DNA of 64,000 bases from an uncultured Bacilli bacterium (GTDB lineage: Bacteria > Bacillota_I > Bacilli_A > RF39 > UBA660): NCBI GenBank assembly GCA_949425635.1, contig CASPWD010000002.1:124001-188000 (forward strand), given 5' to 3'. A program made the translations under genes and the position numbers. This document shows positions 1 through 64,000 of this stretch, one piece after another; position 1 is the stretch's first letter, and every line of letters starts with the position of its first letter. Below the pieces are notes generated by a model. The model made no database searches. It was not told the DNA's origin and was given only the letters and a program-made list of their open reading frames with translations.

Positions 1-654
1 GCTATTTATATCTATAAAGGATATGACATGTACAAAAATGCTCTTAAAGAAACAACGATAAGTGAAAAAGTGAATAGTATAAAATCAAAAGAGAACTATA
101 CAACAATTGATAATCTTCCAAAAACGTATAAAAATGCGGTCATCTCTGCTGAAGATCATCGTTTCTACAGACACAATGGAATTGATATAATTTCTATAGG
201 AAGAGCCATAGTTCACGATATAAAAAATAAAAACCTTAACGAGGGCGGGAGTACAATCACTCAACAACTAGCCAAAAACATTTACTTCACCCAAGAGAAG
301 AAATTGACAAGAAAAATAGCTGAAATATTTATGGCTTTCAAATTAGAAGAGGAAATAGACAAAGACGAGATTCTCGAATTATATTTAAATACTAGTTATT
401 TTGGTAACGGCCACTATAATGTATATGATGCCAGTTATGGTTATTTTGGTAAAGCTCCAATAGATATGACCGACTATGAAAGTACACTTTTAGCTGGGCT
501 TCCTAACGCACCATCTGTTTATGGTAGCAATAAACAACTAGCTAGTGAAAGACAAAAACAAATTCTAGTGTTAATGGTTGAATACAAATACTTATCTACT
601 GAAGAAAAAGAAGCCATTGAGTTAGAAATAGAGCAAAATCTAAGTGAGTCATAG
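1..654 (+). CDS. Monofunctional peptidoglycan glycosyltransferase (GT51), 5' end cut by window edge
   Basis: The frame is open from base 1, so the true start and the expected N-terminal membrane anchor lie outside the window; the Met at base 28 is internal. The visible part has the GT51 lipid II polymerase motifs in order: EDHRFYRHNG with the catalytic Glu (about visible residue 51), GGSTITQQLAKN, RKIAE, and EILELYLNTSYFGNG. The protein ends about 60 residues after the last motif with no transpeptidase domain, so it should be a monofunctional enzyme (MtgA/SgtB type) polymerising glycan strands on the outer membrane face. An intrinsic terminator overlaps its stop. Family assignment is firm; its specific cellular role is inferred. 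Confidence 0.93.
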   Translation, partial: AIYIYKGYDMYKNALKETTISEKVNSIKSKENYTTIDNLPKTYKNAVISAEDHRFYRHNGIDIISIGRAIVHDIKNKNLNEGGSTITQQLAKNIYFTQEKKLTRKIAEIFMAFKLEEEIDKDEILELYLNTSYFGNGHYNVYDASYGYFGKAPIDMTDYESTLLAGLPNAPSVYGSNKQLASERQKQILVLMVEYKYLSTEEKEAIELEIEQNLSES

Positions 655-670
655 TAATGATTCACTTTTT
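643..670 (+). terminator. Intrinsic terminator of the GT51 gene
   Basis: A 10-bp stem (643-652 with 657-666, one G-T wobble), loop AGTA, then five T. The stop codon of the glycosyltransferase lies inside the hairpin. Confidence 0.75.
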
Positions 671-695
671 CCATATACGAAATTAATCTTTGGTG

Positions 696-701
696 TATAA
701 T
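696..701 (+). promoter_or_regulatory. -10 box for the first response regulator
   Basis: A perfect TATAAT lies 51 bases before the response regulator start and just past the previous terminator. No good -35 is visible 17 bp upstream, so this is a weak or activator-assisted promoter at best. Confidence 0.45.
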
Positions 702-752
702 AATGAATGAAACGAAATAAAAACTAACCCGCCCAAAGAAAGGAACTTTTAT

Positions 753-1406
753 ATGAAAACAATCCTTATTATTGAAGACGATGAATCAATTCATAAAATA
801 TTAGAAAGTATTTTAACTCTCGAAAACTATAACGTTCTAAATGCATACTCAGGTACAGAAGCCTTAATGATTTTAGAAAAAAACACCCCTGACTTAGTTC
901 TTCTTGATTTAATGATTCCAGGACTTAGTGGAGAAGAGCTAATTAAAAGAATAAACCATCTTCCAATCATCGTTTTAAGCGCAAAGATTAACTCTGAAGA
1001 TAAAGTAAATTGTCTTCTAAATGGCGCAAATGATTATATTACAAAGCCCTTTGATAAAGAAGAACTTCTAGCTCGTATTAAAGTCCAGCTAAGACTTGCT
1101 CCTGAGAGTAATAACCTAGAATATAAGGAGCTAAATTTATTGCCAGACAATCACACTTTATTAATTAACGAATCAAAAGTAAATCTAACTAAAACAGAAT
1201 ACGCCATTTTAAAACAATTACTTATTAATACGAAAGAAGTTGTTACTAAAAGTCGTCTTCTTGATTTAATATCTATCGATACAGAAGATTGTAATGAAGA
1301 TTCCTTAAGAGTTCACATTAGTAATTTAAGACATAAAATAAGAAAATACACAGAAATTGATTATATTGAATCTGTTTGGGGGATTGGATTTAAAATAAAA
1401 GAGTAA
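753..1406 (+). CDS. OmpR-family response regulator
   Basis: 217 residues, full length for an OmpR/PhoB-type regulator. The receiver domain (about 1-115) has the acidic pocket EDDE near residues 8-11, phospho-acceptor Asp52 in LLDLMIPG, the switch Ser in VLSAK and the Lys in YITKPF. The winged-helix domain (about 125-217) has LTKTEYAILKQL and the recognition region SLRVHISNLRHKIRK. It lies ahead of an ABC transporter operon whose last gene is the likely partner kinase (3243-4145). The operon promoter carries three TTAACA direct repeats at 11-bp period, the kind of array a dimeric OmpR-type regulator binds, so I infer it controls that operon. RBS AAAGGAAC precedes the ATG. Confidence 0.93.
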   Translation: MKTILIIEDDESIHKILESILTLENYNVLNAYSGTEALMILEKNTPDLVLLDLMIPGLSGEELIKRINHLPIIVLSAKINSEDKVNCLLNGANDYITKPFDKEELLARIKVQLRLAPESNNLEYKELNLLPDNHTLLINESKVNLTKTEYAILKQLLINTKEVVTKSRLLDLISIDTEDCNEDSLRVHISNLRHKIRKYTEIDYIESVWGIGFKIKE

Positions 1407-1431
1407 TAACTTTAATATTGATTATAAAATC

Positions 1432-1474
1432 TTAACAATTTCTTAACATTTTATTAACATCTTTTTATTATAAT
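1432..1474 (+). promoter_or_regulatory. Promoter with three TTAACA direct repeats (probable response-regulator box)
   Basis: TTAACA occurs at 1432-1437, 1443-1448 and 1454-1459, each start exactly 11 bp after the last, followed by TATAAT at 1469-1474 and an ABC ATPase start at 1496. Direct repeats at one-turn spacing in place of a -35 are typical of OmpR/PhoB-family activators; the Bacillus PhoP box is similar. The adjacent response regulator (753-1406) is the obvious candidate ligand, which is inference. Confidence 0.7.
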
Positions 1475-1495
1475 GAAACAAGAAAGGAAGAGAAT

Positions 1496-2410
1496 ATGGA
1501 TATAGTTTTAAAAACAGATAATCTTGAAAAAAGATACAAAGATTTTAAAGCCTTAAGTCACTTAAATATGAATGTTAAAAAAGGTGCTATTTATGGCCTT
1601 ATTGGCAAAAATGGTGCTGGTAAAACAACATTAATTAGAGTAATATGTGGCTTACAACAACCAAATAGAGGAGAGTACTCTATATATGGCGTAAAAAATA
1701 CTGATAAAGAAATTGAAAGTGTCAGATCAAGAATGGGAGCAATCATTGAAACTCCTTCGATTTATGGAGATATGACAGCCAAAGATAATCTAATCGAACA
1801 ATACAAATTAGTCGGAATTCCAACTCTTGATGGCATAGATGACCTTTTAAAGTTAGTAGGACTTAATAATACAGGTAAGAAAAAAGCTAAAAACTTTTCT
1901 TTAGGTATGAAACAACGATTAGGAATTGCTATTGCCCTAGCTAACAATCCAGATTTCTTAATTTTGGATGAGCCAATAAACGGACTTGATCCAGAAGGAA
2001 TAATTGAAATCAGAGAGTTAATCCTAAAACTTAATAAAGAGAAGAGAATTACTATTCTAATATCTAGTCATTATTTAGATGAATTATCAAAAATAGCAAC
2101 ACACTATGGCTTTTTAGACAATGGTTCTATCATTAAAGAAATAAGTAGTGTTGAACTAATGAGTAAAATGGAACACAAAATTGAATTAAAAGTAAATAAT
2201 GCTAAAGACTTTGTTAAATATTTTGAAGAAAAGAAAATTTCTTACGAAGTAATAGACGACAAAACAATCAACGTCTATGGTGAATCCAATTTAGCAAAAT
2301 TCATTAATGAACTATCTAAGCAAAATTTAGTAGCAGAAGAGATTCATGAAAAAGAAGAGTCTTTAGAAAACTACTATATGAATTTAATTGGAGGTAGAAA
2401 TAATGATTAA
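1496..2410 (+). CDS. ABC transporter ATP-binding protein, BcrA/lantibiotic-immunity type
   Basis: 304 residues. The nucleotide-binding domain has Walker A GLIGKNGAGKTT (about 34-45), signature FSLGMKQR and Walker B FLILDEPINGLDPEG, followed by a H-loop SSH. A C-terminal regulatory extension of about 80 residues is typical of BcrA/CcmA-like subunits of ABC-2 exporters. It is first in an operon with a permease (overlap 8 bp) and a histidine kinase, and has its own promoter with an OmpR-type direct-repeat box. The likely role is export or immunity against a bacteriocin, lantibiotic or wall-targeting antibiotic; the substrate cannot be read from sequence. Confidence 0.9.
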   Translation: MDIVLKTDNLEKRYKDFKALSHLNMNVKKGAIYGLIGKNGAGKTTLIRVICGLQQPNRGEYSIYGVKNTDKEIESVRSRMGAIIETPSIYGDMTAKDNLIEQYKLVGIPTLDGIDDLLKLVGLNNTGKKKAKNFSLGMKQRLGIAIALANNPDFLILDEPINGLDPEGIIEIRELILKLNKEKRITILISSHYLDELSKIATHYGFLDNGSIIKEISSVELMSKMEHKIELKVNNAKDFVKYFEEKKISYEVIDDKTINVYGESNLAKFINELSKQNLVAEEIHEKEESLENYYMNLIGGRNND

Positions 2411-3227
2411 ACTTTTAAACGCTAGCTTTACAAGACTTAGAAAAAGCAAAATTTTTTGGATTTTACTAATATTTAGTATTGGTCTTGCTGCAATTGTAGT
2501 AGGTTCAGAATATAGAAATATGAAAGTTTATGGCGATGTTATCGAAGTAGAGCAAACTATTTTAAATTATTCTACAATAGTAGGAATCGTTATTGCTATA
2601 TTTACAAGTATATTTTTAGGAGTAGAATATTCAGATGGTGCATTAAGAAATAAAATAAGCATTGGTCATAAAAGAACCAATATCTATCTAACTAACTTAG
2701 TAGTAGTATCTGCAGCAAGTTTACTTTCTTATTTACTTTTTACCATTGTTGGTTTATGTTTAGGTATTCCATTATTTGGCGGAATTGTAATGCCTTTAGC
2801 AAACCTTCTAAAATTACTAGGTTGTATCATTATGATGATTTTATCGTATTGCAGTATATTTACATTTATTGCTATGCTAGTATCAAATAAAACAATTACT
2901 GCTATTGCAAGTATTATGTTAACATTCTTATTTATGATGTCTGCATTATCTTGCTTAAACGTATTAAATGCTCAAGAATATGTACAAAGTGCTTCTATGG
3001 TGAATGGAGAAATGCAATTTGAAAAAGTTCCAAACCCTAAATATCCAAGTGAAACAAAAAGAAAAGTGTATCAAACCTTACTTGATATAAATCCTGCAGG
3101 TCAAGGCTTTGAACTAGCCGGAAGAATTGCCCCAAATATAAAAATTTTACCAATCTATTCTTTAGGAATTATGGTATTAATAACGAGTTCAGGATTATTT
3201 TTATTTAACAAAAAAGAATTAAAGTAA
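2403..3227 (+). CDS. ABC-2 type permease subunit
   Basis: 274 residues from the ATG at 2403, chosen because GGAGGT at 2390-2395 sits 7 bases before it; an earlier in-frame Met at 2388 lies upstream of that site. About six hydrophobic segments are seen, the first near residues 20-38. A hydrophilic stretch of about 50 residues before the last membrane segment is probably an extracytoplasmic loop. It overlaps the ATPase gene by 8 bp, so the two are translationally coupled and form one exporter. The family is ABC-2/BcrB-like; substrate unknown. Confidence 0.85.
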   Translation: MIKLLNASFTRLRKSKIFWILLIFSIGLAAIVVGSEYRNMKVYGDVIEVEQTILNYSTIVGIVIAIFTSIFLGVEYSDGALRNKISIGHKRTNIYLTNLVVVSAASLLSYLLFTIVGLCLGIPLFGGIVMPLANLLKLLGCIIMMILSYCSIFTFIAMLVSNKTITAIASIMLTFLFMMSALSCLNVLNAQEYVQSASMVNGEMQFEKVPNPKYPSETKRKVYQTLLDINPAGQGFELAGRIAPNIKILPIYSLGIMVLITSSGLFLFNKKELK

Positions 3228-3242
3228 AGTAGGTGAGAATTT

Positions 3243-4145
3243 ATGGAGATTGTCTATTATCTACTATTAGTAGTCATATTAATTTGTCTATACTTAAGTC
3301 TAAAACTCGTAATCATAAAAAGTGAATTACGTAACATTGAGGCAAAGCTTACCAAAATAATAAACTCAGATACCAACAATCTCCTAACGATCTCATCTGG
3401 GGATAAAGACCTTATTCGTCTTGTAAAAAATCTAAATAAAAACTTAAGTCATCTTCGTAAATTGGAATTAGAATATTCAAATGGCAACACTGACTTAAAA
3501 GAATCAATCACCAATATATCTCATGACTTAAGAACCCCTCTTACTGCCATAAGAGGATACCTAGATTTAATAAATATTGAAAATTCGACTTCAAAAGAAC
3601 AAGAATATCTTAGATATATTGAATATAAAGTAAACGATTTAACCAATCTAACAGAGCAACTTTTCGACTTCACTAAAAGTTTAGATACTTATAATACAAC
3701 AAATAAGAAAGATGTATGTCTTAATACCATTTTAGAAAACGCAATCGGTTCATATTACACGATATTCAAAACCAATAACATCGAACCTAATATAAGTATT
3801 ACTAGTAATAAGATTTATAGATACTTAGATGAATCAATGTTAATAAGAATATTAGAAAATATCATATCTAATGCTATCAAGTATAGTGATGGTGATTTTA
3901 ATCTAACCTTAGATGAAACTGGTCGTATTTCAATTTCTAACAAGACATCATCTTTAGACAAAACCAGTGTTAAGAAAATATTTAATCGCTATTTTACAGT
4001 TGAAAATGCTCGCAAGAAAGGTGGAGTAGGCTTATCTATCGCTAAACAGTTAGTTGAATTAAATGGCGGTATGATAAAAGCCAAATACCTTAGAGGATAT
4101 CTAATAATAGAAATAATCTTTGATAAGGAATGTCACAATAAGTAA
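3243..4145 (+). CDS. Sensor histidine kinase
   Basis: 300 residues. One N-terminal membrane segment (about 4-25) and almost no extracytoplasmic region, then a HisKA dimerisation helix with NISHDLRTPLTAIRG (phospho-acceptor His94) and a HATPase domain with N box ILENIISNAIKYS and G box KGGVGLSIAKQL. The G1 region is degenerate (DETGRISISN in place of DNGxGI), though G2 is intact. It is third in the operon after ATPase and permease, and the cognate regulator is probably the separately promoted gene at 753. With no sensor domain, it may sense through the transporter, as in Bce-type systems (inference). Confidence 0.88.
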   Translation: MEIVYYLLLVVILICLYLSLKLVIIKSELRNIEAKLTKIINSDTNNLLTISSGDKDLIRLVKNLNKNLSHLRKLELEYSNGNTDLKESITNISHDLRTPLTAIRGYLDLINIENSTSKEQEYLRYIEYKVNDLTNLTEQLFDFTKSLDTYNTTNKKDVCLNTILENAIGSYYTIFKTNNIEPNISITSNKIYRYLDESMLIRILENIISNAIKYSDGDFNLTLDETGRISISNKTSSLDKTSVKKIFNRYFTVENARKKGGVGLSIAKQLVELNGGMIKAKYLRGYLIIEIIFDKECHNK

Positions 4146-4179
4146 ACCAAATGAGAATAAAAGAATGGTTTACTTTTTT
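4141..4179 (+). terminator. Intrinsic terminator of the first TCS-ABC operon
   Basis: Perfect 9-bp arms AGTAAACCA (4141-4149) and TGGTTTACT (4166-4174) followed by a T run. The stem starts within the kinase stop codon. Confidence 0.8.
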
Positions 4180-4214
4180 CTGTGATATAATTTTTGTAAG
4201 AAAGAAGCATAGCC

Positions 4215-4910
4215 ATGAAAAAAATTATAAAAGTAGGAATCATCTTAATCGCAATAGGAATAATAGTTGTTTTTGGTATCGACTTATATGTAAGACTAAG
4301 TACGAAAAATCAAATTATTAAAAATGGAGACTACAACTCATTAGAAGATGTCGATTGTATAATCGTTCTAGGTGCAGGCATCTGGGGCGATGGCCCAAGT
4401 CCTATGTTAGAAGATCGTCTTTTAGAAGGAATAAATCTTTATGAGTCACATGTCGCTCCTAAAATAATTATGAGTGGTGACCACGGTAGAGAAGAGTACG
4501 ATGAAGTAAATATTATGAAAAAATTTGCTATCGAAAAAGGCATCCCTAGCGAAGACATCTTCATGGATCACGCTGGCTTTGCTACATACGATAGTATCTA
4601 TCGCGCAAAAGAAATTTTTAAAGCAAAAAAAGTCATTATTGTTACCCAAGAATACCATCTATATCGTGCCTTATATATTGCTAATAGTTTAGGACTTGAA
4701 GCTTATGGTGTACCATCCAATCCTCGTAAGTATGGTGGACAATTTATGAGAGACATTAGGGAAATCCTTGCTCGCGATAAAGACTTCGTTAAGTGTATCT
4801 TTAAACCGAAGCCAACTTACTTAGGGGAGTCTATTCCTGTAAGTGGTGATGGCAATATTACAAATGATAAAGAACCATTAACAACCACGGAAGATAATAC
4901 ATCGAATTGA
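4215..4910 (+). CDS. YdcF/SanA-like DUF218 protein
   Basis: 231 residues. An N-terminal membrane anchor (about 4-26) leads into a DUF218 fold: DCIIVLGAGIWGDGPSPML, then IIMSGDHGREEYDEV with the conserved acidic residues, and VTQEYHLYRALYIA. E. coli SanA of this family affects envelope permeability to vancomycin; the enzyme activity of the family is not well defined. The tail from about residue 205 is polar and Thr/Asn-rich, as in an exported linker. A TATAAT at 4186-4191 sits just after the previous terminator. The gene ends in TGA, and the S41 peptidase gene follows 17 bp later, so the two are probably one unit. Confidence 0.85.
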   Translation: MKKIIKVGIILIAIGIIVVFGIDLYVRLSTKNQIIKNGDYNSLEDVDCIIVLGAGIWGDGPSPMLEDRLLEGINLYESHVAPKIIMSGDHGREEYDEVNIMKKFAIEKGIPSEDIFMDHAGFATYDSIYRAKEIFKAKKVIIVTQEYHLYRALYIANSLGLEAYGVPSNPRKYGGQFMRDIREILARDKDFVKCIFKPKPTYLGESIPVSGDGNITNDKEPLTTTEDNTSN

Positions 4911-4927
4911 CAAAAGGAGGTAGAACT

Positions 4928-6622
4928 ATGTATCGAGCATTAGGACATTTACTAAATTTAAGTCCTTTCTTATCTCTAAGCATTATGCTACTTATAATTA
5001 TTCTAATTCTTTTTCACAAGAAAATATCTAGTAAAAATCATATAATCTATCACATGTTATGTACTATACCATTAGTTTTATGTGTAATTCATTTCTTTGC
5101 TTTTTATCTACATGATGCAAACGATGAAACTATATTTATGTATGGAACGATGTATATGAGTTCGGTTTATATTTTTATTTGGCAATTCTTCTACAACAAG
5201 AAAATGCTTTATATAATATGGTTATTTCCAACTTTAATTGTCAGCATAATATCTTTTACTCAAGTTTACTATCGAACAATTCTTAAAGAAAATGTTCACA
5301 ATTTAACCTATGAAAATTATACAAAAAGTTTTACCAAAACGTTGGATATCTTAAAAAGAGAGTATGCTTTAAGTGAACATAAGAAAATAGATTACGACTA
5401 TCTATATAACAAGTACTATTCAAATATCGAAGAAGCCGAAAAGAATAATGATGAACAGTTATTTTACAAAACAATGTATGAATTTGCTTACGAATTTAAA
5501 GATGCCCATGTTAATTTCTATATAAACAATAAAGACAATTATGATTCATATGACTTTATCAATGACTATGAAAATAGAGATTACGGATTTATTTCAGTAC
5601 TGCTAAGTGATGGGACACTTTCAGCTATTATGGTTGATGAAAAAAGTGACGCCTACAAAGAAGGTCTACGTAATGGTATGACTATAACTAAAAAAGATGG
5701 CATCTCTGTTGAAGAATTAATAGATAATGTAATGGCTCCAGTTGAAAAATATCCCGTTTATGAAGACGAACGTTTAGTTAAATCATTATGGCTATTTAGT
5801 ACTGGTAACGAAAAGATAAAATTAACTTTTATAGATGAAACAAATAAAGAAAAAACAATAGAAGTAGAAAATTTTAAAGAAGACCATTTTTATTACCGAG
5901 CAAACGAATACTATAATAAACTTTTCTATGAGGATTATAGTCAAGAGAATCTAAACACAAAAATGTTAAACGATACAACGGGATACCTTTATGTTAGCCA
6001 CGAAGTCTATGATGATTTTAAAGGAGCTATTGCTTATGTAACAAACGATTCCACATATCTAACAAATGTTTTAGAGAAAAAAATAAAGGACTTACAAAAT
6101 AAAGGAATGCAAAAATTAATTATTGACTTAAGAGGTAACTCAGGCGGGTATAATACAGAAAGTGTTGCCATAGCATCAGTATTTACAAATGAGGAATACT
6201 TATTTACAAAAAATGCAAAATATAAGTCAAAATTTTATGATAAGACATATTTCAAAGGAACAAATGATTTTACTAATTTGCCTATAACTGTTTTAGTTGA
6301 TCTAAACACTTTAAGCGCTGGTGATGCTCTAGTCTATGCTTTATCAAAAAATCCAAACGTCAAAGTTGTAGGTTTAACAAATCCGAACAATTCTTGCCAA
6401 GGTGTGGGAGGATACATATATTTGAACAAAGGCAAATCTTACATAACTTATCCGACATATAACTTTTATTACCCAGATGGAACAATATTTATTGATACAG
6501 ACGATAGTAGAAAAGCTAATATTACTGTTGATTACAAAATACCTTTAACTAAAGAAAGTACTATTGATATTATGAACTCCAAAGACGATTATATTTTGAA
6601 TTATGTTCTAGAAAATTACTAG
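4928..6622 (+). CDS. Polytopic membrane S41-family (C-terminal processing type) peptidase
   Basis: 564 residues from the ATG at 4928, which follows AAAGGAGGT. About four membrane helices in the first 115 residues are followed by an extracytoplasmic part: a helical linker, a PDZ-like segment (DEKSDAYKEGLRNGMTI, about 235-265) and an S41 core. The core shows LIIDLRGNSGGYNTES and TVLVDLNTLSAGDALVYAL, where the Ser of LSAGD fits the catalytic serine. The usual Lys partner is not obvious from reading. Four N-terminal helices are unusual, since most CTPases have a signal peptide or single anchor. Substrate unknown. Confidence 0.82.
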   Translation: MYRALGHLLNLSPFLSLSIMLLIIILILFHKKISSKNHIIYHMLCTIPLVLCVIHFFAFYLHDANDETIFMYGTMYMSSVYIFIWQFFYNKKMLYIIWLFPTLIVSIISFTQVYYRTILKENVHNLTYENYTKSFTKTLDILKREYALSEHKKIDYDYLYNKYYSNIEEAEKNNDEQLFYKTMYEFAYEFKDAHVNFYINNKDNYDSYDFINDYENRDYGFISVLLSDGTLSAIMVDEKSDAYKEGLRNGMTITKKDGISVEELIDNVMAPVEKYPVYEDERLVKSLWLFSTGNEKIKLTFIDETNKEKTIEVENFKEDHFYYRANEYYNKLFYEDYSQENLNTKMLNDTTGYLYVSHEVYDDFKGAIAYVTNDSTYLTNVLEKKIKDLQNKGMQKLIIDLRGNSGGYNTESVAIASVFTNEEYLFTKNAKYKSKFYDKTYFKGTNDFTNLPITVLVDLNTLSAGDALVYALSKNPNVKVVGLTNPNNSCQGVGGYIYLNKGKSYITYPTYNFYYPDGTIFIDTDDSRKANITVDYKIPLTKESTIDIMNSKDDYILNYVLENY

Positions 6623-6721
6623 CAATAATAGTATATTTTTCTATAAGAAGCAGAATATATTCTAAATTTATAAGATTTATAAATAATCATAAACAACACA
6701 TTTTTTATAAAAATGTATAAA

Positions 6722-6756
6722 AAAACAACTCTAGCTACTATAGTTAAAGTTGTTTT
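6722..6756 (-). terminator. Terminator shared by convergent S41 and DUF362 genes
   Basis: Arms AAAACAACT (6722-6730) and AGTTGTTTT (6748-6756). The T run is longer on the minus strand, so it mainly serves the DUF362 gene, but it can also stop leftward-facing transcription of the S41 gene. Confidence 0.65.
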
Positions 6757-6768
6757 AATTTGTTTAAA

Positions 6769-7656
6769 TTAATTTCTTGCGTCAATATCTATAAGTTCAT
6801 ATTCACGAGTACCATATCCTAATTCACTTGCAGCTTCAATAGTATGAATCCCGTGTCTTGAATTAATTCTTTCTAGTAAATGATCTTTACCTGGATCGTC
6901 AGAAGACTCTACTAAATCGATACAAGCTTGATCAATAGCAATAGGATCAAGTGATGCTAAAATACCAATATCTTTCATACAAGGATCTTCAGCAACTGCA
7001 CAGCAATCACAATCAACACTCATATTACACATAATATTCACATAGGCTATATTTCCATTAAAGTAATTTACAACGCTTTCAGCAGCATCAGCCATAGATT
7101 CTAAGAATTGTAATTGGTCTACATGGAACATATCATCGAAACTTCCAATTTTTCCAACACAATGAATATAATTTTTACCAGTACCTGATGCAACACCGAT
7201 TGATAATTGCTTCAAAGCTCCTCCGTATCCACCCATTGGATGTCCTTTAAAGTGTGATAAAACCAACATAGAATCATAGTTATCAATATTCTTTCCTACA
7301 TAGTTTTCTTTAATTCTTTTTCCGTTAGGTATTTCTAAAACTTTATCAGGACCTTCTGCATCCATAATATCTACGTCAAAATATTTGTTCCAGCCATGCT
7401 TTTCCATTAATTCCACATGTTTTTCCGTTGTATTTCTTGCTCCCTCATAAGCAGTATTACACTCAACAACTGTACCGTTAACTTTATTAATCAAATCTTT
7501 TACAAATTCTGGTTTAACATAGTTCTGATTTCCTTCTTCTCCAGAGTGAAGTTTAACCGCTACCTTACCAGGTAATTCTTTCCCAAGTTTTTCATATACA
7601 CGAACTAATCCCTCAGGACTCATATCTCTTGTAAAATAAACTTTTGCTTTTTCCAT
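6769..7656 (-). CDS. DUF362 domain protein
   Basis: 295 residues on the minus strand. The DUF362 pattern is clear: VAVKLHSGEEGN near the start, VVECNTAYEGARNTTEKH, YDSMLVLSHFKGHPMGGYGGALKQLSIG, and NIMCNMSVDCDCCAVAEDPCMKDIGILASLDPIAIDQA. The Cys-rich CNMSVDCDCCAV...PC stretch (about residues 209-227) could bind iron-sulfur or metal but does not match a classical ferredoxin spacing. Members are often annotated as 4Fe-4S or uroporphyrin-related proteins without proof. RBS is GAAAGG, 8 bp before the ATG. Monocistronic; no functional hint from neighbours. Confidence 0.85.
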   Translation of the reverse strand: MEKAKVYFTRDMSPEGLVRVYEKLGKELPGKVAVKLHSGEEGNQNYVKPEFVKDLINKVNGTVVECNTAYEGARNTTEKHVELMEKHGWNKYFDVDIMDAEGPDKVLEIPNGKRIKENYVGKNIDNYDSMLVLSHFKGHPMGGYGGALKQLSIGVASGTGKNYIHCVGKIGSFDDMFHVDQLQFLESMADAAESVVNYFNGNIAYVNIMCNMSVDCDCCAVAEDPCMKDIGILASLDPIAIDQACIDLVESSDDPGKDHLLERINSRHGIHTIEAASELGYGTREYELIDIDARN

Positions 7657-7746
7657 TATTTCAATCCTTTCTAAATATAGTAATATTTTATCATATATTA
7701 TTTAGTATTTCTAACAATTATAATATTATAAAGTATTGACTATATA

Positions 7747-7886
7747 TTTTTGACATTTTTTATAATTTGTCAAAAAATGTGACACCTGCTTATCTTTGTA
7801 GATTGTCGAAACTCTAAAACAAGTCTAAACTAAATAAGTAAGATAATTATTTATCTTTAAAAATTTTGATTATTAAAATCAAAATT
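7747..7886. repeat. Two inverted repeats upstream of the YtxH gene
   Basis: First pair: TTTTTGACA at 7747-7755 and TGTCAAAAA at 7768-7776 (loop 12). Second pair: AATTTTGATT at 7862-7871 and AATCAAAATT at 7877-7886 (loop 5). Neither is followed by a T run. The second lies 38 bp before the ytxH-like start, so it could be an operator or a 5' UTR hairpin. The function is unproven. Confidence 0.5.
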
Positions 7887-7923
7887 CAACAATATAATAA
7901 GATTAGAATAAGGAGAATGTATA

Positions 7924-8322
7924 ATGAAAAAGAAAGAATTAGGTGCTCTAGCTATCGGTGCCGCTATTGGCGTAGGAGCAGGAGTATTACTAGCCCCAAA
8001 AAGCGGGAAAGAAACTCGTGAAGATTTAAAAAATAAATTAGAAGAGTTAGGTACCAAAGTCAAAAACATTAAAATAAAAGATGTCAAAGACGAATTTAAT
8101 AAAAAAATTAAGGAACTAGAAAGAGAAATCAAAAGTTTAGATAAAGAACGTGTTCTAGAAAGCGCTAAAGCACGTGCAGCTGCTATAAAAATAAAAGCAG
8201 ATGACTTAGTTGACTTAGCCTTAGAAAAAGGGGAGAAAGCTTTATCTAAAACTGCTGAAGAAGTAAGAGAAAAAGCGATTTCAGTAACAAAATCAGTATT
8301 AGAAAAATTAGAACAAGAATAA
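7924..8322 (+). CDS. YtxH-like protein
   Basis: 132 residues. The N-terminus has a short hydrophobic glycine-zipper segment (ALAIGAAIGVGAGVLLAPKSGKETRE), the hallmark of the YtxH family (general-stress proteins), then a long, highly charged helix or coiled coil rich in Lys and Glu to the end. RBS AAGGAG is 8 bp before the ATG. It is followed 22 bp later by a PF06541 membrane protein. Function of the family is not established; membrane association by the N-terminal zipper is inferred. Confidence 0.88.
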   Translation: MKKKELGALAIGAAIGVGAGVLLAPKSGKETREDLKNKLEELGTKVKNIKIKDVKDEFNKKIKELEREIKSLDKERVLESAKARAAAIKIKADDLVDLALEKGEKALSKTAEEVREKAISVTKSVLEKLEQE

Positions 8323-8344
8323 TAGTATTAAGGAATGATAATTT

Positions 8345-9016
8345 ATGGAATTATTATGTAAGTATTTTTTATATTTTATAATTTATTCTTTCATCGGTTG
8401 GTCTATGGAAGTAATATGTAAATTATTTGAGCAAAAAAGATTTATTAATAGAGGATTTTTAATAGGTCCAATCTGTCCGATTTATGGATATGGTGTTTTA
8501 GCAATTATTCTACTTATTGGCAAGCCTTCAAAAGACATCTTAGCTGTTTTCTTAAAGTCAATTTTAGTCTGTTCAATCTTAGAATACTTCACTTCCTATT
8601 TTATGGAAAAACTTTTTAAAGCTAGATGGTGGGACTATAGTAAAAGAAAATTTAACATAAATGGTCGTATTTGCTTAGAAACTATGATTCCTTTTGGATT
8701 ACTTGGTTGCCTAGTCGTTTACTTAGTTCATCCTTGTATAACAAATATAGTGAACCTAATAAATCCAACGATTTTAATAATAATTTCTATCATTTTATTT
8801 ATTATTTATTTAATAGATAATATTATATCTTTTAATGTTATGAATAAAATAAAAAAAGAAATAAAACGTCAATCTAAAGATAATACCGAAATAATTCGTA
8901 AAAAAGTCCTAGAATGGATTGATTCAAATTCTTATCTATATAAACATATTAAGAGTGCTTACCCTAAGTTTAAAATTTACAATAAATTATCAGAATTAAA
9001 ATCTAAAAACGATTAA
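8345..9016 (+). CDS. PF06541-type polytopic membrane protein (putative ABC-transporter type IV)
   Basis: 223 residues, about five membrane segments. The family signature is clear: YSFIGWSMEV near residue 16, NRGFLIGPICPIYGYG, EYFTSYFMEKLFKARWWDYSKRKFNINGRICLE. The C-terminal 60 residues are basic and cytoplasmic. The family name suggests a transporter, but no ATPase is nearby and the true function is unknown. A shorter relative is encoded at 28151-28651. Probably cotranscribed with the ytxH-like gene. Confidence 0.85.
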   Translation: MELLCKYFLYFIIYSFIGWSMEVICKLFEQKRFINRGFLIGPICPIYGYGVLAIILLIGKPSKDILAVFLKSILVCSILEYFTSYFMEKLFKARWWDYSKRKFNINGRICLETMIPFGLLGCLVVYLVHPCITNIVNLINPTILIIISIILFIIYLIDNIISFNVMNKIKKEIKRQSKDNTEIIRKKVLEWIDSNSYLYKHIKSAYPKFKIYNKLSELKSKND

Positions 9017-9040
9017 CGTAGCTGCAAAGTTACGTTTTAA
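9015..9040 (+). terminator. Weak terminator after the PF06541 gene
   Basis: Arms AACGTA (9015-9020) and TACGTT (9031-9036) then TTAAAA. The stem is short and the T run broken. Confidence 0.4.
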
Positions 9041-9096
9041 AATGGAAAAATATATCTTGTACATGGTATAATCTTACTACAAAAGGAAGTGTCACT

Positions 9097-9669
9097 ATGT
9101 CAAATCTAACTAAAAAAGCCCTAGCTGAAGCATTGAAACAAAGTATACAAGAAAAAGATTTATCAGATATAACAATAAGTGAACTAACTACCATGTGTGA
9201 CTTAAAAAGACAAACTTTTTATTATCATTTTACTGACATATATGATCTTCTAAAGTGGCTATACACCAACGAAGTAATTGAAGAAATAAAAAGTGATAGC
9301 ACAATCTCTTCTTGGCAGAAATGTTATTCATACATATTTAATTATATTAAAAATAATAAAAGGCTAATTATTGGTACATATAACTCAATTGCTCGTGAAT
9401 ATTTTCATAATTTCCTATACCTTCAAACAAATGAATTCGTTTCTAAAGTAATCGAAGAAAAGAGTAGACTCCAAAACATTTCGTCAAGTAATAAGGCATT
9501 CTTAACAAATTATTATAAAAATGTTTTAATAGGTTTTATTAAAGATTGGATAGAAGATGGTATGAAAGAAGAACCAACTATTCTTATTGCTAAAATTGAC
9601 TCTATTTTAGAAGGAAGTATTGAACTGTTTTTAAAAAATAGCCAAGAAAAAAATAATAAAGTTAAATAA
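9097..9669 (+). CDS. TetR-family regulator
   Basis: 190 residues. The HTH at about 8-50 reads ITISELTTMCDLKRQTFYYHFTDIYDLLKWLY, matching the TetR family (FYYHF core). The C-terminal domain resembles the TetR_C_8/DhaS-like group (ISREYF-like AREYFHNF, then IEDGM near 145), which often regulates nearby membrane or metabolic genes. It is monocistronic between the PF06541 gene and the second two-component system. The ligand and targets cannot be inferred. Confidence 0.88.
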   Translation: MSNLTKKALAEALKQSIQEKDLSDITISELTTMCDLKRQTFYYHFTDIYDLLKWLYTNEVIEEIKSDSTISSWQKCYSYIFNYIKNNKRLIIGTYNSIAREYFHNFLYLQTNEFVSKVIEEKSRLQNISSSNKAFLTNYYKNVLIGFIKDWIEDGMKEEPTILIAKIDSILEGSIELFLKNSQEKNNKVK

Positions 9670-9683
9670 TTTATTAAACTCAC

Positions 9684-9727
9684 CTTACGTTTTTGTAAGA
9701 TTAAGATAAATAAAAAAATGCTATAAT
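9684..9727 (+). promoter_or_regulatory. Bce-type operator and extended -10 promoter of the RR-HK genes
   Basis: An inverted repeat at 9684-9699 (CTTAC-N6-GTAAG; core TTACG-N4-TGTAA at 9685-9698) lies 22 bp upstream of an extended -10, TGcTATAAT (9719-9727). The same core occurs before the ABC genes at 11571-11584. This matches the known TTACA-N4-TGTAA type of site for BceR-like regulators. Confidence 0.72.
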
Positions 9728-9752
9728 ATTAAATGAAACGGAAGTGCTATAT

Positions 9753-10415
9753 ATGAAAAAAATTTTAATTATTGAAGACGACCCAACAATTTGTAATGAA
9801 TTATCAGAGCTTCTCTCATCATCTGGCTATCTTCCAACTATTCTTGAAGACTTTAAAAATCCTTTAGAGGTGATTGAGACTACAGCTCCTAATTTAATCC
9901 TTTTAGATATCAACATTCCATACACAAATGGCGAATTACTATTACAAAACATCCGTAAAACATCAAACGTTCCCATTATAATGGTAACAAGTCGCAATAC
10001 TGAAGTAGACGAAGTAATATCAATGTCTTATGGAGCGGATGATTATATAACAAAACCTTATAATCCAACCATTCTTTTACTTAGAATCAATGCCATATTT
10101 AAAAGACTAGAAACACAAAGCGACATTATTACTTATAAAGACATAACCATCAATATGCAAAAAGGACTCATTAAAAAGGAGGATACTGAAATTATCTTAA
10201 CTAAAAATGAAATGATTATCTTTAATTATTTACTTAGCCATCGTAATAAAATAGTTACAAGAGATGAACTAATGACGGATCTTTGGAACAATAACGAATA
10301 CATAAATGACAACGCTTTAACTGTAAATATCAGTAGACTAAGAGCAAAATTAAAAAGCATTGGTCTTGAAGATGCTATCGAAACAAGAAAGGGTATAGGG
10401 TACGTATTATCATGA
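9753..10415 (+). CDS. BceR-type response regulator
   Basis: 220 residues from ATG 9753 (RBS ACGGAAG at 9738-9744; a GTG three codons upstream overlaps that site). Receiver domain with EDD (8-10), phospho-acceptor Asp52 in LLDINIPY, Thr/Ser switch MVTSR and YITKPY; winged helix with LTKNEMIIFNYLL and ALTVNISRLRAKLKS. The stop overlaps the start of the kinase by 4 bp, so both are coupled. Operator sites of matching geometry precede its own gene and the ABC genes, indicating autoregulation and control of the transporter (inference backed by Bce/Yxd/Psd system knowledge). Confidence 0.93.
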   Translation: MKKILIIEDDPTICNELSELLSSSGYLPTILEDFKNPLEVIETTAPNLILLDINIPYTNGELLLQNIRKTSNVPIIMVTSRNTEVDEVISMSYGADDYITKPYNPTILLLRINAIFKRLETQSDIITYKDITINMQKGLIKKEDTEIILTKNEMIIFNYLLSHRNKIVTRDELMTDLWNNNEYINDNALTVNISRLRAKLKSIGLEDAIETRKGIGYVLS

Positions 10416-11428
10416 GTTTTAAAAACTTTTTAAAGGCCAAACTTTACACTATAATTATTTTCATTTTTGCTATATGTCTTATAACACTATTATTACTTGG
10501 ATTTAAAATAACCAAAGATTTAATTATCTATCTTTTAAGTATCATAACCATTTCATTTATTCTTAGTATCTTAATTGAATACATAAGAAAATGTTCATTC
10601 TACAACAACCTCCTTAACAACATTGATCGCTTAGATAAAGCATATTTAGTTTTAGAAACATTAACTAAACCAAACTTCTATGAAGGAGAACTTCTATACA
10701 ACGCTTTATACGAAATAAATAAATCTATGGCTGAAAATGTTAAAATTTTAAGTATTCAAAATCAAGATTTTAAAGAGTACATTGAGCTTTGGATTCATGA
10801 AGTCAAGATACCAATCTCGTCTTTAGTCCTCATAGCTCATAATCATCCTGATAAGTTTGATAAAAAAACACTTGAACAGATAAGACGTATCGAAGATTAT
10901 GTTGAACAAGTTTTATATTATGTCCGCAGCGAAAATGCTAGTGTCGACTATCTAATAAATAAGGTAAGTTTAAATAAAGTGATTGGTGCAGTTGCTTTAA
11001 AGAATAAAAATGATCTCCTCGAAAATAAAATCGACTTAATAGTATCTAACACAAACTCATCTGTCTATACCGATTCCAAATGGTTAGAATTTATCTTAAA
11101 TCAAATTATTAATAATAGCATTAAATATCATGATAAAAAAGATTCTTATATAAAAATTTATACCGAGGAAAAAGAAGACACCTTAAATTTAATAATAAAA
11201 GACAATGGGATTGGTATTAAAAGTAGTGATCTTCCAAGAATTTTTGATAAAACATTTACTGGAGCAAATGGTCACACTCGCACCAAGTCTACTGGAATGG
11301 GCTTATTTATCGCTAAGAACTTATGTCTAAAATTAGGTCATAAAATATCCATAGAATCTAAAGTTAACGAGTATACAATAGTAACCATAACATTTTCTAA
11401 GAATAAGTTTTATGAAGTTGCAAAATAA
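10412..11428 (+). CDS. BceS-type intramembrane-sensing histidine kinase
   Basis: 338 residues. Two membrane helices (about 13-32 and 36-57) separated by only a few residues, with no extracellular sensor domain: the intramembrane-sensing layout of BceS/YxdK/PsdS. The H-box is unusual, WIHEVKIPISSL (His129), as is typical for this group. N box FILNQIINNSIKY, DNGIGI, and TKSTGMGLFIAK complete the ATPase domain. Such kinases sense flux through the partner transporter, here 11657-14474. Terminator at 11466 separates it from the ABC genes, which have their own promoter region. Confidence 0.93.
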   Translation: MSFKNFLKAKLYTIIIFIFAICLITLLLLGFKITKDLIIYLLSIITISFILSILIEYIRKCSFYNNLLNNIDRLDKAYLVLETLTKPNFYEGELLYNALYEINKSMAENVKILSIQNQDFKEYIELWIHEVKIPISSLVLIAHNHPDKFDKKTLEQIRRIEDYVEQVLYYVRSENASVDYLINKVSLNKVIGAVALKNKNDLLENKIDLIVSNTNSSVYTDSKWLEFILNQIINNSIKYHDKKDSYIKIYTEEKEDTLNLIIKDNGIGIKSSDLPRIFDKTFTGANGHTRTKSTGMGLFIAKNLCLKLGHKISIESKVNEYTIVTITFSKNKFYEVAK

Positions 11429-11465
11429 TTTAATTTAACTGATTACCAAATATTGTTCTTTTATT

Positions 11466-11489
11466 GAGGATTCGTTCCTCTTTTTATTT
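11466..11489 (+). terminator. Terminator after the BceRS-like genes
   Basis: Short GC-rich stem GAGGA (11466-11470) and TCCTC (11476-11480) followed by TTTTTATTT. Confidence 0.55.
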
Positions 11490-11568
11490 GAACAAGCAAT
11501 CAAACTTTCAATATATCTTTTAAAAATGAAGTCCCAAAAATGCTATAATAATTAATATTAATTTCTAA

Positions 11569-11594
11569 TCTTACAAAATTGTAAGAAATTGTAA
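11569..11594 (+). promoter_or_regulatory. Bce-type operator before the ABC transporter genes
   Basis: TCTTACAA (11569-11576) and TTGTAAGA (11579-11586) form an 8-bp inverted repeat around AA; the core is TTACA-N4-TGTAA. ATTGTAA is repeated directly at 11578-11584 and 11588-11594, 10 bp apart. A candidate -10, TATAGT at 11622-11627, lies downstream. An extended -10 like TGcTATAAT also lies upstream at 11541-11549; which one fires is unclear. Confidence 0.72.
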
Positions 11595-11656
11595 TAATTA
11601 AAAAACGACACCACCCATTAATATAGTTTATTATGTTAAATGAAAGGAGTATTTTT

Positions 11657-12424
11657 ATGGAAAATATTTTAAAAATTGATAAAATTGAGAAATATTATGG
11701 AAGTCGCTCAAGTCTAACTAAAGCTATCGATAATATTTCATTTGAAGTAGAGAAGGGCGAGTTTGTTGCTATTATGGGCTCATCTGGTTCAGGTAAAACA
11801 ACACTTCTTAATTGTATCTCTACAATCGATCGTGTAACGAGTGGTCATATCTATGTAGGAAAAGAAGATATCACAAAGTTAAAAGGAAATAATCTTAATA
11901 AATTCAGAAGAGAAGAACTAGGTTTTATTTTCCAAGATTTTAATCTTCTAGATACTTTAACAGCCTATGAAAATATTGCTCTTGCTTTATCTATCCAAAA
12001 CGTCGAAGCTTCAAAAATCGATGAAAGAATAAAGAAAGTTGCTAGTGACTTAAATATTAAGGAAGTCTTAAATAAATATCCTTATCAAATGAGTGGTGGT
12101 CAAAAACAAAGAGTAGCATCTGCAAGAGCTATTATTACAAACCCTAAGCTTATCTTAGCGGACGAACCAACAGGAGCTCTAGATTCTAAATCAGCTAAAA
12201 TGCTGCTAGAAAGATTTAATTTCCTAAATAGTGAACTAGATGCAACAATTTTAATGGTTACTCATGATGCTTTCACAGCTAGCTACGCATCACGTGTTAT
12301 ATTCATAAAAGATGGTAAAATATTTAACGAAATACATCGTGGTGATGACTCAAGAAAAGAATTCTTTGATAAAATCATCGATGTCGTAACTTTATTAGGT
12401 GGCGATTTAAATGATGCTTTGTAA
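11657..12424 (+). CDS. BceA-type ABC transporter ATP-binding protein
   Basis: 255 residues from ATG 11657, preceded by AAAGGAG (11643-11649). Walker A MGSSGSGKTT, Q-loop FIFQDFNLLD, signature MSGGQKQR, Walker B LILADEPTGALDS and H-loop VTHD: the MacB/LolD/BceA group. It overlaps the permease gene by 14 bp. With that permease and the intramembrane kinase it forms a sensing and detoxification module that frees lipid-linked wall precursors from peptide antibiotics such as bacitracin (known for Bce); the actual peptide here is unknown. Confidence 0.95.
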   Translation: MENILKIDKIEKYYGSRSSLTKAIDNISFEVEKGEFVAIMGSSGSGKTTLLNCISTIDRVTSGHIYVGKEDITKLKGNNLNKFRREELGFIFQDFNLLDTLTAYENIALALSIQNVEASKIDERIKKVASDLNIKEVLNKYPYQMSGGQKQRVASARAIITNPKLILADEPTGALDSKSAKMLLERFNFLNSELDATILMVTHDAFTASYASRVIFIKDGKIFNEIHRGDDSRKEFFDKIIDVVTLLGGDLNDAL

Positions 12425-14474
12425 GTTATCTCTAAAAAATATCAAGAAAAGTTTTAAAGACTACGCCATCTATTTCTTTACTTTAATTCTTGGTGTATCA
12501 ATATTCTATGTATTTAATGCCATTGATAGCCAAACTGTTCTTTTAGACGTAACATCATCAACAATGGAAATAATAAAACTTATGACTAATATGTTATCAG
12601 GAGTAAGTGTATTCGTCTCATTCATATTAGGATTCCTAATTATTTATGCTAGTCGTTTCCTAATTAAAAGAAGAAATAAAGAATTTGGGATTTACTTAAC
12701 TTTAGGTATGAGTAAAAGAAAAATTTCAACCATTTTATTTATTGAAACACTAATAATTGGTATGATTTCCCTTGTAGTAGGACTTGGTCTAGGTGTTTTC
12801 TTATCTCAGTTTATGAGTTTGCTAGTATCAAATATGTTTGATGCTGATATGACTAAATTTGAATTTATTTTCTCATCTAGTGCTTGTCTAAAAACTCTTA
12901 TTTATTTTGGTATTATGTACTTACTAGTTATGATATTTAACACATATAACATTAGTAAATGCAAACTTATAGACCTTTTACATGCTAATAAGAAAAGTGA
13001 AACAATTCGTTTAAAAAATCCTTATCTTTGTACAGTAATATTCATTATTTCAAGTATCACTTTAGGTTATGCATATTATCTAGTAACAGGTGGTTTCAAA
13101 GACATGCAAAATTCTTCAGATATTTTTAAACCAATTATATTAGGAGTAGTATCAACATTCTTTATTTTCTGGTCATTATCTGGACTTATCTTAAGAATTT
13201 TCCAAAGTAGTAAAAACCATTATTATAAAGGCTTAAATAGTTTTACCTTAAGACAAATCAGTAGCAAAATTAATACAACAGTATTTCAAATGACAATTAT
13301 TTGTTTAATGTTATTTGTAACAATCTGCGTATTATCAAGTTCACTATGTCTTAAAAATTCAATGACCGCCAATTTAAAAGAGCTAGCTCCAGCAGATGTT
13401 GAAATAACTTCTTTAATGAACATTGATGAAGATAACAAAAATTACACTGCAGAACAAAAAGCTACATCTACATTAACAGTTAAAGAAAAATTAGAAAATA
13501 TTGACCTTGATACAGACAAGTATTTTAAAGAATATATTGAATTAAATGTATACAATACAAGTGATTTAACATTCAAAGACACCCTTGGAGGCAAATTAGA
13601 CGAAATTCAAAACCAATATTATTACCTTCGATATGATACGAAAGAAGATATAATAAAATTAAGTGATTATAATAAAGTAGCTAAACTTTATGGTAAAGAA
13701 GAATTTACTTTAAAAGAAGATGAATACATTATCATTGCTGATTTTGCTGGAATGGTTACAATAAGAAATGTAGGATTAGAAAACAAAGAAACTATTAATG
13801 TCTTTGGTCATACTCTAAAACCTAAATATACAGAATGTCAAACTGGTTTTATTGAAATATCTAGCAATCATATTAATTCTGGAATTATAATCGTAAGCGA
13901 CGATGTAGTAGATGAATCATATGTATATAGAAATTATTTCATCGCTAACTACAAAGCCGATAGTAAAGAAGATAGAATAAAAATTGAACAAATAATAAAT
14001 AGTGCTGAAACTGAAAATAAATTAAAAGAAAAAAATTATTTGCTTGATGCAACCAGTAAATTACTTATTGCTGAAGCAAGTACAGGACTAGGTGCTTTAG
14101 TAACATTCATCGGTCTATATTTAGGAATTATCTTCCTTATCTCAAGTGCAGCTATATTAGCTTTAAAAGAATTATCAGAAAGTAGTGACAACAAAGAGAG
14201 ATTTAATATGCTAAGAAGACTAGGTACAGACGAAGATATGATTAACAAAGCTTTATTTAACCAAATCGCTATTTTCTTCTTATTCCCATTACTAATAGCC
14301 ATAATTCATTCAGTATTTGGAATTAAGTTCTGCACATTCATCTTAGAAACATTTGGTAATGAAGAATTGCTACCATCAATTATAATGACTGCAATTTTCT
14401 TAGTAATTATCTATGGTGGATATTTTATAATTACATATCTATGTAGTAAAAATATTATTAAGGAGAAAAGGTAA
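12411..14474 (+). CDS. BceB-type FtsX-like ABC permease
   Basis: 687 residues. Layout fits BceB/YxdM: helix 1 near residues 18-36, a FtsX block with GIYLTLGMSKRKISTILFIETLIIG (about 95-125), further helices, a large extracellular domain of roughly 200 residues between helices 7 and 8 (about 315-545), and a C-terminal FtsX block with NMLRRLGTDEDMINKALFNQIAIFF. The big loop is the presumed peptide or target recognition region. Start is inside the ATPase gene; TAATG couples its stop to the next small gene. Confidence 0.94.
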   Translation: MMLCKLSLKNIKKSFKDYAIYFFTLILGVSIFYVFNAIDSQTVLLDVTSSTMEIIKLMTNMLSGVSVFVSFILGFLIIYASRFLIKRRNKEFGIYLTLGMSKRKISTILFIETLIIGMISLVVGLGLGVFLSQFMSLLVSNMFDADMTKFEFIFSSSACLKTLIYFGIMYLLVMIFNTYNISKCKLIDLLHANKKSETIRLKNPYLCTVIFIISSITLGYAYYLVTGGFKDMQNSSDIFKPIILGVVSTFFIFWSLSGLILRIFQSSKNHYYKGLNSFTLRQISSKINTTVFQMTIICLMLFVTICVLSSSLCLKNSMTANLKELAPADVEITSLMNIDEDNKNYTAEQKATSTLTVKEKLENIDLDTDKYFKEYIELNVYNTSDLTFKDTLGGKLDEIQNQYYYLRYDTKEDIIKLSDYNKVAKLYGKEEFTLKEDEYIIIADFAGMVTIRNVGLENKETINVFGHTLKPKYTECQTGFIEISSNHINSGIIIVSDDVVDESYVYRNYFIANYKADSKEDRIKIEQIINSAETENKLKEKNYLLDATSKLLIAEASTGLGALVTFIGLYLGIIFLISSAAILALKELSESSDNKERFNMLRRLGTDEDMINKALFNQIAIFFLFPLLIAIIHSVFGIKFCTFILETFGNEELLPSIIMTAIFLVIIYGGYFIITYLCSKNIIKEKR

Positions 14475-14602
14475 TGTACATTCTTTATAATTGGACCAAT
14501 ATCATCCAAAGTATAAAAGATACCTGGATTCCAGTTATAGTACCACTTAGTGTTCTTTTCTTAATATTTATCATAATTGCTATCATAAGGAAAAAAGACT
14601 AA
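14474..14602 (+). CDS. 42-residue single-pass membrane protein coupled to the BceB permease
   Basis: ATG at 14474 overlaps the permease stop in TAATG, with AGGAG at 14461-14465 as RBS. The product begins MYILYNWTNIIQSIKDTW and has one strongly hydrophobic helix (about 19-38) and a short basic tail RKKD. Full length is 42 residues. It lies where the operon is otherwise gap-free, and the spacing and coupling argue for real translation. It could be a small regulatory subunit of the transporter or kinase, but that is a guess. I do not recognise a family. Confidence 0.72.
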   Translation: MYILYNWTNIIQSIKDTWIPVIVPLSVLFLIFIIIAIIRKKD

Positions 14603-14606
14603 CTAG

Positions 14607-15689
14607 ATGAGCTACCTAATTTCTATCAAAACCGCTTTTCTTATCTTTCCCTTAATAGCTTTACTATTTACAATACCATTTATATTACATCAATACCATA
14701 AATATGGGTCTATAAATAAACTAAGATGTCTTATTATATATTCATTCATCTTGTATATGATTACAATATATTTTCTAGTCATCTTACCATTACCTCATAT
14801 AGCAGATGTAACATATAAATCAGGTATGATACGACTGCTTCCTTTTAGTTTTATCTTCGATATAATCAAAGAATCAAATATAGTTTATAGTGATATAGGA
14901 ACATTTATAAATATCTTAAAAACGAACGCATTCTATACAACCTTACTTAATATTTTTATGACAGTTCCTTTTGGCATGTATTTACGTTACTATTTTAAAT
15001 GTAGTTTCAAAAAGACTTGTTATCTAAGCTTCCTCCTAAGTTTATTCTTCGAACTCACACAACTTTCCGGTCTTTATTTCATCTATCCATACCAGTATCG
15101 TGTATTTGATGTAGATGATTTAATAATGAATACCTTAGGAGGAATAATCGGCTTTTATATAGTTTCACTATTTAATAAAATACTTCCTTCTCGTGACGAG
15201 ATTGATAGAAAGTCTCTAGAAGAAGGAAAAAAGGTAACAGGATTAAGAAGGTTTACTGTCTATTGCCTCGACTTTATAATATTTAATTTTATTCTTATAT
15301 TTATAAGGAATATCTATTTAAAGTTAATAATATTTATTATCTACTATGCCATAATACCTGAAATTACAAATGGCTTAACGATAGCTGGCAAATTCTTAAA
15401 TGTTCGTTTTTGTACAAATAAGTTTAAAACAATCAAATACTTATCTAGATTTATAATCATTTATTACTATTATTTTAAAATGCCATTTTATTTAATTATT
15501 TTAGAAACAACAATTTTCGAAGTGCTTAATATCTTAACATATATAAAATCTTTGATTTATTTTACAACATTAATCTTTATATTGATTTTCTATATAGTTA
15601 ATATAATCCAAGTACTAAAAAATAAATCAAAATTTTATGACTCTTTATTTAGTATTACTTATAAAAGTACAATTAAAGAGCAAATATAA
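14607..15689 (+). CDS. VanZ-like protein with C-terminal RDD-like region
   Basis: 360 residues, many membrane segments. The N-terminal half is VanZ-like: IRLLPFSFIFD, then NAFYTTLLNIFMTVPFGMYLRYYF, LSLFFELTQLSGLYFIYPYQYRVFDVDDLIMNTLGGIIG. The C-terminal half, from about 210, resembles an RDD domain (GLRRFTVYCLDFIIFNFI). VanZ relatives lower susceptibility to lipoglycopeptides by a poorly understood route, which fits a resistance operon. It begins 4 bp after the small membrane protein; no strong RBS is visible, so coupling is likely. Confidence 0.88.
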   Translation: MSYLISIKTAFLIFPLIALLFTIPFILHQYHKYGSINKLRCLIIYSFILYMITIYFLVILPLPHIADVTYKSGMIRLLPFSFIFDIIKESNIVYSDIGTFINILKTNAFYTTLLNIFMTVPFGMYLRYYFKCSFKKTCYLSFLLSLFFELTQLSGLYFIYPYQYRVFDVDDLIMNTLGGIIGFYIVSLFNKILPSRDEIDRKSLEEGKKVTGLRRFTVYCLDFIIFNFILIFIRNIYLKLIIFIIYYAIIPEITNGLTIAGKFLNVRFCTNKFKTIKYLSRFIIIYYYYFKMPFYLIILETTIFEVLNILTYIKSLIYFTTLIFILIFYIVNIIQVLKNKSKFYDSLFSITYKSTIKEQI

Positions 15690-15701
15690 AGGAGGTACAA
15701 T

Positions 15702-16049
15702 ATGGAATATATAAAAGAAAAAATTCCAGTAATTCTTGGAATTATGATATTCATTGCTATTTGTATAGTAGGGTATTACTTTTGCTTTGTCGAATCAAAA
15801 ACATATTATAGTAGAATAGATAATACAAAAATAGAACGTATCGAATCTAAAGAATACAAATATACTTTAACCGCATATGATAAAAAAGGAAAAGCCAAAG
15901 AAATAGAATTTAAAACAAATCGTGAACTAAGAGAATCGGCATTCTTAGAGTTTGAAATAATGATATCTAGAGGAGTCATATCATGGCAAGAAGTTTCATA
16001 TGATGAATTACCTGATGAGGTAAAAAATAAATATGAGATGGCTGATTAA
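15702..16049 (+). CDS. yxeA: YxeA-family protein (DUF1093)
   Basis: 115 residues. One N-terminal membrane segment (about 8-28) and a small exported domain with the YxeA pattern: EYKYTLTAYDKKGKAKEIEFKT, LRESAFLEFEI, GVISWQEVSYDELP. In B. subtilis yxeA follows yxdLM, a Bce-type transporter controlled by YxdJK, so the synteny here strongly supports both calls. RBS AAAGGAGGT. The next gene overlaps its end by 17 bp. Function of YxeA is not known in detail. Confidence 0.85.
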   Translation: MEYIKEKIPVILGIMIFIAICIVGYYFCFVESKTYYSRIDNTKIERIESKEYKYTLTAYDKKGKAKEIEFKTNRELRESAFLEFEIMISRGVISWQEVSYDELPDEVKNKYEMAD

Positions 16050-16476
16050 TCAAAATATCCAAAAGAGTATTCTTACTATCTTAAGTATCGCTTTAGTAAT
16101 AATTGTTTTAGTTATAGTATATAGTTATTGTCTTCCAAAACATACTTACATTCTTAACTTACCAGCAATAGAAGATATAAAGGATATAAATATAATTTCG
16201 GACGAAAAAACAATTACAATTAGTGAATATAAGGAAATAATAAAAATCTATGAAATAATAAAAATAAATCGTCAAACAACAGAGGAAAGCATTCAAGATA
16301 CACTGATCAATTCGGAAGAAACAATAAGAATCAATTTTAATTTTAAAACATCAGGAACTTCAACTATCTTTTTGTATAATAAAGATAATAAATACTTTAT
16401 AGAACAACCATATAATGGCATTTATCGTATTCTAAGAGAGGAATACAACGAAATAAAAGAAATACAAAACAATTAA
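16033..16476 (+). CDS. DUF5301-like membrane-anchored protein
   Basis: 147 residues. One N-terminal membrane helix (about 12-34), then an exported domain of about 110 residues with LPAIEDIKDINIIS, then TIFLYNKDNKYFIEQPYNGIYRI, which resembles DUF5301. It is last in the Bce-type operon; the start overlaps yxeA. The terminator begins within its stop codon. A protein with the same architecture but weak similarity is at 42672-43097. Function unknown; the neighbourhood suggests envelope or antibiotic stress. Confidence 0.68.
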   Translation: MRWLINQNIQKSILTILSIALVIIVLVIVYSYCLPKHTYILNLPAIEDIKDINIISDEKTITISEYKEIIKIYEIIKINRQTTEESIQDTLINSEETIRINFNFKTSGTSTIFLYNKDNKYFIEQPYNGIYRILREEYNEIKEIQNN

Positions 16477-16509
16477 CAGCTTACCGCTTTTTAAGGTAAG
16501 CTGTTTTAT
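16475..16509 (+). terminator. Strong intrinsic terminator of the Bce-type operon
   Basis: Perfect 11-bp arms AACAGCTTACC (16475-16485) and GGTAAGCTGTT (16495-16505), 9-base loop, then TTATCTT. The stem begins in the stop codon. Confidence 0.85.
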
Positions 16510-16550
16510 CTTAAAAAGTGAACCAAATACTATATATGGAATCACAGTTA

Positions 16551-16579
16551 TTGACGAACAATTGTATTTGTGATATGTT
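16551..16579 (+). promoter_or_regulatory. Promoter of the radical SAM gene
   Basis: TTGACG (16551-16556), 17-bp spacer, TATGTT (16574-16579), followed 27 bp later by the start. ATCACA and TGTGAT half-sites flank the -35 and spacer. Confidence 0.6.
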
Positions 16580-16605
16580 ATATGTAGTAAAAGGAGCTAG
16601 TTAGT

Positions 16606-17448
16606 ATGAAAGAAATAGCAGTAAAAGAAATAGAAACGAAAGATTATATAACGAAGTCAAATCTTCCAGCTTCCGATTATGTCATTAATCCGTATGTTGG
16701 ATGTCCCCATGGCTGTCGATATTGCTACGCCTCTTTTATGAAAAGATTTACACGTCACTTAGAAGACTGGGGTACATTCATTGATATTAAAAGATGTGCT
16801 AAACCTATAAATAAATCTAAATTAGTAGGCAAGAGAGTTTTCTTATCATCAGTAACGGATTGTTATAATATCTACGAAAAAGACTATGAATTAACTAGAA
16901 ATATTCTAAAAGAGTTAATTGATGTTGATTGTGAACTTAGTATCTCCACAAAATCTAGTTTAATTCTAAGAGATATGGATTTATTAAAACAAATGAAAAA
17001 TGTCGTAGTTTCAATGTCTATAAACACCTTAGATGAAAATTTCAAAAATGACATGGATAATGCTAGTTCTATTAAAGAAAGATTAAATACATTACGTACC
17101 CTACACAAAAATGGAATTTATACAATTTTATTCATGTCTCCAATATTTCCATACATTACAGATTTTAAAGCTATTATTGAAGCCAGTAAAGACTTTGTTA
17201 TGGAATATTGGTTTGAAAATTTAAATCTACGTGGAAGTTATAAAACAGATATTCTAAATTACATTAAAGAAAACTATAGCGAATACTACGATGAGTACAT
17301 AAAAATTTACAATAAAAAAGATAACGCTTATTGGCACAAGTTAGCTTCAGAAATAAACGAATATTGTACTCTAAATAATCTAAAATTCACAAACTTTTTC
17401 TATCATAATGAGTTAGTAGAAGCAAAAAAAATCTGTAATAACCAATAA
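16606..17448 (+). CDS. SplB-like radical SAM protein
   Basis: 280 residues. The cluster motif is CPHGCRYC (CxxxCxxC, residues about 33-40), preceded by SDYVINPYVGCPHGC, which is typical of the SPL/COG1533 group of radical SAM proteins. Later elements fit a TIM barrel: VFLSSVTDCYN, LSISTKSSLILRD, VVVSMSINTLDE, ILFMSPIFPYITD. Spore photoproduct lyase itself is longer and has a conserved fourth Cys, so a repair role is not supported. Close relatives lie in gut Firmicutes without known substrate. Monocistronic with its own promoter. Confidence 0.85.
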   Translation: MKEIAVKEIETKDYITKSNLPASDYVINPYVGCPHGCRYCYASFMKRFTRHLEDWGTFIDIKRCAKPINKSKLVGKRVFLSSVTDCYNIYEKDYELTRNILKELIDVDCELSISTKSSLILRDMDLLKQMKNVVVSMSINTLDENFKNDMDNASSIKERLNTLRTLHKNGIYTILFMSPIFPYITDFKAIIEASKDFVMEYWFENLNLRGSYKTDILNYIKENYSEYYDEYIKIYNKKDNAYWHKLASEINEYCTLNNLKFTNFFYHNELVEAKKICNNQ

Positions 17449-17463
17449 TATTTCATAATCTCT

Positions 17464-17493
17464 TTGACAACAGATATAGATCTAGAGTATTAT
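17464..17493 (+). promoter_or_regulatory. Promoter of the lemA-TPM pair
   Basis: Consensus TTGACA (17464-17469), 18-bp spacer, TATTAT (17488-17493), 22 bp before the lemA start. Confidence 0.7.
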
Positions 17494-17514
17494 TAATAAT
17501 AGGAGAGTGATAAA

Positions 17515-18084
17515 ATGAATAAAGGACTTACAACAGGAATTGTTGTTGTAGTAATTGTTGCTTTAATTGGAATATTTTCCGTATCAACATATAATAGTTT
17601 AGTTGACAAAAGTGAAGAAGTCGATAAAAAATATTCTGATATTTCTGTGCAATTAGAAAGAAGAGCTGATCTAATACCTAATTTAGTCTCAACAGTGAAA
17701 GGCTACACTGAACACGAGAGTAGTATTATTGATTCAGTTACATCATCAAGAGAAAAATTAGTGAACGCTAAAAGTATAAATGAAAAAGCCGAGGCAAACC
17801 AAGAACTAACTGCTTCTTTAAATAGTTTATTTGCCATTGCTGAAAATTATCCAGACTTAAAAGCGAATACCAATTTTATCAATTTACAAGACGAACTAGC
17901 TGGTACAGAAAACAGAATAGCGGTTGCTCGTAAAGATTATAATGAAGTTGTTAGTAGTTATAATAAAGCAATTAAAAAATTTCCAGCGTCATTTTTTGCT
18001 AGCTTGTTCAATTTTGAATCAAAGGAATATTTTGAAGCTAAAGATAGTGCAAATGAGGTGCCAGATGTATCATTCAAGGATTAA
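17515..18084 (+). CDS. lemA: LemA-family protein
   Basis: 189 residues. An N-terminal membrane helix (about 7-28), then the LemA signature: YNSLVDKSEEVDKKYSDISVQLERRADLIPNLVSTVKGY, and a long antiparallel helical bundle. Bacterial LemA proteins are exported, coiled-coil-rich and often paired with TPM/YgcG proteins, as here, where the next gene overlaps by 20 bp. RBS AGGAGAG. The role is probably in the envelope, but no biochemical activity is known. Confidence 0.92.
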   Translation: MNKGLTTGIVVVVIVALIGIFSVSTYNSLVDKSEEVDKKYSDISVQLERRADLIPNLVSTVKGYTEHESSIIDSVTSSREKLVNAKSINEKAEANQELTASLNSLFAIAENYPDLKANTNFINLQDELAGTENRIAVARKDYNEVVSSYNKAIKKFPASFFASLFNFESKEYFEAKDSANEVPDVSFKD

Positions 18085-18937
18085 GTATTTAATCCTTATT
18101 CTTTTATCCTTTTTATTTTTTGAATCTGTATCAGCTATTGTAAAACCAACTGAAAAATTTTACATAAATGATTACGCTAACATTTTATCAGAAGAAACAG
18201 AAAATTATATTTATGAAAAAAGTGTAAGTCTTTACAATGCAGATGGAACACAAATAGTCGTTGTAACGATTCCAAATTTAGAAAATAAAAGTCTTGAGGA
18301 GTATGGATTAGAATTAGCCAGAAGTTTTGGTATTGGCTCATCAGAGAAAAACAATGGTTTACTATTACTACTGTCTCTAGAAGAAAGATTGTTTAGAGTT
18401 GAAGTGGGTGAAGGTTTAGAAGGAATCTTACCAGACGGTAAAACTGGACGATTCCAAGACGAGTATATAATCCCATATTTAAAAGAAGACAAATTTGATG
18501 AAGGAATAAAAAATGGCTACAATGCTTTCTTTAATGAAATAGTAACTCTGAATAATTTAGATTTAGATACGTCCGAATTAGAACAAAAAGAATCATCATT
18601 ACTAGTAGGAGACTTTATTATATTATCAGGTTCTATCGGATTATTAGCTGGAATTTATTTAAAACTATTCGAAAAGAAAAACAAAATTTTAACCATTAGT
18701 TACATGATAATAGCTATTTTCTTAATTGTTTTTGGTAAATACATAATACTAACCTTACCAATATATGTTTTAATTAACTTATGTGTCTTTATTTTTACCA
18801 GATTTTTCTCAGGAATAGGAGGCGGCTATTACAACAGTTCAGGAAGAGGCTATCGAAGCAGTAGTGGTAGCAGAGGAAGTTTCCATAGTGGTGGAGGCGG
18901 ATCATTCAGTGGCGGCGGTTCTTCTCGCCATTTCTAA
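18065..18937 (+). CDS. TPM-domain (YgcG-like) membrane protein
   Basis: 290 residues from ATG 18065, chosen because GAGGTG (18055-18060) precedes it and a signal peptide follows directly (SFLFFESVSA near residues 15-24). The TPM domain covers about 28-150 (FYINDYANILSEETENYI, GTQIVVVTIPNLENKSLEEYGLELARSFGIG, LRVEVGEGLEGILPDG-like). Two to three helices follow, then a Gly/Ser-rich tail, ending HSGGGGSFSGGGSSRHF, which is characteristic. A longer upstream frame exists inside lemA but has no signal peptide position that fits. Partner of LemA; some TPM domains bind metal or act as phosphatases, unproven here. Confidence 0.9.
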   Translation: MYHSRIKYLILILLSFLFFESVSAIVKPTEKFYINDYANILSEETENYIYEKSVSLYNADGTQIVVVTIPNLENKSLEEYGLELARSFGIGSSEKNNGLLLLLSLEERLFRVEVGEGLEGILPDGKTGRFQDEYIIPYLKEDKFDEGIKNGYNAFFNEIVTLNNLDLDTSELEQKESSLLVGDFIILSGSIGLLAGIYLKLFEKKNKILTISYMIIAIFLIVFGKYIILTLPIYVLINLCVFIFTRFFSGIGGGYYNSSGRGYRSSSGSRGSFHSGGGGSFSGGGSSRHF

Positions 18938-18992
18938 TAAATTTGGAAGATGTAAAAAACTATGATATAATCTTTAATAGGAAGTGAATCAC

Positions 18993-19631
18993 ATGGAATA
19001 TAATGTAATAAAAAATGCTGACAAAATAGTTTCAAATAGTCCTTATGTCGTAAATAATCCAGCTAAATACAAAAATAAATGGAGTGACCTTTTTGGTAAT
19101 AAAAACCCAATTAAATTAGAACTAGGAATGGGTAGAGGAGATTTCATTATAGAAATGGCTAAGACATACCCTAATATTAATTTTATTGGTCTTGAAATAA
19201 ATGATTCTCAGATGGTTATGGCAATTAGAAACTTAGAAAGATTAAATCTCCCAAACCTTAAATTAATTAATGCTGATGCCATGCTAATTGATACATTCTT
19301 TGGTAAAGAAATAGACACAATATACTTAACATTCTCAGAACCTTGGCCAAAGAAAATTGACGAGAAGAAAAGATTTACGCATTATGGTTATCTAAAACTA
19401 TATGATAAAATTTTTAAAAAACACAAACATATCATCTTAAAAACAGATAATAAAGGTTTATTCGCTTATTCATTAGAAACTCTATCTCAATACTGGTATG
19501 TTTTTGATAAAGTAAGTTTAGATTTACATAAAGACGAAAGACAAATTTCTAACGTTATGACCAACTATGAAAAACAATACTTTAAAGAAGGACGTCCTAT
19601 CTATTACGTAGATGCTTCATTTACTAATTAA
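18993..19631 (+). CDS. trmB: tRNA (guanine-46-N7)-methyltransferase
   Basis: 212 residues from ATG 18993 (RBS AGGAAG at 18979-18984). SAM-binding LELGMGRGDFIIEMA (about 42-55), FIGLEINDSQMV, the TrmB-specific YLTFSEPWPKK and RFTHYGYLKLY, and a C-terminal T/S-NYE-like TNYEKQY with FKEGRPIYY. This enzyme makes m7G46 in tRNA variable loops. A -10 box TATAAT lies at 18966-18971. Single gene ended by its own terminator. Confidence 0.96.
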   Translation: MEYNVIKNADKIVSNSPYVVNNPAKYKNKWSDLFGNKNPIKLELGMGRGDFIIEMAKTYPNINFIGLEINDSQMVMAIRNLERLNLPNLKLINADAMLIDTFFGKEIDTIYLTFSEPWPKKIDEKKRFTHYGYLKLYDKIFKKHKHIILKTDNKGLFAYSLETLSQYWYVFDKVSLDLHKDERQISNVMTNYEKQYFKEGRPIYYVDASFTN

Positions 19632-19633
19632 TT

Positions 19634-19654
19634 CGAGCAATTGCTCGTTTTTTT
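19634..19654 (+). terminator. Terminator of trmB
   Basis: Perfect palindrome CGAGCAATTGCTCG (19634-19647) followed by seven T, 3 bp after the stop. Confidence 0.8.
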
Positions 19655-19657
19655 ATG

Positions 19658-19695
19658 AAAAAAGAGCAATCACAAGTGGTATGTTTGCTCTTTTC
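19658..19695 (-). terminator. Terminator of the minus-strand unknown gene
   Basis: Arms AAAAGAGCAA (19660-19669) and TTGCTCTTTT (19685-19694); T run on the minus strand. It lies just beside the trmB terminator, so the convergent genes have separate hairpins that share the GAGCAA core. Confidence 0.7.
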
Positions 19696-19716
19696 TAAAT
19701 AACTTTTAAATCAACA

Positions 19717-20220
19717 CTACTTATTTGTAAGTAAATAATATGCGACAGCCAATCTTAAAATAATCCATAGTATAACTTTTTCGATTTCTAAAGCTGTAAC
19801 CTCGTAATTTATAGAATATATTTCTAATATATCCAGTGATAAAGGCAGCTTAATTCTTCTATCATTATATTTGCAACACTTAGCAACCAAATCATTAGCT
19901 ACACCTTCTGCACATTCTTGTATTACATAGCATCTTCGTTTTATTTCATTATCATAAGCGAAGTAAGCATAATCAAAAAAACAAGAAATATATTCAACTT
20001 CAGTTAAGAAGCTCTTTATGTCAGCTATTTCAAAATCATTTAAAGCTCTCAAATAGTAATTAATAATATTTTCATATATTTTATTTTTATCATCAAAACT
20101 TTCTATAGAATTAAATATATTTTCTAATTTACAATAGGTATTATCTTTAGCTATTTTTTTTATAGTTTCATTAATAGTTAAAATAATATTATCACTTAAA
20201 ATTTTTTCGTCATTCTTCAT
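19717..20220 (-). CDS. Hypothetical protein
   Basis: 167 residues on the minus strand, RBS AAAGGG 7 bp before the ATG. Mostly helical with many acidic and Ile/Tyr residues; eight or so Tyr and six Cys are scattered, and the last 20 residues (VILWIILRLAVAYYLLTNK) are hydrophobic, like a tail anchor. No signal peptide. I recognise no family. It faces away from the HTH gene at 20430 across a 209-bp spacer. Confidence 0.6.
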   Translation of the reverse strand: MKNDEKILSDNIILTINETIKKIAKDNTYCKLENIFNSIESFDDKNKIYENIINYYLRALNDFEIADIKSFLTEVEYISCFFDYAYFAYDNEIKRRCYVIQECAEGVANDLVAKCCKYNDRRIKLPLSLDILEIYSINYEVTALEIEKVILWIILRLAVAYYLLTNK

Positions 20221-20429
20221 TGTTGAACCCTTTCTTTAATATCTATATTCAATTATTTTAAAAATAGTAAACAAGGCAAAATACCATACAAACAAATAAT
20301 ATTATATAGATAATTTATGTATAGGTTTATATTATAACACGAAAAATTTTGTTTTAAAAGTTGCATTGCGTGAAAGTGTGGCTTTCTTATGAGAAATTAA
20401 ATGTGATAATTGATATAGTGAGGTGACTT
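20221..20429. other. Divergent intergenic spacer
   Basis: 209 bp between two outward-facing genes; very AT-rich on the left side. A TATAGT at about 20415 and GAGGTG before the ATG can serve the rightward HTH gene. No clear palindromic operator was found. Confidence 0.4.
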
Positions 20430-20744
20430 ATGGCTATATCAGAGTTCGAAAAATTACAAGATAAAGTTTCAAAAGTAAGCGATGACAATGATTTGTACAC
20501 AAGAATTTGCAAGAATCTTAAAAAGTTCCGTCTTGAGAAGTATAATGAGTTTAAAGCCAATAACTCTAATAATACAATAAATCCATATTCAACCGAAAAT
20601 ATAGCAGCACTTTTAGATTATAATCATACTCATTATAAACGCTTCGAAAGTGCAAATGATAGTACAAAAAAGATTCCATTAACAAAGTTAAGAAAAATTG
20701 CAGTCATTCTTGATAAATCAGTTGATGACTTTATTAATAAATAG
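20430..20744 (+). CDS. Small divergent HTH (XRE-like) protein
   Basis: 104 residues. The C-terminal half reads NIAALLDYNHTHYKRFESANDSTKKIPLTKLRKIAVILDKSVDDFI, which follows the XRE/HTH_3 pattern (IAxLL.., YxRyE.., PxxxLxKIAxxLdvSvDdfl), though the recognition helix is unusual (NHTHYKRFE). The N-terminal 40 residues are charged helix. Likely a DNA-binding regulator; the targets are unknown, perhaps its divergent neighbour. GAGGTG serves as RBS. Confidence 0.68.
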   Translation: MAISEFEKLQDKVSKVSDDNDLYTRICKNLKKFRLEKYNEFKANNSNNTINPYSTENIAALLDYNHTHYKRFESANDSTKKIPLTKLRKIAVILDKSVDDFINK

Positions 20745-20747
20745 TAG

Positions 20748-20775
20748 AAGATTAGTTATATAACTAATCTTTTTA
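20748..20775 (+). terminator. Terminator of the small HTH gene
   Basis: Arms AAGATTAGTTA (20748-20758) and TAACTAATCTT (20761-20771) followed by TTTTAT. Confidence 0.78.
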
Positions 20776-20853
20776 TATAAGAAAGAAATTCTAATAAGCA
20801 TTTCAGTTCTATAAAAAATATGTTATAATTTCCATATAATAGAGGTGGTTTAT

Positions 20854-21561
20854 ATGAAGCAAAATAAAACAGAATATTTAGTATTTGGGTTATTCTTTGT
20901 AATAGGATTATTTTTCTTAATAGTTGGTACATTCTTAACAATTCATGAGTTAGATCAAACAGGTAAGATAACAACTACAGGAACTATTACTTCAATCAGA
21001 GTTCATCACAATACAAATGGTGACGATTACGATGTCTTTGTAGCATATAATGTTGATGGAAAATCATATGAAAACATAATAAATTTTTATTCATCAACGT
21101 ACCATGAAGGTCAAGAGATTGAAATATATTATATGGAAGACAATCCAAATCAAATAGGTGCTAAAGCTATGGAAACTTTTGTATTCATCTTTCCAGGACT
21201 TGGCTTACTATTCACCATTATTGGTGGCGTAGCACTGATCATATTAATAGGTAAGAAAAATAATGGCGAAAAATTAAAAAAGAGTGGGGAACTTGTCTAC
21301 GCTAATTTAAAAGAAATAATTTATAACACTAGTTATACAGTAAATGGTCAAAGTCCTTTTATAATTTTATGTACTTGGTACAACCCTGAAGACAGTCAAA
21401 ACTATACTTTCAAAAGCGAAAATATCTGGTGGGACCCTAGCTACGTTATCGGTGCTAAAAACATCACATCATTTCCTGTCTACATCAATCGTAAAAATTT
21501 AAAACAGTATTATGTTGACATTACTGAGATAACCGAAAATCCAACTAATATTCAATATTAA
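20854..21561 (+). CDS. DUF3592 membrane protein
   Basis: 235 residues from ATG 20854 (AGAGGTGG at 20841-20848). Helix 1 at about 8-30, then a beta-rich domain TGTITSIRVHHNTNGDDYDVFVAYNVDGKSYENIINFYSSTYHEGQEIEIYYMEDNPNQI, helix 2 at about 110-133, and a second beta domain. The TG.I..I......G..Y.V.V.Y.VdGk.Y pattern with hEGQ.IEIYY..dNP identifies DUF3592. Function unknown. Single-gene unit flanked by terminators. Confidence 0.85.
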   Translation: MKQNKTEYLVFGLFFVIGLFFLIVGTFLTIHELDQTGKITTTGTITSIRVHHNTNGDDYDVFVAYNVDGKSYENIINFYSSTYHEGQEIEIYYMEDNPNQIGAKAMETFVFIFPGLGLLFTIIGGVALIILIGKKNNGEKLKKSGELVYANLKEIIYNTSYTVNGQSPFIILCTWYNPEDSQNYTFKSENIWWDPSYVIGAKNITSFPVYINRKNLKQYYVDITEITENPTNIQY

Positions 21562-21562
21562 A

Positions 21563-21592
21563 AATTAACTAAGGAATTAGTTAATTTTTTTA
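21563..21592 (+). terminator. Terminator of the DUF3592 gene
   Basis: Arms AATTAACTA (21563-21571) and TAGTTAATT (21578-21586), then T run. Confidence 0.7.
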
Positions 21593-21649
21593 AAAAAAAA
21601 TTTATATTATGTTAAAATAATATACAAGACTTATAAAGGAGAAGTTAAG

Positions 21650-22579
21650 ATGAAAAATCCAATTTTAAATTATTATAAAAAATTACTAAAAAATGATTAT
21701 CCAGATTTTATTGATAAATATTTATCTGTACCATCTTTATTAAGACTTAAAAATATTGGTTATTTCTGTGGAATGGACTACGCTTCTAAAGATGTCTATA
21801 ATTTTCAAGAGCACATTACTAGATTTGATCATTCTTTAACAGTTGCTCTAATTACATGGAACTTTACTAAAGATAAAAAAGCTACTTTATCAGGATTATT
21901 TCACGATGTAGCAACACCTTGCTTTGCTCATGTTATTGATTATATGAATAAAGACTATGCTAACCAAGAAAGTACTGAAGAGTATACAGAGCATATCTTA
22001 AAAGAAGATAAAAAATTAAATAAACTTTTAGCAGAAGATGATATCTCTATAAGTGATATTACAAACTTTAAAAAGTATCCAATTGTTGATAATAATCGAC
22101 CTCGTTTATGTGCAGATCGCCTTGATGGCATCATATTAACTGGAATAGGATGGACCAAAACAATAACTAAAGAAGACATAAAGAAAATCATTAGTGATAT
22201 AGTAGTGTACAAAAATGAAGAAAATATAGATGAACTAGGATTTAAAACAAAAGATATTGCAAAACTTGCTTGGGACACTAGTAAACAAATAGATATTTTA
22301 TGCCATAGCAATGAAGATAATTTTATGATGGAGCTTCTAGCATCTATTGCTAGAAGAGCAATAGAAATAAGCTTGATAAACTATGATGACTTATATAAAT
22401 TAACTGAAGACAAATTATTTGAAATGTTTAAGAGAAGTAATGATTCAATATTAAAAGAAAGTCTAGCTAAATTCGAAAACATCAAAATAGACGAAATACC
22501 AGAAACGATTCTTGAAAATGTTAAAATAAGAAATCTTAATCCTTTAGTTGCTGAGAATGTTAGACTATTTAATAAATAA
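21650..22579 (+). CDS. HD-domain hydrolase (dGTPase-like)
   Basis: 309 residues. HD-superfamily metal motifs: ITRFDHSLTVAL (His, about 60), LSGLFHDVATPCFAHVIDYM (His-Asp pair, about 88-89), and PRLCADRLDGI (Asp, about 160-163). The order H...HD...D with ADRLD matches deoxynucleotide triphosphohydrolase-like or other HD phosphohydrolases of about 300 residues. The substrate could be a nucleotide; not determinable here. Soluble, monocistronic. Confidence 0.85.
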   Translation: MKNPILNYYKKLLKNDYPDFIDKYLSVPSLLRLKNIGYFCGMDYASKDVYNFQEHITRFDHSLTVALITWNFTKDKKATLSGLFHDVATPCFAHVIDYMNKDYANQESTEEYTEHILKEDKKLNKLLAEDDISISDITNFKKYPIVDNNRPRLCADRLDGIILTGIGWTKTITKEDIKKIISDIVVYKNEENIDELGFKTKDIAKLAWDTSKQIDILCHSNEDNFMMELLASIARRAIEISLINYDDLYKLTEDKLFEMFKRSNDSILKESLAKFENIKIDEIPETILENVKIRNLNPLVAENVRLFNK

Positions 22580-22617
22580 TATTTTTTTAATCATAATATA
22601 AATATACAGCATATTTT

Positions 22618-22646
22618 GTATCTCAACTTTAAGTTGAGATACTTTT
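22618..22646 (+). terminator. Terminator of the HD hydrolase gene
   Basis: 12-bp perfect arms (22618-22629 and 22631-22642) around one base, then TTTT. A plain palindrome of this length could also act as a protein site for the following sulfotransferase gene. Confidence 0.7.
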
Positions 22647-22710
22647 CAACTTAGAATCTATTGTAATGAAATCTAAAATATGTAATACTTATCCTAAGGA
22701 GGAAGAAAGA

Positions 22711-24699
22711 ATGAAAAAAAATAATAAAAACAAAAAAAACAACAAATATCTTATATTTGCACTTGTTATTATAGTAATTTTTATAGTACTAATTGGAGGA
22801 CTATTTTTCCTAAACAAAAAAAATACTAATAAAAATGAAGTGACAATTGCAAAGAGTATGACAGAAACTCAAAATGAAATCGAGAAAAATTTTAAAACGA
22901 AAGGGTATGACTTAGACAATCCAAACATCATTTTAAACCCTTATGGAAACTCTCCGTTAACAGCTTTAGTTTTATTTGAGACAGAGGAAGAAGTAAGTAT
23001 TAATGTAACGATCAAAGGTAAAGATAAATTAAGTACATTTTCTCATACTTTTGAAAAAACTAAAAATCACTACTTACCAATATATGGTCTTTATGCTGAC
23101 TATAAAAATGAAGTAGTAATTGAGTATGAATTAAATGGTCAAAAATTTAGTAAGACATTAGAGATTGAAACAGAGAAACTACCAGATAATATGATTTTAC
23201 CTACAGAAGTAAAAAGTGATAAATCTAAATTAACGAACGATTTATATTTCTTTACACCATCAAGTATCGGTTACACTTGTGCTTATGATGTTAATGGAGA
23301 TGTTCGCTGGTATTTATCTAATTATGCTATTTGGAAAATAGATAGATTAGAAAACGGACATTTATTATTAAGTACAGAAAGGTTAATAAATAGTCCTTAC
23401 TATATGACAGGATTATATGAAATTGATTTAATGGGTAAAATATATTCTGAATATAGTCTAGAAGGTGGATATCATCATGATTATTATGAAATGGAAAATG
23501 GTAATCTTTTAATTGCTAGTGATGATTTCGGTAACGAATCAGGTACTGTAGAAGATTATATAGTTGAACTAGATAGAAAAACAGGAAAAATTGTTAAAAG
23601 ATTTGATTTAAAAGATGTTTTAAACATGCAAGATGGTCAAAGCGAAAATTGGTCTGATTATGACTGGTTCCACAACAATGCCGTTTGGTACGACAAAGAC
23701 ACTAATTCAATAACATTATCAGGTCGTCATCAAGATGCTGTAATAAATATTGATTATGAAACAGGTAAATTAAACTGGATAATAGGTGACCCAACAAATT
23801 GGAGTGAAGAATATCAAAAATACTTCTTTAAACCAATAGGAGAAGACTTTGAATGGCAATGGAGTCAACATGCTGCTATGATTACTCCAGAAGGATATGT
23901 TTTTATCTTAGATAACGGAAATAACAAATCTAAAATTAAAGAAGAGTATGTTCCAGCAGAAAAAAGCTATACTCGTGGTGTTATGTATAAAATAGATACG
24001 GATGCTATGACTATTGAGACTGTTTGGGAATATGGTAAGTCTCGTGGAAGCGAATTCTACTCACCATATATTTCAGATGTTGATTATTTAAGCAAAAACC
24101 ATTATATTGTTCATTCAGGTGGTATTGTTTATGTAGATGGTAAAAACTCTAATCAACCAGCAGGATTTAGTACAGATACAACTCTAGTTTCTGATACAGT
24201 AGAGTTACTTAATAATAAAGTGATTTTTGAGATAATTTTACCAACTAACAATTATCGCGTTGAAAAAATGAGTCTATATACAGACAAAGAAAACTTCAGT
24301 ATAGGCGAATCAAATAGAGTAGGTAGCTTAGGTAAAACAGAAATAACAGAAAGTAAGTTTACTCCTATACTAAGTAGTAAAAAAATAGATGACGAGTATA
24401 ATTCTCATAATATTACTATAACTAAAGAAATTGATCGTCTAGTTGTAAAAGGACGTTTCAAAAGAGAGACAAAAGTAAATGTTGTTCTATACAAAGATTT
24501 AACTTCTAAGTATTTCGAATTTAAAGTAAGCAAAAAACCATATACAGCTTTATGTGTTGACATTTTTACAGAGGAAGAAACAGAGCAAGGCATTAATGTC
24601 ACAAAATACATTAATAGCGAAGATTTAACTGGCAAATATTCTATTTATCTTGAAATAGATGGAACTCTATATAACACAAATGAATTCGTGGTATTTTAA
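22711..24699 (+). CDS. Membrane-anchored arylsulfotransferase (ASST/AssT-like)
   Basis: 662 residues from ATG 22711 (AAGGAGG at 22696-22702; an earlier ATG at 22666 lies upstream of that RBS). Lys/Asn-rich N-terminus, one membrane helix (about 13-35), a beta domain (to about 165) and a beta-propeller. Candidate catalytic residues follow the AssT order: HH255-256, H321 (DWFHNNAVWY), R339-H340 (SGRHQDAVINID), H387 (WQWSQHAAM). The H321-R339 spacing of 18 equals H356-R374 of the E. coli enzyme. This PAPS-independent family moves sulfate between phenolic donors and acceptors outside the cytoplasm. Only two Cys, 190 and 615, are present. A CPHC protein gene follows after 1 bp. Confidence 0.86.
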   Translation: MKKNNKNKKNNKYLIFALVIIVIFIVLIGGLFFLNKKNTNKNEVTIAKSMTETQNEIEKNFKTKGYDLDNPNIILNPYGNSPLTALVLFETEEEVSINVTIKGKDKLSTFSHTFEKTKNHYLPIYGLYADYKNEVVIEYELNGQKFSKTLEIETEKLPDNMILPTEVKSDKSKLTNDLYFFTPSSIGYTCAYDVNGDVRWYLSNYAIWKIDRLENGHLLLSTERLINSPYYMTGLYEIDLMGKIYSEYSLEGGYHHDYYEMENGNLLIASDDFGNESGTVEDYIVELDRKTGKIVKRFDLKDVLNMQDGQSENWSDYDWFHNNAVWYDKDTNSITLSGRHQDAVINIDYETGKLNWIIGDPTNWSEEYQKYFFKPIGEDFEWQWSQHAAMITPEGYVFILDNGNNKSKIKEEYVPAEKSYTRGVMYKIDTDAMTIETVWEYGKSRGSEFYSPYISDVDYLSKNHYIVHSGGIVYVDGKNSNQPAGFSTDTTLVSDTVELLNNKVIFEIILPTNNYRVEKMSLYTDKENFSIGESNRVGSLGKTEITESKFTPILSSKKIDDEYNSHNITITKEIDRLVVKGRFKRETKVNVVLYKDLTSKYFEFKVSKKPYTALCVDIFTEEETEQGINVTKYINSEDLTGKYSIYLEIDGTLYNTNEFVVF

Positions 24700-24700
24700 A

Positions 24701-25210
24701 ATGAAAAATAAAAGTATAATAATCTCTTTAATTGTTATCTTATGCATTGTATCAGTAATCGGATATTTCTCTTATAATAATTATAAAGAAAAGAAGGAAC
24801 TTGCAAGTATTGAAGTAATAATTAAAAATCCTTCTTTAGAAGAAGTTAAAAAAACAAATGATTTAATAAACAATCGCAAAATAAGTATTTATCTTTTCTA
24901 TGGTGATGGATGTCCTCATTGTGAAGACTTATTAAATCACTTAGAAAGCATCAAAGATGAATATGGCAAATATTTTACAGTCTACGCTTTTGAAGTATGG
25001 AAAAACAACGAAAATGGCGAGCTCATGGATAAATTTGCTGAGGAATTTGATGGTGAAGTTGGTAGTCGCTCGGTTCCGTATTACATAATCGGAGATGAAG
25101 TAATGAGTGGTTATATTCCAAGTATGAGTACCAAAGTCGAAAAAAAGATTCTTGATAAATACAATGAACGCAAAAAAATCGATAACTATAACCATCTATT
25201 TGAAAAATAA
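24701..25210 (+). CDS. Membrane-anchored thioredoxin-fold protein with DsbA-like CPHC site
   Basis: 169 residues from ATG 24701, 1 bp after the ASST stop and with no separate RBS, so translation is probably coupled. One membrane helix (about 6-23), a helical linker, and a thioredoxin fold: ISIYLFYGDGCPHCEDL (Cys71, Cys74) and SVPYYIIG with the expected cis-Pro. CPHC is the oxidising active site of DsbA. In uropathogenic E. coli assT is followed by dsbL-dsbI, so a redox partner for the sulfotransferase is plausible (inference). No DsbB or VKOR is seen nearby. Own terminator downstream. Confidence 0.85.
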   Translation: MKNKSIIISLIVILCIVSVIGYFSYNNYKEKKELASIEVIIKNPSLEEVKKTNDLINNRKISIYLFYGDGCPHCEDLLNHLESIKDEYGKYFTVYAFEVWKNNENGELMDKFAEEFDGEVGSRSVPYYIIGDEVMSGYIPSMSTKVEKKILDKYNERKKIDNYNHLFEK

Positions 25211-25215
25211 AAATC

Positions 25216-25239
25216 AAAAGACATCAATTGATGTCTTTT
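25216..25239 (+). terminator. Terminator of the ASST-thioredoxin operon
   Basis: Perfect 12-bp palindrome arms AAAAGACATCAA and TTGATGTCTTTT (25216-25239), 5 bp after the stop. Confidence 0.8.
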
Positions 25240-25315
25240 ATTCATAATATTTTGTTGTTTTAGAACAATTTCTATATTAAAATAGATTAAAAGATACATT
25301 ATTAGAGGTGAAAGA

Positions 25316-25585
25316 ATGGAATTTTTATTCGAACTAATCTTTGAACTTATTATTGAAGGAAGTATGGAACTTTGTAAAAACAAAAACATAAATTTCTTAA
25401 TAAGGATAATTGCTTTTCTAATTCTATTTACTCTATATAGTGGATTCTTTATAATATCAACACTGATCGCCATTCAATGTCTTAAAAATAATTTATTAGC
25501 TGGTATATGCATAGTAATAATCATTTTAATATTATTATTTTTAAGTATAAATAATTTTATAAAAGAATATAGAAAAAGAGTTTGA
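25316..25585 (+). CDS. Small membrane protein upstream of XRE-TM regulator
   Basis: 89 residues with two hydrophobic segments (about 27-50 and 56-78) and an amphipathic acidic N-terminus MEFLFELIFELIIEG. RBS AGAGGTG. Ends in TGA at 25583-25585, which shows TGA is a stop. The next gene starts 14 bp later, so both are cotranscribed; the regulator might monitor or control this protein. No family recognised. Confidence 0.6.
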   Translation: MEFLFELIFELIIEGSMELCKNKNINFLIRIIAFLILFTLYSGFFIISTLIAIQCLKNNLLAGICIVIIILILLFLSINNFIKEYRKRV

Positions 25586-25599
25586 AAAGAGGTCATTTT

Positions 25600-26307
25600 A
25601 TGAAACAAGAAGAAATCGGTAAATTAATAAAAAAAATTAGAAAAGAAAATAATTTAAGTCAACAAAAATTTGCTTCACAATACGGTGTAACATACCAAGC
25701 TGTAAGCAAATGGGAAACTGGTAAAAATATTCCAGACATATCAATTTTAAAGAAAATATGTGATGATTATAAAATCGATTTAAATGACCTTTTAGATAAC
25801 AAAGCAACCACTAAGAAAAAAGATAAGAAAATATTTTTTATCGTTTTAATAGCAATTTTAGTTATTGTTATTACATCAAGCATTATTATAATAATAAATA
25901 ATAAAAATAAAAATGACTTCGAATTCAAAACTCTTTCATCTACATGCGACAGTTTCAATCTATATGGTAGTATAGCATACAACAAAAAGAAATCATCAAT
26001 TTATATATCAAATGTTACTTATTGTGGTGGGAACGACACCAAAGTATATAAAGAAATAACCTGCACTTTATACGAAAATGACGAAAATGCCAAAATAGAA
26101 ATAAGTAAATGTAATTACACTGATAATAAGGACAAAACTCTAGAAGAATTTATGCAAGATATAAATTTCAAAATCGATAATTATGAACCAATATGTAGAG
26201 ATTTTAAAGAAGATACTCTTCACTTAGAAATCGATGCAATTGATGAAAATAACGAAACAACAACGTATAAAGTTCCTTTAAAATTAGCGGATAATTGTTT
26301 AAACTAA
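25600..26307 (+). CDS. Membrane-tethered XRE-family regulator with six-Cys exported domain
   Basis: 235 residues from ATG 25600 (AAAAGAGG before it). XRE HTH at about 8-62: IGKLIKKIRKENNLSQQKFASQYGVTYQAVSKWETGKNIPDI in pattern. A basic linker leads to one membrane helix (about 76-98), then an exported domain of about 135 residues holding six Cys (STC, TYC, ITC, SKC, PIC, DNC). The topology suggests a one-component sensor whose outer domain is disulfide-bonded and whose HTH acts at the membrane. Known XRE-TM proteins in Firmicutes exist, but the ligand is unknown. Confidence 0.82.
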   Translation: MKQEEIGKLIKKIRKENNLSQQKFASQYGVTYQAVSKWETGKNIPDISILKKICDDYKIDLNDLLDNKATTKKKDKKIFFIVLIAILVIVITSSIIIIINNKNKNDFEFKTLSSTCDSFNLYGSIAYNKKKSSIYISNVTYCGGNDTKVYKEITCTLYENDENAKIEISKCNYTDNKDKTLEEFMQDINFKIDNYEPICRDFKEDTLHLEIDAIDENNETTTYKVPLKLADNCLN

Positions 26308-26402
26308 ACTTTTATTACATTGAAAAACTATTGTATTAAAGATAATCATATAACATATGTGATGTTATTAAGCAATATTTATCAATTACAATCAACATTC
26401 AT

Positions 26403-26447
26403 AAAAAATGCCAAAAATAATTTTTTTTGACATTTTTTTATTTTTTT
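26403..26447 (+). terminator. Terminator after the XRE-TM gene
   Basis: 15-base arms (26403-26417 and 26424-26438, one A-C mismatch) and a T run that leads straight into the ECF promoter. Confidence 0.65.
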
Positions 26448-26481
26448 GTAACTTTTTGATATAAAATAACATCTATATAAT
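26447..26481 (+). promoter_or_regulatory. Putative autoregulatory promoter of ECF sigma factor 1
   Basis: TGTAAC at 26447-26452 followed by TTTT, then TATAAT at 26476-26481 with exactly 23 bp between. The second ECF gene has the same arrangement at 35462-35496. TGTAAC/TGAAAC-like -35 boxes with an AAC core are usual for ECF sigma factors. Confidence 0.55.
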
Positions 26482-26508
26482 GAATCGATTCGAAAGAAGG
26501 TATCAATT

Positions 26509-26979
26509 TTGCAAGGAAAAATAGAATTTGACATAGATATAATAATTGATGAATATAGTAACTATGTCTATAAAATTATTAATAATATAATAGGTGATGC
26601 CTTACCTTATTCTGATAAAGAAGAAGTTGCTTCTGATACATTCTATCTGCTTTGGAAAAACAGTCATAAAATAAAGACAAATCTTAAATCTTATTTAGGT
26701 ACAATAGCCAAAAATTGTGCTTACGAAAAATTAAGAAATAGTAAGAATAATTTTGAATACAATGATACATTAGAAAATATTATCGTTTCAGACTTCACAG
26801 AATTAATAATAGTTAAAGAGAAAATAAAACGTTTAAGCATAGAAGAACAGCAATTATTCAAACTATATTACCTAGATGGTTTAAAAATAAAAGAAATTTC
26901 TAAGATTTTAAAAATAAATATTGGCACTTTAAAAATTCGTCTTTTTAGAATAAGAAAAAAGTTAAAGGAGGACAAATAA
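26509..26979 (+). CDS. ECF sigma factor 1 (TTG start)
   Basis: 156 residues. Start is TTG at 26509 with AGAAGG (26495-26500) 8 bp before; no ATG fits. Region 2: EEVASDTFYLLWKNSHKIKTNLKSYLGTIAKNCAYEKLR in pattern; region 4: LSIEEQQLFKLYYLDGLKIKEISKILKINIGTLKIRLFRIRKKLK. The next gene, 1 bp downstream, encodes a small transmembrane protein, the standard ECF/anti-sigma layout. The promoter shares TGTAAC-N23-TATAAT with the second ECF gene in the window. Confidence 0.9.
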   Translation: MQGKIEFDIDIIIDEYSNYVYKIINNIIGDALPYSDKEEVASDTFYLLWKNSHKIKTNLKSYLGTIAKNCAYEKLRNSKNNFEYNDTLENIIVSDFTELIIVKEKIKRLSIEEQQLFKLYYLDGLKIKEISKILKINIGTLKIRLFRIRKKLKEDK

Positions 26980-26980
26980 A

Positions 26981-27403
26981 ATGTTCAAAATTGATACCAC
27001 TAATATAAAAGAAATGACTAAGCAAAAAATAGCTTATTCATACTATGAAAGAGAGGAAAACATGCGTAAAAATAAAATAAGAAATTTAGCTATCGTGGCT
27101 TTTATCTTTAGTTTCTTTATAGGAGGAACAATCACTGTTAACGCCTTAACAGATAATAAAATAGCAGATACAGTTAAAGAAACATTTAAAGAAGTTTTAA
27201 AAGTAAAATCAGACGGAAAAGAATATGATGCAAATTGCCATAAAGAAGACAACGGCTCAATAACTTGTACTTTGCCAGAAGAATTGACAGGAAAAGATGC
27301 CGAATCAGTAATAAATATTTTCGATGGAAATATTGAAAATTTAGATGTAGAGTATAATAAAAAAGATGGTGAAGAAACAGTCAGTATCACAATCAACGAA
27401 TAA
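26981..27403 (+). CDS. Putative membrane anti-sigma factor 1
   Basis: 140 residues, RBS AAAGGAGG. A cytoplasmic N-terminus of about 35 charged residues, one membrane helix (about 36-55), and an exported domain of about 85 residues with two Cys (DANC...ITC, nine residues apart). No zinc-binding HxxxCxxC motif is present, so it is not a ZAS-type anti-sigma. Position 1 bp after the ECF gene and the topology support an anti-sigma or sensor function; homology is not recognised directly. Confidence 0.65.
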   Translation: MFKIDTTNIKEMTKQKIAYSYYEREENMRKNKIRNLAIVAFIFSFFIGGTITVNALTDNKIADTVKETFKEVLKVKSDGKEYDANCHKEDNGSITCTLPEELTGKDAESVINIFDGNIENLDVEYNKKDGEETVSITINE

Positions 27404-27463
27404 CATAAATTTATGAAATAAAAAAATCTATTTTATTTAAAAATATTTATAATCTATTAAAAA

Positions 27464-27489
27464 AATAATTGAATTAATTTTCAATTATT
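27464..27489 (-). terminator. Terminator of the DUF308 gene
   Basis: Arms AATAATTGAA (27464-27473) and TTCAATTATT (27480-27489), T run on the minus strand; the stem covers the stop codon. Confidence 0.65.
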
Positions 27490-28052
27490 TTTATTTTCTC
27501 TTCAAAGTATTTACCAATTTTTTTAATATGTTTCTTAAATATAACCATATCTATAATATCTGATACAGAATATATAATTAACATAATTCCCAAGAATATC
27601 GTAATAGTTATTGAAGTTAAAGTCGGATTTAGAATTAAGACAATTCCACAAATACATGTAATTATTGCAAGTAACAAACTTAATAACCAACTACCACTAA
27701 AATTTCTTAATGATAAGGATAACTGAATCTTAAAGATACTAGTCAAAATAAACCAAATACCTAACACAATAGGAATAAGCATTGTTAAAGTATTAGGATA
27801 GAAACAAATAATAATACCACATAAAATTGATAAAACACCAGGTATAAACTGATTCATTGCAATAAAATAATTACGCATTCTTATATCCAATATAACTTGA
27901 AATATTCCATTAATAATTAAAATGCCTGCTAAGATATAAGCAAAAACATTTAATGAAGTCTTCGGCATAAAGCACATTGTAATACCTAACAAAACCAACA
28001 TAATAGAAAACAAAATTGAAGAATTAATAAACTTGTTTAACTTTTTTATCAT
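27474..28052 (-). CDS. HdeD/DUF308-family membrane protein
   Basis: 192 residues from the minus-strand ATG at 28052, preceded by GAAAGGTG. Six membrane helices in three pairs, with the DUF308 pattern: LLGITMCFMPKTSLNVFAYILAGILIINGIFQV in type, then GVLSILCGIIICFYPNTLTMLIPIVLGIWFI and a third copy, AIITCICGIVLILNPTLTSITITIFLGIMLIIYSV. HdeD of E. coli relates to acid stress; the role here is unknown. A consensus promoter lies at 28075-28103. Confidence 0.88.
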   Translation of the reverse strand: MIKKLNKFINSSILFSIMLVLLGITMCFMPKTSLNVFAYILAGILIINGIFQVILDIRMRNYFIAMNQFIPGVLSILCGIIICFYPNTLTMLIPIVLGIWFILTSIFKIQLSLSLRNFSGSWLLSLLLAIITCICGIVLILNPTLTSITITIFLGIMLIIYSVSDIIDMVIFKKHIKKIGKYFEEKIKIIEN

Positions 28053-28074
28053 AAAATCACCTTTCAATAATTAA

Positions 28075-28103
28075 ATAATATTGCAAAAATGACTGGTAGT
28101 CAA
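28075..28103 (-). promoter_or_regulatory. Promoter of the DUF308 gene with palindrome over the -35
   Basis: On the minus strand TTGACT (28103-28098), 17-bp spacer, TATTAT (28080-28075). TGACT-GGT-AGTCA at 28090-28102 overlaps the -35 and may be an operator. Confidence 0.68.
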
Positions 28104-28150
28104 CGAACTGCAAGTGTTTCTAATAATTTCTAATAATTGTCTAATTATTA

Positions 28151-28651
28151 TTAATAAAATACTTTCATTATTGAGCAAATACAATCGATAAAAAATATAA
28201 TACTTAGAATAATACTCAATATTCTAGGAATTTTACTAATGATAAAATCTCCCATTTTTTTCAGAACATAAACATAAAATAATGACATCAAAGCCCAACC
28301 AGCAGAAGTAGGTATAGAAGCAAACTTTCCAATGTGTCCCCAAATATTAGAATAATTCCACATTTCATAACCAAATATTTTTTCTATTAAAAATCCTCCA
28401 AAACTTTCAAGCAGAGTGAACATTCCAAAATAAAGAACAAATAATAACACATTTCTCCAAAACTTATTATTCATTTTACTAACAACGATCCTATAAACAA
28501 ATAAACTTAATACTGCACCAATACCATATAACGGAGTCCACCACAAAAACATAAAGCCACTTCTTTTATGCAACTTTAAAACAGAGAAAAATATCGTTTC
28601 TAAAAGATGGCCCAAAATTGAATAAAGCAAAAAAGTATTTAAATAATACAT
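28151..28651 (-). CDS. Short PF06541-like membrane protein
   Basis: 166 residues on the minus strand, about five membrane segments. Its motifs parallel those of the protein at 8345-9016: YSILGHLLETIFF, then WWTPLYGIGAVLSLFVYR, ESFGGFLIEKIFGYEMWNYS. It lacks the basic C-terminal tail of that relative. RBS AGGTGATCTT. The gene lies 98 bp upstream of the DUF308 gene on the same strand, but the latter has its own promoter. Function unknown. Confidence 0.75.
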   Translation of the reverse strand: MYYLNTFLLYSILGHLLETIFFSVLKLHKRSGFMFLWWTPLYGIGAVLSLFVYRIVVSKMNNKFWRNVLLFVLYFGMFTLLESFGGFLIEKIFGYEMWNYSNIWGHIGKFASIPTSAGWALMSLFYVYVLKKMGDFIISKIPRILSIILSIIFFIDCICSIMKVFY

Positions 28652-28762
28652 AAGATCACCTAAAACTACTATTTACTATTTTCTATAAAATATACATAAT
28701 CTCCAGAACTTGTATACTACATACTAAACATTTTAATGTATAATAAAAATATAAAAAAAGTA

Positions 28763-28793
28763 TTGACCTTAACCTTAGGGCAGGGTATATAGT
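28763..28793 (+). promoter_or_regulatory. MerR-type promoter with long spacer
   Basis: TTGACC (28763-28768) and TATAGT (28788-28793) are 19 bp apart, the over-long spacing typical of MerR-controlled promoters; ACCTT...AGGGT forms an imperfect dyad between them. An alternative -10, TATATA at 28786-28791, would give 17 bp. Confidence 0.66.
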
Positions 28794-28813
28794 GTTATCG
28801 AAAGGAGAGTTAT

Positions 28814-29458
28814 ATGTTTATAAACGAAGTGGAACATATCGTAGGATTGTCTAAAAAAAGTATTAGATATTATGAAGAAAATGGTTTATTAAGCCCAAAA
28901 CGTAATAAAGAAAATGACTATCGCATATACAGCGAAGATGATATTAAAACATTAAAGATAATAAAATTTCTTCGAGAACTAGGAGTTACCATTAAAGAAC
29001 TTCAAGAATTACAAAGTGGCTCGCTGACTTTACAAGAATGTATGAAAGAACGCATCAAACAAATTGATAACGAAACAGCTCATTACGAAAAAGCTAAAAA
29101 CATCTGTCTTGAGATTTCTAAATCAGACGAAACATTTTTAAATATTAACATCGAAAAATACTTTGAAGCAGTAAATATTTTAAATAAGGAAGGTTTTACA
29201 ATGCGTAACACAAAAACAAATAAAACGAAAAAGATAGTAGGAGCGACTATATCAAGTTTAATATTTGGTATATTAATCCTATTCATTCCTATTATGATTA
29301 GTTATTTTCAGTTTACAGAAAGTACAAAAATACCATGGATAATTTATATTATACTAATAGGAATATTTGCTATTCCAACATATGGAATAGTATATAATTT
29401 AGTAACTAGAATTAAAGAGATAAATGGAGGAGAAGAAGATGAAGCTAGTAAATATTGA
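28814..29458 (+). CDS. MerR-family regulator with two C-terminal membrane helices
   Basis: 214 residues. MerR HTH at the start: INEVEHIVGLSKKSIRYYEENGLLSPKRN, then SEDDIKTLKIIKFLRELGVTIKELQEL and a coiled coil (about 75-115). The usual ligand domain is absent; residues about 140-165 and 174-198 are two membrane helices. The product is therefore a membrane-tethered MerR protein. It should autoregulate through the 19-bp-spacer promoter just upstream. It overlaps the YbjQ gene by 20 bp. RBS AAAGGAGAG. Confidence 0.85.
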   Translation: MFINEVEHIVGLSKKSIRYYEENGLLSPKRNKENDYRIYSEDDIKTLKIIKFLRELGVTIKELQELQSGSLTLQECMKERIKQIDNETAHYEKAKNICLEISKSDETFLNINIEKYFEAVNILNKEGFTMRNTKTNKTKKIVGATISSLIFGILILFIPIMISYFQFTESTKIPWIIYIILIGIFAIPTYGIVYNLVTRIKEINGGEEDEASKY

Positions 29459-29765
29459 TTATGTACCAGGTTATGAGATAACAGAAGCCTTAGGTATGGT
29501 AAAAGGTCAGATTGTCCAATCTAAAAACATAGGTCGTGATTTTATGGCTGGAATGAAAACTATAGTAGGTGGTGAAATAGCAGGTTATACAGAAATGTTA
29601 ACGCAAGCAAGAGCAATTGCTACAAAAAGAATGGTTGACGACGCCACAAATTTAGGAGCTGATGCCATTATAAATATTCGTTATGGATCATCATCAGTGA
29701 TGAATGGTGCAGCCGAAGTTATTGCTTATGGAACAGCTGTCAAACTAAAGAAAATTGATAAATAA
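29439..29765 (+). CDS. YbjQ/UPF0145-family protein
   Basis: 108 residues from ATG 29439 (GGAGGAG at 29426-29432 inside the MerR gene). The family pattern is complete: VPGYEITEALGMVKGQIVQSKNIGRDFMAG in type, then EMLTQARAIATKRMVDDATNLGADAIINIRYGSSSVMNGAAEVIAYGTAV. YbjQ proteins form small oligomeric rings of unknown function, sometimes linked to metal or membrane stress. Translationally coupled to the membrane-tethered MerR regulator. Confidence 0.93.
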   Translation: MKLVNIDYVPGYEITEALGMVKGQIVQSKNIGRDFMAGMKTIVGGEIAGYTEMLTQARAIATKRMVDDATNLGADAIINIRYGSSSVMNGAAEVIAYGTAVKLKKIDK

Positions 29766-29777
29766 TTCAAAAAATAT

Positions 29778-29809
29778 AAGAATATTTGAGCAATCAATTA
29801 TTCTTTTTT
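29778..29809 (+). terminator. Terminator of the merR-ybjQ operon
   Basis: Arms AAGAATA (29778-29784) and TATTCTT (29799-29805), then a run of T. Confidence 0.6.
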
Positions 29810-29835
29810 TATTTAATCAAACGTGCCTTTATAGG

Positions 29836-29882
29836 TTGACTTAAATTTTAAAAATGCTATAATTAAATTGATAATGATTATC
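29836..29882 (+). promoter_or_regulatory. perR promoter and Fur-family operator
   Basis: TTGACT (29836-29841), 16-bp spacer, extended -10 TGcTATAAT (29855-29863). GATAAT-G-ATTATC (29870-29882), a 6-1-6 inverted repeat of Fur/PerR-box type, covers the expected transcription start, so the gene product should repress itself. Confidence 0.75.
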
Positions 29883-29896
29883 GATAAGGAAGTTAT

Positions 29897-30292
29897 ATGG
29901 AAACAAGAAATACGAAACAAAAAGAACTTATATTAGATATATTATCTCGTAAAGAGAACATGATTCACCCAACTATAGGTGAACTTACAACTCTTGTTCT
30001 AAATGAAGATAAAAGTATTGGTCAAGCAACTATATATCGTAATATAAAAAAATTAGTTAGAGAAGGAAAAATAAAAAAGATTCTAACTAATGATGGTTAT
30101 CGTTATGATATCAATGCTGATCTTCATGGTCATTTAGTATGTGTAAAATGTCACTCCGTATATGACTTATACGATGAAAGTTATAATAAGTTAGTTGCAC
30201 ACTTAGAGAAAAATTATCAAGTAAAAATTAGTAATACTAATATCATTTTTGATGGTTTATGTCCTAAATGTCAAGAAAGCAACAATAAATAA
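29897..30292 (+). CDS. perR: PerR-like Fur-family peroxide or metal regulator
   Basis: 131 residues. Winged helix about 10-80 (HPTIGELTTLV, SIGQATIYRNIKKLVREGKI) and a dimerisation domain with structural-zinc Cys pairs CVKC and CPKC. The regulatory-site run is YRYDINADLHGHLVCVKCHSVYDLYD; the Asp at the position where Fur has Glu (VYD versus VIE), with D and HGH before it, favours PerR. Rubrerythrin, a common PerR target, is next. A Fur-type box sits on its own transcription start. Confidence 0.85.
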   Translation: METRNTKQKELILDILSRKENMIHPTIGELTTLVLNEDKSIGQATIYRNIKKLVREGKIKKILTNDGYRYDINADLHGHLVCVKCHSVYDLYDESYNKLVAHLEKNYQVKISNTNIIFDGLCPKCQESNNK

Positions 30293-30349
30293 TATATATT
30301 AAGAGGTAGTACCCTTTAATATAAATAGATTAAGAAAGAAGGAAATAAA

Positions 30350-30889
30350 ATGGAACTTAAAGGTTCAAAAACTGAAGCTAACTTAATGGCTGCATTTGCT
30401 GGTGAATCTCAAGCAAGAAACAAATATACTTATTTTGCTTCTAAGGCTCGTAAAGATGGTTATGAACAAATCGCTGCTATTTTCGAAGAAACTGCTAATA
30501 ATGAAAAAGAACATGCAAAAATGTGGTTTAAAGAATTAAATGGAGGAGAAATTCCATCAACTGAAGCAAACCTTTTAGCTGCTGCAGAAGGTGAAAACTA
30601 CGAATGGACTGACATGTATGATGAATTTGCTAAAGTTGCTGAAGAAGAAGGCTTCAAAGCAATCGCTGCTAAATTCAGAATGGTTGGCGAAATTGAACGT
30701 CATCATGAAGAAAGATATCGCAAACTTCTAAAAAATGTTGAAGACAAAGTTGTATTCAGCAAAGATGAAGATGCTATTTGGATTTGCCGTAATTGTGGTC
30801 ATGTAGTAGTAGGTAAACAAGCTCCTGCTGTATGTCCAGTTTGTGCTCATGCTGGAAGCTATTTCGAAGTTAAAGCTGAAAATTACTAG
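30350..30889 (+). CDS. rbr: Rubrerythrin
   Basis: 179 residues. Diiron four-helix bundle with ligand motifs [27 protein letters not shown], and [11 protein letters not shown], followed by a C-terminal rubredoxin domain [12 protein letters not shown]...CPVCAHAG with four Cys ligands. It reduces hydrogen peroxide in anaerobes with electrons from NADH via rubredoxin-like carriers. It follows the PerR-like gene after 57 bp, and RBS is AAGAAGG. The codon pattern is favourable and the gene may be highly expressed. Bidirectional terminator follows. Confidence 0.96.
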
Positions 30890-30900
30890 GATTTCCAACA

Positions 30901-30928
30901 AAAAGATTCCCTATAGGAATCTTTTTTT
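30901..30928. terminator. Bidirectional terminator between rubrerythrin and NagZ-like genes
   Basis: Arms AAAAGATTCC (30901-30910) and GGAATCTTTT (30916-30925), loop CTATA, with T or A runs on both sides. Confidence 0.82.
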
Positions 30929-30948
30929 ATTTATTTTGAAACTTCTTA

Positions 30949-32346
30949 TTATTTTTGATTTTCAAACATTAAACCTTTATAGTACTTCCAAGCAATAACT
31001 CGAAAAGCTAATTTACTTACTGTATCTTCACTAATCGTTTTATTTTTTACAGAATCATTAATTGCATTAAAACATCCTTGATAGTCAGTTGTAATAAGCA
31101 TATCATTTCCAGCTAGTATTGCCTTAGTACACAAATCAGCTGTGTCCTTAACTGCACCCATATCTAAGTTATCAGTCATTATAATACCAGTAAAACCTAA
31201 TCGATCACGAAGCATATTATGAATACCAATAGATAGCGAAGCAGGATTAGCATTATCAATACGGTCGTAGATATTATGATTAACCATTACTACTTCAGCA
31301 CCTTCATCAATTCCTGATTTAAATGGTGGAAGATAATCATTTACAACAGTATCATAAGTTACATCAAGTCTTGTAGAATCAGTATGTGTATCAATTGCAT
31401 CTCCATATCCAGGAAAGTGTTTTAAACTATAACTAACTCCAGTGCCTTTACTTGCAGCAATAACGGTCTTAGCATACTGAGAAGTTCCTTCGGTATCTAA
31501 ACCAATTGTTCTATTATACATGTAAGAAGACTCGTTAGTAGCCACATCAACTACAGGTGCGAAATTCACATTCAAACCTAAATTTTTAAGAACCTTACTT
31601 TTATTTAAGGTATCATTCTTTATCGTATCGAAACCACCATTTTTGTATAACTCTTGCGGAGACTTGAACTTTTCAGCCACCAGTTTTGAATTACTACTAA
31701 CTCGAACAACATTTCCGCCCTCCTCATCAACAGCTGTAATTAAAGGTATTGTCGCTTTACTTTGTACATCTTTAATCATTTTTTGAACTTCTTCTGTACT
31801 TTTATTATTAAAATCTTTTTCAAAGAAAACATATCCGCCTAAATTATATTTTTTTACATTTTCTAAAGCTTTATCGCCATCATATCTCGCTAAAATAAGT
31901 TGTCCAATTTTTTCCTCTAAAGTCATTTTACTAACTTTTTCATAAGCTAGAGTATAGTATTGCTTAAATATTCCATTATCTTGCCATGATTCAGGGATAC
32001 CTGCTATTTTATTATCATTTTTGTTTTCTGATTGTGCATCATCATTTTCCGCTTTTTTTGTATAAGAGATAACCTTTATATCTTGTTCACTATTTGTAGT
32101 ATCCAAAAGACCAGTATATTCAATCAAAATTCTGTCTCCAACACTTAAGTCCAAAAAGCTTTTATCACTTAATGTATATATGACATTATTGCTATCTTGA
32201 ATCGTCAATTTATCCCCATCTAAATTTAAAACAGTCGCATCCATCGTTTGTATTTCTTTATTATTTAATAACAATGTTGCAACTCCTATTACAAAAGTCA
32301 GTAGTCCTACCGCTCCTATAATAGCTAAAACATAAGTCTTCTTCAT
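30949..32346 (-). CDS. Membrane-anchored GH3 beta-N-acetylhexosaminidase (NagZ-like)
   Basis: 465 residues on the minus strand. One N-terminal membrane helix (about 5-27), a small beta domain (to about 100, like an OB or DUF3221 type), then a GH3 domain from about 130. Diagnostic loop: SLKHFPGYGDAIDTHTDSTR with the Asp-His dyad of NagZ, and IIMTDNLDMGAV with the nucleophile Asp. It should release GlcNAc from muropeptides outside the membrane, as exported NagZ of Bacillus does. RBS is GGAGG. Convergent with rubrerythrin. Confidence 0.9.
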   Translation of the reverse strand: MKKTYVLAIIGAVGLLTFVIGVATLLLNNKEIQTMDATVLNLDGDKLTIQDSNNVIYTLSDKSFLDLSVGDRILIEYTGLLDTTNSEQDIKVISYTKKAENDDAQSENKNDNKIAGIPESWQDNGIFKQYYTLAYEKVSKMTLEEKIGQLILARYDGDKALENVKKYNLGGYVFFEKDFNNKSTEEVQKMIKDVQSKATIPLITAVDEEGGNVVRVSSNSKLVAEKFKSPQELYKNGGFDTIKNDTLNKSKVLKNLGLNVNFAPVVDVATNESSYMYNRTIGLDTEGTSQYAKTVIAASKGTGVSYSLKHFPGYGDAIDTHTDSTRLDVTYDTVVNDYLPPFKSGIDEGAEVVMVNHNIYDRIDNANPASLSIGIHNMLRDRLGFTGIIMTDNLDMGAVKDTADLCTKAILAGNDMLITTDYQGCFNAINDSVKNKTISEDTVSKLAFRVIAWKYYKGLMFENQK

Positions 32347-32503
32347 TATAAATCCTCCTTAAATTCATTGTATCACTTATTCAATAATTTATATGAGTAA
32401 AATTTGTTATTATTCCAAAAATTACTTTAGTAGACATTTGCTAAAATGGGTAATATAATAAAATTACTTAAAAATATAATTAAACAATAGGAGAGTGTTA
32501 TAT

Positions 32504-33148
32504 ATGAACAAAATAGTAATATTTGATTGGGGTGGAGTAGTAGAAAGTCACGAAAATAATATGGAAGAATTAATGCAAATTAGAGTTGATACTATAAAAA
32601 GATTTAATGAGTCATTGAGTAGAGAAGAAATATTAAGCCGTTGGACAAATATAACTACAAAAGGAAACAATGCAGGAGCTGTAAGCGATATCAAAGAGAT
32701 AAAAGAGTGGTTAGCTTTAATCGAAAGAAATATGGAAATAGATGTTCCATTAGCTGAATTTGTTTCTACATACAACGAAGAAGGAAGAAAGATTAAATAC
32801 TATAAAGATGTTGTTGAATATGCCCATTCTATAAAAGAAGAATGTCAAATCGCTATTCTTTCTAATCTTTTACCTATCGATAAAGATAGAATAGATTATC
32901 AATATGATTTATCAAAATTTAATCATGTATACTTATCTTTTGAGATTGGTTTAAGAAAGCCAGACTCTAAAATATACGAACATGTAACAAAAGACCTTAA
33001 CGTAAATCCAAAAGACATCTTATTCATTGATGATGATAAAGATAACATTACAGCAGCTAAGGAATATGGTTGGAATACATGTGAAGCTTTCGGATATGAA
33101 TTAGATAAAATTAAAACGAGTGTAAAAAACTTTTTAAATACGAAATAG
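32504..33148 (+). CDS. HAD-superfamily hydrolase
   Basis: 214 residues from ATG 32504 (GGAGAG at 32491-32496). The first HAD motif is altered: IVIFDWGGVVE, with Asp then Trp-Gly-Gly rather than DxDG. Motif II is ILSNL, motif III is GLRKPDSKIYEHV and motif IV is LFIDDDKDNI, all as in the YihX/HAD-IA group whose motif I is often FDxGGV. Likely a sugar-phosphate or nucleotide phosphatase; substrate unknown. Monocistronic. Confidence 0.87.
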   Translation: MNKIVIFDWGGVVESHENNMEELMQIRVDTIKRFNESLSREEILSRWTNITTKGNNAGAVSDIKEIKEWLALIERNMEIDVPLAEFVSTYNEEGRKIKYYKDVVEYAHSIKEECQIAILSNLLPIDKDRIDYQYDLSKFNHVYLSFEIGLRKPDSKIYEHVTKDLNVNPKDILFIDDDKDNITAAKEYGWNTCEAFGYELDKIKTSVKNFLNTK

Positions 33149-33213
33149 TTTAAAACTTGCAATAATGTCTCCTTTATGTTAAATTAGCTTTTAAATTTAA
33201 GGGGGCTTTTTAT

Positions 33214-34116
33214 ATGAAGAAAAGTGACAAATTTTCTAGCTTAAGTGAAACTATGTTTATAGTCCAATTAGAAGAATTTTGTGATAACTTTAATCAAGAT
33301 ATGCATCAAAAAGAATCAGCTGCCATGAAAAAATTTATTAAGGCATTAATTCCTTTAGGAATAGGTGGTGTCATCTCAGTAGCAACCGCCAATCCACTTT
33401 TTGTTTGCCTAGGTGTAGCTTGTTTTGGTGGCAGTGCTATCATCCAAATAATAAAGGACGCTAAAGAAGAAGATAGAAAAATCGCAGAATCAGATGCTCA
33501 ACTTCTTAGAGACCTACAAAACGCTCAAGCCAAAAAAGAAGGTAAAAAAACTGAGGAAAAAATAGTTCATTTAGACCAAACGAATAACTTAGAAGCACAA
33601 GTATGGGGAATAAATCCTATAATAGCACACAAAGATTCTGACTTTTATACAGAACAATTAAAAGAATTAATGGAAGAAAAAGAGTCTTCAGAAGAATTTC
33701 GACCTAAACTAGAATTAGTTAAATCTGAAAAGCCCTTAAACAAAGATGAAACGCAAACAAAAATAGTTCGTGAATATGAAATGTATTGTTTAGCTTATCA
33801 AATTCCTGAAATGAAAATATCTCCTGCACATTGGGATATATTATTTGATACTATCTATGGAAGGTTAGAAGAATTAAATTTAACAGAAGAATTCTATTCT
33901 CTTATGAACTTCTTACTAAAATATGTTCTATCTACTTCACTAATTCATAATAAAAGAAATATTACAATTTATTCATTTATCGAAAAGATTCCTAAATTAG
34001 AGATAATTGGTTTTGATTCTAGAGAAGCTAAGAATTTAGCATCAATAATCGACAAAAAAATGAGCCCATCTAACAAAGTAGTTGACTTTAAAAGCCTACA
34101 ATATAAAAGACAATAG
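33214..34116 (+). CDS. Hypothetical protein with membrane hairpin
   Basis: 300 residues. A charged N-terminus (about 1-36), a two-segment hydrophobic hairpin rich in Gly, Ala and Val (about 41-75), then a long Glu/Lys-rich cytoplasmic region and a C-terminal helical domain (LAYQIPEMKISPAHWDILFDTIYGRLEEL). I do not recognise it. The RBS is GGGGGCTTTTT, a form also seen before the gene at 54080. It lies ahead of dacA but a terminator separates them. Confidence 0.55.
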   Translation: MKKSDKFSSLSETMFIVQLEEFCDNFNQDMHQKESAAMKKFIKALIPLGIGGVISVATANPLFVCLGVACFGGSAIIQIIKDAKEEDRKIAESDAQLLRDLQNAQAKKEGKKTEEKIVHLDQTNNLEAQVWGINPIIAHKDSDFYTEQLKELMEEKESSEEFRPKLELVKSEKPLNKDETQTKIVREYEMYCLAYQIPEMKISPAHWDILFDTIYGRLEELNLTEEFYSLMNFLLKYVLSTSLIHNKRNITIYSFIEKIPKLEIIGFDSREAKNLASIIDKKMSPSNKVVDFKSLQYKRQ

Positions 34117-34137
34117 CTGACATCATGTCAGCTTTTT
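34115..34137 (+). terminator. Terminator of the hairpin-protein gene
   Basis: Arms AGCTGACAT (34115-34123) and ATGTCAGCT (34125-34133), single-base centre, then TTTTT; the stem overlaps the stop codon. Confidence 0.8.
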
Positions 34138-34217
34138 CTACTTTTAGTAGAGTTATCTAATATTTTAGAAAAAAATAAAACTTAAGTGATATAATTATCT
34201 AAAGAGAAGAGGTTGCT

Positions 34218-35438
34218 ATGAAAAAGATACTATTTTTTATTATTTTATTAATTCCAATTAATGTCATTGCATTAACTTATCCAGAACTTCATTATAAAAG
34301 CGCAATAATCTATGATATGACAGACAATCAGATTTTATATGAAAAAGATAGTACGAAAAAAGCAGATATTGCCTCTCTGACTAAGATAATGACAACTATT
34401 ACGGCCATTGAAAATATCGATGATTTAAACTATTACGTTAAATACACGGATGAAATGGCTTCTAAAGTACGATGGGATGCATCAGTTGCAGGTTTAAAAG
34501 TTGGCACCGAAGTAACATACAAAGATCTTCTCTACGCATCAATCTTACCATCTGGTGCTGATGCAACAACAGCTTTAGCAATATCTACTAGCGGAAGTAT
34601 CGAAAATTTCGTTAAAAAAATGAATGAAACAGCAGCACGTATCGGTATGAAAAATTCTCATTTTGTAAACGTAACTGGACTAGACGCAGAAGGCCACTTC
34701 AGCACAGCTGAAGATATTTTAATTCTTTTAAAGTACGCTTTTCAAAATGAACTATTTAAAGAAATATACACTACAAAAACTTATACTTTGTCCAATAATT
34801 TATTCGTTCAATCAACTCTTTTTGTTTATAGGACAAATCGAAGTACAGCAAGAATCCTTGGTAGTAAGACAGGATTTACTGAAGATGCAGGGCGTTGCAT
34901 ATCAATTTATTTTAAATCAAACAATCATGATTTTTTAGCAATAACATTAGGAGCTCCTAATGACTCAAATTTCTATCACATTTTAGATGCACTAGATTTA
35001 ATCGACTTTATTGATAATAACTATCAAGAACAAATTCTAATAGACGAGGAGAAGTTAATAAAAAATATTAAAGTAAACAATAGTAAAATGGAAGAATACT
35101 CTCTTAAAGCAACAAAGCAAGTCACAAAATATTTACCAAATGATTATGATAAAGCTAAAATAAAAATAGAATATTCAGGGCTAGAAGAACTATCTTTCAA
35201 TAACAAAGTAGGAGAGAAGATTGGAACAGCATCTTATTACTACGAAGATGAACTTTTAGCGAGCGAAGACTTCCTTCTAGAAGAAAAAATTGAAATAGAT
35301 ATCCTAAAAACTATCTATTCATATCGTATTCCTCTAACATTCTTCCTAATTATAATCGTGTTTATCTTTATAACTTTAAAAAATATTAAAAAAGCTAAGA
35401 AAAAACTAAATAATAGTAAACAAAAGAAAAGAAAGTAG
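34218..35438 (+). CDS. dacA: D-alanyl-D-alanine carboxypeptidase 1 (DacA/PBP5-like)
   Basis: 406 residues. Signal peptide (cut near NVIA, about 18), then the S11 active-site motifs: SLTK (Ser53, Lys56), SGAD in the second motif region, and GSKTGFTEDAGR with the KTG. A C-terminal beta domain follows and then a membrane helix (about 363-385) with a very basic tail, so it is anchored at the C-terminus. It removes the terminal D-Ala of stem peptides and limits cross-linking. The ECF sigma gene follows after about 80 bp. A paralogue with KSG is at 43248. Confidence 0.94.
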   Translation: MKKILFFIILLIPINVIALTYPELHYKSAIIYDMTDNQILYEKDSTKKADIASLTKIMTTITAIENIDDLNYYVKYTDEMASKVRWDASVAGLKVGTEVTYKDLLYASILPSGADATTALAISTSGSIENFVKKMNETAARIGMKNSHFVNVTGLDAEGHFSTAEDILILLKYAFQNELFKEIYTTKTYTLSNNLFVQSTLFVYRTNRSTARILGSKTGFTEDAGRCISIYFKSNNHDFLAITLGAPNDSNFYHILDALDLIDFIDNNYQEQILIDEEKLIKNIKVNNSKMEEYSLKATKQVTKYLPNDYDKAKIKIEYSGLEELSFNNKVGEKIGTASYYYEDELLASEDFLLEEKIEIDILKTIYSYRIPLTFFLIIIVFIFITLKNIKKAKKKLNNSKQKKRK

Positions 35439-35462
35439 AATTGATAAAATTTTACTTTTTTT
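35432..35462 (+). terminator. Terminator of dacA
   Basis: 11-bp arms (35432-35442 and 35448-35458) with one G-T wobble, then T run that merges with the ECF promoter; the dacA stop is in the stem. Confidence 0.68.
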
Positions 35463-35496
35463 GTAACCTTTTAATACTTAAATTAGTTATTATAAT
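35462..35496 (+). promoter_or_regulatory. Putative autoregulatory promoter of ECF sigma factor 2
   Basis: TGTAAC (35462-35467), then CTTTT, and TATAAT (35491-35496) after exactly 23 bp: the same geometry as before ECF gene 1 (26447-26481). Confidence 0.55.
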
Positions 35497-35521
35497 AGAA
35501 CTAGTTCAAGAAGGAGAAGTT

Positions 35522-35998
35522 ATGAACGATTTTGACATCATATACGAAAAACACAAAAACACTGTCTATCGTCTAGCATTAAGCTATACAAAAAATACTG
35601 CAGATGCAGAAGACATTGTAATAAATACCTTCGTTAAATTACACAAAAATCTATCCAAAATAAAGAGCGAAGAACATTTGCGAAATTGGTTAATAAAAGT
35701 ATCGATTAACGAATGCAAAACACTATCACTATCTGTTTGGAAAAAGAAAGTTTCATTATTTAAAGATAACGAAGAAAATCGCATCCCAGAATCACTCATA
35801 CAAAACGAACTTTTAGATTCAATTGCTAAGCTAAGTAAAACAGACCGACTAATCATCCATTTATTCTACTATGAAAATTACAAAATAGAAGAGATAGCTA
35901 AGATTTTAAATAAAAGCACCCCAGCAATCAAAACCAAATTACATCGTGCTCGTTTAAAATTAAAAGAAATCCTAAAGGAGGAAGAAAATGACAAATAA
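35522..35998 (+). CDS. ECF sigma factor 2
   Basis: 158 residues from ATG 35522 (GAAGGAG 6 bp before it). Region 2: MNDFDIIYEKHKNTVYRLALSYTKNTADAEDIVINTFVKLHKNL in pattern, with LRNWLIKVSINECKTL; region 4: LSKTDRLIIHLFYYENYKIEEIAKILNKSTPAIKTKLHRARLKLK. The next gene overlaps it by 11 bp and encodes a membrane protein, the standard ECF/anti-sigma arrangement. Downstream of dacA, suggesting envelope stress control. Similar to SigV/ECF30-like factors (inference). Confidence 0.93.
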   Translation: MNDFDIIYEKHKNTVYRLALSYTKNTADAEDIVINTFVKLHKNLSKIKSEEHLRNWLIKVSINECKTLSLSVWKKKVSLFKDNEENRIPESLIQNELLDSIAKLSKTDRLIIHLFYYENYKIEEIAKILNKSTPAIKTKLHRARLKLKEILKEEENDK

Positions 35999-36863
35999 AT
36001 ATAAAAAAGAAATAAGTAAATATAAAATAGCAGATTCCACAAAAGAAAAAATTTATACTAAATTAGAACAACCTAAGATAAGAAAATTCAAAATAGCCTA
36101 CAGTGTTCTGACAATACTTTTAGTTAGTATCATTTCTGTAGGTATCGTCTACGCCAAAGACATCAAAGAATTTATAGAATCGTGGGGCAAAATGGAAATA
36201 AGTTATAGAACAAAAGAGGGCGAAAAAAAATCTACAAACTTAGAAAAAATAGCAATCATCGAAACTAAATTAGATGATTACGTTTTCCCAGAGGAAATAT
36301 ACAATAATCTCTCAATTGTTCCTAATGACTATCCATTACCGGAAGAAGGAGTTACTACATTTAGTAATAAAAATATAAGTGAAATAAAAAAAGAATTAGG
36401 AATCGAAATACTAGGAATAGAGAATCTAAAATACGAGGAAACATATACTGAAATTACCAAAGAAAGAAAAATCGGCTCTATTAGTATAAAAAGTAATGAA
36501 TTTATTGTGAAATGTGGCAAGAGAGCGGATAAAGAAAGTTGTAGCCCTCTAGCTACTGGATATAAAGGATTTGCAATCCGTTCAGAGTTTAAGACAAAAA
36601 ACAGTCAAAATGATAACGAATACGAATTCTCCTACGATACAAAAAACAGCAAATCCGACTTTCAAATCCAAACATTCAATAAAATAGGAAATTTAAAAGT
36701 AGAAGGAATAAGTTACCAATTGCCAATTATAGAAAACGACGAAACAACTGTAGATTTCGCAACCGACATGTATTTTAACTATAAAAATATAAGATACGAA
36801 ATAAACGCAACAAACTTAACTCAAGAAGAAATCATAAAAATTTTAGCAGATAATCTAAATTAA
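35988..36863 (+). CDS. Putative membrane anti-sigma factor 2 (DUF4179-like)
   Basis: 291 residues, RBS AAAGGAGG inside the sigma gene. A cytoplasmic N-terminus of about 36 residues, a membrane helix (about 37-55) and an exported domain of about 235 residues with two Cys (VKC...ESC, about ten apart). The architecture is that of large-ectodomain anti-sigma proteins of Firmicutes (DUF4179 type). It likely holds ECF factor 2 until an envelope signal acts. Similar in plan to the smaller protein at 26981. Confidence 0.7.
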   Translation: MTNKYKKEISKYKIADSTKEKIYTKLEQPKIRKFKIAYSVLTILLVSIISVGIVYAKDIKEFIESWGKMEISYRTKEGEKKSTNLEKIAIIETKLDDYVFPEEIYNNLSIVPNDYPLPEEGVTTFSNKNISEIKKELGIEILGIENLKYEETYTEITKERKIGSISIKSNEFIVKCGKRADKESCSPLATGYKGFAIRSEFKTKNSQNDNEYEFSYDTKNSKSDFQIQTFNKIGNLKVEGISYQLPIIENDETTVDFATDMYFNYKNIRYEINATNLTQEEIIKILADNLN

Positions 36864-36884
36864 AGGCACACTGTGTCTTTTTTT
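36862..36884 (+). terminator. Terminator of the ECF2 operon
   Basis: Arms AAAGGCACA (36862-36870) and TGTGTCTTT (36872-36880), one wobble, then T run; overlaps the stop codon. Confidence 0.7.
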
Positions 36885-36937
36885 CTTCTCCGCCTAAAAA
36901 TATGATAAAATACTAATGAAATGAAAGAAGTGATACG

Positions 36938-37780
36938 ATGGAGCGTTATCGTGAAATAGAAAAGAGTATTATCAAAAAATATCGTAAAGAAATTTGGTCA
37001 AAATTTATAAAAGCCCTAAAAGATTACCAACTTATCAGCGCAAACGACAAAATTATGGTTTGCATTAGTGGTGGTAAAGATTCCTTTCTTCTTGCTAAAT
37101 TAATTCAAGAACTAATAAGACATGGTCAAATTCCTTTTGAAGCCCACTATGTTGTAATGGATCCAGGATACAATAAAATAAATCGCGAATACATTATAAA
37201 TAATGCCCGTCTTATGAATATTCCTATCGAAATTTTCGAGACGGATATCTTCGAAGTATCCAATAAACTAAATCCAGAAAATCCGTGTTACATGTGTGCT
37301 AGAATGCGTAGGGGACATTTATACAACAAAGCCAAAGAACTGGGATGTAACAAGATTGCTTTAGGTCATCACTTTGACGACGTAATCGAAACAACTTTAC
37401 TTTCTATGCTTTATGGAGCCGAAATAAAAACGATGTTACCTAAAATCCATAGTGACAACTTTGAAGGAGTAGACTTAATTCGTCCAATGTATTTAATAAA
37501 AGAGCAAGACATTCTATCATGGCGTAACTATAACGAACTCACATTCTTAAATTGTGCTTGCAAATTTACTGAAAACGCTGCACATGACGAATCTTTAAGT
37601 AAACGAAAAGAAATGAAAAAACTTATAAGTCAACTAAGAACTTTATACAAAGACATCGACCATAATATTTTTAAGTCCATGGACAACATAAATCTAAATT
37701 GCGTTTTAGGTTATCGTAACGATGAAGGAAAACATTCTTTTTTAGATGAATACATCGATTCAAAACCACATCAAGAATAG
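36938..37780 (+). CDS. ttcA: TtcA-like tRNA thiolation ATPase
   Basis: 280 residues. PP-loop SGGKDSF (about 45-51), HYVVMDPGYN, a CYMCARMRRG CxxC pair (about 120-123), LGHHFDDVIETTLLSMLYGAEIKTMLP, and a later NCACKF Cys. TtcA uses CxxC Cys and a 4Fe-4S cluster to make 2-thiocytidine-32 in tRNA. It could also be another member of the TtcA/TtuA group. It begins an operon with a nucleotidase-like HAD and an rRNA methyltransferase (gaps 15 and 1 bp). Confidence 0.86.
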   Translation: MERYREIEKSIIKKYRKEIWSKFIKALKDYQLISANDKIMVCISGGKDSFLLAKLIQELIRHGQIPFEAHYVVMDPGYNKINREYIINNARLMNIPIEIFETDIFEVSNKLNPENPCYMCARMRRGHLYNKAKELGCNKIALGHHFDDVIETTLLSMLYGAEIKTMLPKIHSDNFEGVDLIRPMYLIKEQDILSWRNYNELTFLNCACKFTENAAHDESLSKRKEMKKLISQLRTLYKDIDHNIFKSMDNINLNCVLGYRNDEGKHSFLDEYIDSKPHQE

Positions 37781-37795
37781 GAGGGAACAGAATAT

Positions 37796-38389
37796 ATGAG
37801 AATCGGAATAGACATTGATGACACAACTTTAGTTACTGTTAACTCAATGATAAAATACGCTGACATCTTCGATATCGAAGATTTAGGTAGAACTGGTACA
37901 AACAATAATTTAGGTCTTATTGAAAATAGATACTATTTAAAGGTTCTATATGACTGGGATGATGAAACCAAATTCGCTTTCTTTAACAAGTATTACAAAA
38001 ACGTTTTAGAAGAATGTGTCCCATTCACTAATTCTCCAGAAATAATAAGAAAATTAAAAGTAGAAGGAAACGAAATATACTTTATTACTGCTCGTCTTAC
38101 GAATATTCCTAATTGTAATGTTGAAGAAATTACAAAATCCACTTTTTCTAAATATCAAATTCCTTACGACAAATTAGCCGTTAATGTTAAAGACAAATTA
38201 GAGTATTCTAAGGCAAACAAAATCGAATTATTTATCGAAGATAGCTATGAAACATGTAAGGAACTAGAAGAAAACAACATCAAAACAATTTTAGTGACAA
38301 CTAAGATGAACAAAAATATTAAAGATAATTCCATAACTAGAGTAAATAACTGGGACGAAATATACAAAATTATAAGTGAGATGAAATAA
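37796..38389 (+). CDS. HAD-family 5'-nucleotidase-like protein
   Basis: 197 residues. HAD motif I is GIDIDDTTL (DxDDT, Asp6 and Asp8), motif II IYFITAR, motif III Lys about 137-142 (VKDKLEYSKANK) and motif IV LFIEDSYE. This resembles the 5'(3')-deoxyribonucleotidase/NT5C group of small HAD phosphatases. Middle gene of the ttcA operon; RBS AGGAGGGAAC. The substrate is uncertain. Confidence 0.78.
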   Translation: MRIGIDIDDTTLVTVNSMIKYADIFDIEDLGRTGTNNNLGLIENRYYLKVLYDWDDETKFAFFNKYYKNVLEECVPFTNSPEIIRKLKVEGNEIYFITARLTNIPNCNVEEITKSTFSKYQIPYDKLAVNVKDKLEYSKANKIELFIEDSYETCKELEENNIKTILVTTKMNKNIKDNSITRVNNWDEIYKIISEMK

Positions 38390-38390
38390 C

Positions 38391-39284
38391 ATGACCCCAA
38401 ATTTTTTAAAAAATAAACTAACTGAACAATATGGTGAAGAAGCTAGCAAAGAAATTTGTACATCTTATGAAACTCCACGTAAAACAACAATTCGTGTTAA
38501 CACCTTAAAAACAACTCCAGTTAAAATAAAAACAACTTTAGATGAAAATAATATAAAGTATAGCATAGTACCTTGGAGTGATTTTTCTTTAATTATAGAG
38601 AATACAGATTCTGAATCTTTGAGAAATTTAGATATCTATAAAGAAGGAGAAATATATCTACAAAGTTTATCTTCTCAGTTACCACCACTATTTTTAAATC
38701 CAAAATCAAACGAGACAATTCTAGATATGACTGCTGCTCCTGGTGGAAAAACAACTGAAATAGCGGCTCTTACAAATAACGAAGCGATGATTACAGCACT
38801 TGAAAAAAACAAGCAACGTTTTGAAAGATTAAAATACAATATTGAACATCTTGGAGCCAAGAAAGTAACAGTTTTAAATACAGATTCTCGTAACTTAGAT
38901 AAATACTTTATCTTTGACAAAATATTGCTTGATGCTCCTTGTAGTGGGACAGGAACTCTATACGGAAAATCATTAGAAAACTTTAATGAAGAATTAGTCA
39001 ATCGTTCAGTAAAAACGCAAAAAACTTTAATAGAGGAGGCTATCCAGCATCTTCGTGTTGGCGGAGAACTTATCTATTCAACATGCAGTATTTTAAAAGA
39101 CGAAAATGATTCACAAATTGAAGAGGTTCTAAGAAATCATCCTGATATGGAGCTAATTCCTTTAGATCTTAACAATTTTCATGATTTACCACTTTTACCT
39201 AATAATTTGGCTGGAACGATTTGTGTAAAACCGAATCTATTGTATGAAGGCTTCTATGTTGCTAAACTAAGAAAAAATAAATAA
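38391..39284 (+). CDS. RsmB/RsmF-type 16S rRNA (cytosine-C5) methyltransferase
   Basis: 297 residues. NOL1/NOP2/Sun family: YLQSLSSQLPPLFLNPKSNETILDMTAAPGGKTTEIA (SAM motif I), LEKNKQRFERLKYN, DKILLDAPCSGTG (PC Cys) and LIYSTCSILKDEND (TC Cys, catalytic nucleophile). It lacks the NusB-like N-terminal domain of full-length RsmB and is shorter, nearer to an RsmF/YebU core, so the exact site is unknown. Terminal gene of the ttcA operon, with 1 bp between genes. Confidence 0.88.
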   Translation: MTPNFLKNKLTEQYGEEASKEICTSYETPRKTTIRVNTLKTTPVKIKTTLDENNIKYSIVPWSDFSLIIENTDSESLRNLDIYKEGEIYLQSLSSQLPPLFLNPKSNETILDMTAAPGGKTTEIAALTNNEAMITALEKNKQRFERLKYNIEHLGAKKVTVLNTDSRNLDKYFIFDKILLDAPCSGTGTLYGKSLENFNEELVNRSVKTQKTLIEEAIQHLRVGGELIYSTCSILKDENDSQIEEVLRNHPDMELIPLDLNNFHDLPLLPNNLAGTICVKPNLLYEGFYVAKLRKNK

Positions 39285-39293
39285 ATGCAAATT

Positions 39294-39326
39294 AAAACTC
39301 TTAAGCTTAAACTTAAGAGTTTTTTG
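39294..39326. terminator. Bidirectional terminator between rRNA methyltransferase and mraY
   Basis: Arms AAAACTCTTAAG (39294-39305) and CTTAAGAGTTTT (39312-39323) with T or A runs on both sides. Confidence 0.82.
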
Positions 39327-39328
39327 TT

Positions 39329-40321
39329 TTATAGCCAAACACCATACGTAATAGCAGCCATAGCTAAGAGTAAACCAACAACGTAGAATACCTTAACAAT
39401 GTCGCCTTCTGACCAACCAAGTTGTTCGAAATGATGATGTAATGGAGCCATTAAAAATACTTTTCTTTTGAAATGAATAATCGCAATCATTTGAATTAAA
39501 GATGATAAAGTTTCAACTACAAATACACCACCAACTAATGCAAGTGACAATTCATGCTTTGTTAAAATAGCAGTAGCAGCCAATGCTCCACCTAAAGCAA
39601 GACTTCCTGTATCACCCATAAATACTTTAGCAGGATGGGAATTAAATAACAAGAATCCAAGTAGAGTACCTACAAGTACAAAGCAGAAGATACCAACTTC
39701 CTGATGACCAACCATCCAAGTTGCATTCCAAGCAAGCATTCCGTAAGCCATGAAAGCAATTGCTGATAATCCTCCAGCTAAACCATCTAAACCATCTGTT
39801 ATATTAACTGCGTTTGAAGTTCCAACTAACAAGAACAAAATAAACAAGCCATAGAACCATCTTAAATCGACATTAATTCCTAAACTTGAAATCTCTAAAG
39901 TAGGGGAACCACCATTTGTTATATAAATATAGAAGAATGCCAAAGCGATTGCCATTTGACATAGCAGTTTAAACATAATACTTAATCCTTTGTTATTATG
40001 ATACTTAATTTTTAACCAGTCATCTGCAAGTCCCAGTAATCCATAACTCGCAAATACAATCAAAATAATAACTAAGTTATATGATAAATCAATACTCCCT
40101 TTAAACTTCAAAAGTAAAAGAGTAACGATTGTCGGAATTATAAATATTAAACCACCAAGAGTAGGAGTACCATTCTTCTTTAAATGTCTCTCACCAATTG
40201 TGGTACTTACATTTTGACCAAATTTTAATCTTTTTAATATAGGTATTAAAACCAAACCAGCTATAATTGAAAGTATAAATCCTAACATCATAGCCATTGC
40301 TGCTTTTGCTAAGACGAGCAT
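39329..40321 (-). CDS. mraY: Phospho-N-acetylmuramoyl-pentapeptide transferase
   Basis: 330 residues on the minus strand, ten membrane helices. MraY hallmarks: LKKNGTPTLGGLIF, LADDWLKIKYHNNKGLS (the double Asp), NAVNITDGLDGLAGGLS, FNSHPAKVFMGDTGSLALGGALAA, and LMAPLHHHFEQLGWSE (the HHH motif). It makes lipid I from UDP-MurNAc-pentapeptide. RBS GAGGTG. PBP gene (40453-42357) lies upstream on the same strand, so the two are the remains of a dcw cluster, although the rest of that cluster is absent between or beside them. Confidence 0.97.
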   Translation of the reverse strand: MLVLAKAAMAMMLGFILSIIAGLVLIPILKRLKFGQNVSTTIGERHLKKNGTPTLGGLIFIIPTIVTLLLLKFKGSIDLSYNLVIILIVFASYGLLGLADDWLKIKYHNNKGLSIMFKLLCQMAIALAFFYIYITNGGSPTLEISSLGINVDLRWFYGLFILFLLVGTSNAVNITDGLDGLAGGLSAIAFMAYGMLAWNATWMVGHQEVGIFCFVLVGTLLGFLLFNSHPAKVFMGDTGSLALGGALAATAILTKHELSLALVGGVFVVETLSSLIQMIAIIHFKRKVFLMAPLHHHFEQLGWSEGDIVKVFYVVGLLLAMAAITYGVWL

Positions 40322-40452
40322 GACGACACCTCTTTCTTATCTGATTATACTACAAAACATATACTTATTAAAAACCCAAAAATATAAATTGACATTGCAT
40401 AGACAACTAAAATTTCTATTTTAAAATAAAATATATATTAAATTTTTCTTTG

Positions 40453-42357
40453 TCAACCAAGCATTAACTTAATAGTTGCATTTTCTTTTATGTAAATATC
40501 CGCTTCTGGTTCTTGATATATTATAGTATCACCAGTTCCACTATATTCTACTTGAAAACCTTTGAGTAGAGTAGTTGCTTCCTTTTTTGTTTTTCCAACA
40601 ACATTTGGTGACTTAACATATTTTGTATCTAACCAAGTATATTCTCTTGGAGTAACCTCACTACTTGGTTGCAACCCTTTAATACTTATAATATTTTGCA
40701 TGATATTCTTAGCAATCGGTGCTGAAACTGTTCCACCATATTGGGTAATACCTTTTGGATTATCTATCGCAACATATACTACATATTCTGGCTTGTCAGC
40801 TGGTAAGAAACCAATAAAACTTACAATATAATTTCCACTCATATAGACTCCATTGTTAACTTTTTGTGCTGTACCTGTTTTACCACCAACACGATAATTC
40901 TCAATATAGGCATTTTTACCAGTTCCTGAAGAAACAACACTTTCTAAGGCAAACCTTACCATTTCAGAAGATTCGCTACTTATAACTTGTCTTACCTTAG
41001 TAGGGGACTTCTGTAAAATAATATCACTTGTCTCTGGCTCTGTAATATATTTAACTACATAAGGTTGATACAAAGTTCCGCCATTAATCGCTGCACTAAC
41101 TCCCGCAACTTGTTGAATAGGGGTGACCGAAATACCTTGTCCAAACGAAACAGTAGCTTGTTCCACTGGACCAATAGCGTCTTTTGCAAACATAATTCCT
41201 TTTGACTCACCATTTAAATCAATTCCTGTTTTATCCATAAATCCAAAATTCTTAACATAATTATATAATCTATCTGTCCCTAGTTTTTGTCCCATAACAA
41301 CAAATCCTGGATTACAAGAATTTTGTACGACCTGTAAAAAAGTCTCCGCTCCATGTCCACCGCTTTTCCAACACTTAATCCTTGCTCCCTCAACAGTAAT
41401 ACCACCACCATCATAAAAATTATCTTCAAACAAATTAATTGTTTTTTCCTCAATCGATGCTGCCAAAGTAATAATCTTAAATGTCGAACCAGGTTCATAA
41501 TTCATCCAAATAGGCAAATTTCTATTAATTGTCTCCAAATCATATTTCTGATATTCGTTATTATTAAATGTCGGCCTTGAACCCATTGCTAGGACTTCTC
41601 CTGTATTAGGATCCATTACTAAAGATAAAGCTTGTTCTGGATTATACTTATTACTAGCGTTTTCAAGTTCTTTCTCTAAAGCAAGTTGTATATCTATATC
41701 AATAGTTAAGTAAATATCCATTCCATTTTGAGCTTTTTCATATATTTCACCAGTCTTAAGTCGATTTCCTTTACCATCTGAAGTATACTTTATCGAACCA
41801 TCCTTACCAGTTAAATATTCATCATATTTTAGTTCCAATCCCGATAGCCCTTGATTGTCTATCCCAACATATCCCAGAACATGAGCAAGAACATCTTCAT
41901 ATGGATAATACCTTTTTGATTCTTTCATCAGATAGAGCCCATCTATATTTAAATCATTTATTTTCGTAGCTGTCTCACTATCCAATTGTCTACCTTCAGG
42001 ATTAACTTTTTCCAAAGAAGTTCTTTTACTTACATGTGCTAGCATCGCTTCATAATCACAATCAAGTATTTCAGAAAGTTTCCTTGCCGTATCTTCTTTA
42101 TCAACCACTTGATTAGGCACTACATATAAAGTAGTAGTCGTAATATTAGTAGCTAAAACTTTACCATTTCTATCTAATATCCTGCCACGATCTGCAGTAA
42201 TAGGTAAATTCCTTTGCCATAGAGAATTAGCCAAACTATTAAGCTTATTATAACTAAATACCTGTATATAGAATATTCTTCCTAAAATAAAAATAAATAT
42301 AACAATTACAGCTACTAAAATAACTTTAATTCTTAACTGCTTATCTTTCATAAACAT
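40453..42357 (-). CDS. Class B penicillin-binding protein with one PASTA domain (FtsI/PBP2b/SpoVD-like)
   Basis: 634 residues on the minus strand. One N-terminal membrane helix (about 8-28), a PBP dimerisation domain (RGRILDRNGKVLATN near 58), and the transpeptidase domain: YEPGSTFKII (SxxK), QNSCNPGFV (SxN), VGGKTGTAQKV (KTG). The C-terminal 60 residues form a PASTA domain (SPNVVGKTKKEATTLLKG...). It cross-links septal wall with a SEDS partner. A 134-bp spacer separates it from mraY. Start could also be two codons on, at MKDKQ; GGTGAAG serves either. Confidence 0.95.
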   Translation of the reverse strand: MFMKDKQLRIKVILVAVIVIFIFILGRIFYIQVFSYNKLNSLANSLWQRNLPITADRGRILDRNGKVLATNITTTTLYVVPNQVVDKEDTARKLSEILDCDYEAMLAHVSKRTSLEKVNPEGRQLDSETATKINDLNIDGLYLMKESKRYYPYEDVLAHVLGYVGIDNQGLSGLELKYDEYLTGKDGSIKYTSDGKGNRLKTGEIYEKAQNGMDIYLTIDIDIQLALEKELENASNKYNPEQALSLVMDPNTGEVLAMGSRPTFNNNEYQKYDLETINRNLPIWMNYEPGSTFKIITLAASIEEKTINLFEDNFYDGGGITVEGARIKCWKSGGHGAETFLQVVQNSCNPGFVVMGQKLGTDRLYNYVKNFGFMDKTGIDLNGESKGIMFAKDAIGPVEQATVSFGQGISVTPIQQVAGVSAAINGGTLYQPYVVKYITEPETSDIILQKSPTKVRQVISSESSEMVRFALESVVSSGTGKNAYIENYRVGGKTGTAQKVNNGVYMSGNYIVSFIGFLPADKPEYVVYVAIDNPKGITQYGGTVSAPIAKNIMQNIISIKGLQPSSEVTPREYTWLDTKYVKSPNVVGKTKKEATTLLKGFQVEYSGTGDTIIYQEPEADIYIKENATIKLMLG

Positions 42358-42671
42358 TCTGCTTCACCAATAAAATATATGCATAAAAAACTAAAATATA
42401 ATTAAACAATAACGAAGGAATAATATTAATACATCGCCTGCCTATTTATTAAAAATAGCATCGCTCATGCGTTAAATACTCGCAAAAAAACTTAAAACTA
42501 TATCAAAGATTAGTAAATAACCGAATTTATTCATAAACAAAACAGAATAATATTGAAAATGAAAAAAACAAAATATCAATCCAACTATGTTATAATAAAA
42601 TTATTAAATCTAAAATACGCACAAATTTAAGCTTTAGTATTCTACCAGAGAAAAGAAAGGAGGAAATAACA
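42358..42671. other. Intergenic region without a gene between divergent PBP and 42672
   Basis: 314 bp, AT-rich. The only open frames starting with ATG are eight codons or fewer. A TATAAT at 42591-42596 can serve the rightward gene. The block near 42436-42470 (TACATCGCC...AGCATCGCT...) has higher GC than the rest but encodes nothing I can support. The normal upstream neighbours of a PBP2b gene in this region (ftsL, rsmH, mraZ) are missing. Confidence 0.55.
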
Positions 42672-43097
42672 ATGAATAAAAAAACACTTGCTATTTTACT
42701 TATAATCGTAATACTCGTAGCTTTATTCATCATATATCATCAATATAACACAAACATAACAAACCCATTTCCAATCAATTTATCCAAAACTAAAGTAATT
42801 ATAGTGAACAATTTGCGTGTAGAAAATCCTTCCAAGGAAAAAAGAATAACCAAGAAGAGTGAAGTAGAGGAAATAATACAGATAATTAAGAATGCCCAAG
42901 AAATGCCAGAAGACTACAAAGTTAATTATGGTGTAATTCCTCATTATAAGTTAAAAATGATAGACAAAAAAGATAACCAAATTACTGGAATCAACATATA
43001 TGCTTATAGCGGGGATGAGATATACTTTGCTTTAGAAGAAGAGGAAAACAAATACTATATATTAGAAGACAATCTTCTTTTAGAAAAAATTGATTAA
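42672..43097 (+). CDS. Small membrane-anchored hypothetical protein (DUF5301-like layout)
   Basis: 141 residues. One N-terminal helix (about 5-24), then an exported domain: VIIVNNLRVENPSKEKRITKKSEVEEIIQII and IYFALEEEENKYYILEDNLLLEKI. Its plan resembles that of the gene at 16033, with an early Ile/Val strand, a KSEVEEIIQIIK helix and a final YYIL strand, but similarity is weak. RBS is AAAGGAGGAA. Function unknown. A hairpin that ends transcription follows. Confidence 0.55.
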   Translation: MNKKTLAILLIIVILVALFIIYHQYNTNITNPFPINLSKTKVIIVNNLRVENPSKEKRITKKSEVEEIIQIIKNAQEMPEDYKVNYGVIPHYKLKMIDKKDNQITGINIYAYSGDEIYFALEEEENKYYILEDNLLLEKID

Positions 43098-43114
43098 TAA
43101 AAAGTATTTATCCT

Positions 43115-43152
43115 AAAAAAATGATAATCGTTATAATTTAATTATCAGTTTT
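43115..43152 (+). terminator. Terminator of the 42672 gene
   Basis: TGATAAT (43122-43128) and ATTATCA (43141-43147) with flanking A and T runs. The arms recall a Fur half-site, but 12 bases between them and the T run favour a terminator. Confidence 0.5.
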
Positions 43153-43247
43153 TGTATGAGAAAACAATAAAAATAACCTCTCATCTAAGTTGCAGAATTT
43201 CCCAAATTTTGTTAAAATTAAGAATAGTAAAGTAGGAGATGATAAAA

Positions 43248-44435
43248 ATGCCATTTATTCTATTATTTCTATGTCTTTTATTATTTCCTAACATAGCCAA
43301 TGCCACAACATTACCAGTCGATATCACTGCTGAAACAGCAATTGTCGTCGACCTTGATGAAGATGAGGTAATTTACACCAAAAATCCTGACCAAGAAGTT
43401 GTCCTAGCGTCTCTTACAAAGATAATGACTGCGTACACTGTCTTGGAAAATGTCGATAATCTTAACAAAAAAGTTACTATAACAGAAGACGACCTTTATA
43501 ATTTATACGGCTTTCTAACCGCAGGATTAGAAGAAGGTGACAAAGTAACATATTTAGACCTTTTATATGCTATGATGCTTCCATCTGGAGCAGACGCTTC
43601 TCAAGCCTTAGCTCTTCATACTTCTGGTTCCATCGAGGCTTTTAATGAACTCATGAACGAAGAAGCAAGAAAATTGGGATTACGTAGATCACATTTTGCC
43701 GACTCATTTGGGCGAGATGACAATAATATTTCGACTGCTAGAGATTTATCACGATTATTAAAAACAGCCTTAGAAAATCCTACTTTCAAAAAAGTCTTTA
43801 CAACGGATTATTACACCTTATCAAACGGTCTTCGTGTTATAAATTATACGGATTCTATCGCTACATTTCATGGATTTGATACATCATATATGACTGGAAG
43901 CAAATCAGGCTTTACTGAAGTAGCCAATCTATTATTAGCTTCCACCGTCAAAGTAAATGGCAAAAACTATATCATCATTGTTTGCAAATCTGACTTAAAT
44001 CAATGGAATAGTACTCATGTTTTAGATACATACAAAATAATCGATTATTTAAAAGAACAAGATTTTAAAAAAAGAACAATCATAAAAAAAGGGACCATCT
44101 TAAAGAAAATACCTGTTGAAGGAGGCACTATTGATAGCTATTACGTTATATCCGACCAAGAAATTAGTGCCACCCTTACCGACGATGAATATGCCAAAGT
44201 TACATACGTCACTCATCTATCAAACAAATTAACCATCAATAGTAAAAAAGGAGAATATCTAGGATTCATTGACATTCTTGTTGATGACGAAATAATCGAT
44301 ACGCATCACATATATTTAAAAGAAGATATTTTTTCATATCAAACAGAATCTAAAATAGTAATTCTAGTCATTGTTTTACTAGTATTTATTATCATCGTTT
44401 TATTAAGCACCAACTTTATATTTAGAAAAAGATAA
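43248..44435 (+). CDS. D-alanyl-D-alanine carboxypeptidase 2 (DacA-like, KSG variant)
   Basis: 395 residues from ATG 43248 (AGGAG at 43234-43238; the ATG at 43239 would be only one base from it). Signal peptide ends near IANA (about 19). SLTK (Ser55, Lys58), SGAD and SKSGFTE: the third motif is KSG in place of the usual KTG seen in the paralogue at 34218. C-terminal beta domain and membrane helix (about 369-390) with a short basic tail RKR. A SEDS polymerase gene follows. Active-site residues are all present, so activity is likely. Confidence 0.92.
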   Translation: MPFILLFLCLLLFPNIANATTLPVDITAETAIVVDLDEDEVIYTKNPDQEVVLASLTKIMTAYTVLENVDNLNKKVTITEDDLYNLYGFLTAGLEEGDKVTYLDLLYAMMLPSGADASQALALHTSGSIEAFNELMNEEARKLGLRRSHFADSFGRDDNNISTARDLSRLLKTALENPTFKKVFTTDYYTLSNGLRVINYTDSIATFHGFDTSYMTGSKSGFTEVANLLLASTVKVNGKNYIIIVCKSDLNQWNSTHVLDTYKIIDYLKEQDFKKRTIIKKGTILKKIPVEGGTIDSYYVISDQEISATLTDDEYAKVTYVTHLSNKLTINSKKGEYLGFIDILVDDEIIDTHHIYLKEDIFSYQTESKIVILVIVLLVFIIIVLLSTNFIFRKR

Positions 44436-44457
44436 TATGATTTCATATTATTTTTTT
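44432..44457 (+). terminator. Terminator of the second dacA gene
   Basis: Arms ATAATATGA (44432-44440) and TCATATTAT (44443-44451), then T run; overlaps the stop codon (44433-44435). Confidence 0.65.
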
Positions 44458-44488
44458 AATTTTTTAATATAATTTAATAGGTGATAAG

Positions 44489-45571
44489 ATGAAAATAGAT
44501 AAGACTCTTTTAGTTTCAACAATAATTCTTATATGTTTTGGAATTATCATGGTTTATTCATCCAGTAACATTTGGGCAGAATATAAATATGGGGATCCCT
44601 TTAAATTTGTAAAATCACAAGCAATCTTTTTTTTAATTGGCTTATTTTTAATAAAAATGATAATTAATATAAATCCTCAAATTTATGAAAAATATTCTAA
44701 TAAAATTCTCTTAGTCTGTTTCATTTTACTTATTCTTGTTTTAATACCTGGCATAGGTAAAGTAAGGAATGGTTCCAGAAGCTGGTTTGGGTTAGGACCA
44801 TTAGGTATTCAGCCATCTGAATTTACTAAAATAGGTCTGTTAATTTATACGTCAAAGTATCTTGCTCATAACAACAAAAACATCAAAGACATAAAAAAAG
44901 GTTTATTGCCTTTATTTCTTGTAATAATTGTTTTCTTTCTCTTAATAATGTTAGAACCAGATTTTGGTACTGCAATGGTAATCATCTTAACCTTAGTTGG
45001 TCTTATTTTCATTGCCGGTCCCAAACTATCATTCTTTATTAAAATAGGTCTCGTAGGATTAGTAGGGATAGTTATTCTTATAGCTATCGCACCTTATCGT
45101 TTAGAACGTATTGTTTCTTATTTAAATCCATGGAGCGACCCTTTAGGCAGCGGTTTCCAAATAATTCAGAGTTTATATGCTATAGGGCCTTCCAGTCTTC
45201 TAGGTGCAGGATTCGGTAACTCCATTCAAAAAAATTTTTATCTCCCAGAACCCCAAACAGACTTTATATTTAGTATTATAGCTGAAGAATTCGGATTCTT
45301 AGGTGTCTTTCTAACTATATCTCTATTCGCTATTATCTTCTATCGTTCTATAAAAATATCTCTTAAGCAAAATGATTTATTTAAAAAATATTTATCATTT
45401 GGTTTATCCTTTGGAATCACTCTCCAAGTAATTTTAAACATTCTTGTCGTAACAGGTACAATCCCAACAACTGGTATAACTTGTGTCTTTTTATCATATG
45501 GTGGCTCAAGTTTATTAGTAAGTATGATTTCAATTGGAATAATCTTGGGCATTAGTAAATATGATAATTAA
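44489..45571 (+). CDS. SEDS-family peptidoglycan polymerase (FtsW/SpoVE-like)
   Basis: 360 residues, ten membrane helices. SEDS motifs: NGSRSWFGLGPLGIQPSEFTKIG, LEPDFGTAMVI (Asp), RLERIVSYLNPWSDPLGSGFQIIQSLYAIG, FGNSIQKNFYLPEPQTDFIFSIIAEEFGFLG and TGITCVFLSYGGSSL. The PWSDPLGSGFQ loop and Asp positions match active FtsW/RodA enzymes. TATAAT at about 44467 and a RBS AGGTGAT serve it. It is one of two SEDS genes in the window; division or elongation role cannot be decided here. Confidence 0.93.
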   Translation: MKIDKTLLVSTIILICFGIIMVYSSSNIWAEYKYGDPFKFVKSQAIFFLIGLFLIKMIININPQIYEKYSNKILLVCFILLILVLIPGIGKVRNGSRSWFGLGPLGIQPSEFTKIGLLIYTSKYLAHNNKNIKDIKKGLLPLFLVIIVFFLLIMLEPDFGTAMVIILTLVGLIFIAGPKLSFFIKIGLVGLVGIVILIAIAPYRLERIVSYLNPWSDPLGSGFQIIQSLYAIGPSSLLGAGFGNSIQKNFYLPEPQTDFIFSIIAEEFGFLGVFLTISLFAIIFYRSIKISLKQNDLFKKYLSFGLSFGITLQVILNILVVTGTIPTTGITCVFLSYGGSSLLVSMISIGIILGISKYDN

Positions 45572-45648
45572 AGAAAAATTTCCTTTTTTATAAAAAGGTG
45601 GTATAATATTGGCACTCGACAGAAATGTCATTTTAGAAGGGGATTTTT

Positions 45649-46668
45649 ATGAAAAAATTATCATTAGAAACTTTAAAAACAGGTGCTAAAAAAGCTGCTG
45701 TTACAACTTCTCTAGTATTAGTTCTAGCAAGTGCTTTAGTGCCAACTGCCCATGCTGAAGTATTAGCAGATAATATTATTGGTGATTTCGAAGTAACGGA
45801 AGATAGAGGGGAAATAAAAAGTAATGAAATGCTAAGCATCATGGATAAATTCTACGGATGTGACAAACAAGGTAATGCTTTTGTTGTTACTGACGATGTT
45901 AGAAAAGCTATCGAATTATCAGATATCTTAAATAGTTATTTTTATGACCCAGTAGCTTTCACAAATACTACTGCAAATGAAATAGTATCACTAGATGTTA
46001 ATCAATTATACGCTGAATATACTGCAGCTAAAGATTCAAAAGTTGAACAAAATGTTTTAGATTTTTGTGCAAATAATTTACCAAACAAACCTGCTATCGA
46101 CGCTTTCGTAACTTTCGGAGCAGGAAATGTTGCTGCTGATTTAAAAGCATGTGTTGCTAACAAAGTATTTGATCAACTATTATCAAACGGAGCAAATGTC
46201 ACTTTTGGTCCAATCGTTATTGCTAATAACGAAGAATTCTATTGTTTAGTAGAAGTAAATGGAACATTAAAGAAAATTTACTTACAAGGTGAAACTTGTG
46301 ATAACATAAGAAATATTTGCGTATATCTAGAAAACACTTATAATTTAGCTATCAACAATATAGCAGGTAGTGAAGAACATGATTTATCATTTATGTATAA
46401 TGGTATTGACATAGCTACAGGAGAATCTGCATGGCTTGCTTTACCAGACGATGACAAAAAAGATTTAATCAGAACAGGTCTAAATTTAGTTACTGAGTTA
46501 AATATTGCTGAAAATTACACAGTAACAACTTCATCTGCAAATACAACAATAGCACTAAGTACAGCAGATAAAGAACAATTAGCTGCTTATGGAATTGCTA
46601 AGAGAAATAGTGCTAAATTAGAATACATGAATTTAACAAAAAACAATAATAAAAAATTAACTAAATAA
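45649..46668 (+). CDS. Secreted protein with six cysteines, unknown family
   Basis: 339 residues, RBS AAGGGGATTTTT. A Sec signal peptide of about 36 residues ends TAHA before EVLADN. The mature part is acidic, Asn- and Ala-rich and has six Cys (YGC, DFC, KAC, FYC, ETC, NIC), an even number that suits disulfides. No membrane anchor, LPxTG or repeat is seen, so it is probably released or wall-associated non-covalently. TATAAT at about 45602 and a long-loop terminator isolate it. I recognise no family. Confidence 0.72.
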   Translation: MKKLSLETLKTGAKKAAVTTSLVLVLASALVPTAHAEVLADNIIGDFEVTEDRGEIKSNEMLSIMDKFYGCDKQGNAFVVTDDVRKAIELSDILNSYFYDPVAFTNTTANEIVSLDVNQLYAEYTAAKDSKVEQNVLDFCANNLPNKPAIDAFVTFGAGNVAADLKACVANKVFDQLLSNGANVTFGPIVIANNEEFYCLVEVNGTLKKIYLQGETCDNIRNICVYLENTYNLAINNIAGSEEHDLSFMYNGIDIATGESAWLALPDDDKKDLIRTGLNLVTELNIAENYTVTTSSANTTIALSTADKEQLAAYGIAKRNSAKLEYMNLTKNNNKKLTK

Positions 46669-46694
46669 ATAGAAGAGAAGAATAATTAAACAAC

Positions 46695-46757
46695 AAAAAG
46701 AAACCAGCATAAAAAGAGAATATTACGTATCTTTATATGTTTATGGTTTCTTTTTTT
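46695..46757 (+). terminator. Long-stem terminator of the secreted-protein gene
   Basis: Perfect 12-bp outer arms (46695-46706 and 46744-46755) with an inner near-complementary stem, then T run. Longest hairpin in the window. Confidence 0.75.
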
Positions 46758-46961
46758 GCAATTACATATAACAAAGATAGCAGAAAGATTTATAAAAATC
46801 AAAATCTAATATAATAAAAAGAAAGACCAAATATCATATTTCTTCAACCACGTTTTTATAAAATAAAAAAAGGTTTCTGTATCATGATTGCTGATGAATT
46901 ATAAATAATATTTAATGTAAGCTTCAGAATATGATAAAATAATTTAGAAAAAGGTGATGAA
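46758..46961. other. Intergenic remainder before maf
   Basis: About 200 AT-rich bases. No open frame or hairpin that I can support; a TAAAAT near 46936 and AAAGGTG before the ATG can serve the maf gene. Confidence 0.45.
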
Positions 46962-47546
46962 ATGAAAACTATAACATTGGCAAGTACTTCTAAATTTAAA
47001 AGTGAAATCTTAAATAGAGTAGGTCTTAAACATACTTGTATGTCTTCTACTTGTGAAGAAATATCTAGTGAAAAAGACCCTAATAACTATGTAGTAGAGC
47101 TTGCATACAATAAAGCTAAGAGCATAAAAGACAGAGCAAACACTAATATCATTATCGGTTTAGATACAATTGTTTTAACAAATAACAAAATCATTGAAAA
47201 GCCATCCTCTTTAGCCGAAGCCCGAAAAAATTTATTAGAAAGTAAAAATAACACATCTCGTGTAATCACTGGAGTTTCTATAATTAATAAAGATACCAAC
47301 GAAGTTGTTAATACTTTCCAAGAAACCAAAATAAGCTTTAAAGATATAACAGATGAAGATATCGATTATTACATAGAAAATGAATCAGATATCATGTATG
47401 CTTCTGGATTTATAATTGAAAATATCGCTTCGAATTTTATCGATAAAATAGAAGGAAGTTATTACAATATCCTAGGAGCACCTGTTGAAAAAATTTATGA
47501 AGTTCTAAATAGTATGGGAATTCATTTAAAAGACATTAATAAATAA
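46962..47546 (+). CDS. maf: Maf-family nucleoside triphosphate pyrophosphatase
   Basis: 194 residues. Start TLASTSKFKSEILNRVGL (family motif LASxSxxR with Lys variants), then IIIGLDTIVLTNNKIIEKPSS in the VxxDTxV..G..L.KP pattern, and YASGFIIENIASNFIDKIEGSYYNILGAP in place of AGxxxIxG.G...I..I.GsY.nvvGLP. Maf proteins hydrolyse non-canonical nucleotides such as dTTP/UTP analogues and affect septation. The usual Gly-rich DKAGAY core reads IMYASGF here. RBS AAAGGTG. Confidence 0.88.
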   Translation: MKTITLASTSKFKSEILNRVGLKHTCMSSTCEEISSEKDPNNYVVELAYNKAKSIKDRANTNIIIGLDTIVLTNNKIIEKPSSLAEARKNLLESKNNTSRVITGVSIINKDTNEVVNTFQETKISFKDITDEDIDYYIENESDIMYASGFIIENIASNFIDKIEGSYYNILGAPVEKIYEVLNSMGIHLKDINK

Positions 47547-47586
47547 TCTTTTAAACTAAAATATATCTATAAAAAAAGAAAACTCT

Positions 47587-47616
47587 GAAGAAATAAAATG
47601 TTATTTCTTCTTTTTT
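47587..47616 (+). terminator. Terminator of maf
   Basis: Arms GAAGAAATA (47587-47595) and TATTTCTTC (47602-47610), loop six, then T run. Confidence 0.7.
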
Positions 47617-47653
47617 ATCTAGGAATTTGTTATAATAAATGACGTGATGTAAA

Positions 47654-50194
47654 ATGAAAAGAAATGAAGTAGATAGAAGTAAATTAAGTCCTGGAATGAA
47701 ACAATATATGGAAATTAAGGATCAATATCCTAATGAATTATTATTTTTTCGACTAGGAGATTTTTATGAGTTATTTTTTGAAGATGGAATCTTATGTAGT
47801 AGAGAATTAGAACTTACTTTAACTGGTAAAAGTGGTGGTTTGGAAGAACGTATACCTATGTGTGGCGTTCCATTTCATAGTGTTCAACCATACATCGAAA
47901 AGCTAGTTAGTAAAGGATATCGTATCGCCATTTGCGAACAATTAGAAGATCCATCTACTGCCAAAGGAATGGTAAAACGTGGCGTAGTTCAAGTAATAAG
48001 TAAAGGAACTGTTGTTGATTACGAAATGTTAAAAGGATACGACAATAACTACATTGGTGGAGTCCTAGATTTTACCAATCTATATACAATAACATATAGT
48101 GATATTTCAACAGGATCTTTATATATAACAGAAATACCTAAAGATGAAGACAAATTAATTAATACTATATTAAATCTTAACTTAAAGGAAGTAATATTTC
48201 AAAAAGATACAAATGAAGAACTTATAAATCTTCTAAAAAATACTTATGGTTTAGAAGTAAGTATAAGTGACGAATATTTAGAAGATAGATACGAAAGCTT
48301 ATATAAAGACATAAAAGAAATGCGTCATATCTTAGGCATAAAACATTTATTGTATTATCTAGTAGTAAGACAATTAAAAGAGCTAGATCACATTGATCAA
48401 GTAAAGATTGTCTACCCAGATGAATACTTAGAAATGGATGTTCATACTGTAAGAAATCTTGAATTATTTGAAACTCTAAGATTAAAAGAAAGAACATACA
48501 GTTTAATATGGCTTCTTGATAAAGCTAAAACAGCTATGGGAAGTCGTTGTCTTAAAAATTGGCTATCTAATCCTTTAAAAGATAAAGAGCAAATCATTAA
48601 ACGCTACAATATGATTGATACTTTAAGAAATGAGTTTATTACTAAAGAAGAATTAACTAATGAATTAGATAGTGTATATGACTTAGAAAGACTATGTGGT
48701 AAAGCAGTATGTGGTAATCTGAACGCTCGTGATGTCCTACAAATTAAAAAGAGTCTAAGTGTTCTTCCAAGTATCGGTGAAAAAATCAGTAAATTAGGTT
48801 TCCCATATAAGTTAACAGATGAAACTAAACTTTATAATTTATTAGAAGAAGCCATTTACGAAAATCCTCCAATTGGTTTAAAAGAAGGTTATTTAATAAA
48901 AGACGGCTATAATTCTGAGTTAGACGAACTAAAAAGTATTCGTAGTGGTGGCAAAGAATTTATTGCCAGTTTAGAAGAACAAGAACGTGAAAGAACAGGC
49001 ATTAAGACCTTAAAAGTAGGATATACCAAAGTGTTTGGATACTATATTGAAATCTCTAAAGGACAATGTGATCAAGTAAAAGATGAATTTGGTTATGAAA
49101 GAAGACAAACATTAGTAAATTGTGAAAGATTTATAAGTCCTCTTCTAAAAGAAAAAGAAGCTCTAGTATTAAATGCCGAAGAAAAAATAATCGATTTAGA
49201 ATATAGTTTATTCCTATCAATAAAAGAAGAAATAAAAAAAGAAATATTTAATTTAAAAGCAATTGCTAGAGACTTAGCGGAATTAGATGCTATTATAAGT
49301 TTAGCAACGTGCGCCGACGAATATAGTCTTGTAAGACCAGAAATTTTAAACGAGAGAAGAGTAGAGATTGTTGATGGACGTCATCCTGTGGTAGAGCGAG
49401 TAAGTAAAAAAGAATATGTTTCTAACGATTGTATGATGAATGAAGAAACAAACACTTTACTAATTACGGGACCTAATATGAGTGGTAAATCAACCTTCAT
49501 GCGTCAATTAGCAGTTATTATCATAATGGCACAAATAGGATCATTCGTTCCTGCAAAAAGTGCTAAATTACCAATATTCGATAAAATATTTACTAGAATT
49601 GGTGCGTCAGATGATTTGGTAAGTGGCGAATCAACATTTATGGTTGAGATGATGGAAGCGAAAAACGCTCTTATAAACGCAACAAGCAATTCTTTAATTC
49701 TATTTGATGAACTAGGTCGTGGAACAGCTACATATGACGGAATGAGTCTTGCACAAGCCATCCTAGAATATGTAAACGAACGCATTAAATGTAAAACTTT
49801 ATTCAGTACTCACTATCATGAACTAACAGCTTTAGAAAAAATATCAGGCATCAAAAATGTTCATGTTGAAGCATATGAAAAAGATGGCAATGTCACATTC
49901 CTCCACAAAGTAAAAGAAGGGTCAGTTGATAAAAGTTATGGTATTCATGTAGCGAAATTAGCAGGAATGCCTGAACATTTATTAAAAAGAGCTAACGAAA
50001 TATTAAAATATTATGAAGGAAGCAACAAAGAAAACCCAATTATTGCTGAAACACAAGTAGCTTTTAATTTTGATGAGCCAACTCCAGTTCATAGCGAAGT
50101 ATTAGATAGATTAGAAGAAATTGATCCTTTAAAGTGTACACCAATGGACGCTATGAATTTACTTTACGAACTAAAGGAGTTGTCTAAAAAATAA
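47654..50194 (+). CDS. mutS: DNA mismatch repair protein MutS
   Basis: 846 residues, full length MutS1. Domain I starts LSPGMKQYMEIKDQYPNELLFFRLGDFYELFFEDG in pattern, with the mismatch-probing Phe-x-Glu in GDFYELF. Connector, lever and clamp domains follow. The ATPase has TGPNMSGKSTFMRQ (Walker A), ESTFMVEM, LILFDELGRGTATYDG (Walker B) and FSTHYHEL. It binds mismatches after replication. mutL, usually next, is not in the window; instead an unknown gene begins in the stop codon (TAATG). Confidence 0.97.
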   Translation: MKRNEVDRSKLSPGMKQYMEIKDQYPNELLFFRLGDFYELFFEDGILCSRELELTLTGKSGGLEERIPMCGVPFHSVQPYIEKLVSKGYRIAICEQLEDPSTAKGMVKRGVVQVISKGTVVDYEMLKGYDNNYIGGVLDFTNLYTITYSDISTGSLYITEIPKDEDKLINTILNLNLKEVIFQKDTNEELINLLKNTYGLEVSISDEYLEDRYESLYKDIKEMRHILGIKHLLYYLVVRQLKELDHIDQVKIVYPDEYLEMDVHTVRNLELFETLRLKERTYSLIWLLDKAKTAMGSRCLKNWLSNPLKDKEQIIKRYNMIDTLRNEFITKEELTNELDSVYDLERLCGKAVCGNLNARDVLQIKKSLSVLPSIGEKISKLGFPYKLTDETKLYNLLEEAIYENPPIGLKEGYLIKDGYNSELDELKSIRSGGKEFIASLEEQERERTGIKTLKVGYTKVFGYYIEISKGQCDQVKDEFGYERRQTLVNCERFISPLLKEKEALVLNAEEKIIDLEYSLFLSIKEEIKKEIFNLKAIARDLAELDAIISLATCADEYSLVRPEILNERRVEIVDGRHPVVERVSKKEYVSNDCMMNEETNTLLITGPNMSGKSTFMRQLAVIIIMAQIGSFVPAKSAKLPIFDKIFTRIGASDDLVSGESTFMVEMMEAKNALINATSNSLILFDELGRGTATYDGMSLAQAILEYVNERIKCKTLFSTHYHELTALEKISGIKNVHVEAYEKDGNVTFLHKVKEGSVDKSYGIHVAKLAGMPEHLLKRANEILKYYEGSNKENPIIAETQVAFNFDEPTPVHSEVLDRLEEIDPLKCTPMDAMNLLYELKELSKK

Positions 50195-50712
50195 TGTATA
50201 ACAGCGAATATTTTTATGGCATTACAGATTTAATGCATTACAATGTTTATGCCTCATTACTAAAAGATTATATAACAAAAGAAGAACGAGTTATTATAAA
50301 AGTCTTTAAAAAAGATAATGAAGTAGTTATCGTCGAAACAAATAATTTTACAGACACTATCTTAAAAGATACCAGAAAAGACAAATCCAGTGATTTGATG
50401 ACATATGATTTAACTTTCCTAAAAGTTCTTGAAAGATATTATAGTGATTATGAAATTCCAGGGATGATTTATGAATACATCGAAGGAATCGGTGCATGGT
50501 ATAGAGTAAAGATAGAAAGCTATAATCCAGAGGATAAAATTCTCAAACCTTTCTTCTTAAAAAAAGAAATTAAAGAAGAAGACTTACCAAAATACGCCAA
50601 AACTGAAGAGGAATTAAATAGAATAAATAACTTCTATCATATAACTAAAGGATTAATCAAATTTAGTAAAGAAAAAGAAGTAAAAGAACTATTTTCAAAA
50701 ATAGAGAAATAG
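50194..50712 (+). CDS. Hypothetical protein translationally coupled to MutS
   Basis: 172 residues; ATG at 50194 overlaps the mutS stop in TAATG. Soluble, rich in Glu/Lys and Tyr. N-terminal MYNSEYFYGITDLMHYNVYASLLKDYITKEERVIIKVF looks like a mixed alpha/beta fold. I do not recognise it. The stop codon sits inside a terminator. The tight coupling suggests it is made with MutS, but may only reflect genome compaction. Confidence 0.6.
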   Translation: MYNSEYFYGITDLMHYNVYASLLKDYITKEERVIIKVFKKDNEVVIVETNNFTDTILKDTRKDKSSDLMTYDLTFLKVLERYYSDYEIPGMIYEYIEGIGAWYRVKIESYNPEDKILKPFFLKKEIKEEDLPKYAKTEEELNRINNFYHITKGLIKFSKEKEVKELFSKIEK

Positions 50713-50721
50713 TTCTTTTTA
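50682..50721 (+). terminator. Terminator of mutS unit, overlapping coding end
   Basis: 13-base perfect arms (50682-50694 and 50707-50719), left arm wholly inside the coding sequence and the stop TAG in the right arm, then T run. Confidence 0.78.
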
Positions 50722-50779
50722 CATGCTATAATAGTTATATTAGAAGATTTAGATATAATAAGCTAAAAGGGTGATCACA

Positions 50780-51823
50780 ATGCGTCAAAAAATAATTGAT
50801 TTTAAAAAAGTTTTAAAAGCATTTAGCAATGTCTTGTTTTGGATATTAACTATTTTGAATATAACATTATATTGTGGAACCATAATTTACATTTGGTTAA
50901 AACATAGTTCTATTGTACCTCTTAACCTAACATCTGATGGAATAAAAGAGCTTTTTTCTTCGTTAATATTTTTTAATATAACTACATACACTATAACTTT
51001 TTTAGCTAATATGTATCATTTTAACAACGAAATAAAAAAAGTAATAAGTAAAGATAATTTAACCATAACAACCACCATAAAAAGTCTTTTTCTTTTAATA
51101 GGTATAATATTTTTATTACTTTCTGGAGTATTTTATAAAATTTCAAATATAACTTTATCAGACTTTTTTGCCAAGACAACTTATATTTCAATTCACCTAA
51201 CATTATTTATCAGTGCTTTCTTCCTATTTTATCTTTTTAGTTTTATTAATGTAATATCACAAGATGAAACCACTAATCACGCTTTATGTTATACCTATTT
51301 ATTAAAAATAAGAAACGCAGCTGATATAAAAAGAAGCATAATTAAGAGACTTTCCAATCAAAAAATAGAAAATGGTCAATATTATAATCAGAAAATAGAT
51401 ATCTCATACTATATATCTCATGAAGAAGCAGAGTATGTTTACGCCTTCTTAGATATAAATCAAATAACTTATGAATTTGTTGAAACTTACGCCAAAGACA
51501 GAATAACTTCCTTTGTAGAATATCTATATACAAAAATTCTTGATAAAAGTAAGAATGTTTTTATCTCTTACTTTATATTTGTTAATAATACAAACGAAAA
51601 TATTAAGTATTTAAGAGAAATATCATCATATCATGATCAACATTTTACAATAATGCATAATATAATTGACTTGAGTAAAGAAGAACTACATATAAGCGGT
51701 GTTCGTGAAGATGAAAAGCAGAATGATATAAATTATGAAACTTTAAAAAAGAAAATAGAAAATTCTGTAGTCGATATCATAAAAATAAGTGACAATTCAA
51801 TTAAGAAAAAATATCAGATATAA
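50780..51823 (+). CDS. Four-helix membrane protein with cytoplasmic domain, unknown
   Basis: 347 residues from ATG 50780 (AAAGGGTGATC before it). About four membrane helices in residues 13-165, then a soluble part of about 180 residues: NHALCYTYLLKIRNAADIKRSI, IDISYYISHEEAEYVYAFLDINQITYEFVETYAKD and VFISYFIFVNNTNENIKYLREI, which reads as a mixed alpha/beta domain. No family recognised. Might sense or bind a small ligand, but this is a guess. Confidence 0.6.
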   Translation: MRQKIIDFKKVLKAFSNVLFWILTILNITLYCGTIIYIWLKHSSIVPLNLTSDGIKELFSSLIFFNITTYTITFLANMYHFNNEIKKVISKDNLTITTTIKSLFLLIGIIFLLLSGVFYKISNITLSDFFAKTTYISIHLTLFISAFFLFYLFSFINVISQDETTNHALCYTYLLKIRNAADIKRSIIKRLSNQKIENGQYYNQKIDISYYISHEEAEYVYAFLDINQITYEFVETYAKDRITSFVEYLYTKILDKSKNVFISYFIFVNNTNENIKYLREISSYHDQHFTIMHNIIDLSKEELHISGVREDEKQNDINYETLKKKIENSVVDIIKISDNSIKKKYQI

Positions 51824-51894
51824 TTTAGGAAAACTTGCATAAATCATATATTTATCTTAAAATTATAGCAAGAGAGAAGAATAAGAGGGATAAT

Positions 51895-52128
51895 ATGATA
51901 AATAATATAAAACCAACAAGTACATTGCCTTACGGATATGGAATTGGTAAAGTAGGAGCAGTACACAAACCACAAATGGATGTAAAAAAGGAAAGAGAAA
52001 AGCAAAACGAAGAAAAAAGAGCTAACTTACTTAAACAAAAAGCATTTATAGAAGAATTACGTCGTCTTGAAGAAGCTCAAAAACAAGAATCAACTGAAGA
52101 AGTAAGACATATCGATATAAGAATTTAG
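51895..52128 (+). CDS. 77-residue charged coiled-coil protein
   Basis: From ATG 51895 (AAGAGGGAT just before). The first 30 residues are Gly/Pro-rich (TSTLPYGYGIGKVGAVHKPQ), the rest is a Lys/Glu/Gln-rich helix, likely a coiled coil (KEREKQNEEKRANLLKQKAF). An in-frame ATG at 51835 extends the frame, but it has no RBS. Terminator follows. No family recognised. Confidence 0.6.
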   Translation: MINNIKPTSTLPYGYGIGKVGAVHKPQMDVKKEREKQNEEKRANLLKQKAFIEELRRLEEAQKQESTEEVRHIDIRI

Positions 52129-52150
52129 AATAATCATTGATTATTCTTTT
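52127..52150 (+). terminator. Terminator of the 77-residue protein gene
   Basis: Arms AGAATAATC (52127-52135) and GATTATTCT (52139-52147), then T run; the left arm overlaps the stop codon (52126-52128). Confidence 0.72.
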
Positions 52151-52231
52151 TTTAGAAAATTTATAGAATTATTGCTATAACATCCTTCTTTTTGTATAAT
52201 AAATAGCACAAAAACAAAAAGAAGGTGTACT

Positions 52232-53512
52232 ATGAATGAATCAATAAGTCCTAACGATATAGAAATTTTCAATCGATTAGAATTCGCAGATGTAATATGG
52301 GCATATAGACCACTACTTCTAAATCAAAAACCAGAAGATGTTCCACAAGGTCATAAAATAGGTCCATACATAGTCCTTGGTCATAAAAACGGGAATATAG
52401 TCTGCCTTTATGCTACAAGTACTCCACCTAAAACAGAAGAAATGCGAAACTATTCTTTGTTTGTACCAAAAACAGATGGCAATGCATTTAAAAAAGATAC
52501 TTACATTGATGTTCATCGTGTTATAACACTTCTACCTAAAGAATTCGTTAGATACGCAGGCCCTCTAACAGAACTAGAAAGAAAACAACTAACTCAAAAA
52601 ATAGAGATTTTAAAAAGAAAAAATGTCTATTCTCTTAGATATATAAATTACAAAGACCTCCCATTAGAATGTGGAGACATCGTTTGGTATGAAAACAATC
52701 TATGTCTGTTAATCTTCGAAAGAAAAAACTCTTTTGAAGGATTAGTACTTAAAAGCGAGCCAGATTCCAAACATCAAGTAAGTATCCGTATGAATGGAGT
52801 CACATATTATTGCAACATAGATGATTTAGTATGTGTGAAAAAACGTCCAAGACCACCTCGCACAGATTTTATAAAGAAAGAGCAACTAAATGCTCTAACA
52901 TCGAAAATAAATGATTATTACAGGAATTTAGTGGAAGAAAAAAGAGCAAAAAAAGGAAGCATTATATCTCTTAAAGATACTTTATTTTACGTCTTTAGCG
53001 AAGATGAATTTTACTTACAAACATTTCGAGCTTATACTGAAAATGGTCCTAATTATGTTTCAGTAAAAGTAGGAGGGAACACCTATTATATTGATCCTAA
53101 AGAATCAATCCGAATATCTAAAAATCTCGCTAAAAACAAAAGCATACATTCCTCTTCTGAAGACGAACTAAGCATCATAAACAATTTAAAGACAGAAAGC
53201 ATTCCTATAATCGGGTATGCAGAATATATTAATAGATTTAAATTAGGAGAGATTATCAAAGATAACGAAACTGGTCAAAACGAATACTTAGTTATCTCAT
53301 CTTATCTAGAAATCATAATAGTTATCAAAAAAGAAGAAATATTAACCCATGATTTTCATCCCATTATTGTAGATGCTAACGAGTATCATAAAGTGTCTGA
53401 ATTAGATAAAGCACTATTCAAAGAAATCTTAATAGAAATAAAAGGAAAAGTCACTTGTAACATCAACTCAAATGAGGTTTACAAGCTAATGAAATGTCCA
53501 AAAACGCCATAG
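52232..53512 (+). CDS. Protein of four tandem MazF/SH3-like beta modules
   Basis: 426 residues, RBS AGAAGGTG. Module 1 (about 19-125) looks like a PemK/MazF barrel: ADVIWAYRPL, GPYIVLGHKNGNIVCLYATS, then helix LTELERKQLTQKI. Module 2 (about 148-228) has GDIVWYENNLCLLIFERKNSFEGLVL and VSIRMNGVTYYCNIDDLVCVKK. Module 3 (about 242-315) repeats it: GSIISLKDTLFYVFSED and VSVKVGGNTYYIDPKESIRISK. Module 4 (about 339-400) starts GEIIKDNETGQNEYLVISS. Modules 2 and 3 align closely; each module is followed by a short helix. No antitoxin gene is adjacent and RNase residues are not evident, so an RNA- or protein-binding scaffold is as likely as a toxin. Confidence 0.62.
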   Translation: MNESISPNDIEIFNRLEFADVIWAYRPLLLNQKPEDVPQGHKIGPYIVLGHKNGNIVCLYATSTPPKTEEMRNYSLFVPKTDGNAFKKDTYIDVHRVITLLPKEFVRYAGPLTELERKQLTQKIEILKRKNVYSLRYINYKDLPLECGDIVWYENNLCLLIFERKNSFEGLVLKSEPDSKHQVSIRMNGVTYYCNIDDLVCVKKRPRPPRTDFIKKEQLNALTSKINDYYRNLVEEKRAKKGSIISLKDTLFYVFSEDEFYLQTFRAYTENGPNYVSVKVGGNTYYIDPKESIRISKNLAKNKSIHSSSEDELSIINNLKTESIPIIGYAEYINRFKLGEIIKDNETGQNEYLVISSYLEIIIVIKKEEILTHDFHPIIVDANEYHKVSELDKALFKEILIEIKGKVTCNINSNEVYKLMKCPKTP

Positions 53513-53598
53513 TTTTAGGCAAATTATTTGAATAAAACAACAACTTAATATTCCTTTAAAAATAAAACTGTGTTATAATCGAAAAAGAGGTGTTTCTT

Positions 53599-54000
53599 AT
53601 GGGAAAAACTAGAAGTGAATTAAGAGAAAAAGCAATGGTTATTTTATACCAAATAGATATTTTAAAAAGTACGAATGTTGAATTTAATGTTGAAAATATT
53701 ATCACAGAAAACCTAGAAGTTGATAATGAATTTGTAAGAAATATAGTATATGGAGTAATTACGCATTTAGATTCATTAGACGAACTAGCTAATTCTCACA
53801 TGAAAGATTGGTCAATAAATAGAATTGATAAAACAGGAGCTCAAATCTTAAGAATTGGTTTGTATGAAATTTTATATGAAGAAGAAACTCCTAATATTGT
53901 TGCTATCAACGAAGCAATCGAACTTGCTAAACGATATAGTGATGATAACGTAAGAAAAATAATCAATGCTGTATTAGATAAAGTAAACAACGAAAACTAG
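53599..54000 (+). CDS. nusB: Transcription antitermination factor NusB
   Basis: 133 residues from ATG 53599 (GAGGTG before it; ATG is the second possible start). All-helical NusB pattern: RSELREKAMVILYQIDI, DNEFVRNIVYGVITHLDSLDELANSHMKDWSINRIDKTGAQILRIGLYEIL, and TPNIVAINEAIELAKRYSDDNVRKIINAVLDKV. With NusA, NusG and S10 it forms the rRNA antitermination complex. A TATAAT lies about 20 bp before the start. Stop lies in a terminator stem. Confidence 0.95.
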   Translation: MGKTRSELREKAMVILYQIDILKSTNVEFNVENIITENLEVDNEFVRNIVYGVITHLDSLDELANSHMKDWSINRIDKTGAQILRIGLYEILYEEETPNIVAINEAIELAKRYSDDNVRKIINAVLDKVNNEN

Positions 54001-54015
54001 TTAAACTAGTTTTTT
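53993..54015 (+). terminator. Terminator of nusB
   Basis: Arms AAAACTAG (53993-54000) and CTAGTTTT (54006-54013), then T run; stop TAG lies in the left arm. Confidence 0.68.
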
Positions 54016-54079
54016 CTTTTGGTATATTTGTCTATTTGGTCACAATTTGTTATAATTTGTCATTAATGGGGGCTTTTTT

Positions 54080-55522
54080 ATGGAGAATACTAAAAACAAT
54101 AACATATCTGTTAAATGGCACATTCTTTCTAAAATAAAACATTTCTTTACTTTTGACAAAAAAGCTCTAAATAACATATTAGATGATACAGATTGTGACG
54201 ACACTCAAAAAGAAACTCTTTTTAATGAACTTAACAAACCAGAAACTTTATATAATATAAACAAAATTTATAAATTTTTATCTACCTATTATGGAGATAA
54301 TCTAGGTAATGATATTAAAATTTTTTTCAATACATTATTAGAAACTTCTATGTCTTTAGAATTTTATCTATTCTTTATGTATAATTACTACATTAGAAGA
54401 GAAGGGATAATCCAAAAGAATATTCAATTTAAAGAAAACTTATCTTCATTATTTTATGCTCAAGATATTGAATCTTTATTCAATAAATCTCAATTTCGTA
54501 GTCATTTTAAGAGATGCTATTTGAGTAAAGATTATTTAGACAATAAAATAGATAATCAATTAATAGCAGAAATAGAAAAAGCTCTTCCCAAAAGTGATGA
54601 CAAACTAGAAATCGCTATTACAATATACATTCTCCTTTGTCAAAAACTCCACTATAGTTCATCTTATATAGTTGAAAAAGACTCTAATAAAATAACTCCA
54701 TATTGGAATGTGAATAGCGAGAATAATGATATAGTTTGTTTTACGTTCTCCATCATATACTTCAAGCTATTAAAAATGTATGGAATCGACGCCAACTTGT
54801 CTGGTGACGATTTAAAACACATGAAAGTAGAAATGAGTATAAACTCAATGATGCTTGAAGCTGACGCCGCAAACTTTGGTCGCAGTTCCGAATCAGAATA
54901 TAAGCTTTCAGATATTGCAAACGTAAGATACGGCATATCTATAAATGGTTTTAATCTGATAAAACTCTATTATAAAGACGCTAATTACATAAGATACAAC
55001 GAAAAACGTTTAGCAAAAACCATACTAAGAGTACAACAAAGAGTAGGTAAGAAAACGAACGCCTTATTTGAAATTTCATCTATGATTTATCAAAGAAGCC
55101 TACACCTTCGTGAACAAAAAAAGAATTTTAGTCTAACATTAGAAGATGAAATCGACTATCAAATGGAAACTATGAATCAAGTGATGTCTTATAAGATAGA
55201 AAACTCCGAGTGTGAAAACAAACAATTACAAGCTAAATTCAGCCATAAGCTATTTAAAGGCTATCAAGAATATCTAAAAAAAGTATTTCTTTTATATAAA
55301 AAAGAAAATGGATACACATACTTATTTAATCTATATATGTTTGAAGTAAATGAAGAACCAATATTTTATTTAGAAACAGAGGGAAGATTAACAAAATATA
55401 GTAAGAATTCTATCTTAGAAGAAATAGAAAGAAGAAAATTAAAATTTAAAGACCAAAATGCTCTAAATTTAATATCAGAAAAATTAAATAATAATTCAAA
55501 ATTAAAAAAGAAAGCACAATAA
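54080..55522 (+). CDS. Large helical protein with transglutaminase-like Cys-His-Asp candidate
   Basis: 480 residues, no signal peptide. Residues 175-265 fit a transglutaminase-like core: a helix IAITIYILLCQKLHYSS, then NNDIVCFTFSIIYFKLLKMYGIDANL with Cys220 at the start of a helix, HMKVEM with His247 on a strand, and ADAANFG with Asp262. The order and spacing match papain-like transglutaminase folds, where the Cys opens a helix and is followed by G-I-x-A. The rest is unknown; the C-terminal 60 residues are Lys-rich. RBS is GGGGGCTTTTTT. The call is inference. Confidence 0.58.
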   Translation: MENTKNNNISVKWHILSKIKHFFTFDKKALNNILDDTDCDDTQKETLFNELNKPETLYNINKIYKFLSTYYGDNLGNDIKIFFNTLLETSMSLEFYLFFMYNYYIRREGIIQKNIQFKENLSSLFYAQDIESLFNKSQFRSHFKRCYLSKDYLDNKIDNQLIAEIEKALPKSDDKLEIAITIYILLCQKLHYSSSYIVEKDSNKITPYWNVNSENNDIVCFTFSIIYFKLLKMYGIDANLSGDDLKHMKVEMSINSMMLEADAANFGRSSESEYKLSDIANVRYGISINGFNLIKLYYKDANYIRYNEKRLAKTILRVQQRVGKKTNALFEISSMIYQRSLHLREQKKNFSLTLEDEIDYQMETMNQVMSYKIENSECENKQLQAKFSHKLFKGYQEYLKKVFLLYKKENGYTYLFNLYMFEVNEEPIFYLETEGRLTKYSKNSILEEIERRKLKFKDQNALNLISEKLNNNSKLKKKAQ

Positions 55523-55548
55523 AAGGAGATTTAAACAAATCTCCTTTT
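55521..55548. terminator. Bidirectional terminator between 54080 and peptide deformylase
   Basis: 12-bp perfect arms AAAAGGAGATTT (55521-55532) and AAATCTCCTTTT (55537-55548). It begins in one stop codon and touches the other. Confidence 0.8.
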
Positions 55549-56118
55549 CTAAATAGAACGATAAATATCTTTACCTTTAAAAGGATTTTTAGAATCGATC
55601 TTATCAGTAAATAATATTCCATCCAAATGGTCTAACTCATGTTGGAAAGCAACAGCTAATTCTTCACGAACTCTAAGTTCATATTGTTCACCATATTCAT
55701 CATAAGCAATCAATTTCATTCTAGCATGTCTTGGAACAATACCAGTAGTAGGGCGATTAATACTTAAACAACCTTCGCCTTCCTCAATATAAACCATTTC
55801 TTCAGAAGTACTTTTAACTTTAGGATTAACTACTACATAACGTTCAAAAACGCCTTCCTCAACCTCATAAACAATAACAAATATTCTCTTAGCAATTCCA
55901 AGTTGAATATAAGCAAGTCCCATACCAGCACGCATATTAAACTTTTCACAAATTTCCGGTACTTGAGACATTTCTAAATAATCAAGCATATCATGTATTC
56001 TTTTTATATCTTCGTCTGGAAGAGGAAACGTTACATCCTTACTTTTTAATCTTAATCTTTTATCCTTTTCTTCAATAATTTGAATATCAGGTAAAGTATC
56101 AGGGTATTTTTTCTTCAT
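55549..56118 (-). CDS. def: Peptide deformylase
   Basis: 189 residues from minus-strand ATG 56118 (GGTGATAT before it; GTG at 56130 overlaps that site). Three metal motifs: RAGMGLAYIQLGI (variant of GxGLAAxQ, with Tyr for the second Ala), GEGCLSI, and QHELDHLDG. It removes the N-formyl group from new proteins. The sequence has the extra length typical of type 2 (Gram-positive) enzymes. Convergent with the 54080 gene, sharing its terminator. Confidence 0.95.
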   Translation of the reverse strand: MKKKYPDTLPDIQIIEEKDKRLRLKSKDVTFPLPDEDIKRIHDMLDYLEMSQVPEICEKFNMRAGMGLAYIQLGIAKRIFVIVYEVEEGVFERYVVVNPKVKSTSEEMVYIEEGEGCLSINRPTTGIVPRHARMKLIAYDEYGEQYELRVREELAVAFQHELDHLDGILFTDKIDSKNPFKGKDIYRSI

Positions 56119-56191
56119 ATATATCACCAACGTTTAACATTGTACCAAAAAAACACCAAAAATACAAATTTAACAAGAAAATACAAAAGAA

Positions 56192-56234
56192 AAAGGTATA
56201 ATATGAAATAATAATTTTTCCATAATATACCTTT
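56192..56234 (-). terminator. Terminator of the YjcZ-like miniprotein gene
   Basis: 14-base arms (56192-56205 and 56221-56234) with one mismatch; T run on the minus strand. Confidence 0.6.
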
Positions 56235-56259
56235 ACAATATTAATAAATACTTTTCTTA

Positions 56260-56430
56260 CTAGTTGTTATTCCAATTCCATCCAGCACCGATTATTATAA
56301 CTAAAAGTATAAATAATACGATCCAGATAGCAGCTCCAATTCCGCCACCATTAGTATAACCAACATAACCACCACAACTAGGAGCAGTATTATAGTTACC
56401 GTAGTAACCATTATTACCATAATAATACAT
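56260..56430 (-). CDS. YjcZ-like Gly/Tyr-rich membrane miniprotein
   Basis: 56 residues on the minus strand, ATG at 56430 with AAAGGAGG 7 bp upstream. The N-terminus is Tyr/Asn/Gly-rich (MYYYGNNGYYGNYNTAPSCG), then one membrane helix (about 34-50: AAIWIVLFILLVIIIGAG) and a tail of WNWNNN. This is the layout of YjcZ-type sporulation miniproteins of Bacilli, which are usually under 60 residues with the helix ending in GAG or GAS. A sporulation role in this organism is unproven. Own terminator at 56192-56234. Confidence 0.8.
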   Translation of the reverse strand: MYYYGNNGYYGNYNTAPSCGGYVGYTNGGGIGAAIWIVLFILLVIIIGAGWNWNNN

Positions 56431-56564
56431 ACAATAACCTCCTTTATGTATCTAATATAGTTTATTTTAATATGCATAATTTTGACATTAAAATTAAATA
56501 ATTTTTTTCATTTACTTTTTTATAAGGCTTTTATATGTTATTATTAAAATAGGAGTGAATCAAA

Positions 56565-57722
56565 ATGAAGAAAATATTTTCTAACTTAAATTATCCATTA
56601 CTCTTACTTATGATTATTTACTCTGTATTTGGTCTACTTATGATTTTCTCGGCTTCTAGTGTTGCAGCCGTTTTAAGATATAAAGTTCCAACTAACTATT
56701 TTTTTATAAGACAATTTATATGGCTTATTCTAGGATATATTGCTGGAATCATAGTATTATCAATTCCTACAAACACATATCGGTTTGTCAGCAAAATGGC
56801 TGTATATGGAATACTATTTTTGTTAGGATTTATCTTTGTAGGTGGACTTGTTGCAGGTGGATCACAAAGTTGGTATGACATGGGAAAATTTAATTTCCAA
56901 CCAATAGAACCCGCTAAAATAATTTTAATTGTCTATTTAGCTGTATATTATAATCGAATTGCTTCAAAGAAAAAAATTACTTTATTTAATTTAATTTATC
57001 CAATTATCATTGCAGCAATAATGTTTATTTTAGTAGCCATGCAACCAGACTTTGGAGGAGCATTCATAATTTTTGTCATTACAGCTCTCATCTTTTTCTC
57101 CTTGCCAATTGCTAAAAAACACAAGAGAACAATTTATAAAATAGGGGCACTTGGAGCAATATTACTAGTTTTAACAGTTACAGTATTCGGAAAAAACATT
57201 CTTCAATCATACCAAGTAAGTCGTATTCTAAATTTTACCAATCCGTGTCAAAGGTATAGCGACGACACAGGATACCAAGTATGTAATGGTTATATTGCTA
57301 TTCATAATGGAGGTTTAACAGGTGTAGGACTAGGTAATAGTCAACAAAAATATTTATATTTACCCGAAGCACACACTGACTTTATTTTTCCAATTATTGT
57401 TGAAGAACTAGGACTTATAATAGGAATTATTGTTGTAATCGGCTATTTTATTATGTTATTCTTAGTTCTAAGCGTTGCCAAAGAAACAGATAATTTAAGA
57501 AATAGTATTTTAGCATATGGTATATTTGCTTATTTACTAGCACACATCTTAATTAATTTACTAGGAATTTTAGGACTTATCCCTTTAACAGGAGTACCAT
57601 TACCTTTCTTAAGTTATGGTGGTTCATATAATCTATGTGTTATTGTTTCTCTATTTATAATTCAGAGAGTACATTTTGAAAACAGAGAAAGCAAAATAAG
57701 AAAAAAGATAGAAAATCTATAG
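56565..57722 (+). CDS. SEDS-family peptidoglycan polymerase with paired Cys in the extracellular loop
   Basis: 385 residues, ten membrane helices. SEDS features: GSQSWYDMGKFNFQPIEPAKI, QPDFGGAFII, LGLGNSQQKYLYLPEAHTDFIFPIIVEELG, and LTGVPLPFLSYGGSYN. The large loop reads ILNFTNPCQRYSDDTGYQVCNGYIAIHNGG, where Cys flank a 12-residue segment and the two may form a disulfide near the catalytic Asp region. TATAAT-like and AGGAG are seen upstream. Second SEDS gene in the window, so FtsW and RodA roles are probably split between them. Confidence 0.92.
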   Translation: MKKIFSNLNYPLLLLMIIYSVFGLLMIFSASSVAAVLRYKVPTNYFFIRQFIWLILGYIAGIIVLSIPTNTYRFVSKMAVYGILFLLGFIFVGGLVAGGSQSWYDMGKFNFQPIEPAKIILIVYLAVYYNRIASKKKITLFNLIYPIIIAAIMFILVAMQPDFGGAFIIFVITALIFFSLPIAKKHKRTIYKIGALGAILLVLTVTVFGKNILQSYQVSRILNFTNPCQRYSDDTGYQVCNGYIAIHNGGLTGVGLGNSQQKYLYLPEAHTDFIFPIIVEELGLIIGIIVVIGYFIMLFLVLSVAKETDNLRNSILAYGIFAYLLAHILINLLGILGLIPLTGVPLPFLSYGGSYNLCVIVSLFIIQRVHFENRESKIRKKIENL

Positions 57723-57725
57723 CCA

Positions 57726-57751
57726 AAAGTTAGAGAAATCTAACTTTTTTT
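57726..57751 (+). terminator. Terminator of the second SEDS gene
   Basis: Arms AAAGTTAGA (57726-57734) and TCTAACTTT (57739-57747), loop GAAA, then T run. Confidence 0.8.
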
Positions 57752-57844
57752 ATTGTTTGAAAATATTTTTTTAAAAATTTTTCAAAAAAAGAAGGAAATC
57801 GGAGGTGGACGGATAATAATTATAAGTAGAGGGAGGAATAAATA

Positions 57845-58585
57845 ATGTTTTTAGAAAACTTAAACTTAGATAGAATACTAAATATTTTTAATAGCACCAT
57901 GCTAGTTATAGTAACGATAATATTAGGATTTCTTGTTTTTATCAATTTCGAATCAAGAGAAAATTCTGAACAAGGAGAACTTATAGCTTTTCAAGAAAAT
58001 GCAGAAGCAGAAGAAAGTAAATCAGATGATAGTCTAGCAGAAGTTGAAACTAATTCAAATGAAATAAATGTTGACATCAAAGGTGCAGTAAAAAATCCTG
58101 GAGTTTATAAAGTAAACGAGGATAGTATCATAAATGATGTTATAAAGTTGGCTGGCGGATTAAAAAGTAATGCATCAACGAAATATACAAATTTGAGTAA
58201 AAAAGTCTCAAATGAAATGGTAATTACTATTTATACAACATCTCAGATTAATCAAATGTCATCACCAACAACTGAAATATGTAATGCCCCAACAGAAAAC
58301 ATTTCAAATTGTCAAAATAGTAGTATTGTTGAAATAAAGCCATCGTCAAACGAAAATAAAAACGAAACAAATAGCGAAAGTACCAATAAAGATAACAAAA
58401 TATCTTTGAATAGCGCTACTAAAGAAGAACTAATGACCTTAACAGGAGTAGGAGAAGCAAAGGCTGAATCTATTATAGAATATCGCGAAAAAAATAACGG
58501 ATTTAAAACACTTGAAGAGTTGATGAACATTTCAGGTATTGGAGAAAAAGCATACGAAAAAATTAAAGATAATATTAAACTCTAA
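57845..58585 (+). CDS. comEA: Competence DNA-binding protein ComEA
   Basis: 246 residues, RBS GAGGGAGGAA. One N-terminal membrane helix (about 16-36), an acidic linker, a SLBB domain (INVDIKGAVKNPGVYKVNEDSIINDVIKLAGGL, about 74-130), a Ser/Asn-rich linker, and paired helix-hairpin-helix motifs at the C-terminus: SLNSATKEELMTLTGVGEAKAESIIEYREKNNGFKTLEELMNISGIGEKAYEKIK in type. ComEA binds incoming double-stranded DNA at the cell surface and hands it to ComEC, the next gene. Confidence 0.94.
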   Translation: MFLENLNLDRILNIFNSTMLVIVTIILGFLVFINFESRENSEQGELIAFQENAEAEESKSDDSLAEVETNSNEINVDIKGAVKNPGVYKVNEDSIINDVIKLAGGLKSNASTKYTNLSKKVSNEMVITIYTTSQINQMSSPTTEICNAPTENISNCQNSSIVEIKPSSNENKNETNSESTNKDNKISLNSATKEELMTLTGVGEAKAESIIEYREKNNGFKTLEELMNISGIGEKAYEKIKDNIKL

Positions 58586-60608
58586 AACATTTTATCTAAT
58601 ATTAATCATTATTGGTTTAATTTATGTGGGATATAGGGAAAACTTTAACAAATATGAAAGTATTTATAAAGAAGATACCACCATTTTTGAATTATACGTT
58701 CATAATAAAAAAATAAGTGGGAATAAAGTTACTTTAGAACTTAATGGGGTTGAGAACTTGGTTGGTTCATTTTATATAGATAGTTCAGAAGAACTTAATA
58801 AGCTTGATAAAGAACTTAAATATGGTGTTAAAGTTAGGGTTTTGGGTAATTTAAATAAACCAAGTAATAATACAATACCAAATAATTTTAATTATAAAGA
58901 TTATTTAAAATACAAAGGTATTTATTACACTTTAAATATAGATAATATAGAAGTCATAGATAATAATACTAACTTTATTTATAGTATAAAAAATTACATG
59001 AACGAAAGAATTACTAAAATAGACAATACAGGATATATGAAAGCTTTTGTATTAGGTGACAAAAGTCTAATCGATAGTACAATATATAACAATTATCAGA
59101 AGATAGGAGTAACACACTTATTTGCCTTATCAGGAATGCACGTTGGTTTACTTAGTGGAATTATTCTTTTTATACTAAGAAAATTAAAGGACAAATACAA
59201 GTATTTAATTCTTGACTTTCTTCTCATTATATACGGCTTTATAGTTGGTTTTCCATCATCTATCAAAAGATGTATATTATTTTTTATTTTAAATAGTATC
59301 AATAAGGTATTTAAAATAAATTTAAGTCCTTTAAAAATTTTAATATTAGTTATAGTCATTTTAATTATAAATGACTATAGAATAATATTTGATGTTGGAT
59401 TTAGATATTCAATAGCCACAGTATCTGGTATTATTTTGGCAAACAACTATATTAGTGATGAGTCAAAAATACGCAGCTCTTTTAAACTGAGTATGGTCGC
59501 TTTCTTATTTAGTCTTCCAATATCGTTAAGTAACTTTTATGAAGTTAACTTACTCAGCATATTTTATAATATGATATTTGTGCCTTTTGTAAGTTTGCTT
59601 GTCTATCCTTTATCTTTACTTACTTTTATATTACCAGTTTTAAGTCCATTATTTAGTATGGCTATAAACATCTTAGAAACAGCTGGTAGTTTCTTGAGTA
59701 AAATAGATATTCTAAATATATATTTAAGTTTAAATACGTTGGAAATTATGATTATTTATTTATTGTTATTTTGTGCCTTTTGTAAAAAACATAAAAAAAT
59801 TCTGATACTAATACCAGTTATAATAATTATTGATATCTTATCGCCATACTTTGATAACCATGGATATATTTATTTTTTTGATATAGGGCAGGGCGACTCT
59901 TCATTAGTAATAAGTCCAAATAGAAAAGATATAATCTTAATTGATACAGGAGGAATAGTGAATTATGGCAGTTCTAGTAATGATTATATGGTAAGCGATG
60001 GAATTATAACTTTTTTAAAATCAAAAGGAATAAAGAGCATTGATTTGTTGATATTATCTCATGGCGATGCAGACCACGCCAAAGAAACAGAGAATATTTT
60101 AAAAGAAATAAATATAAAAAATATTAAAATTAATCCAGGAAATATAGGATATTATGAGCAAAAAGCTTTAGACCTTATTAAAGGTCGAGATTATACACCA
60201 CAAAACTTAAGTTTAAATTATTTAAATTATAAAGACTATAACGATGAAAATGCCAATAGTCTACTAACTACAATAAAAATATATAATACAAGTATACTAT
60301 CATTTGGCGACGCAACAAAAGAAGCAGAAGAAGATATTATAAGAAAATATAATTTAAAAAACATAGATATAGCTAAAATATCACACCACGGAAGCAAAAC
60401 AAGTAGTAGTCAAAAATACTTAAGCATCATAAATCCTAAAATAGCTGTAATAAGTAGTGGTCGTAATAACAGATTCAAGCATCCCAACCAAGAAACAATA
60501 GATAATTTAAATTCATTAAATATCAAATATTTAAACACTCAAGATTCAGGAACAATTGAATTTATAATAAATAAAAATAATGTAACATATAATGAATATA
60601 AGCCATAA
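58539..60608 (+). CDS. comEC: Competence channel protein ComEC/Rec2
   Basis: 689 residues if the TTG at 58539 is the start, overlapping comEA by 47 bp; no ATG or GTG lies better placed, and GGAG at 58541 follows the TTG, so the start is uncertain. Order: membrane helix 1, an OB-like extracellular domain (about 30-135), a ComEC core with HLFALSGMHVGLLSGI and FRYSIATVSGI, and a C-terminal metallo-beta-lactamase-like domain: FDIGQGDSSLVI, LSHGDADH, ISHHGSKTSSS. It is the membrane channel for single-stranded DNA uptake, and the MBL domain is intact. Confidence 0.92.
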   Translation: MEKKHTKKLKIILNSKTFYLILIIIGLIYVGYRENFNKYESIYKEDTTIFELYVHNKKISGNKVTLELNGVENLVGSFYIDSSEELNKLDKELKYGVKVRVLGNLNKPSNNTIPNNFNYKDYLKYKGIYYTLNIDNIEVIDNNTNFIYSIKNYMNERITKIDNTGYMKAFVLGDKSLIDSTIYNNYQKIGVTHLFALSGMHVGLLSGIILFILRKLKDKYKYLILDFLLIIYGFIVGFPSSIKRCILFFILNSINKVFKINLSPLKILILVIVILIINDYRIIFDVGFRYSIATVSGIILANNYISDESKIRSSFKLSMVAFLFSLPISLSNFYEVNLLSIFYNMIFVPFVSLLVYPLSLLTFILPVLSPLFSMAINILETAGSFLSKIDILNIYLSLNTLEIMIIYLLLFCAFCKKHKKILILIPVIIIIDILSPYFDNHGYIYFFDIGQGDSSLVISPNRKDIILIDTGGIVNYGSSSNDYMVSDGIITFLKSKGIKSIDLLILSHGDADHAKETENILKEINIKNIKINPGNIGYYEQKALDLIKGRDYTPQNLSLNYLNYKDYNDENANSLLTTIKIYNTSILSFGDATKEAEEDIIRKYNLKNIDIAKISHHGSKTSSSQKYLSIINPKIAVISSGRNNRFKHPNQETIDNLNSLNIKYLNTQDSGTIEFIINKNNVTYNEYKP

Positions 60609-60642
60609 AATATATTATCATTAGCTAATGTTTATATAAATC

Positions 60643-60670
60643 GAAAGAAGAGTTCTATCTTCTTTCTTTT
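60643..60670 (+). terminator. Terminator of the comEA-comEC operon
   Basis: Arms GAAAGAAGA (60643-60651) and TCTTCTTTC (60658-60666), then TTTT. Confidence 0.68.
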
Positions 60671-60707
60671 GCTTTAAATATTATGATATAATGTAATAGG
60701 TGGTTAT

Positions 60708-61670
60708 ATGGAATCAGTATATTTAATTAGTTCAAATAGTTATCGTCTTTTAGAAGAAGAATTATCTAAAATAATTGGCAAAAATCCATATTCGAGTTTT
60801 GATCTTAATGCCACAAAAATGGATGATATTTTAGAGGAAGCATCATACTTCTCACTATTTGACGAAAAAAAATATATGGTTGTCAAAAACGCTAACATCT
60901 TTGGTAGTTCAAAAAAGAAGAGTAGTGAAGAAGAAACAACAAGCAAAAAAGACGATAAATTACTAAAATATTTAGAAGAACCTAACAATAATACTATTTT
61001 AATTTTCACTATAAATAGTAAAATAGATAGTAAAAAGAAAATATGTAAAACTATTAAAGAACGTTATAAATTAATCCAATTAGATGATTTAAAACCTAAG
61101 GAAATTTATAATAAATTAGAAAAATCTTTAAAAGAAGATGGATACAAATGTGATTACGATACATTATATTACATCATCAACAATAGTCAAAATAACTATG
61201 ACCTTGCCATGAACGAAATAGATAAAATAAAACTTTACTATGGTAAAGGATGTAATATAAAGCACGAAGATGTTGCTAACATCATCAGTCGTAATATAGA
61301 AGATAATAATTTTAAATTTATTGATACCATAATAAGTAAGAATATCAAAGAATCTTTTAAAATATACGATGACCTAATGTTGCAAAGAGTAGAGCCAATT
61401 ATGTTAATGAGCATGTTAGCGAAAGAAATAAGAAACACACTTTTAGTAAAAAAATTAATGTTGAAAAAAAATAAAAAGGAAATAATGAATACATTAGGAA
61501 TTAATTATGAATTTCAAATAGACAAATTAATCAATAATAGCTATTCATTTAAAGAAAGTGAACTAGAAGGTTATCTAGTGCTTCTATGCGACCTAGATTA
61601 CAAAATAAAAAGAGGCAAGATATCAAACAAACTTGCACTAGAAATGTTTATCTTAAATATATGCAAATAA
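60708..61670 (+). CDS. holA: DNA polymerase III delta subunit
   Basis: 320 residues. HolA pattern: YLISSNSYRLLEEELSKI, a short insertion, LEEASYFSLFDEKKYMVVKNANIF, then KLLKYLEEPNNNTILIFTI and LKPKEIYNKLEKSLKEDGYKCDYDTLYYIINNSQNNYDLAMNEIDKI, and the C-terminal collar helices with LMSMLAKEIRNTLLVKKLM. It is the clamp-loader subunit that opens the sliding clamp. The position right after comEC is the classic order in Firmicutes. RBS TAGGTGG. Confidence 0.93.
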   Translation: MESVYLISSNSYRLLEEELSKIIGKNPYSSFDLNATKMDDILEEASYFSLFDEKKYMVVKNANIFGSSKKKSSEEETTSKKDDKLLKYLEEPNNNTILIFTINSKIDSKKKICKTIKERYKLIQLDDLKPKEIYNKLEKSLKEDGYKCDYDTLYYIINNSQNNYDLAMNEIDKIKLYYGKGCNIKHEDVANIISRNIEDNNFKFIDTIISKNIKESFKIYDDLMLQRVEPIMLMSMLAKEIRNTLLVKKLMLKKNKKEIMNTLGINYEFQIDKLINNSYSFKESELEGYLVLLCDLDYKIKRGKISNKLALEMFILNICK

Positions 61671-61698
61671 AAAGGCGAGAATTTATTTTCTCGTCTTT
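61671..61698. terminator. Bidirectional terminator between holA and rnhC
   Basis: Arms AAAGGCGAGAA (61671-61681) and TTCTCGTCTTT (61688-61698), one wobble. The rnhC stop lies in the loop. Confidence 0.75.
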
Positions 61699-62657
61699 AT
61701 TATTTCTTCAATTTTTTCAGTATTTTTAAAATTTAATTTAGCAATCTCTTTTAAAATATCTTTTCCATGCTTAGTAACTAGAGTAGCCCCAACTTCATCT
61801 ACCATACTAGATGCACCAAGAGGCATTTCAATTCCAAAACGCTCACTTAATTTCTTCATTTCTTTAAGAAAAATATATCTACTTATTATCGAAGAAGCAG
61901 CAACGCTCATACATTGGTCTTCAGCTTTAGTCATAAAAGTAATATTTGTAACTCTTTCAGGAACTTTCGCAATATGAGCATAGTAACTTTTTTCAGGTTC
62001 GAATTGGTCAACTACAATTTTAGAATAACTAACATTATCTTTTTTTATAACGGACAACAAACATTTATTATGCAAAATAGCTTTAATTTTATTCATATTA
62101 ACATCAGTACTATGATAATCATTATATTCCTTATTACTCAAAACTATTGTTGTATGAGGAATCTTTTTTATTAATTTGGGTGCTATTTGGATAATCTTAT
62201 CATCTGTTAGCTTTTTAGAATCCCTAACACCCAAATCTTGCATAAAAGAAATATTCTCCTTAGACACAAAAGAAGCTGTAACTACTAAAGGGCCAAAATA
62301 ATCTCCAGTACCAACCTCATCAGAACCAACTGATGATTCATTTATAAAAACTTTATGTTCGTCCTTTTTGTCTTTTTCTTTCTTTTCCTTATCTTTACTA
62401 CTAGTATCAATTATCTTATTATTTAAAACACGCTCTTGTTCTGTCCAAAAACTTGCCTCTATATCCGCACCAATACCTTGAAACATTACCTTACCTGATT
62501 CATATAAAGTAGTAACACAATCATAATCTTTAACTTGGAAAATAGCATATGGTGGCGTTTTTTCACATTTCATATCTTCATAATGTTTAATCATCATTTC
62601 TTTAATATTATCACTAACTTTAAAAACAATCGTTGATGGTTTAATTTTATTATTCAT
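61683..62657 (-). CDS. rnhC: Ribonuclease HIII
   Basis: 324 residues from minus-strand ATG 62657 (AAGAGGTG before it). The N-terminal TBP-like domain (about 1-80) and a charged linker (KDKEKKEKDKKDEHK) precede the type 2 RNase H core: SSVGSDEVGTGDYFGPLVVTA (DEVGxGD of RNase HIII), GVRDSKKLTD, and KAEDQCMSVAASSIISRYIFL. It removes RNA from RNA-DNA hybrids. Long acidic/basic linker is a little longer than in Bacillus. Confidence 0.95.
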   Translation of the reverse strand: MNNKIKPSTIVFKVSDNIKEMMIKHYEDMKCEKTPPYAIFQVKDYDCVTTLYESGKVMFQGIGADIEASFWTEQERVLNNKIIDTSSKDKEKKEKDKKDEHKVFINESSVGSDEVGTGDYFGPLVVTASFVSKENISFMQDLGVRDSKKLTDDKIIQIAPKLIKKIPHTTIVLSNKEYNDYHSTDVNMNKIKAILHNKCLLSVIKKDNVSYSKIVVDQFEPEKSYYAHIAKVPERVTNITFMTKAEDQCMSVAASSIISRYIFLKEMKKLSERFGIEMPLGASSMVDEVGATLVTKHGKDILKEIAKLNFKNTEKIEEIIKTRK

Positions 62658-62742
62658 AGCAACACCTCTTAAGTATCTTAACACATTTCTCTTTTAAAAT
62701 CATCTTGAATTTAGTATACTTATAAAGTAAGGATGTGAAAAA

Positions 62743-63474
62743 ATGGTTTTATTTAATTTGAATTTTGCAGACCCTAAAGTTGCAATTGTTAATATTGTAT
62801 TAATATTAATTATCGTTGCAGAAGTTATAAGCGGTTATAAAAAAGGATTTTTCGAAAGTGGAGTAAGACTAATTGGTTTAATTGTTGCCGTCATTGGTGC
62901 TTATTTGCTAAAAAATCCTATTTCAGTATTCATGTACACGCATTTACCTTTCTTTAAATTCAAAGGTTTATTTAGCGGAGTATCGATCCTCAATATACTA
63001 GTATATGAAGCAATCGCCTTCTTATTAGTCTTCATCGTTTTAAAAATAATAATTAATATTGTTGCCAAAATAACAGGGCTTGTTGATCGAATTTTATCAT
63101 TAATATTCTTAATGGGTATTCCTGGACGAATCTTAGGAGCTTTAGTTGGTTTCATCAAAGCTATTGTTATTTTATATTTCGCAATTTTCGTCTTCAAAAT
63201 AGGATGCAATATGTTTGGATTTGAAATAAAAGAGTCTTTAGCTGACGATATAGTTAACATGCCTGTTTTAAAAGAAACATTCGGAGATTCCCTAGAATCT
63301 TTAAACGAGATAACTGCATTAGCTAAAGATTATGAAGATACTAAAGATAAAGAAGAATTTAACAACAAAGCAGTAAAAATATTATTAAAATACGATGTTA
63401 TAACAGAAGAAAACTTACAAATACTAATAGATAGTGGTAAAATCAATAGTATTGATACAGAAAATGCATCATAA
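62743..63474 (+). CDS. CvpA-family membrane protein
   Basis: 243 residues. Four membrane helices in the first 160 residues in the CvpA pattern: NIVLILIIVAEVISGYKKGFFESGVRLIGLIVAVIGAYLLKNPI in type, then ILNILVYEAIAFLLVFIVLKIIINIVAKITGLVDRI and ILGALVGFIKAIVILY. The C-terminal 70 residues are acidic and extracytoplasmic or cytoplasmic. CvpA links to envelope stress and biofilm. RBS AAGGATG. trxA follows after 25 bp. Confidence 0.88.
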   Translation: MVLFNLNFADPKVAIVNIVLILIIVAEVISGYKKGFFESGVRLIGLIVAVIGAYLLKNPISVFMYTHLPFFKFKGLFSGVSILNILVYEAIAFLLVFIVLKIIINIVAKITGLVDRILSLIFLMGIPGRILGALVGFIKAIVILYFAIFVFKIGCNMFGFEIKESLADDIVNMPVLKETFGDSLESLNEITALAKDYEDTKDKEEFNNKAVKILLKYDVITEENLQILIDSGKINSIDTENAS

Positions 63475-63499
63475 AATTAAAAAGAAGGAATGATATAAA

Positions 63500-63793
63500 A
63501 TGTTAAAAAAAATAAATAATAAAGAAGAATTTTCAAAAACAATCAGCTCAGGTACATGGCTAGTTGATTTCTCAGCCAAATGGTGTGGTCCATGTCGTAT
63601 GCTAGAACCAGTAATCGAAAGTGTTTCTAAAAACAACGACGTAATTCAAATAGATATTGATGAAGCAATAGACATTGCTGAAGAATTTGGTATTATGAGC
63701 GTTCCAACACTTCTAGTTTTTAAAGATGGAGTTCTAAAAAACAAAGAAATAGGGTATATGCCAGAAGAAGAAATACTAAATCTTTTCAAGTAA
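63500..63793 (+). CDS. trxA: Thioredoxin
   Basis: 97 residues. WLVDFSAKWCGPCRMLEPVIESV has the canonical WCGPC site (Cys30-Cys33 region), with IDIDEAIDIAEEFGIMSVPTLLVFKDG (cis-Pro) and a C-terminal helix. A soluble cytoplasmic thiol reductase, shorter than the usual 105 residues at the N-terminus. RBS AAGAAGGAATG. Cotranscribed with the CvpA gene (25 bp). Confidence 0.94.
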   Translation: MLKKINNKEEFSKTISSGTWLVDFSAKWCGPCRMLEPVIESVSKNNDVIQIDIDEAIDIAEEFGIMSVPTLLVFKDGVLKNKEIGYMPEEEILNLFK

Positions 63794-63818
63794 AAAAACT
63801 GATGCAAAATCAGTTTTT
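63794..63818. terminator. Bidirectional terminator at the right edge
   Basis: Arms AAAAACTGAT (63794-63803) and ATCAGTTTTT (63809-63818), loop GCAAA. The minus-strand gene's TGA lies in the right arm. Confidence 0.75.
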
Positions 63819-64000
63819 CTTTTTCTTTAAAACATTTTTAGCGGGTGAAATAGTTCCTGTTTCTTTCATTGCAATTTCATCTGGTTTAATTCCCTTAGCC
63901 TTACGATAAGCTGACATCATTTCTGTTAGAGAAACACTAGATAATAAGAAAATATAATTACCCAAAGTTTTATAATCACGATCAGATATACATGTAATAT
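63810..64000 (-). CDS. C-terminal fragment of unknown protein, cut by right edge
   Basis: The minus-strand frame from 64000 runs to TGA at 63810-63812. The visible 63 residues include ISDRDYKTLGNYIFLLSS, MMSAYRKAKGIKPDEIAMK and end KNVLKKKKN. The start lies outside the window. The basic tail and mixed helix do not identify a family for me. Confidence 0.6.
   Translation of the reverse strand, partial: ITCISDRDYKTLGNYIFLLSSVSLTEMMSAYRKAKGIKPDEIAMKETGTISPAKNVLKKKKN

Follow-up and report, generated by a model that had tools for sequence, protein, structure and literature searches.

Does the pairing of an arylsulfotransferase with a CPHC thioredoxin in a gut member of the Bacilli represent a Gram-positive form of the AssT-DsbL system? 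In the gut, enzymes of the ASST type transfer sulfate among drugs, hormones and phenols, and the AssT-DsbL-DsbI system of uropathogenic Escherichia coli is encoded by the astA-dsbL-dsbI operon. The CPHC motif is that of DsbA oxidases. An initial annotation of the 64,000-nucleotide stretch of DNA analysed here (the window) saw an echo of AssT-DsbL in two of its adjacent genes (Table 1). Our analysis leads to a different account, comprising an outward-facing arylsulfotransferase (ASST), a thioredoxin (Trx) that is not of the DsbL type and has been recruited repeatedly, and a regulator that would sense thiols or sulfur compounds and control a small exported set. Taken as a whole, we give this account an even chance of being right.

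Table 1. Features of the locus, in window coordinates
Feature	Position	Strand	Basis
Inverted repeat GTATCTCAACTT/AAGTTGAGATAC, lying between ASST and the HD-domain gene upstream of it	22618..22642		Spotted by eye; missed by the scan
ASST (PAPS-independent arylsulfotransferase), 662 aa	22711..24699	+	Pfam PF05935 and PF17425; 3elq sequence match 1.1e-36, fold match Z 35.8; 62-row alignment
Membrane-tethered thioredoxin-fold protein (Trx), 169 aa; CPHC 71-74, V-P (cis-Pro position) 125-126	24701..25210	+	Pfam PF13098 1.3e-7; AlphaFold pLDDT 91.9; best fold matches thioredoxins, Z 11-12
Inverted repeat with T-rich flanks, terminator-like, closing the ASST-Trx unit	25215..25240	minus, as placed by the scan	Called by the scan
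XRE (HTH_3) one-component regulator, 235 aa; a single TM helix plus an ectodomain	25600..26307	+	Pfam HTH_3 1.3e-14; helix and ectodomain read from sequence
Cys-bearing regulator ectodomain, about 130 residues	25906..26304	+	No convincing Pfam or PDB match

An AssT-type sulfotransferase with its active site intact

The mechanical open reading frame for ASST begins at 22666 and would encode 677 aa. The ATG at 22711 is immediately preceded by AAGGAGG, and for this reason the 662-aa form, with the initially reported cysteine numbers 190 and 615, is the correct one. A Pfam search identifies the Arylsulfotrans (E 1.7e-99) and Arylsulfotran_N (4.8e-23) families, the propeller domain scoring 333.8 bits against a curated cut-off of 24.2. 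The fold matches that of E. coli AssT (3elq) over 437 residues at an rmsd of 2.9 Å. Alignment to 3elq places the active site at H256, H321, N323, R339 and H387, which are counterparts of AssT H252, H356, N358, R374 and H436, residues with described catalytic roles (PMC13426309). All five are invariant among the 62 aligned rows. By family, fold and intact active site, the product is therefore a bona fide AssT-type sulfotransferase, as the initial annotation had proposed. The residues of its H...H-N18-R...H pattern also hold, although the spacing does not: 17 residues separate H321 from R339, one fewer than stated and identical to the spacing of H356 and R374 in AssT. The enzyme should move a sulfuryl group from an aryl sulfate to a phenol, and would do so by a ping-pong reaction through sulfo-His387.

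The protein is laid out as an N-terminal transmembrane anchor, an Ig-like N domain, a six-bladed propeller and an extra C-terminal beta domain, and its predicted topology is that of an exported, outward-facing and membrane-anchored enzyme. It contains exactly two cysteines, C190 and C615, in agreement with the earlier reading. These differ greatly in conservation across relatives: C615 is kept in 80 of 80 full-length sequences, whereas 20 of 81 sequences have V, M, S, A or T in place of C190. C615 ends a YTALC loop (residues 611-615), in which Y611, T612, A613 and C615 are invariant across the subfamily. None of the eight more distant ASSTs amenable to alignment has the motif. Confidence in the predicted structure is lowest at this loop, with pLDDT under 50 at residues 611-618.

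A thioredoxin recruited repeatedly, probably not as a DsbL counterpart

The neighbouring gene is as first described, beginning a single base pair after the ASST stop codon and encoding a membrane-tethered CPHC protein with a thioredoxin fold. Its one N-terminal helix (residues 2-35) forms the membrane anchor. In the predicted model, only a short helix (103-115) separates the strand at 92-98 from the cis-Pro strand at 127, leaving no DsbA insert, and the DSBA profile (PF01323) finds no match in the protein. Judged by its modelled fold, CXXC site and N-terminal anchor, Trx is a plain thioredoxin of the exported type.

How constant is the pairing? The 80 closest relatives of this ASST all come from metagenome-assembled genomes of gut Bacilli, a sample skewed to close relatives that bears out the gut habitat initially proposed for the host. 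Among the 77 related loci with enough flanking sequence, 30 carry a Trx-family gene downstream of ASST. One further locus (L032), with a broken ASST frame, also has the Trx gene; it would raise the paired loci to 31 and is counted here among the 47 unpaired. The placement is tight, with 28 of the 30 genes lying between -50 and +14 bp of the ASST end; contrary to this near-universal position directly downstream, one genome (G130) has Trx upstream. In a single ASST-adjacent Trx (L059, 3866-4369) the CPHC site reads SEQS, both catalytic cysteines being gone.

Across 291 genomes of the host's bacterial family, PF05935 genes occur in 94. Among the matches listed, 69 high-scoring genes (65 genomes) belong to the ASST subfamily and 40 do not; a Trx gene lies within 2.5 kb of at least 12 of the 69 and of none of the 40. 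On a tree of the Trx family, the members found beside ASST fall into more than one clade, with seven changes of which at least three are forced, which indicates that this family joined ASST more than once. Presence or absence of Trx changes state 11 times on the ASST tree. The linkage is therefore partial yet recurrent, beyond chance: the pairing recurs in relatives and has more than one origin, but extends to only part of the subfamily.

If Trx were the dedicated oxidase of a C190-C615 disulfide, as the initial annotation implied, the pairing should look like that of AssT. The gene order, the 1-bp gap, the CPHC site, the membrane tether and the recurrent linkage all fit that proposal. We take the AssT disulfide to be C418-C424, just ahead of the catalytic H436, numbers that are consistent with the 3elq alignment. 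The segment that holds it is deleted in the window's ASST, with about 16 residues missing before H387. In AssT itself, activity requires a disulfide, formed by DsbL or DsbA (PMC7810732). Further, C190 is absent from 14 of the 30 Trx-paired ASSTs and retained in 41 of the 47 unpaired ones, L032 included. This association is not phylogenetically independent; consequently, it does not prove the opposite of the disulfide idea and shows simply that ASST and Trx can be paired in the absence of C190. A Fisher test that took no account of phylogeny linked Trx presence to the state of C190 (p 0.0014, in the direction opposite to the disulfide idea) but was set aside, as the tree offers no independent pairs.

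The host's wider redox equipment also argues against a dedicated oxidase. DsbA (PF01323) was found in 0 of 98 genomes of the bacterial family, and DsbB and VKOR each in 0 of 145, while the same searches recovered all three in control genomes; in the family genomes searched, the canonical oxidative machinery is absent. The window's own genome bin (G000) likewise has no DsbB/DsbI-type or VKOR membrane oxidase. All these genomes are metagenome bins; at 2.39 Mb, with 5.6% contamination and listed relatives of 0.4-1.8 Mb, the window's own bin may mix genomes, so that an absence from it alone says little and the argument rests on the counts across the family. Its exported proteins show no bias towards even numbers of cysteines, with 35 even against 40 odd in a set of 97 predicted proteins chosen by a crude hydrophobicity rule. 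Some clostridial DsbA proteins function without DsbB and are recycled by small disulfides (PMC12453122), and the missing DsbB and VKOR consequently leave room for an oxidase role. Nevertheless, with the AssT loop deleted, C190 variable and neither a DsbA insert nor a match to that family, the supposed Gram-positive echo of AssT-DsbL is mostly unsupported, and we consider it improbable that Trx is an oxidase dedicated to an ASST disulfide.

Trx might instead act on ASST as a reductase, keeping the unpaired C615 of the YTALC loop reduced or resolving its mixed disulfides. The constancy of C615, the absence of YTALC from the distant ASSTs and the lack of a Trx neighbour at the 40 other ASSTs, among the matches listed, all speak for this proposal. 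However, C615 is equally invariant in 46 full-length ASSTs that have no Trx, and the paired Trx of L059 has lost both of its catalytic cysteines; we think such a role unlikely.

The Trx family is widespread in its own right, being present in 239 of the 291 family genomes, mostly away from ASST, with a second member in the window's own genome. Its members are solitary, follow a rhodanese-like lipoprotein or are fused to a transmembrane domain. Such a distribution, together with the 11 switches in Trx presence along the ASST tree, is what would be expected if a common exported thioredoxin had been inserted behind ASST in some lineages and were co-transcribed with it without any shared function. 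This explanation has a low probability in our judgement, given several independent recruitments to the same spot, within about 50 bp downstream, and a shared regulator ahead of both ASST and Trx genes.

The fused forms (L151 1306-2478, L162, L178-L192) join the same Trx domain to a multi-TM domain marked by the motifs FNPCAMW and ELACS. This domain has two membrane cysteines positioned as in CcdA, and a profile comparison with CcdA (HHalign) gives a weak probability of 42%. It may be a CcdA-like electron carrier that escapes the Pfam DsbD_TM profile, which matches only 15 of 145 family genomes. In the window's genome, CcdA is also encoded, next to a TlpA-like thioredoxin. A cytosolic-type thioredoxin with a CGPC site is encoded near the end of the window (63500-63793).

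A membrane regulator with a cysteine-bearing ectodomain

The initial annotation missed a third gene, which encodes a membrane-bound XRE regulator. Its ectodomain carries cysteines at positions 116, 142, 155, 171, 199 and 233, and homologues have three to six. Among 71 aligned regulators, C155 is kept in 71, C233 in 68 and C199 in 62, and C116 and C142 are gained or lost together. Neither Pfam nor PDB searches returned a convincing match to the ectodomain, and the literature searched described no membrane XRE regulators with cysteine-bearing ectodomains.

In 68 of 80 relatives (for example L009, 5099-5812), ASST is preceded on its own strand by a homologue of this regulator, almost always as the immediate neighbour, with roughly 20-106 bases between the two genes. 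In the window, unlike most relatives, the regulator is downstream of the ASST-Trx pair. Thirteen rows have no regulator, including the window's own ASST in a short locus (L001). Eight other regulator-less loci had at least 5 kb of upstream sequence; the link between regulator and ASST is thus not universal. Family-wide, the regulator was found in 119 of 291 genomes, almost always as a single copy, and within 2.5 kb of 32 of the 69 subfamily ASSTs versus none of the 40 others. Its linkage to ASST is stronger than that of Trx, making the regulator the more constant neighbour. We read ASST and Trx as members of the regulator's module.

What else does the regulator accompany? At nine of 16 regulator loci that lack ASST, the next gene encodes an exported CPWC Trx; one locus has a Trx-like protein that lacks CxxC in this place and another a rhodanese-like lipoprotein, and the rest differ. 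These neighbours suggest that exported thiol and sulfur chemistry is the regulator's shared theme. CPWC Trx-like proteins stand directly behind it in L239, L241, L243, L244, L248, L250 and L251; two of them show weak, sub-threshold similarity to PedC/BrcD and one to DsbH. Further loci show the gene order regulator, rhodanese-like protein, CPHC Trx. The rhodanese-like protein, an exported lipoprotein with a CGGGGYAG loop (L125 2358-3029, L138 341-1039, L153 2754-3422), is followed by a Trx gene with CPHC or CPRC, the regulator standing ahead in several loci. The name was given by eye from the CGGGGYAG loop, and searches of Pfam, NCBIfam and PDB lend it no support.

On our preferred account, the regulator most likely responds to a signal outside the cytoplasm, be it a thiol, the redox state or a sulfur compound. 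It would control ASST in this lineage, alongside the exported thioredoxins and the rhodanese-like lipoprotein. Trx, as one of an exported thioredoxin family of gut Bacilli recruited repeatedly behind ASST in regulator-bearing loci, would keep the thiols of the exported set working rather than act, in the manner of DsbL, as an oxidase reserved for a disulfide in ASST. The regulator's cysteines would be likelier clients than ASST, and electrons might come from a CcdA-like carrier. Several observations pull against this account. DsbA oxidases share the CPHC motif of Trx, and the invariant C615 could itself be a Trx client. The likeness of the fused domain to CcdA is weak, the regulator lies downstream of the pair in the window, and eight loci lack it despite ample upstream sequence. 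Partnerless DsbA proteins are, moreover, known from clostridia (PMC12453122).

We speculate that these genes might belong to an undescribed transmembrane redox regulon of gut Bacilli, a tentative idea whose chances we put well short of even. Cysteines of the regulator ectodomain would form a disulfide switch, set by exported thioredoxins, that controls exported sulfur-group chemistry through ASST, the rhodanese-like protein and the CPWC and CPHC thioredoxins. If so, aryl-sulfate metabolism would be coupled to the extracellular redox state. The ASST subfamily is common in uncultured gut Bacilli, with members in roughly 65 of the 291 genomes from a single bacterial family. The Cys-ectodomain regulator that heads Trx and rhodanese-like operons suggests how a redox or sulfur signal exposed at the wall might be sensed in the absence of DsbB and VKOR.

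Comparison with known systems

Like AssT-DsbL-DsbI, the window's system combines a PF05935 enzyme that has the same active site with a CPxC thioredoxin-fold protein encoded by the next gene. Unlike it, there is no DsbI-like partner, no DsbA insert and no C418-C424 loop. Further, this ASST differs from E. coli AssT in being membrane-anchored, in its extra C-terminal domain and in a Trx linkage found in only part of its relatives. The Firmicutes (Cluster II) PAPS-independent arylsulfotransferases (ASTs), such as DhAST of Desulfitobacterium hafniense, are likewise PF05935 proteins of Firmicutes, and active-site residues are reported to be conserved in both AST clusters (PMC13426309). For these Cluster II enzymes, the literature searched described no thioredoxin linkage.

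Among thiol-disulfide proteins, PedC/BrcD and DsbH have sub-threshold similarity to CPWC thioredoxins found behind the regulator elsewhere, which nevertheless fall far below the curated cut-offs and have other neighbours. Another parallel for Trx is the CcdA-Etrx system of Streptococcus pneumoniae, in which extracellular thioredoxins are attached to the membrane of a Gram-positive bacterium (PMC3914529). The window's Trx has a transmembrane anchor where Etrx has a lipid anchor, and no link to MsrAB was seen. It is, however, likewise exported and membrane-attached in a Gram-positive host, and CcdA is present in the window's genome.
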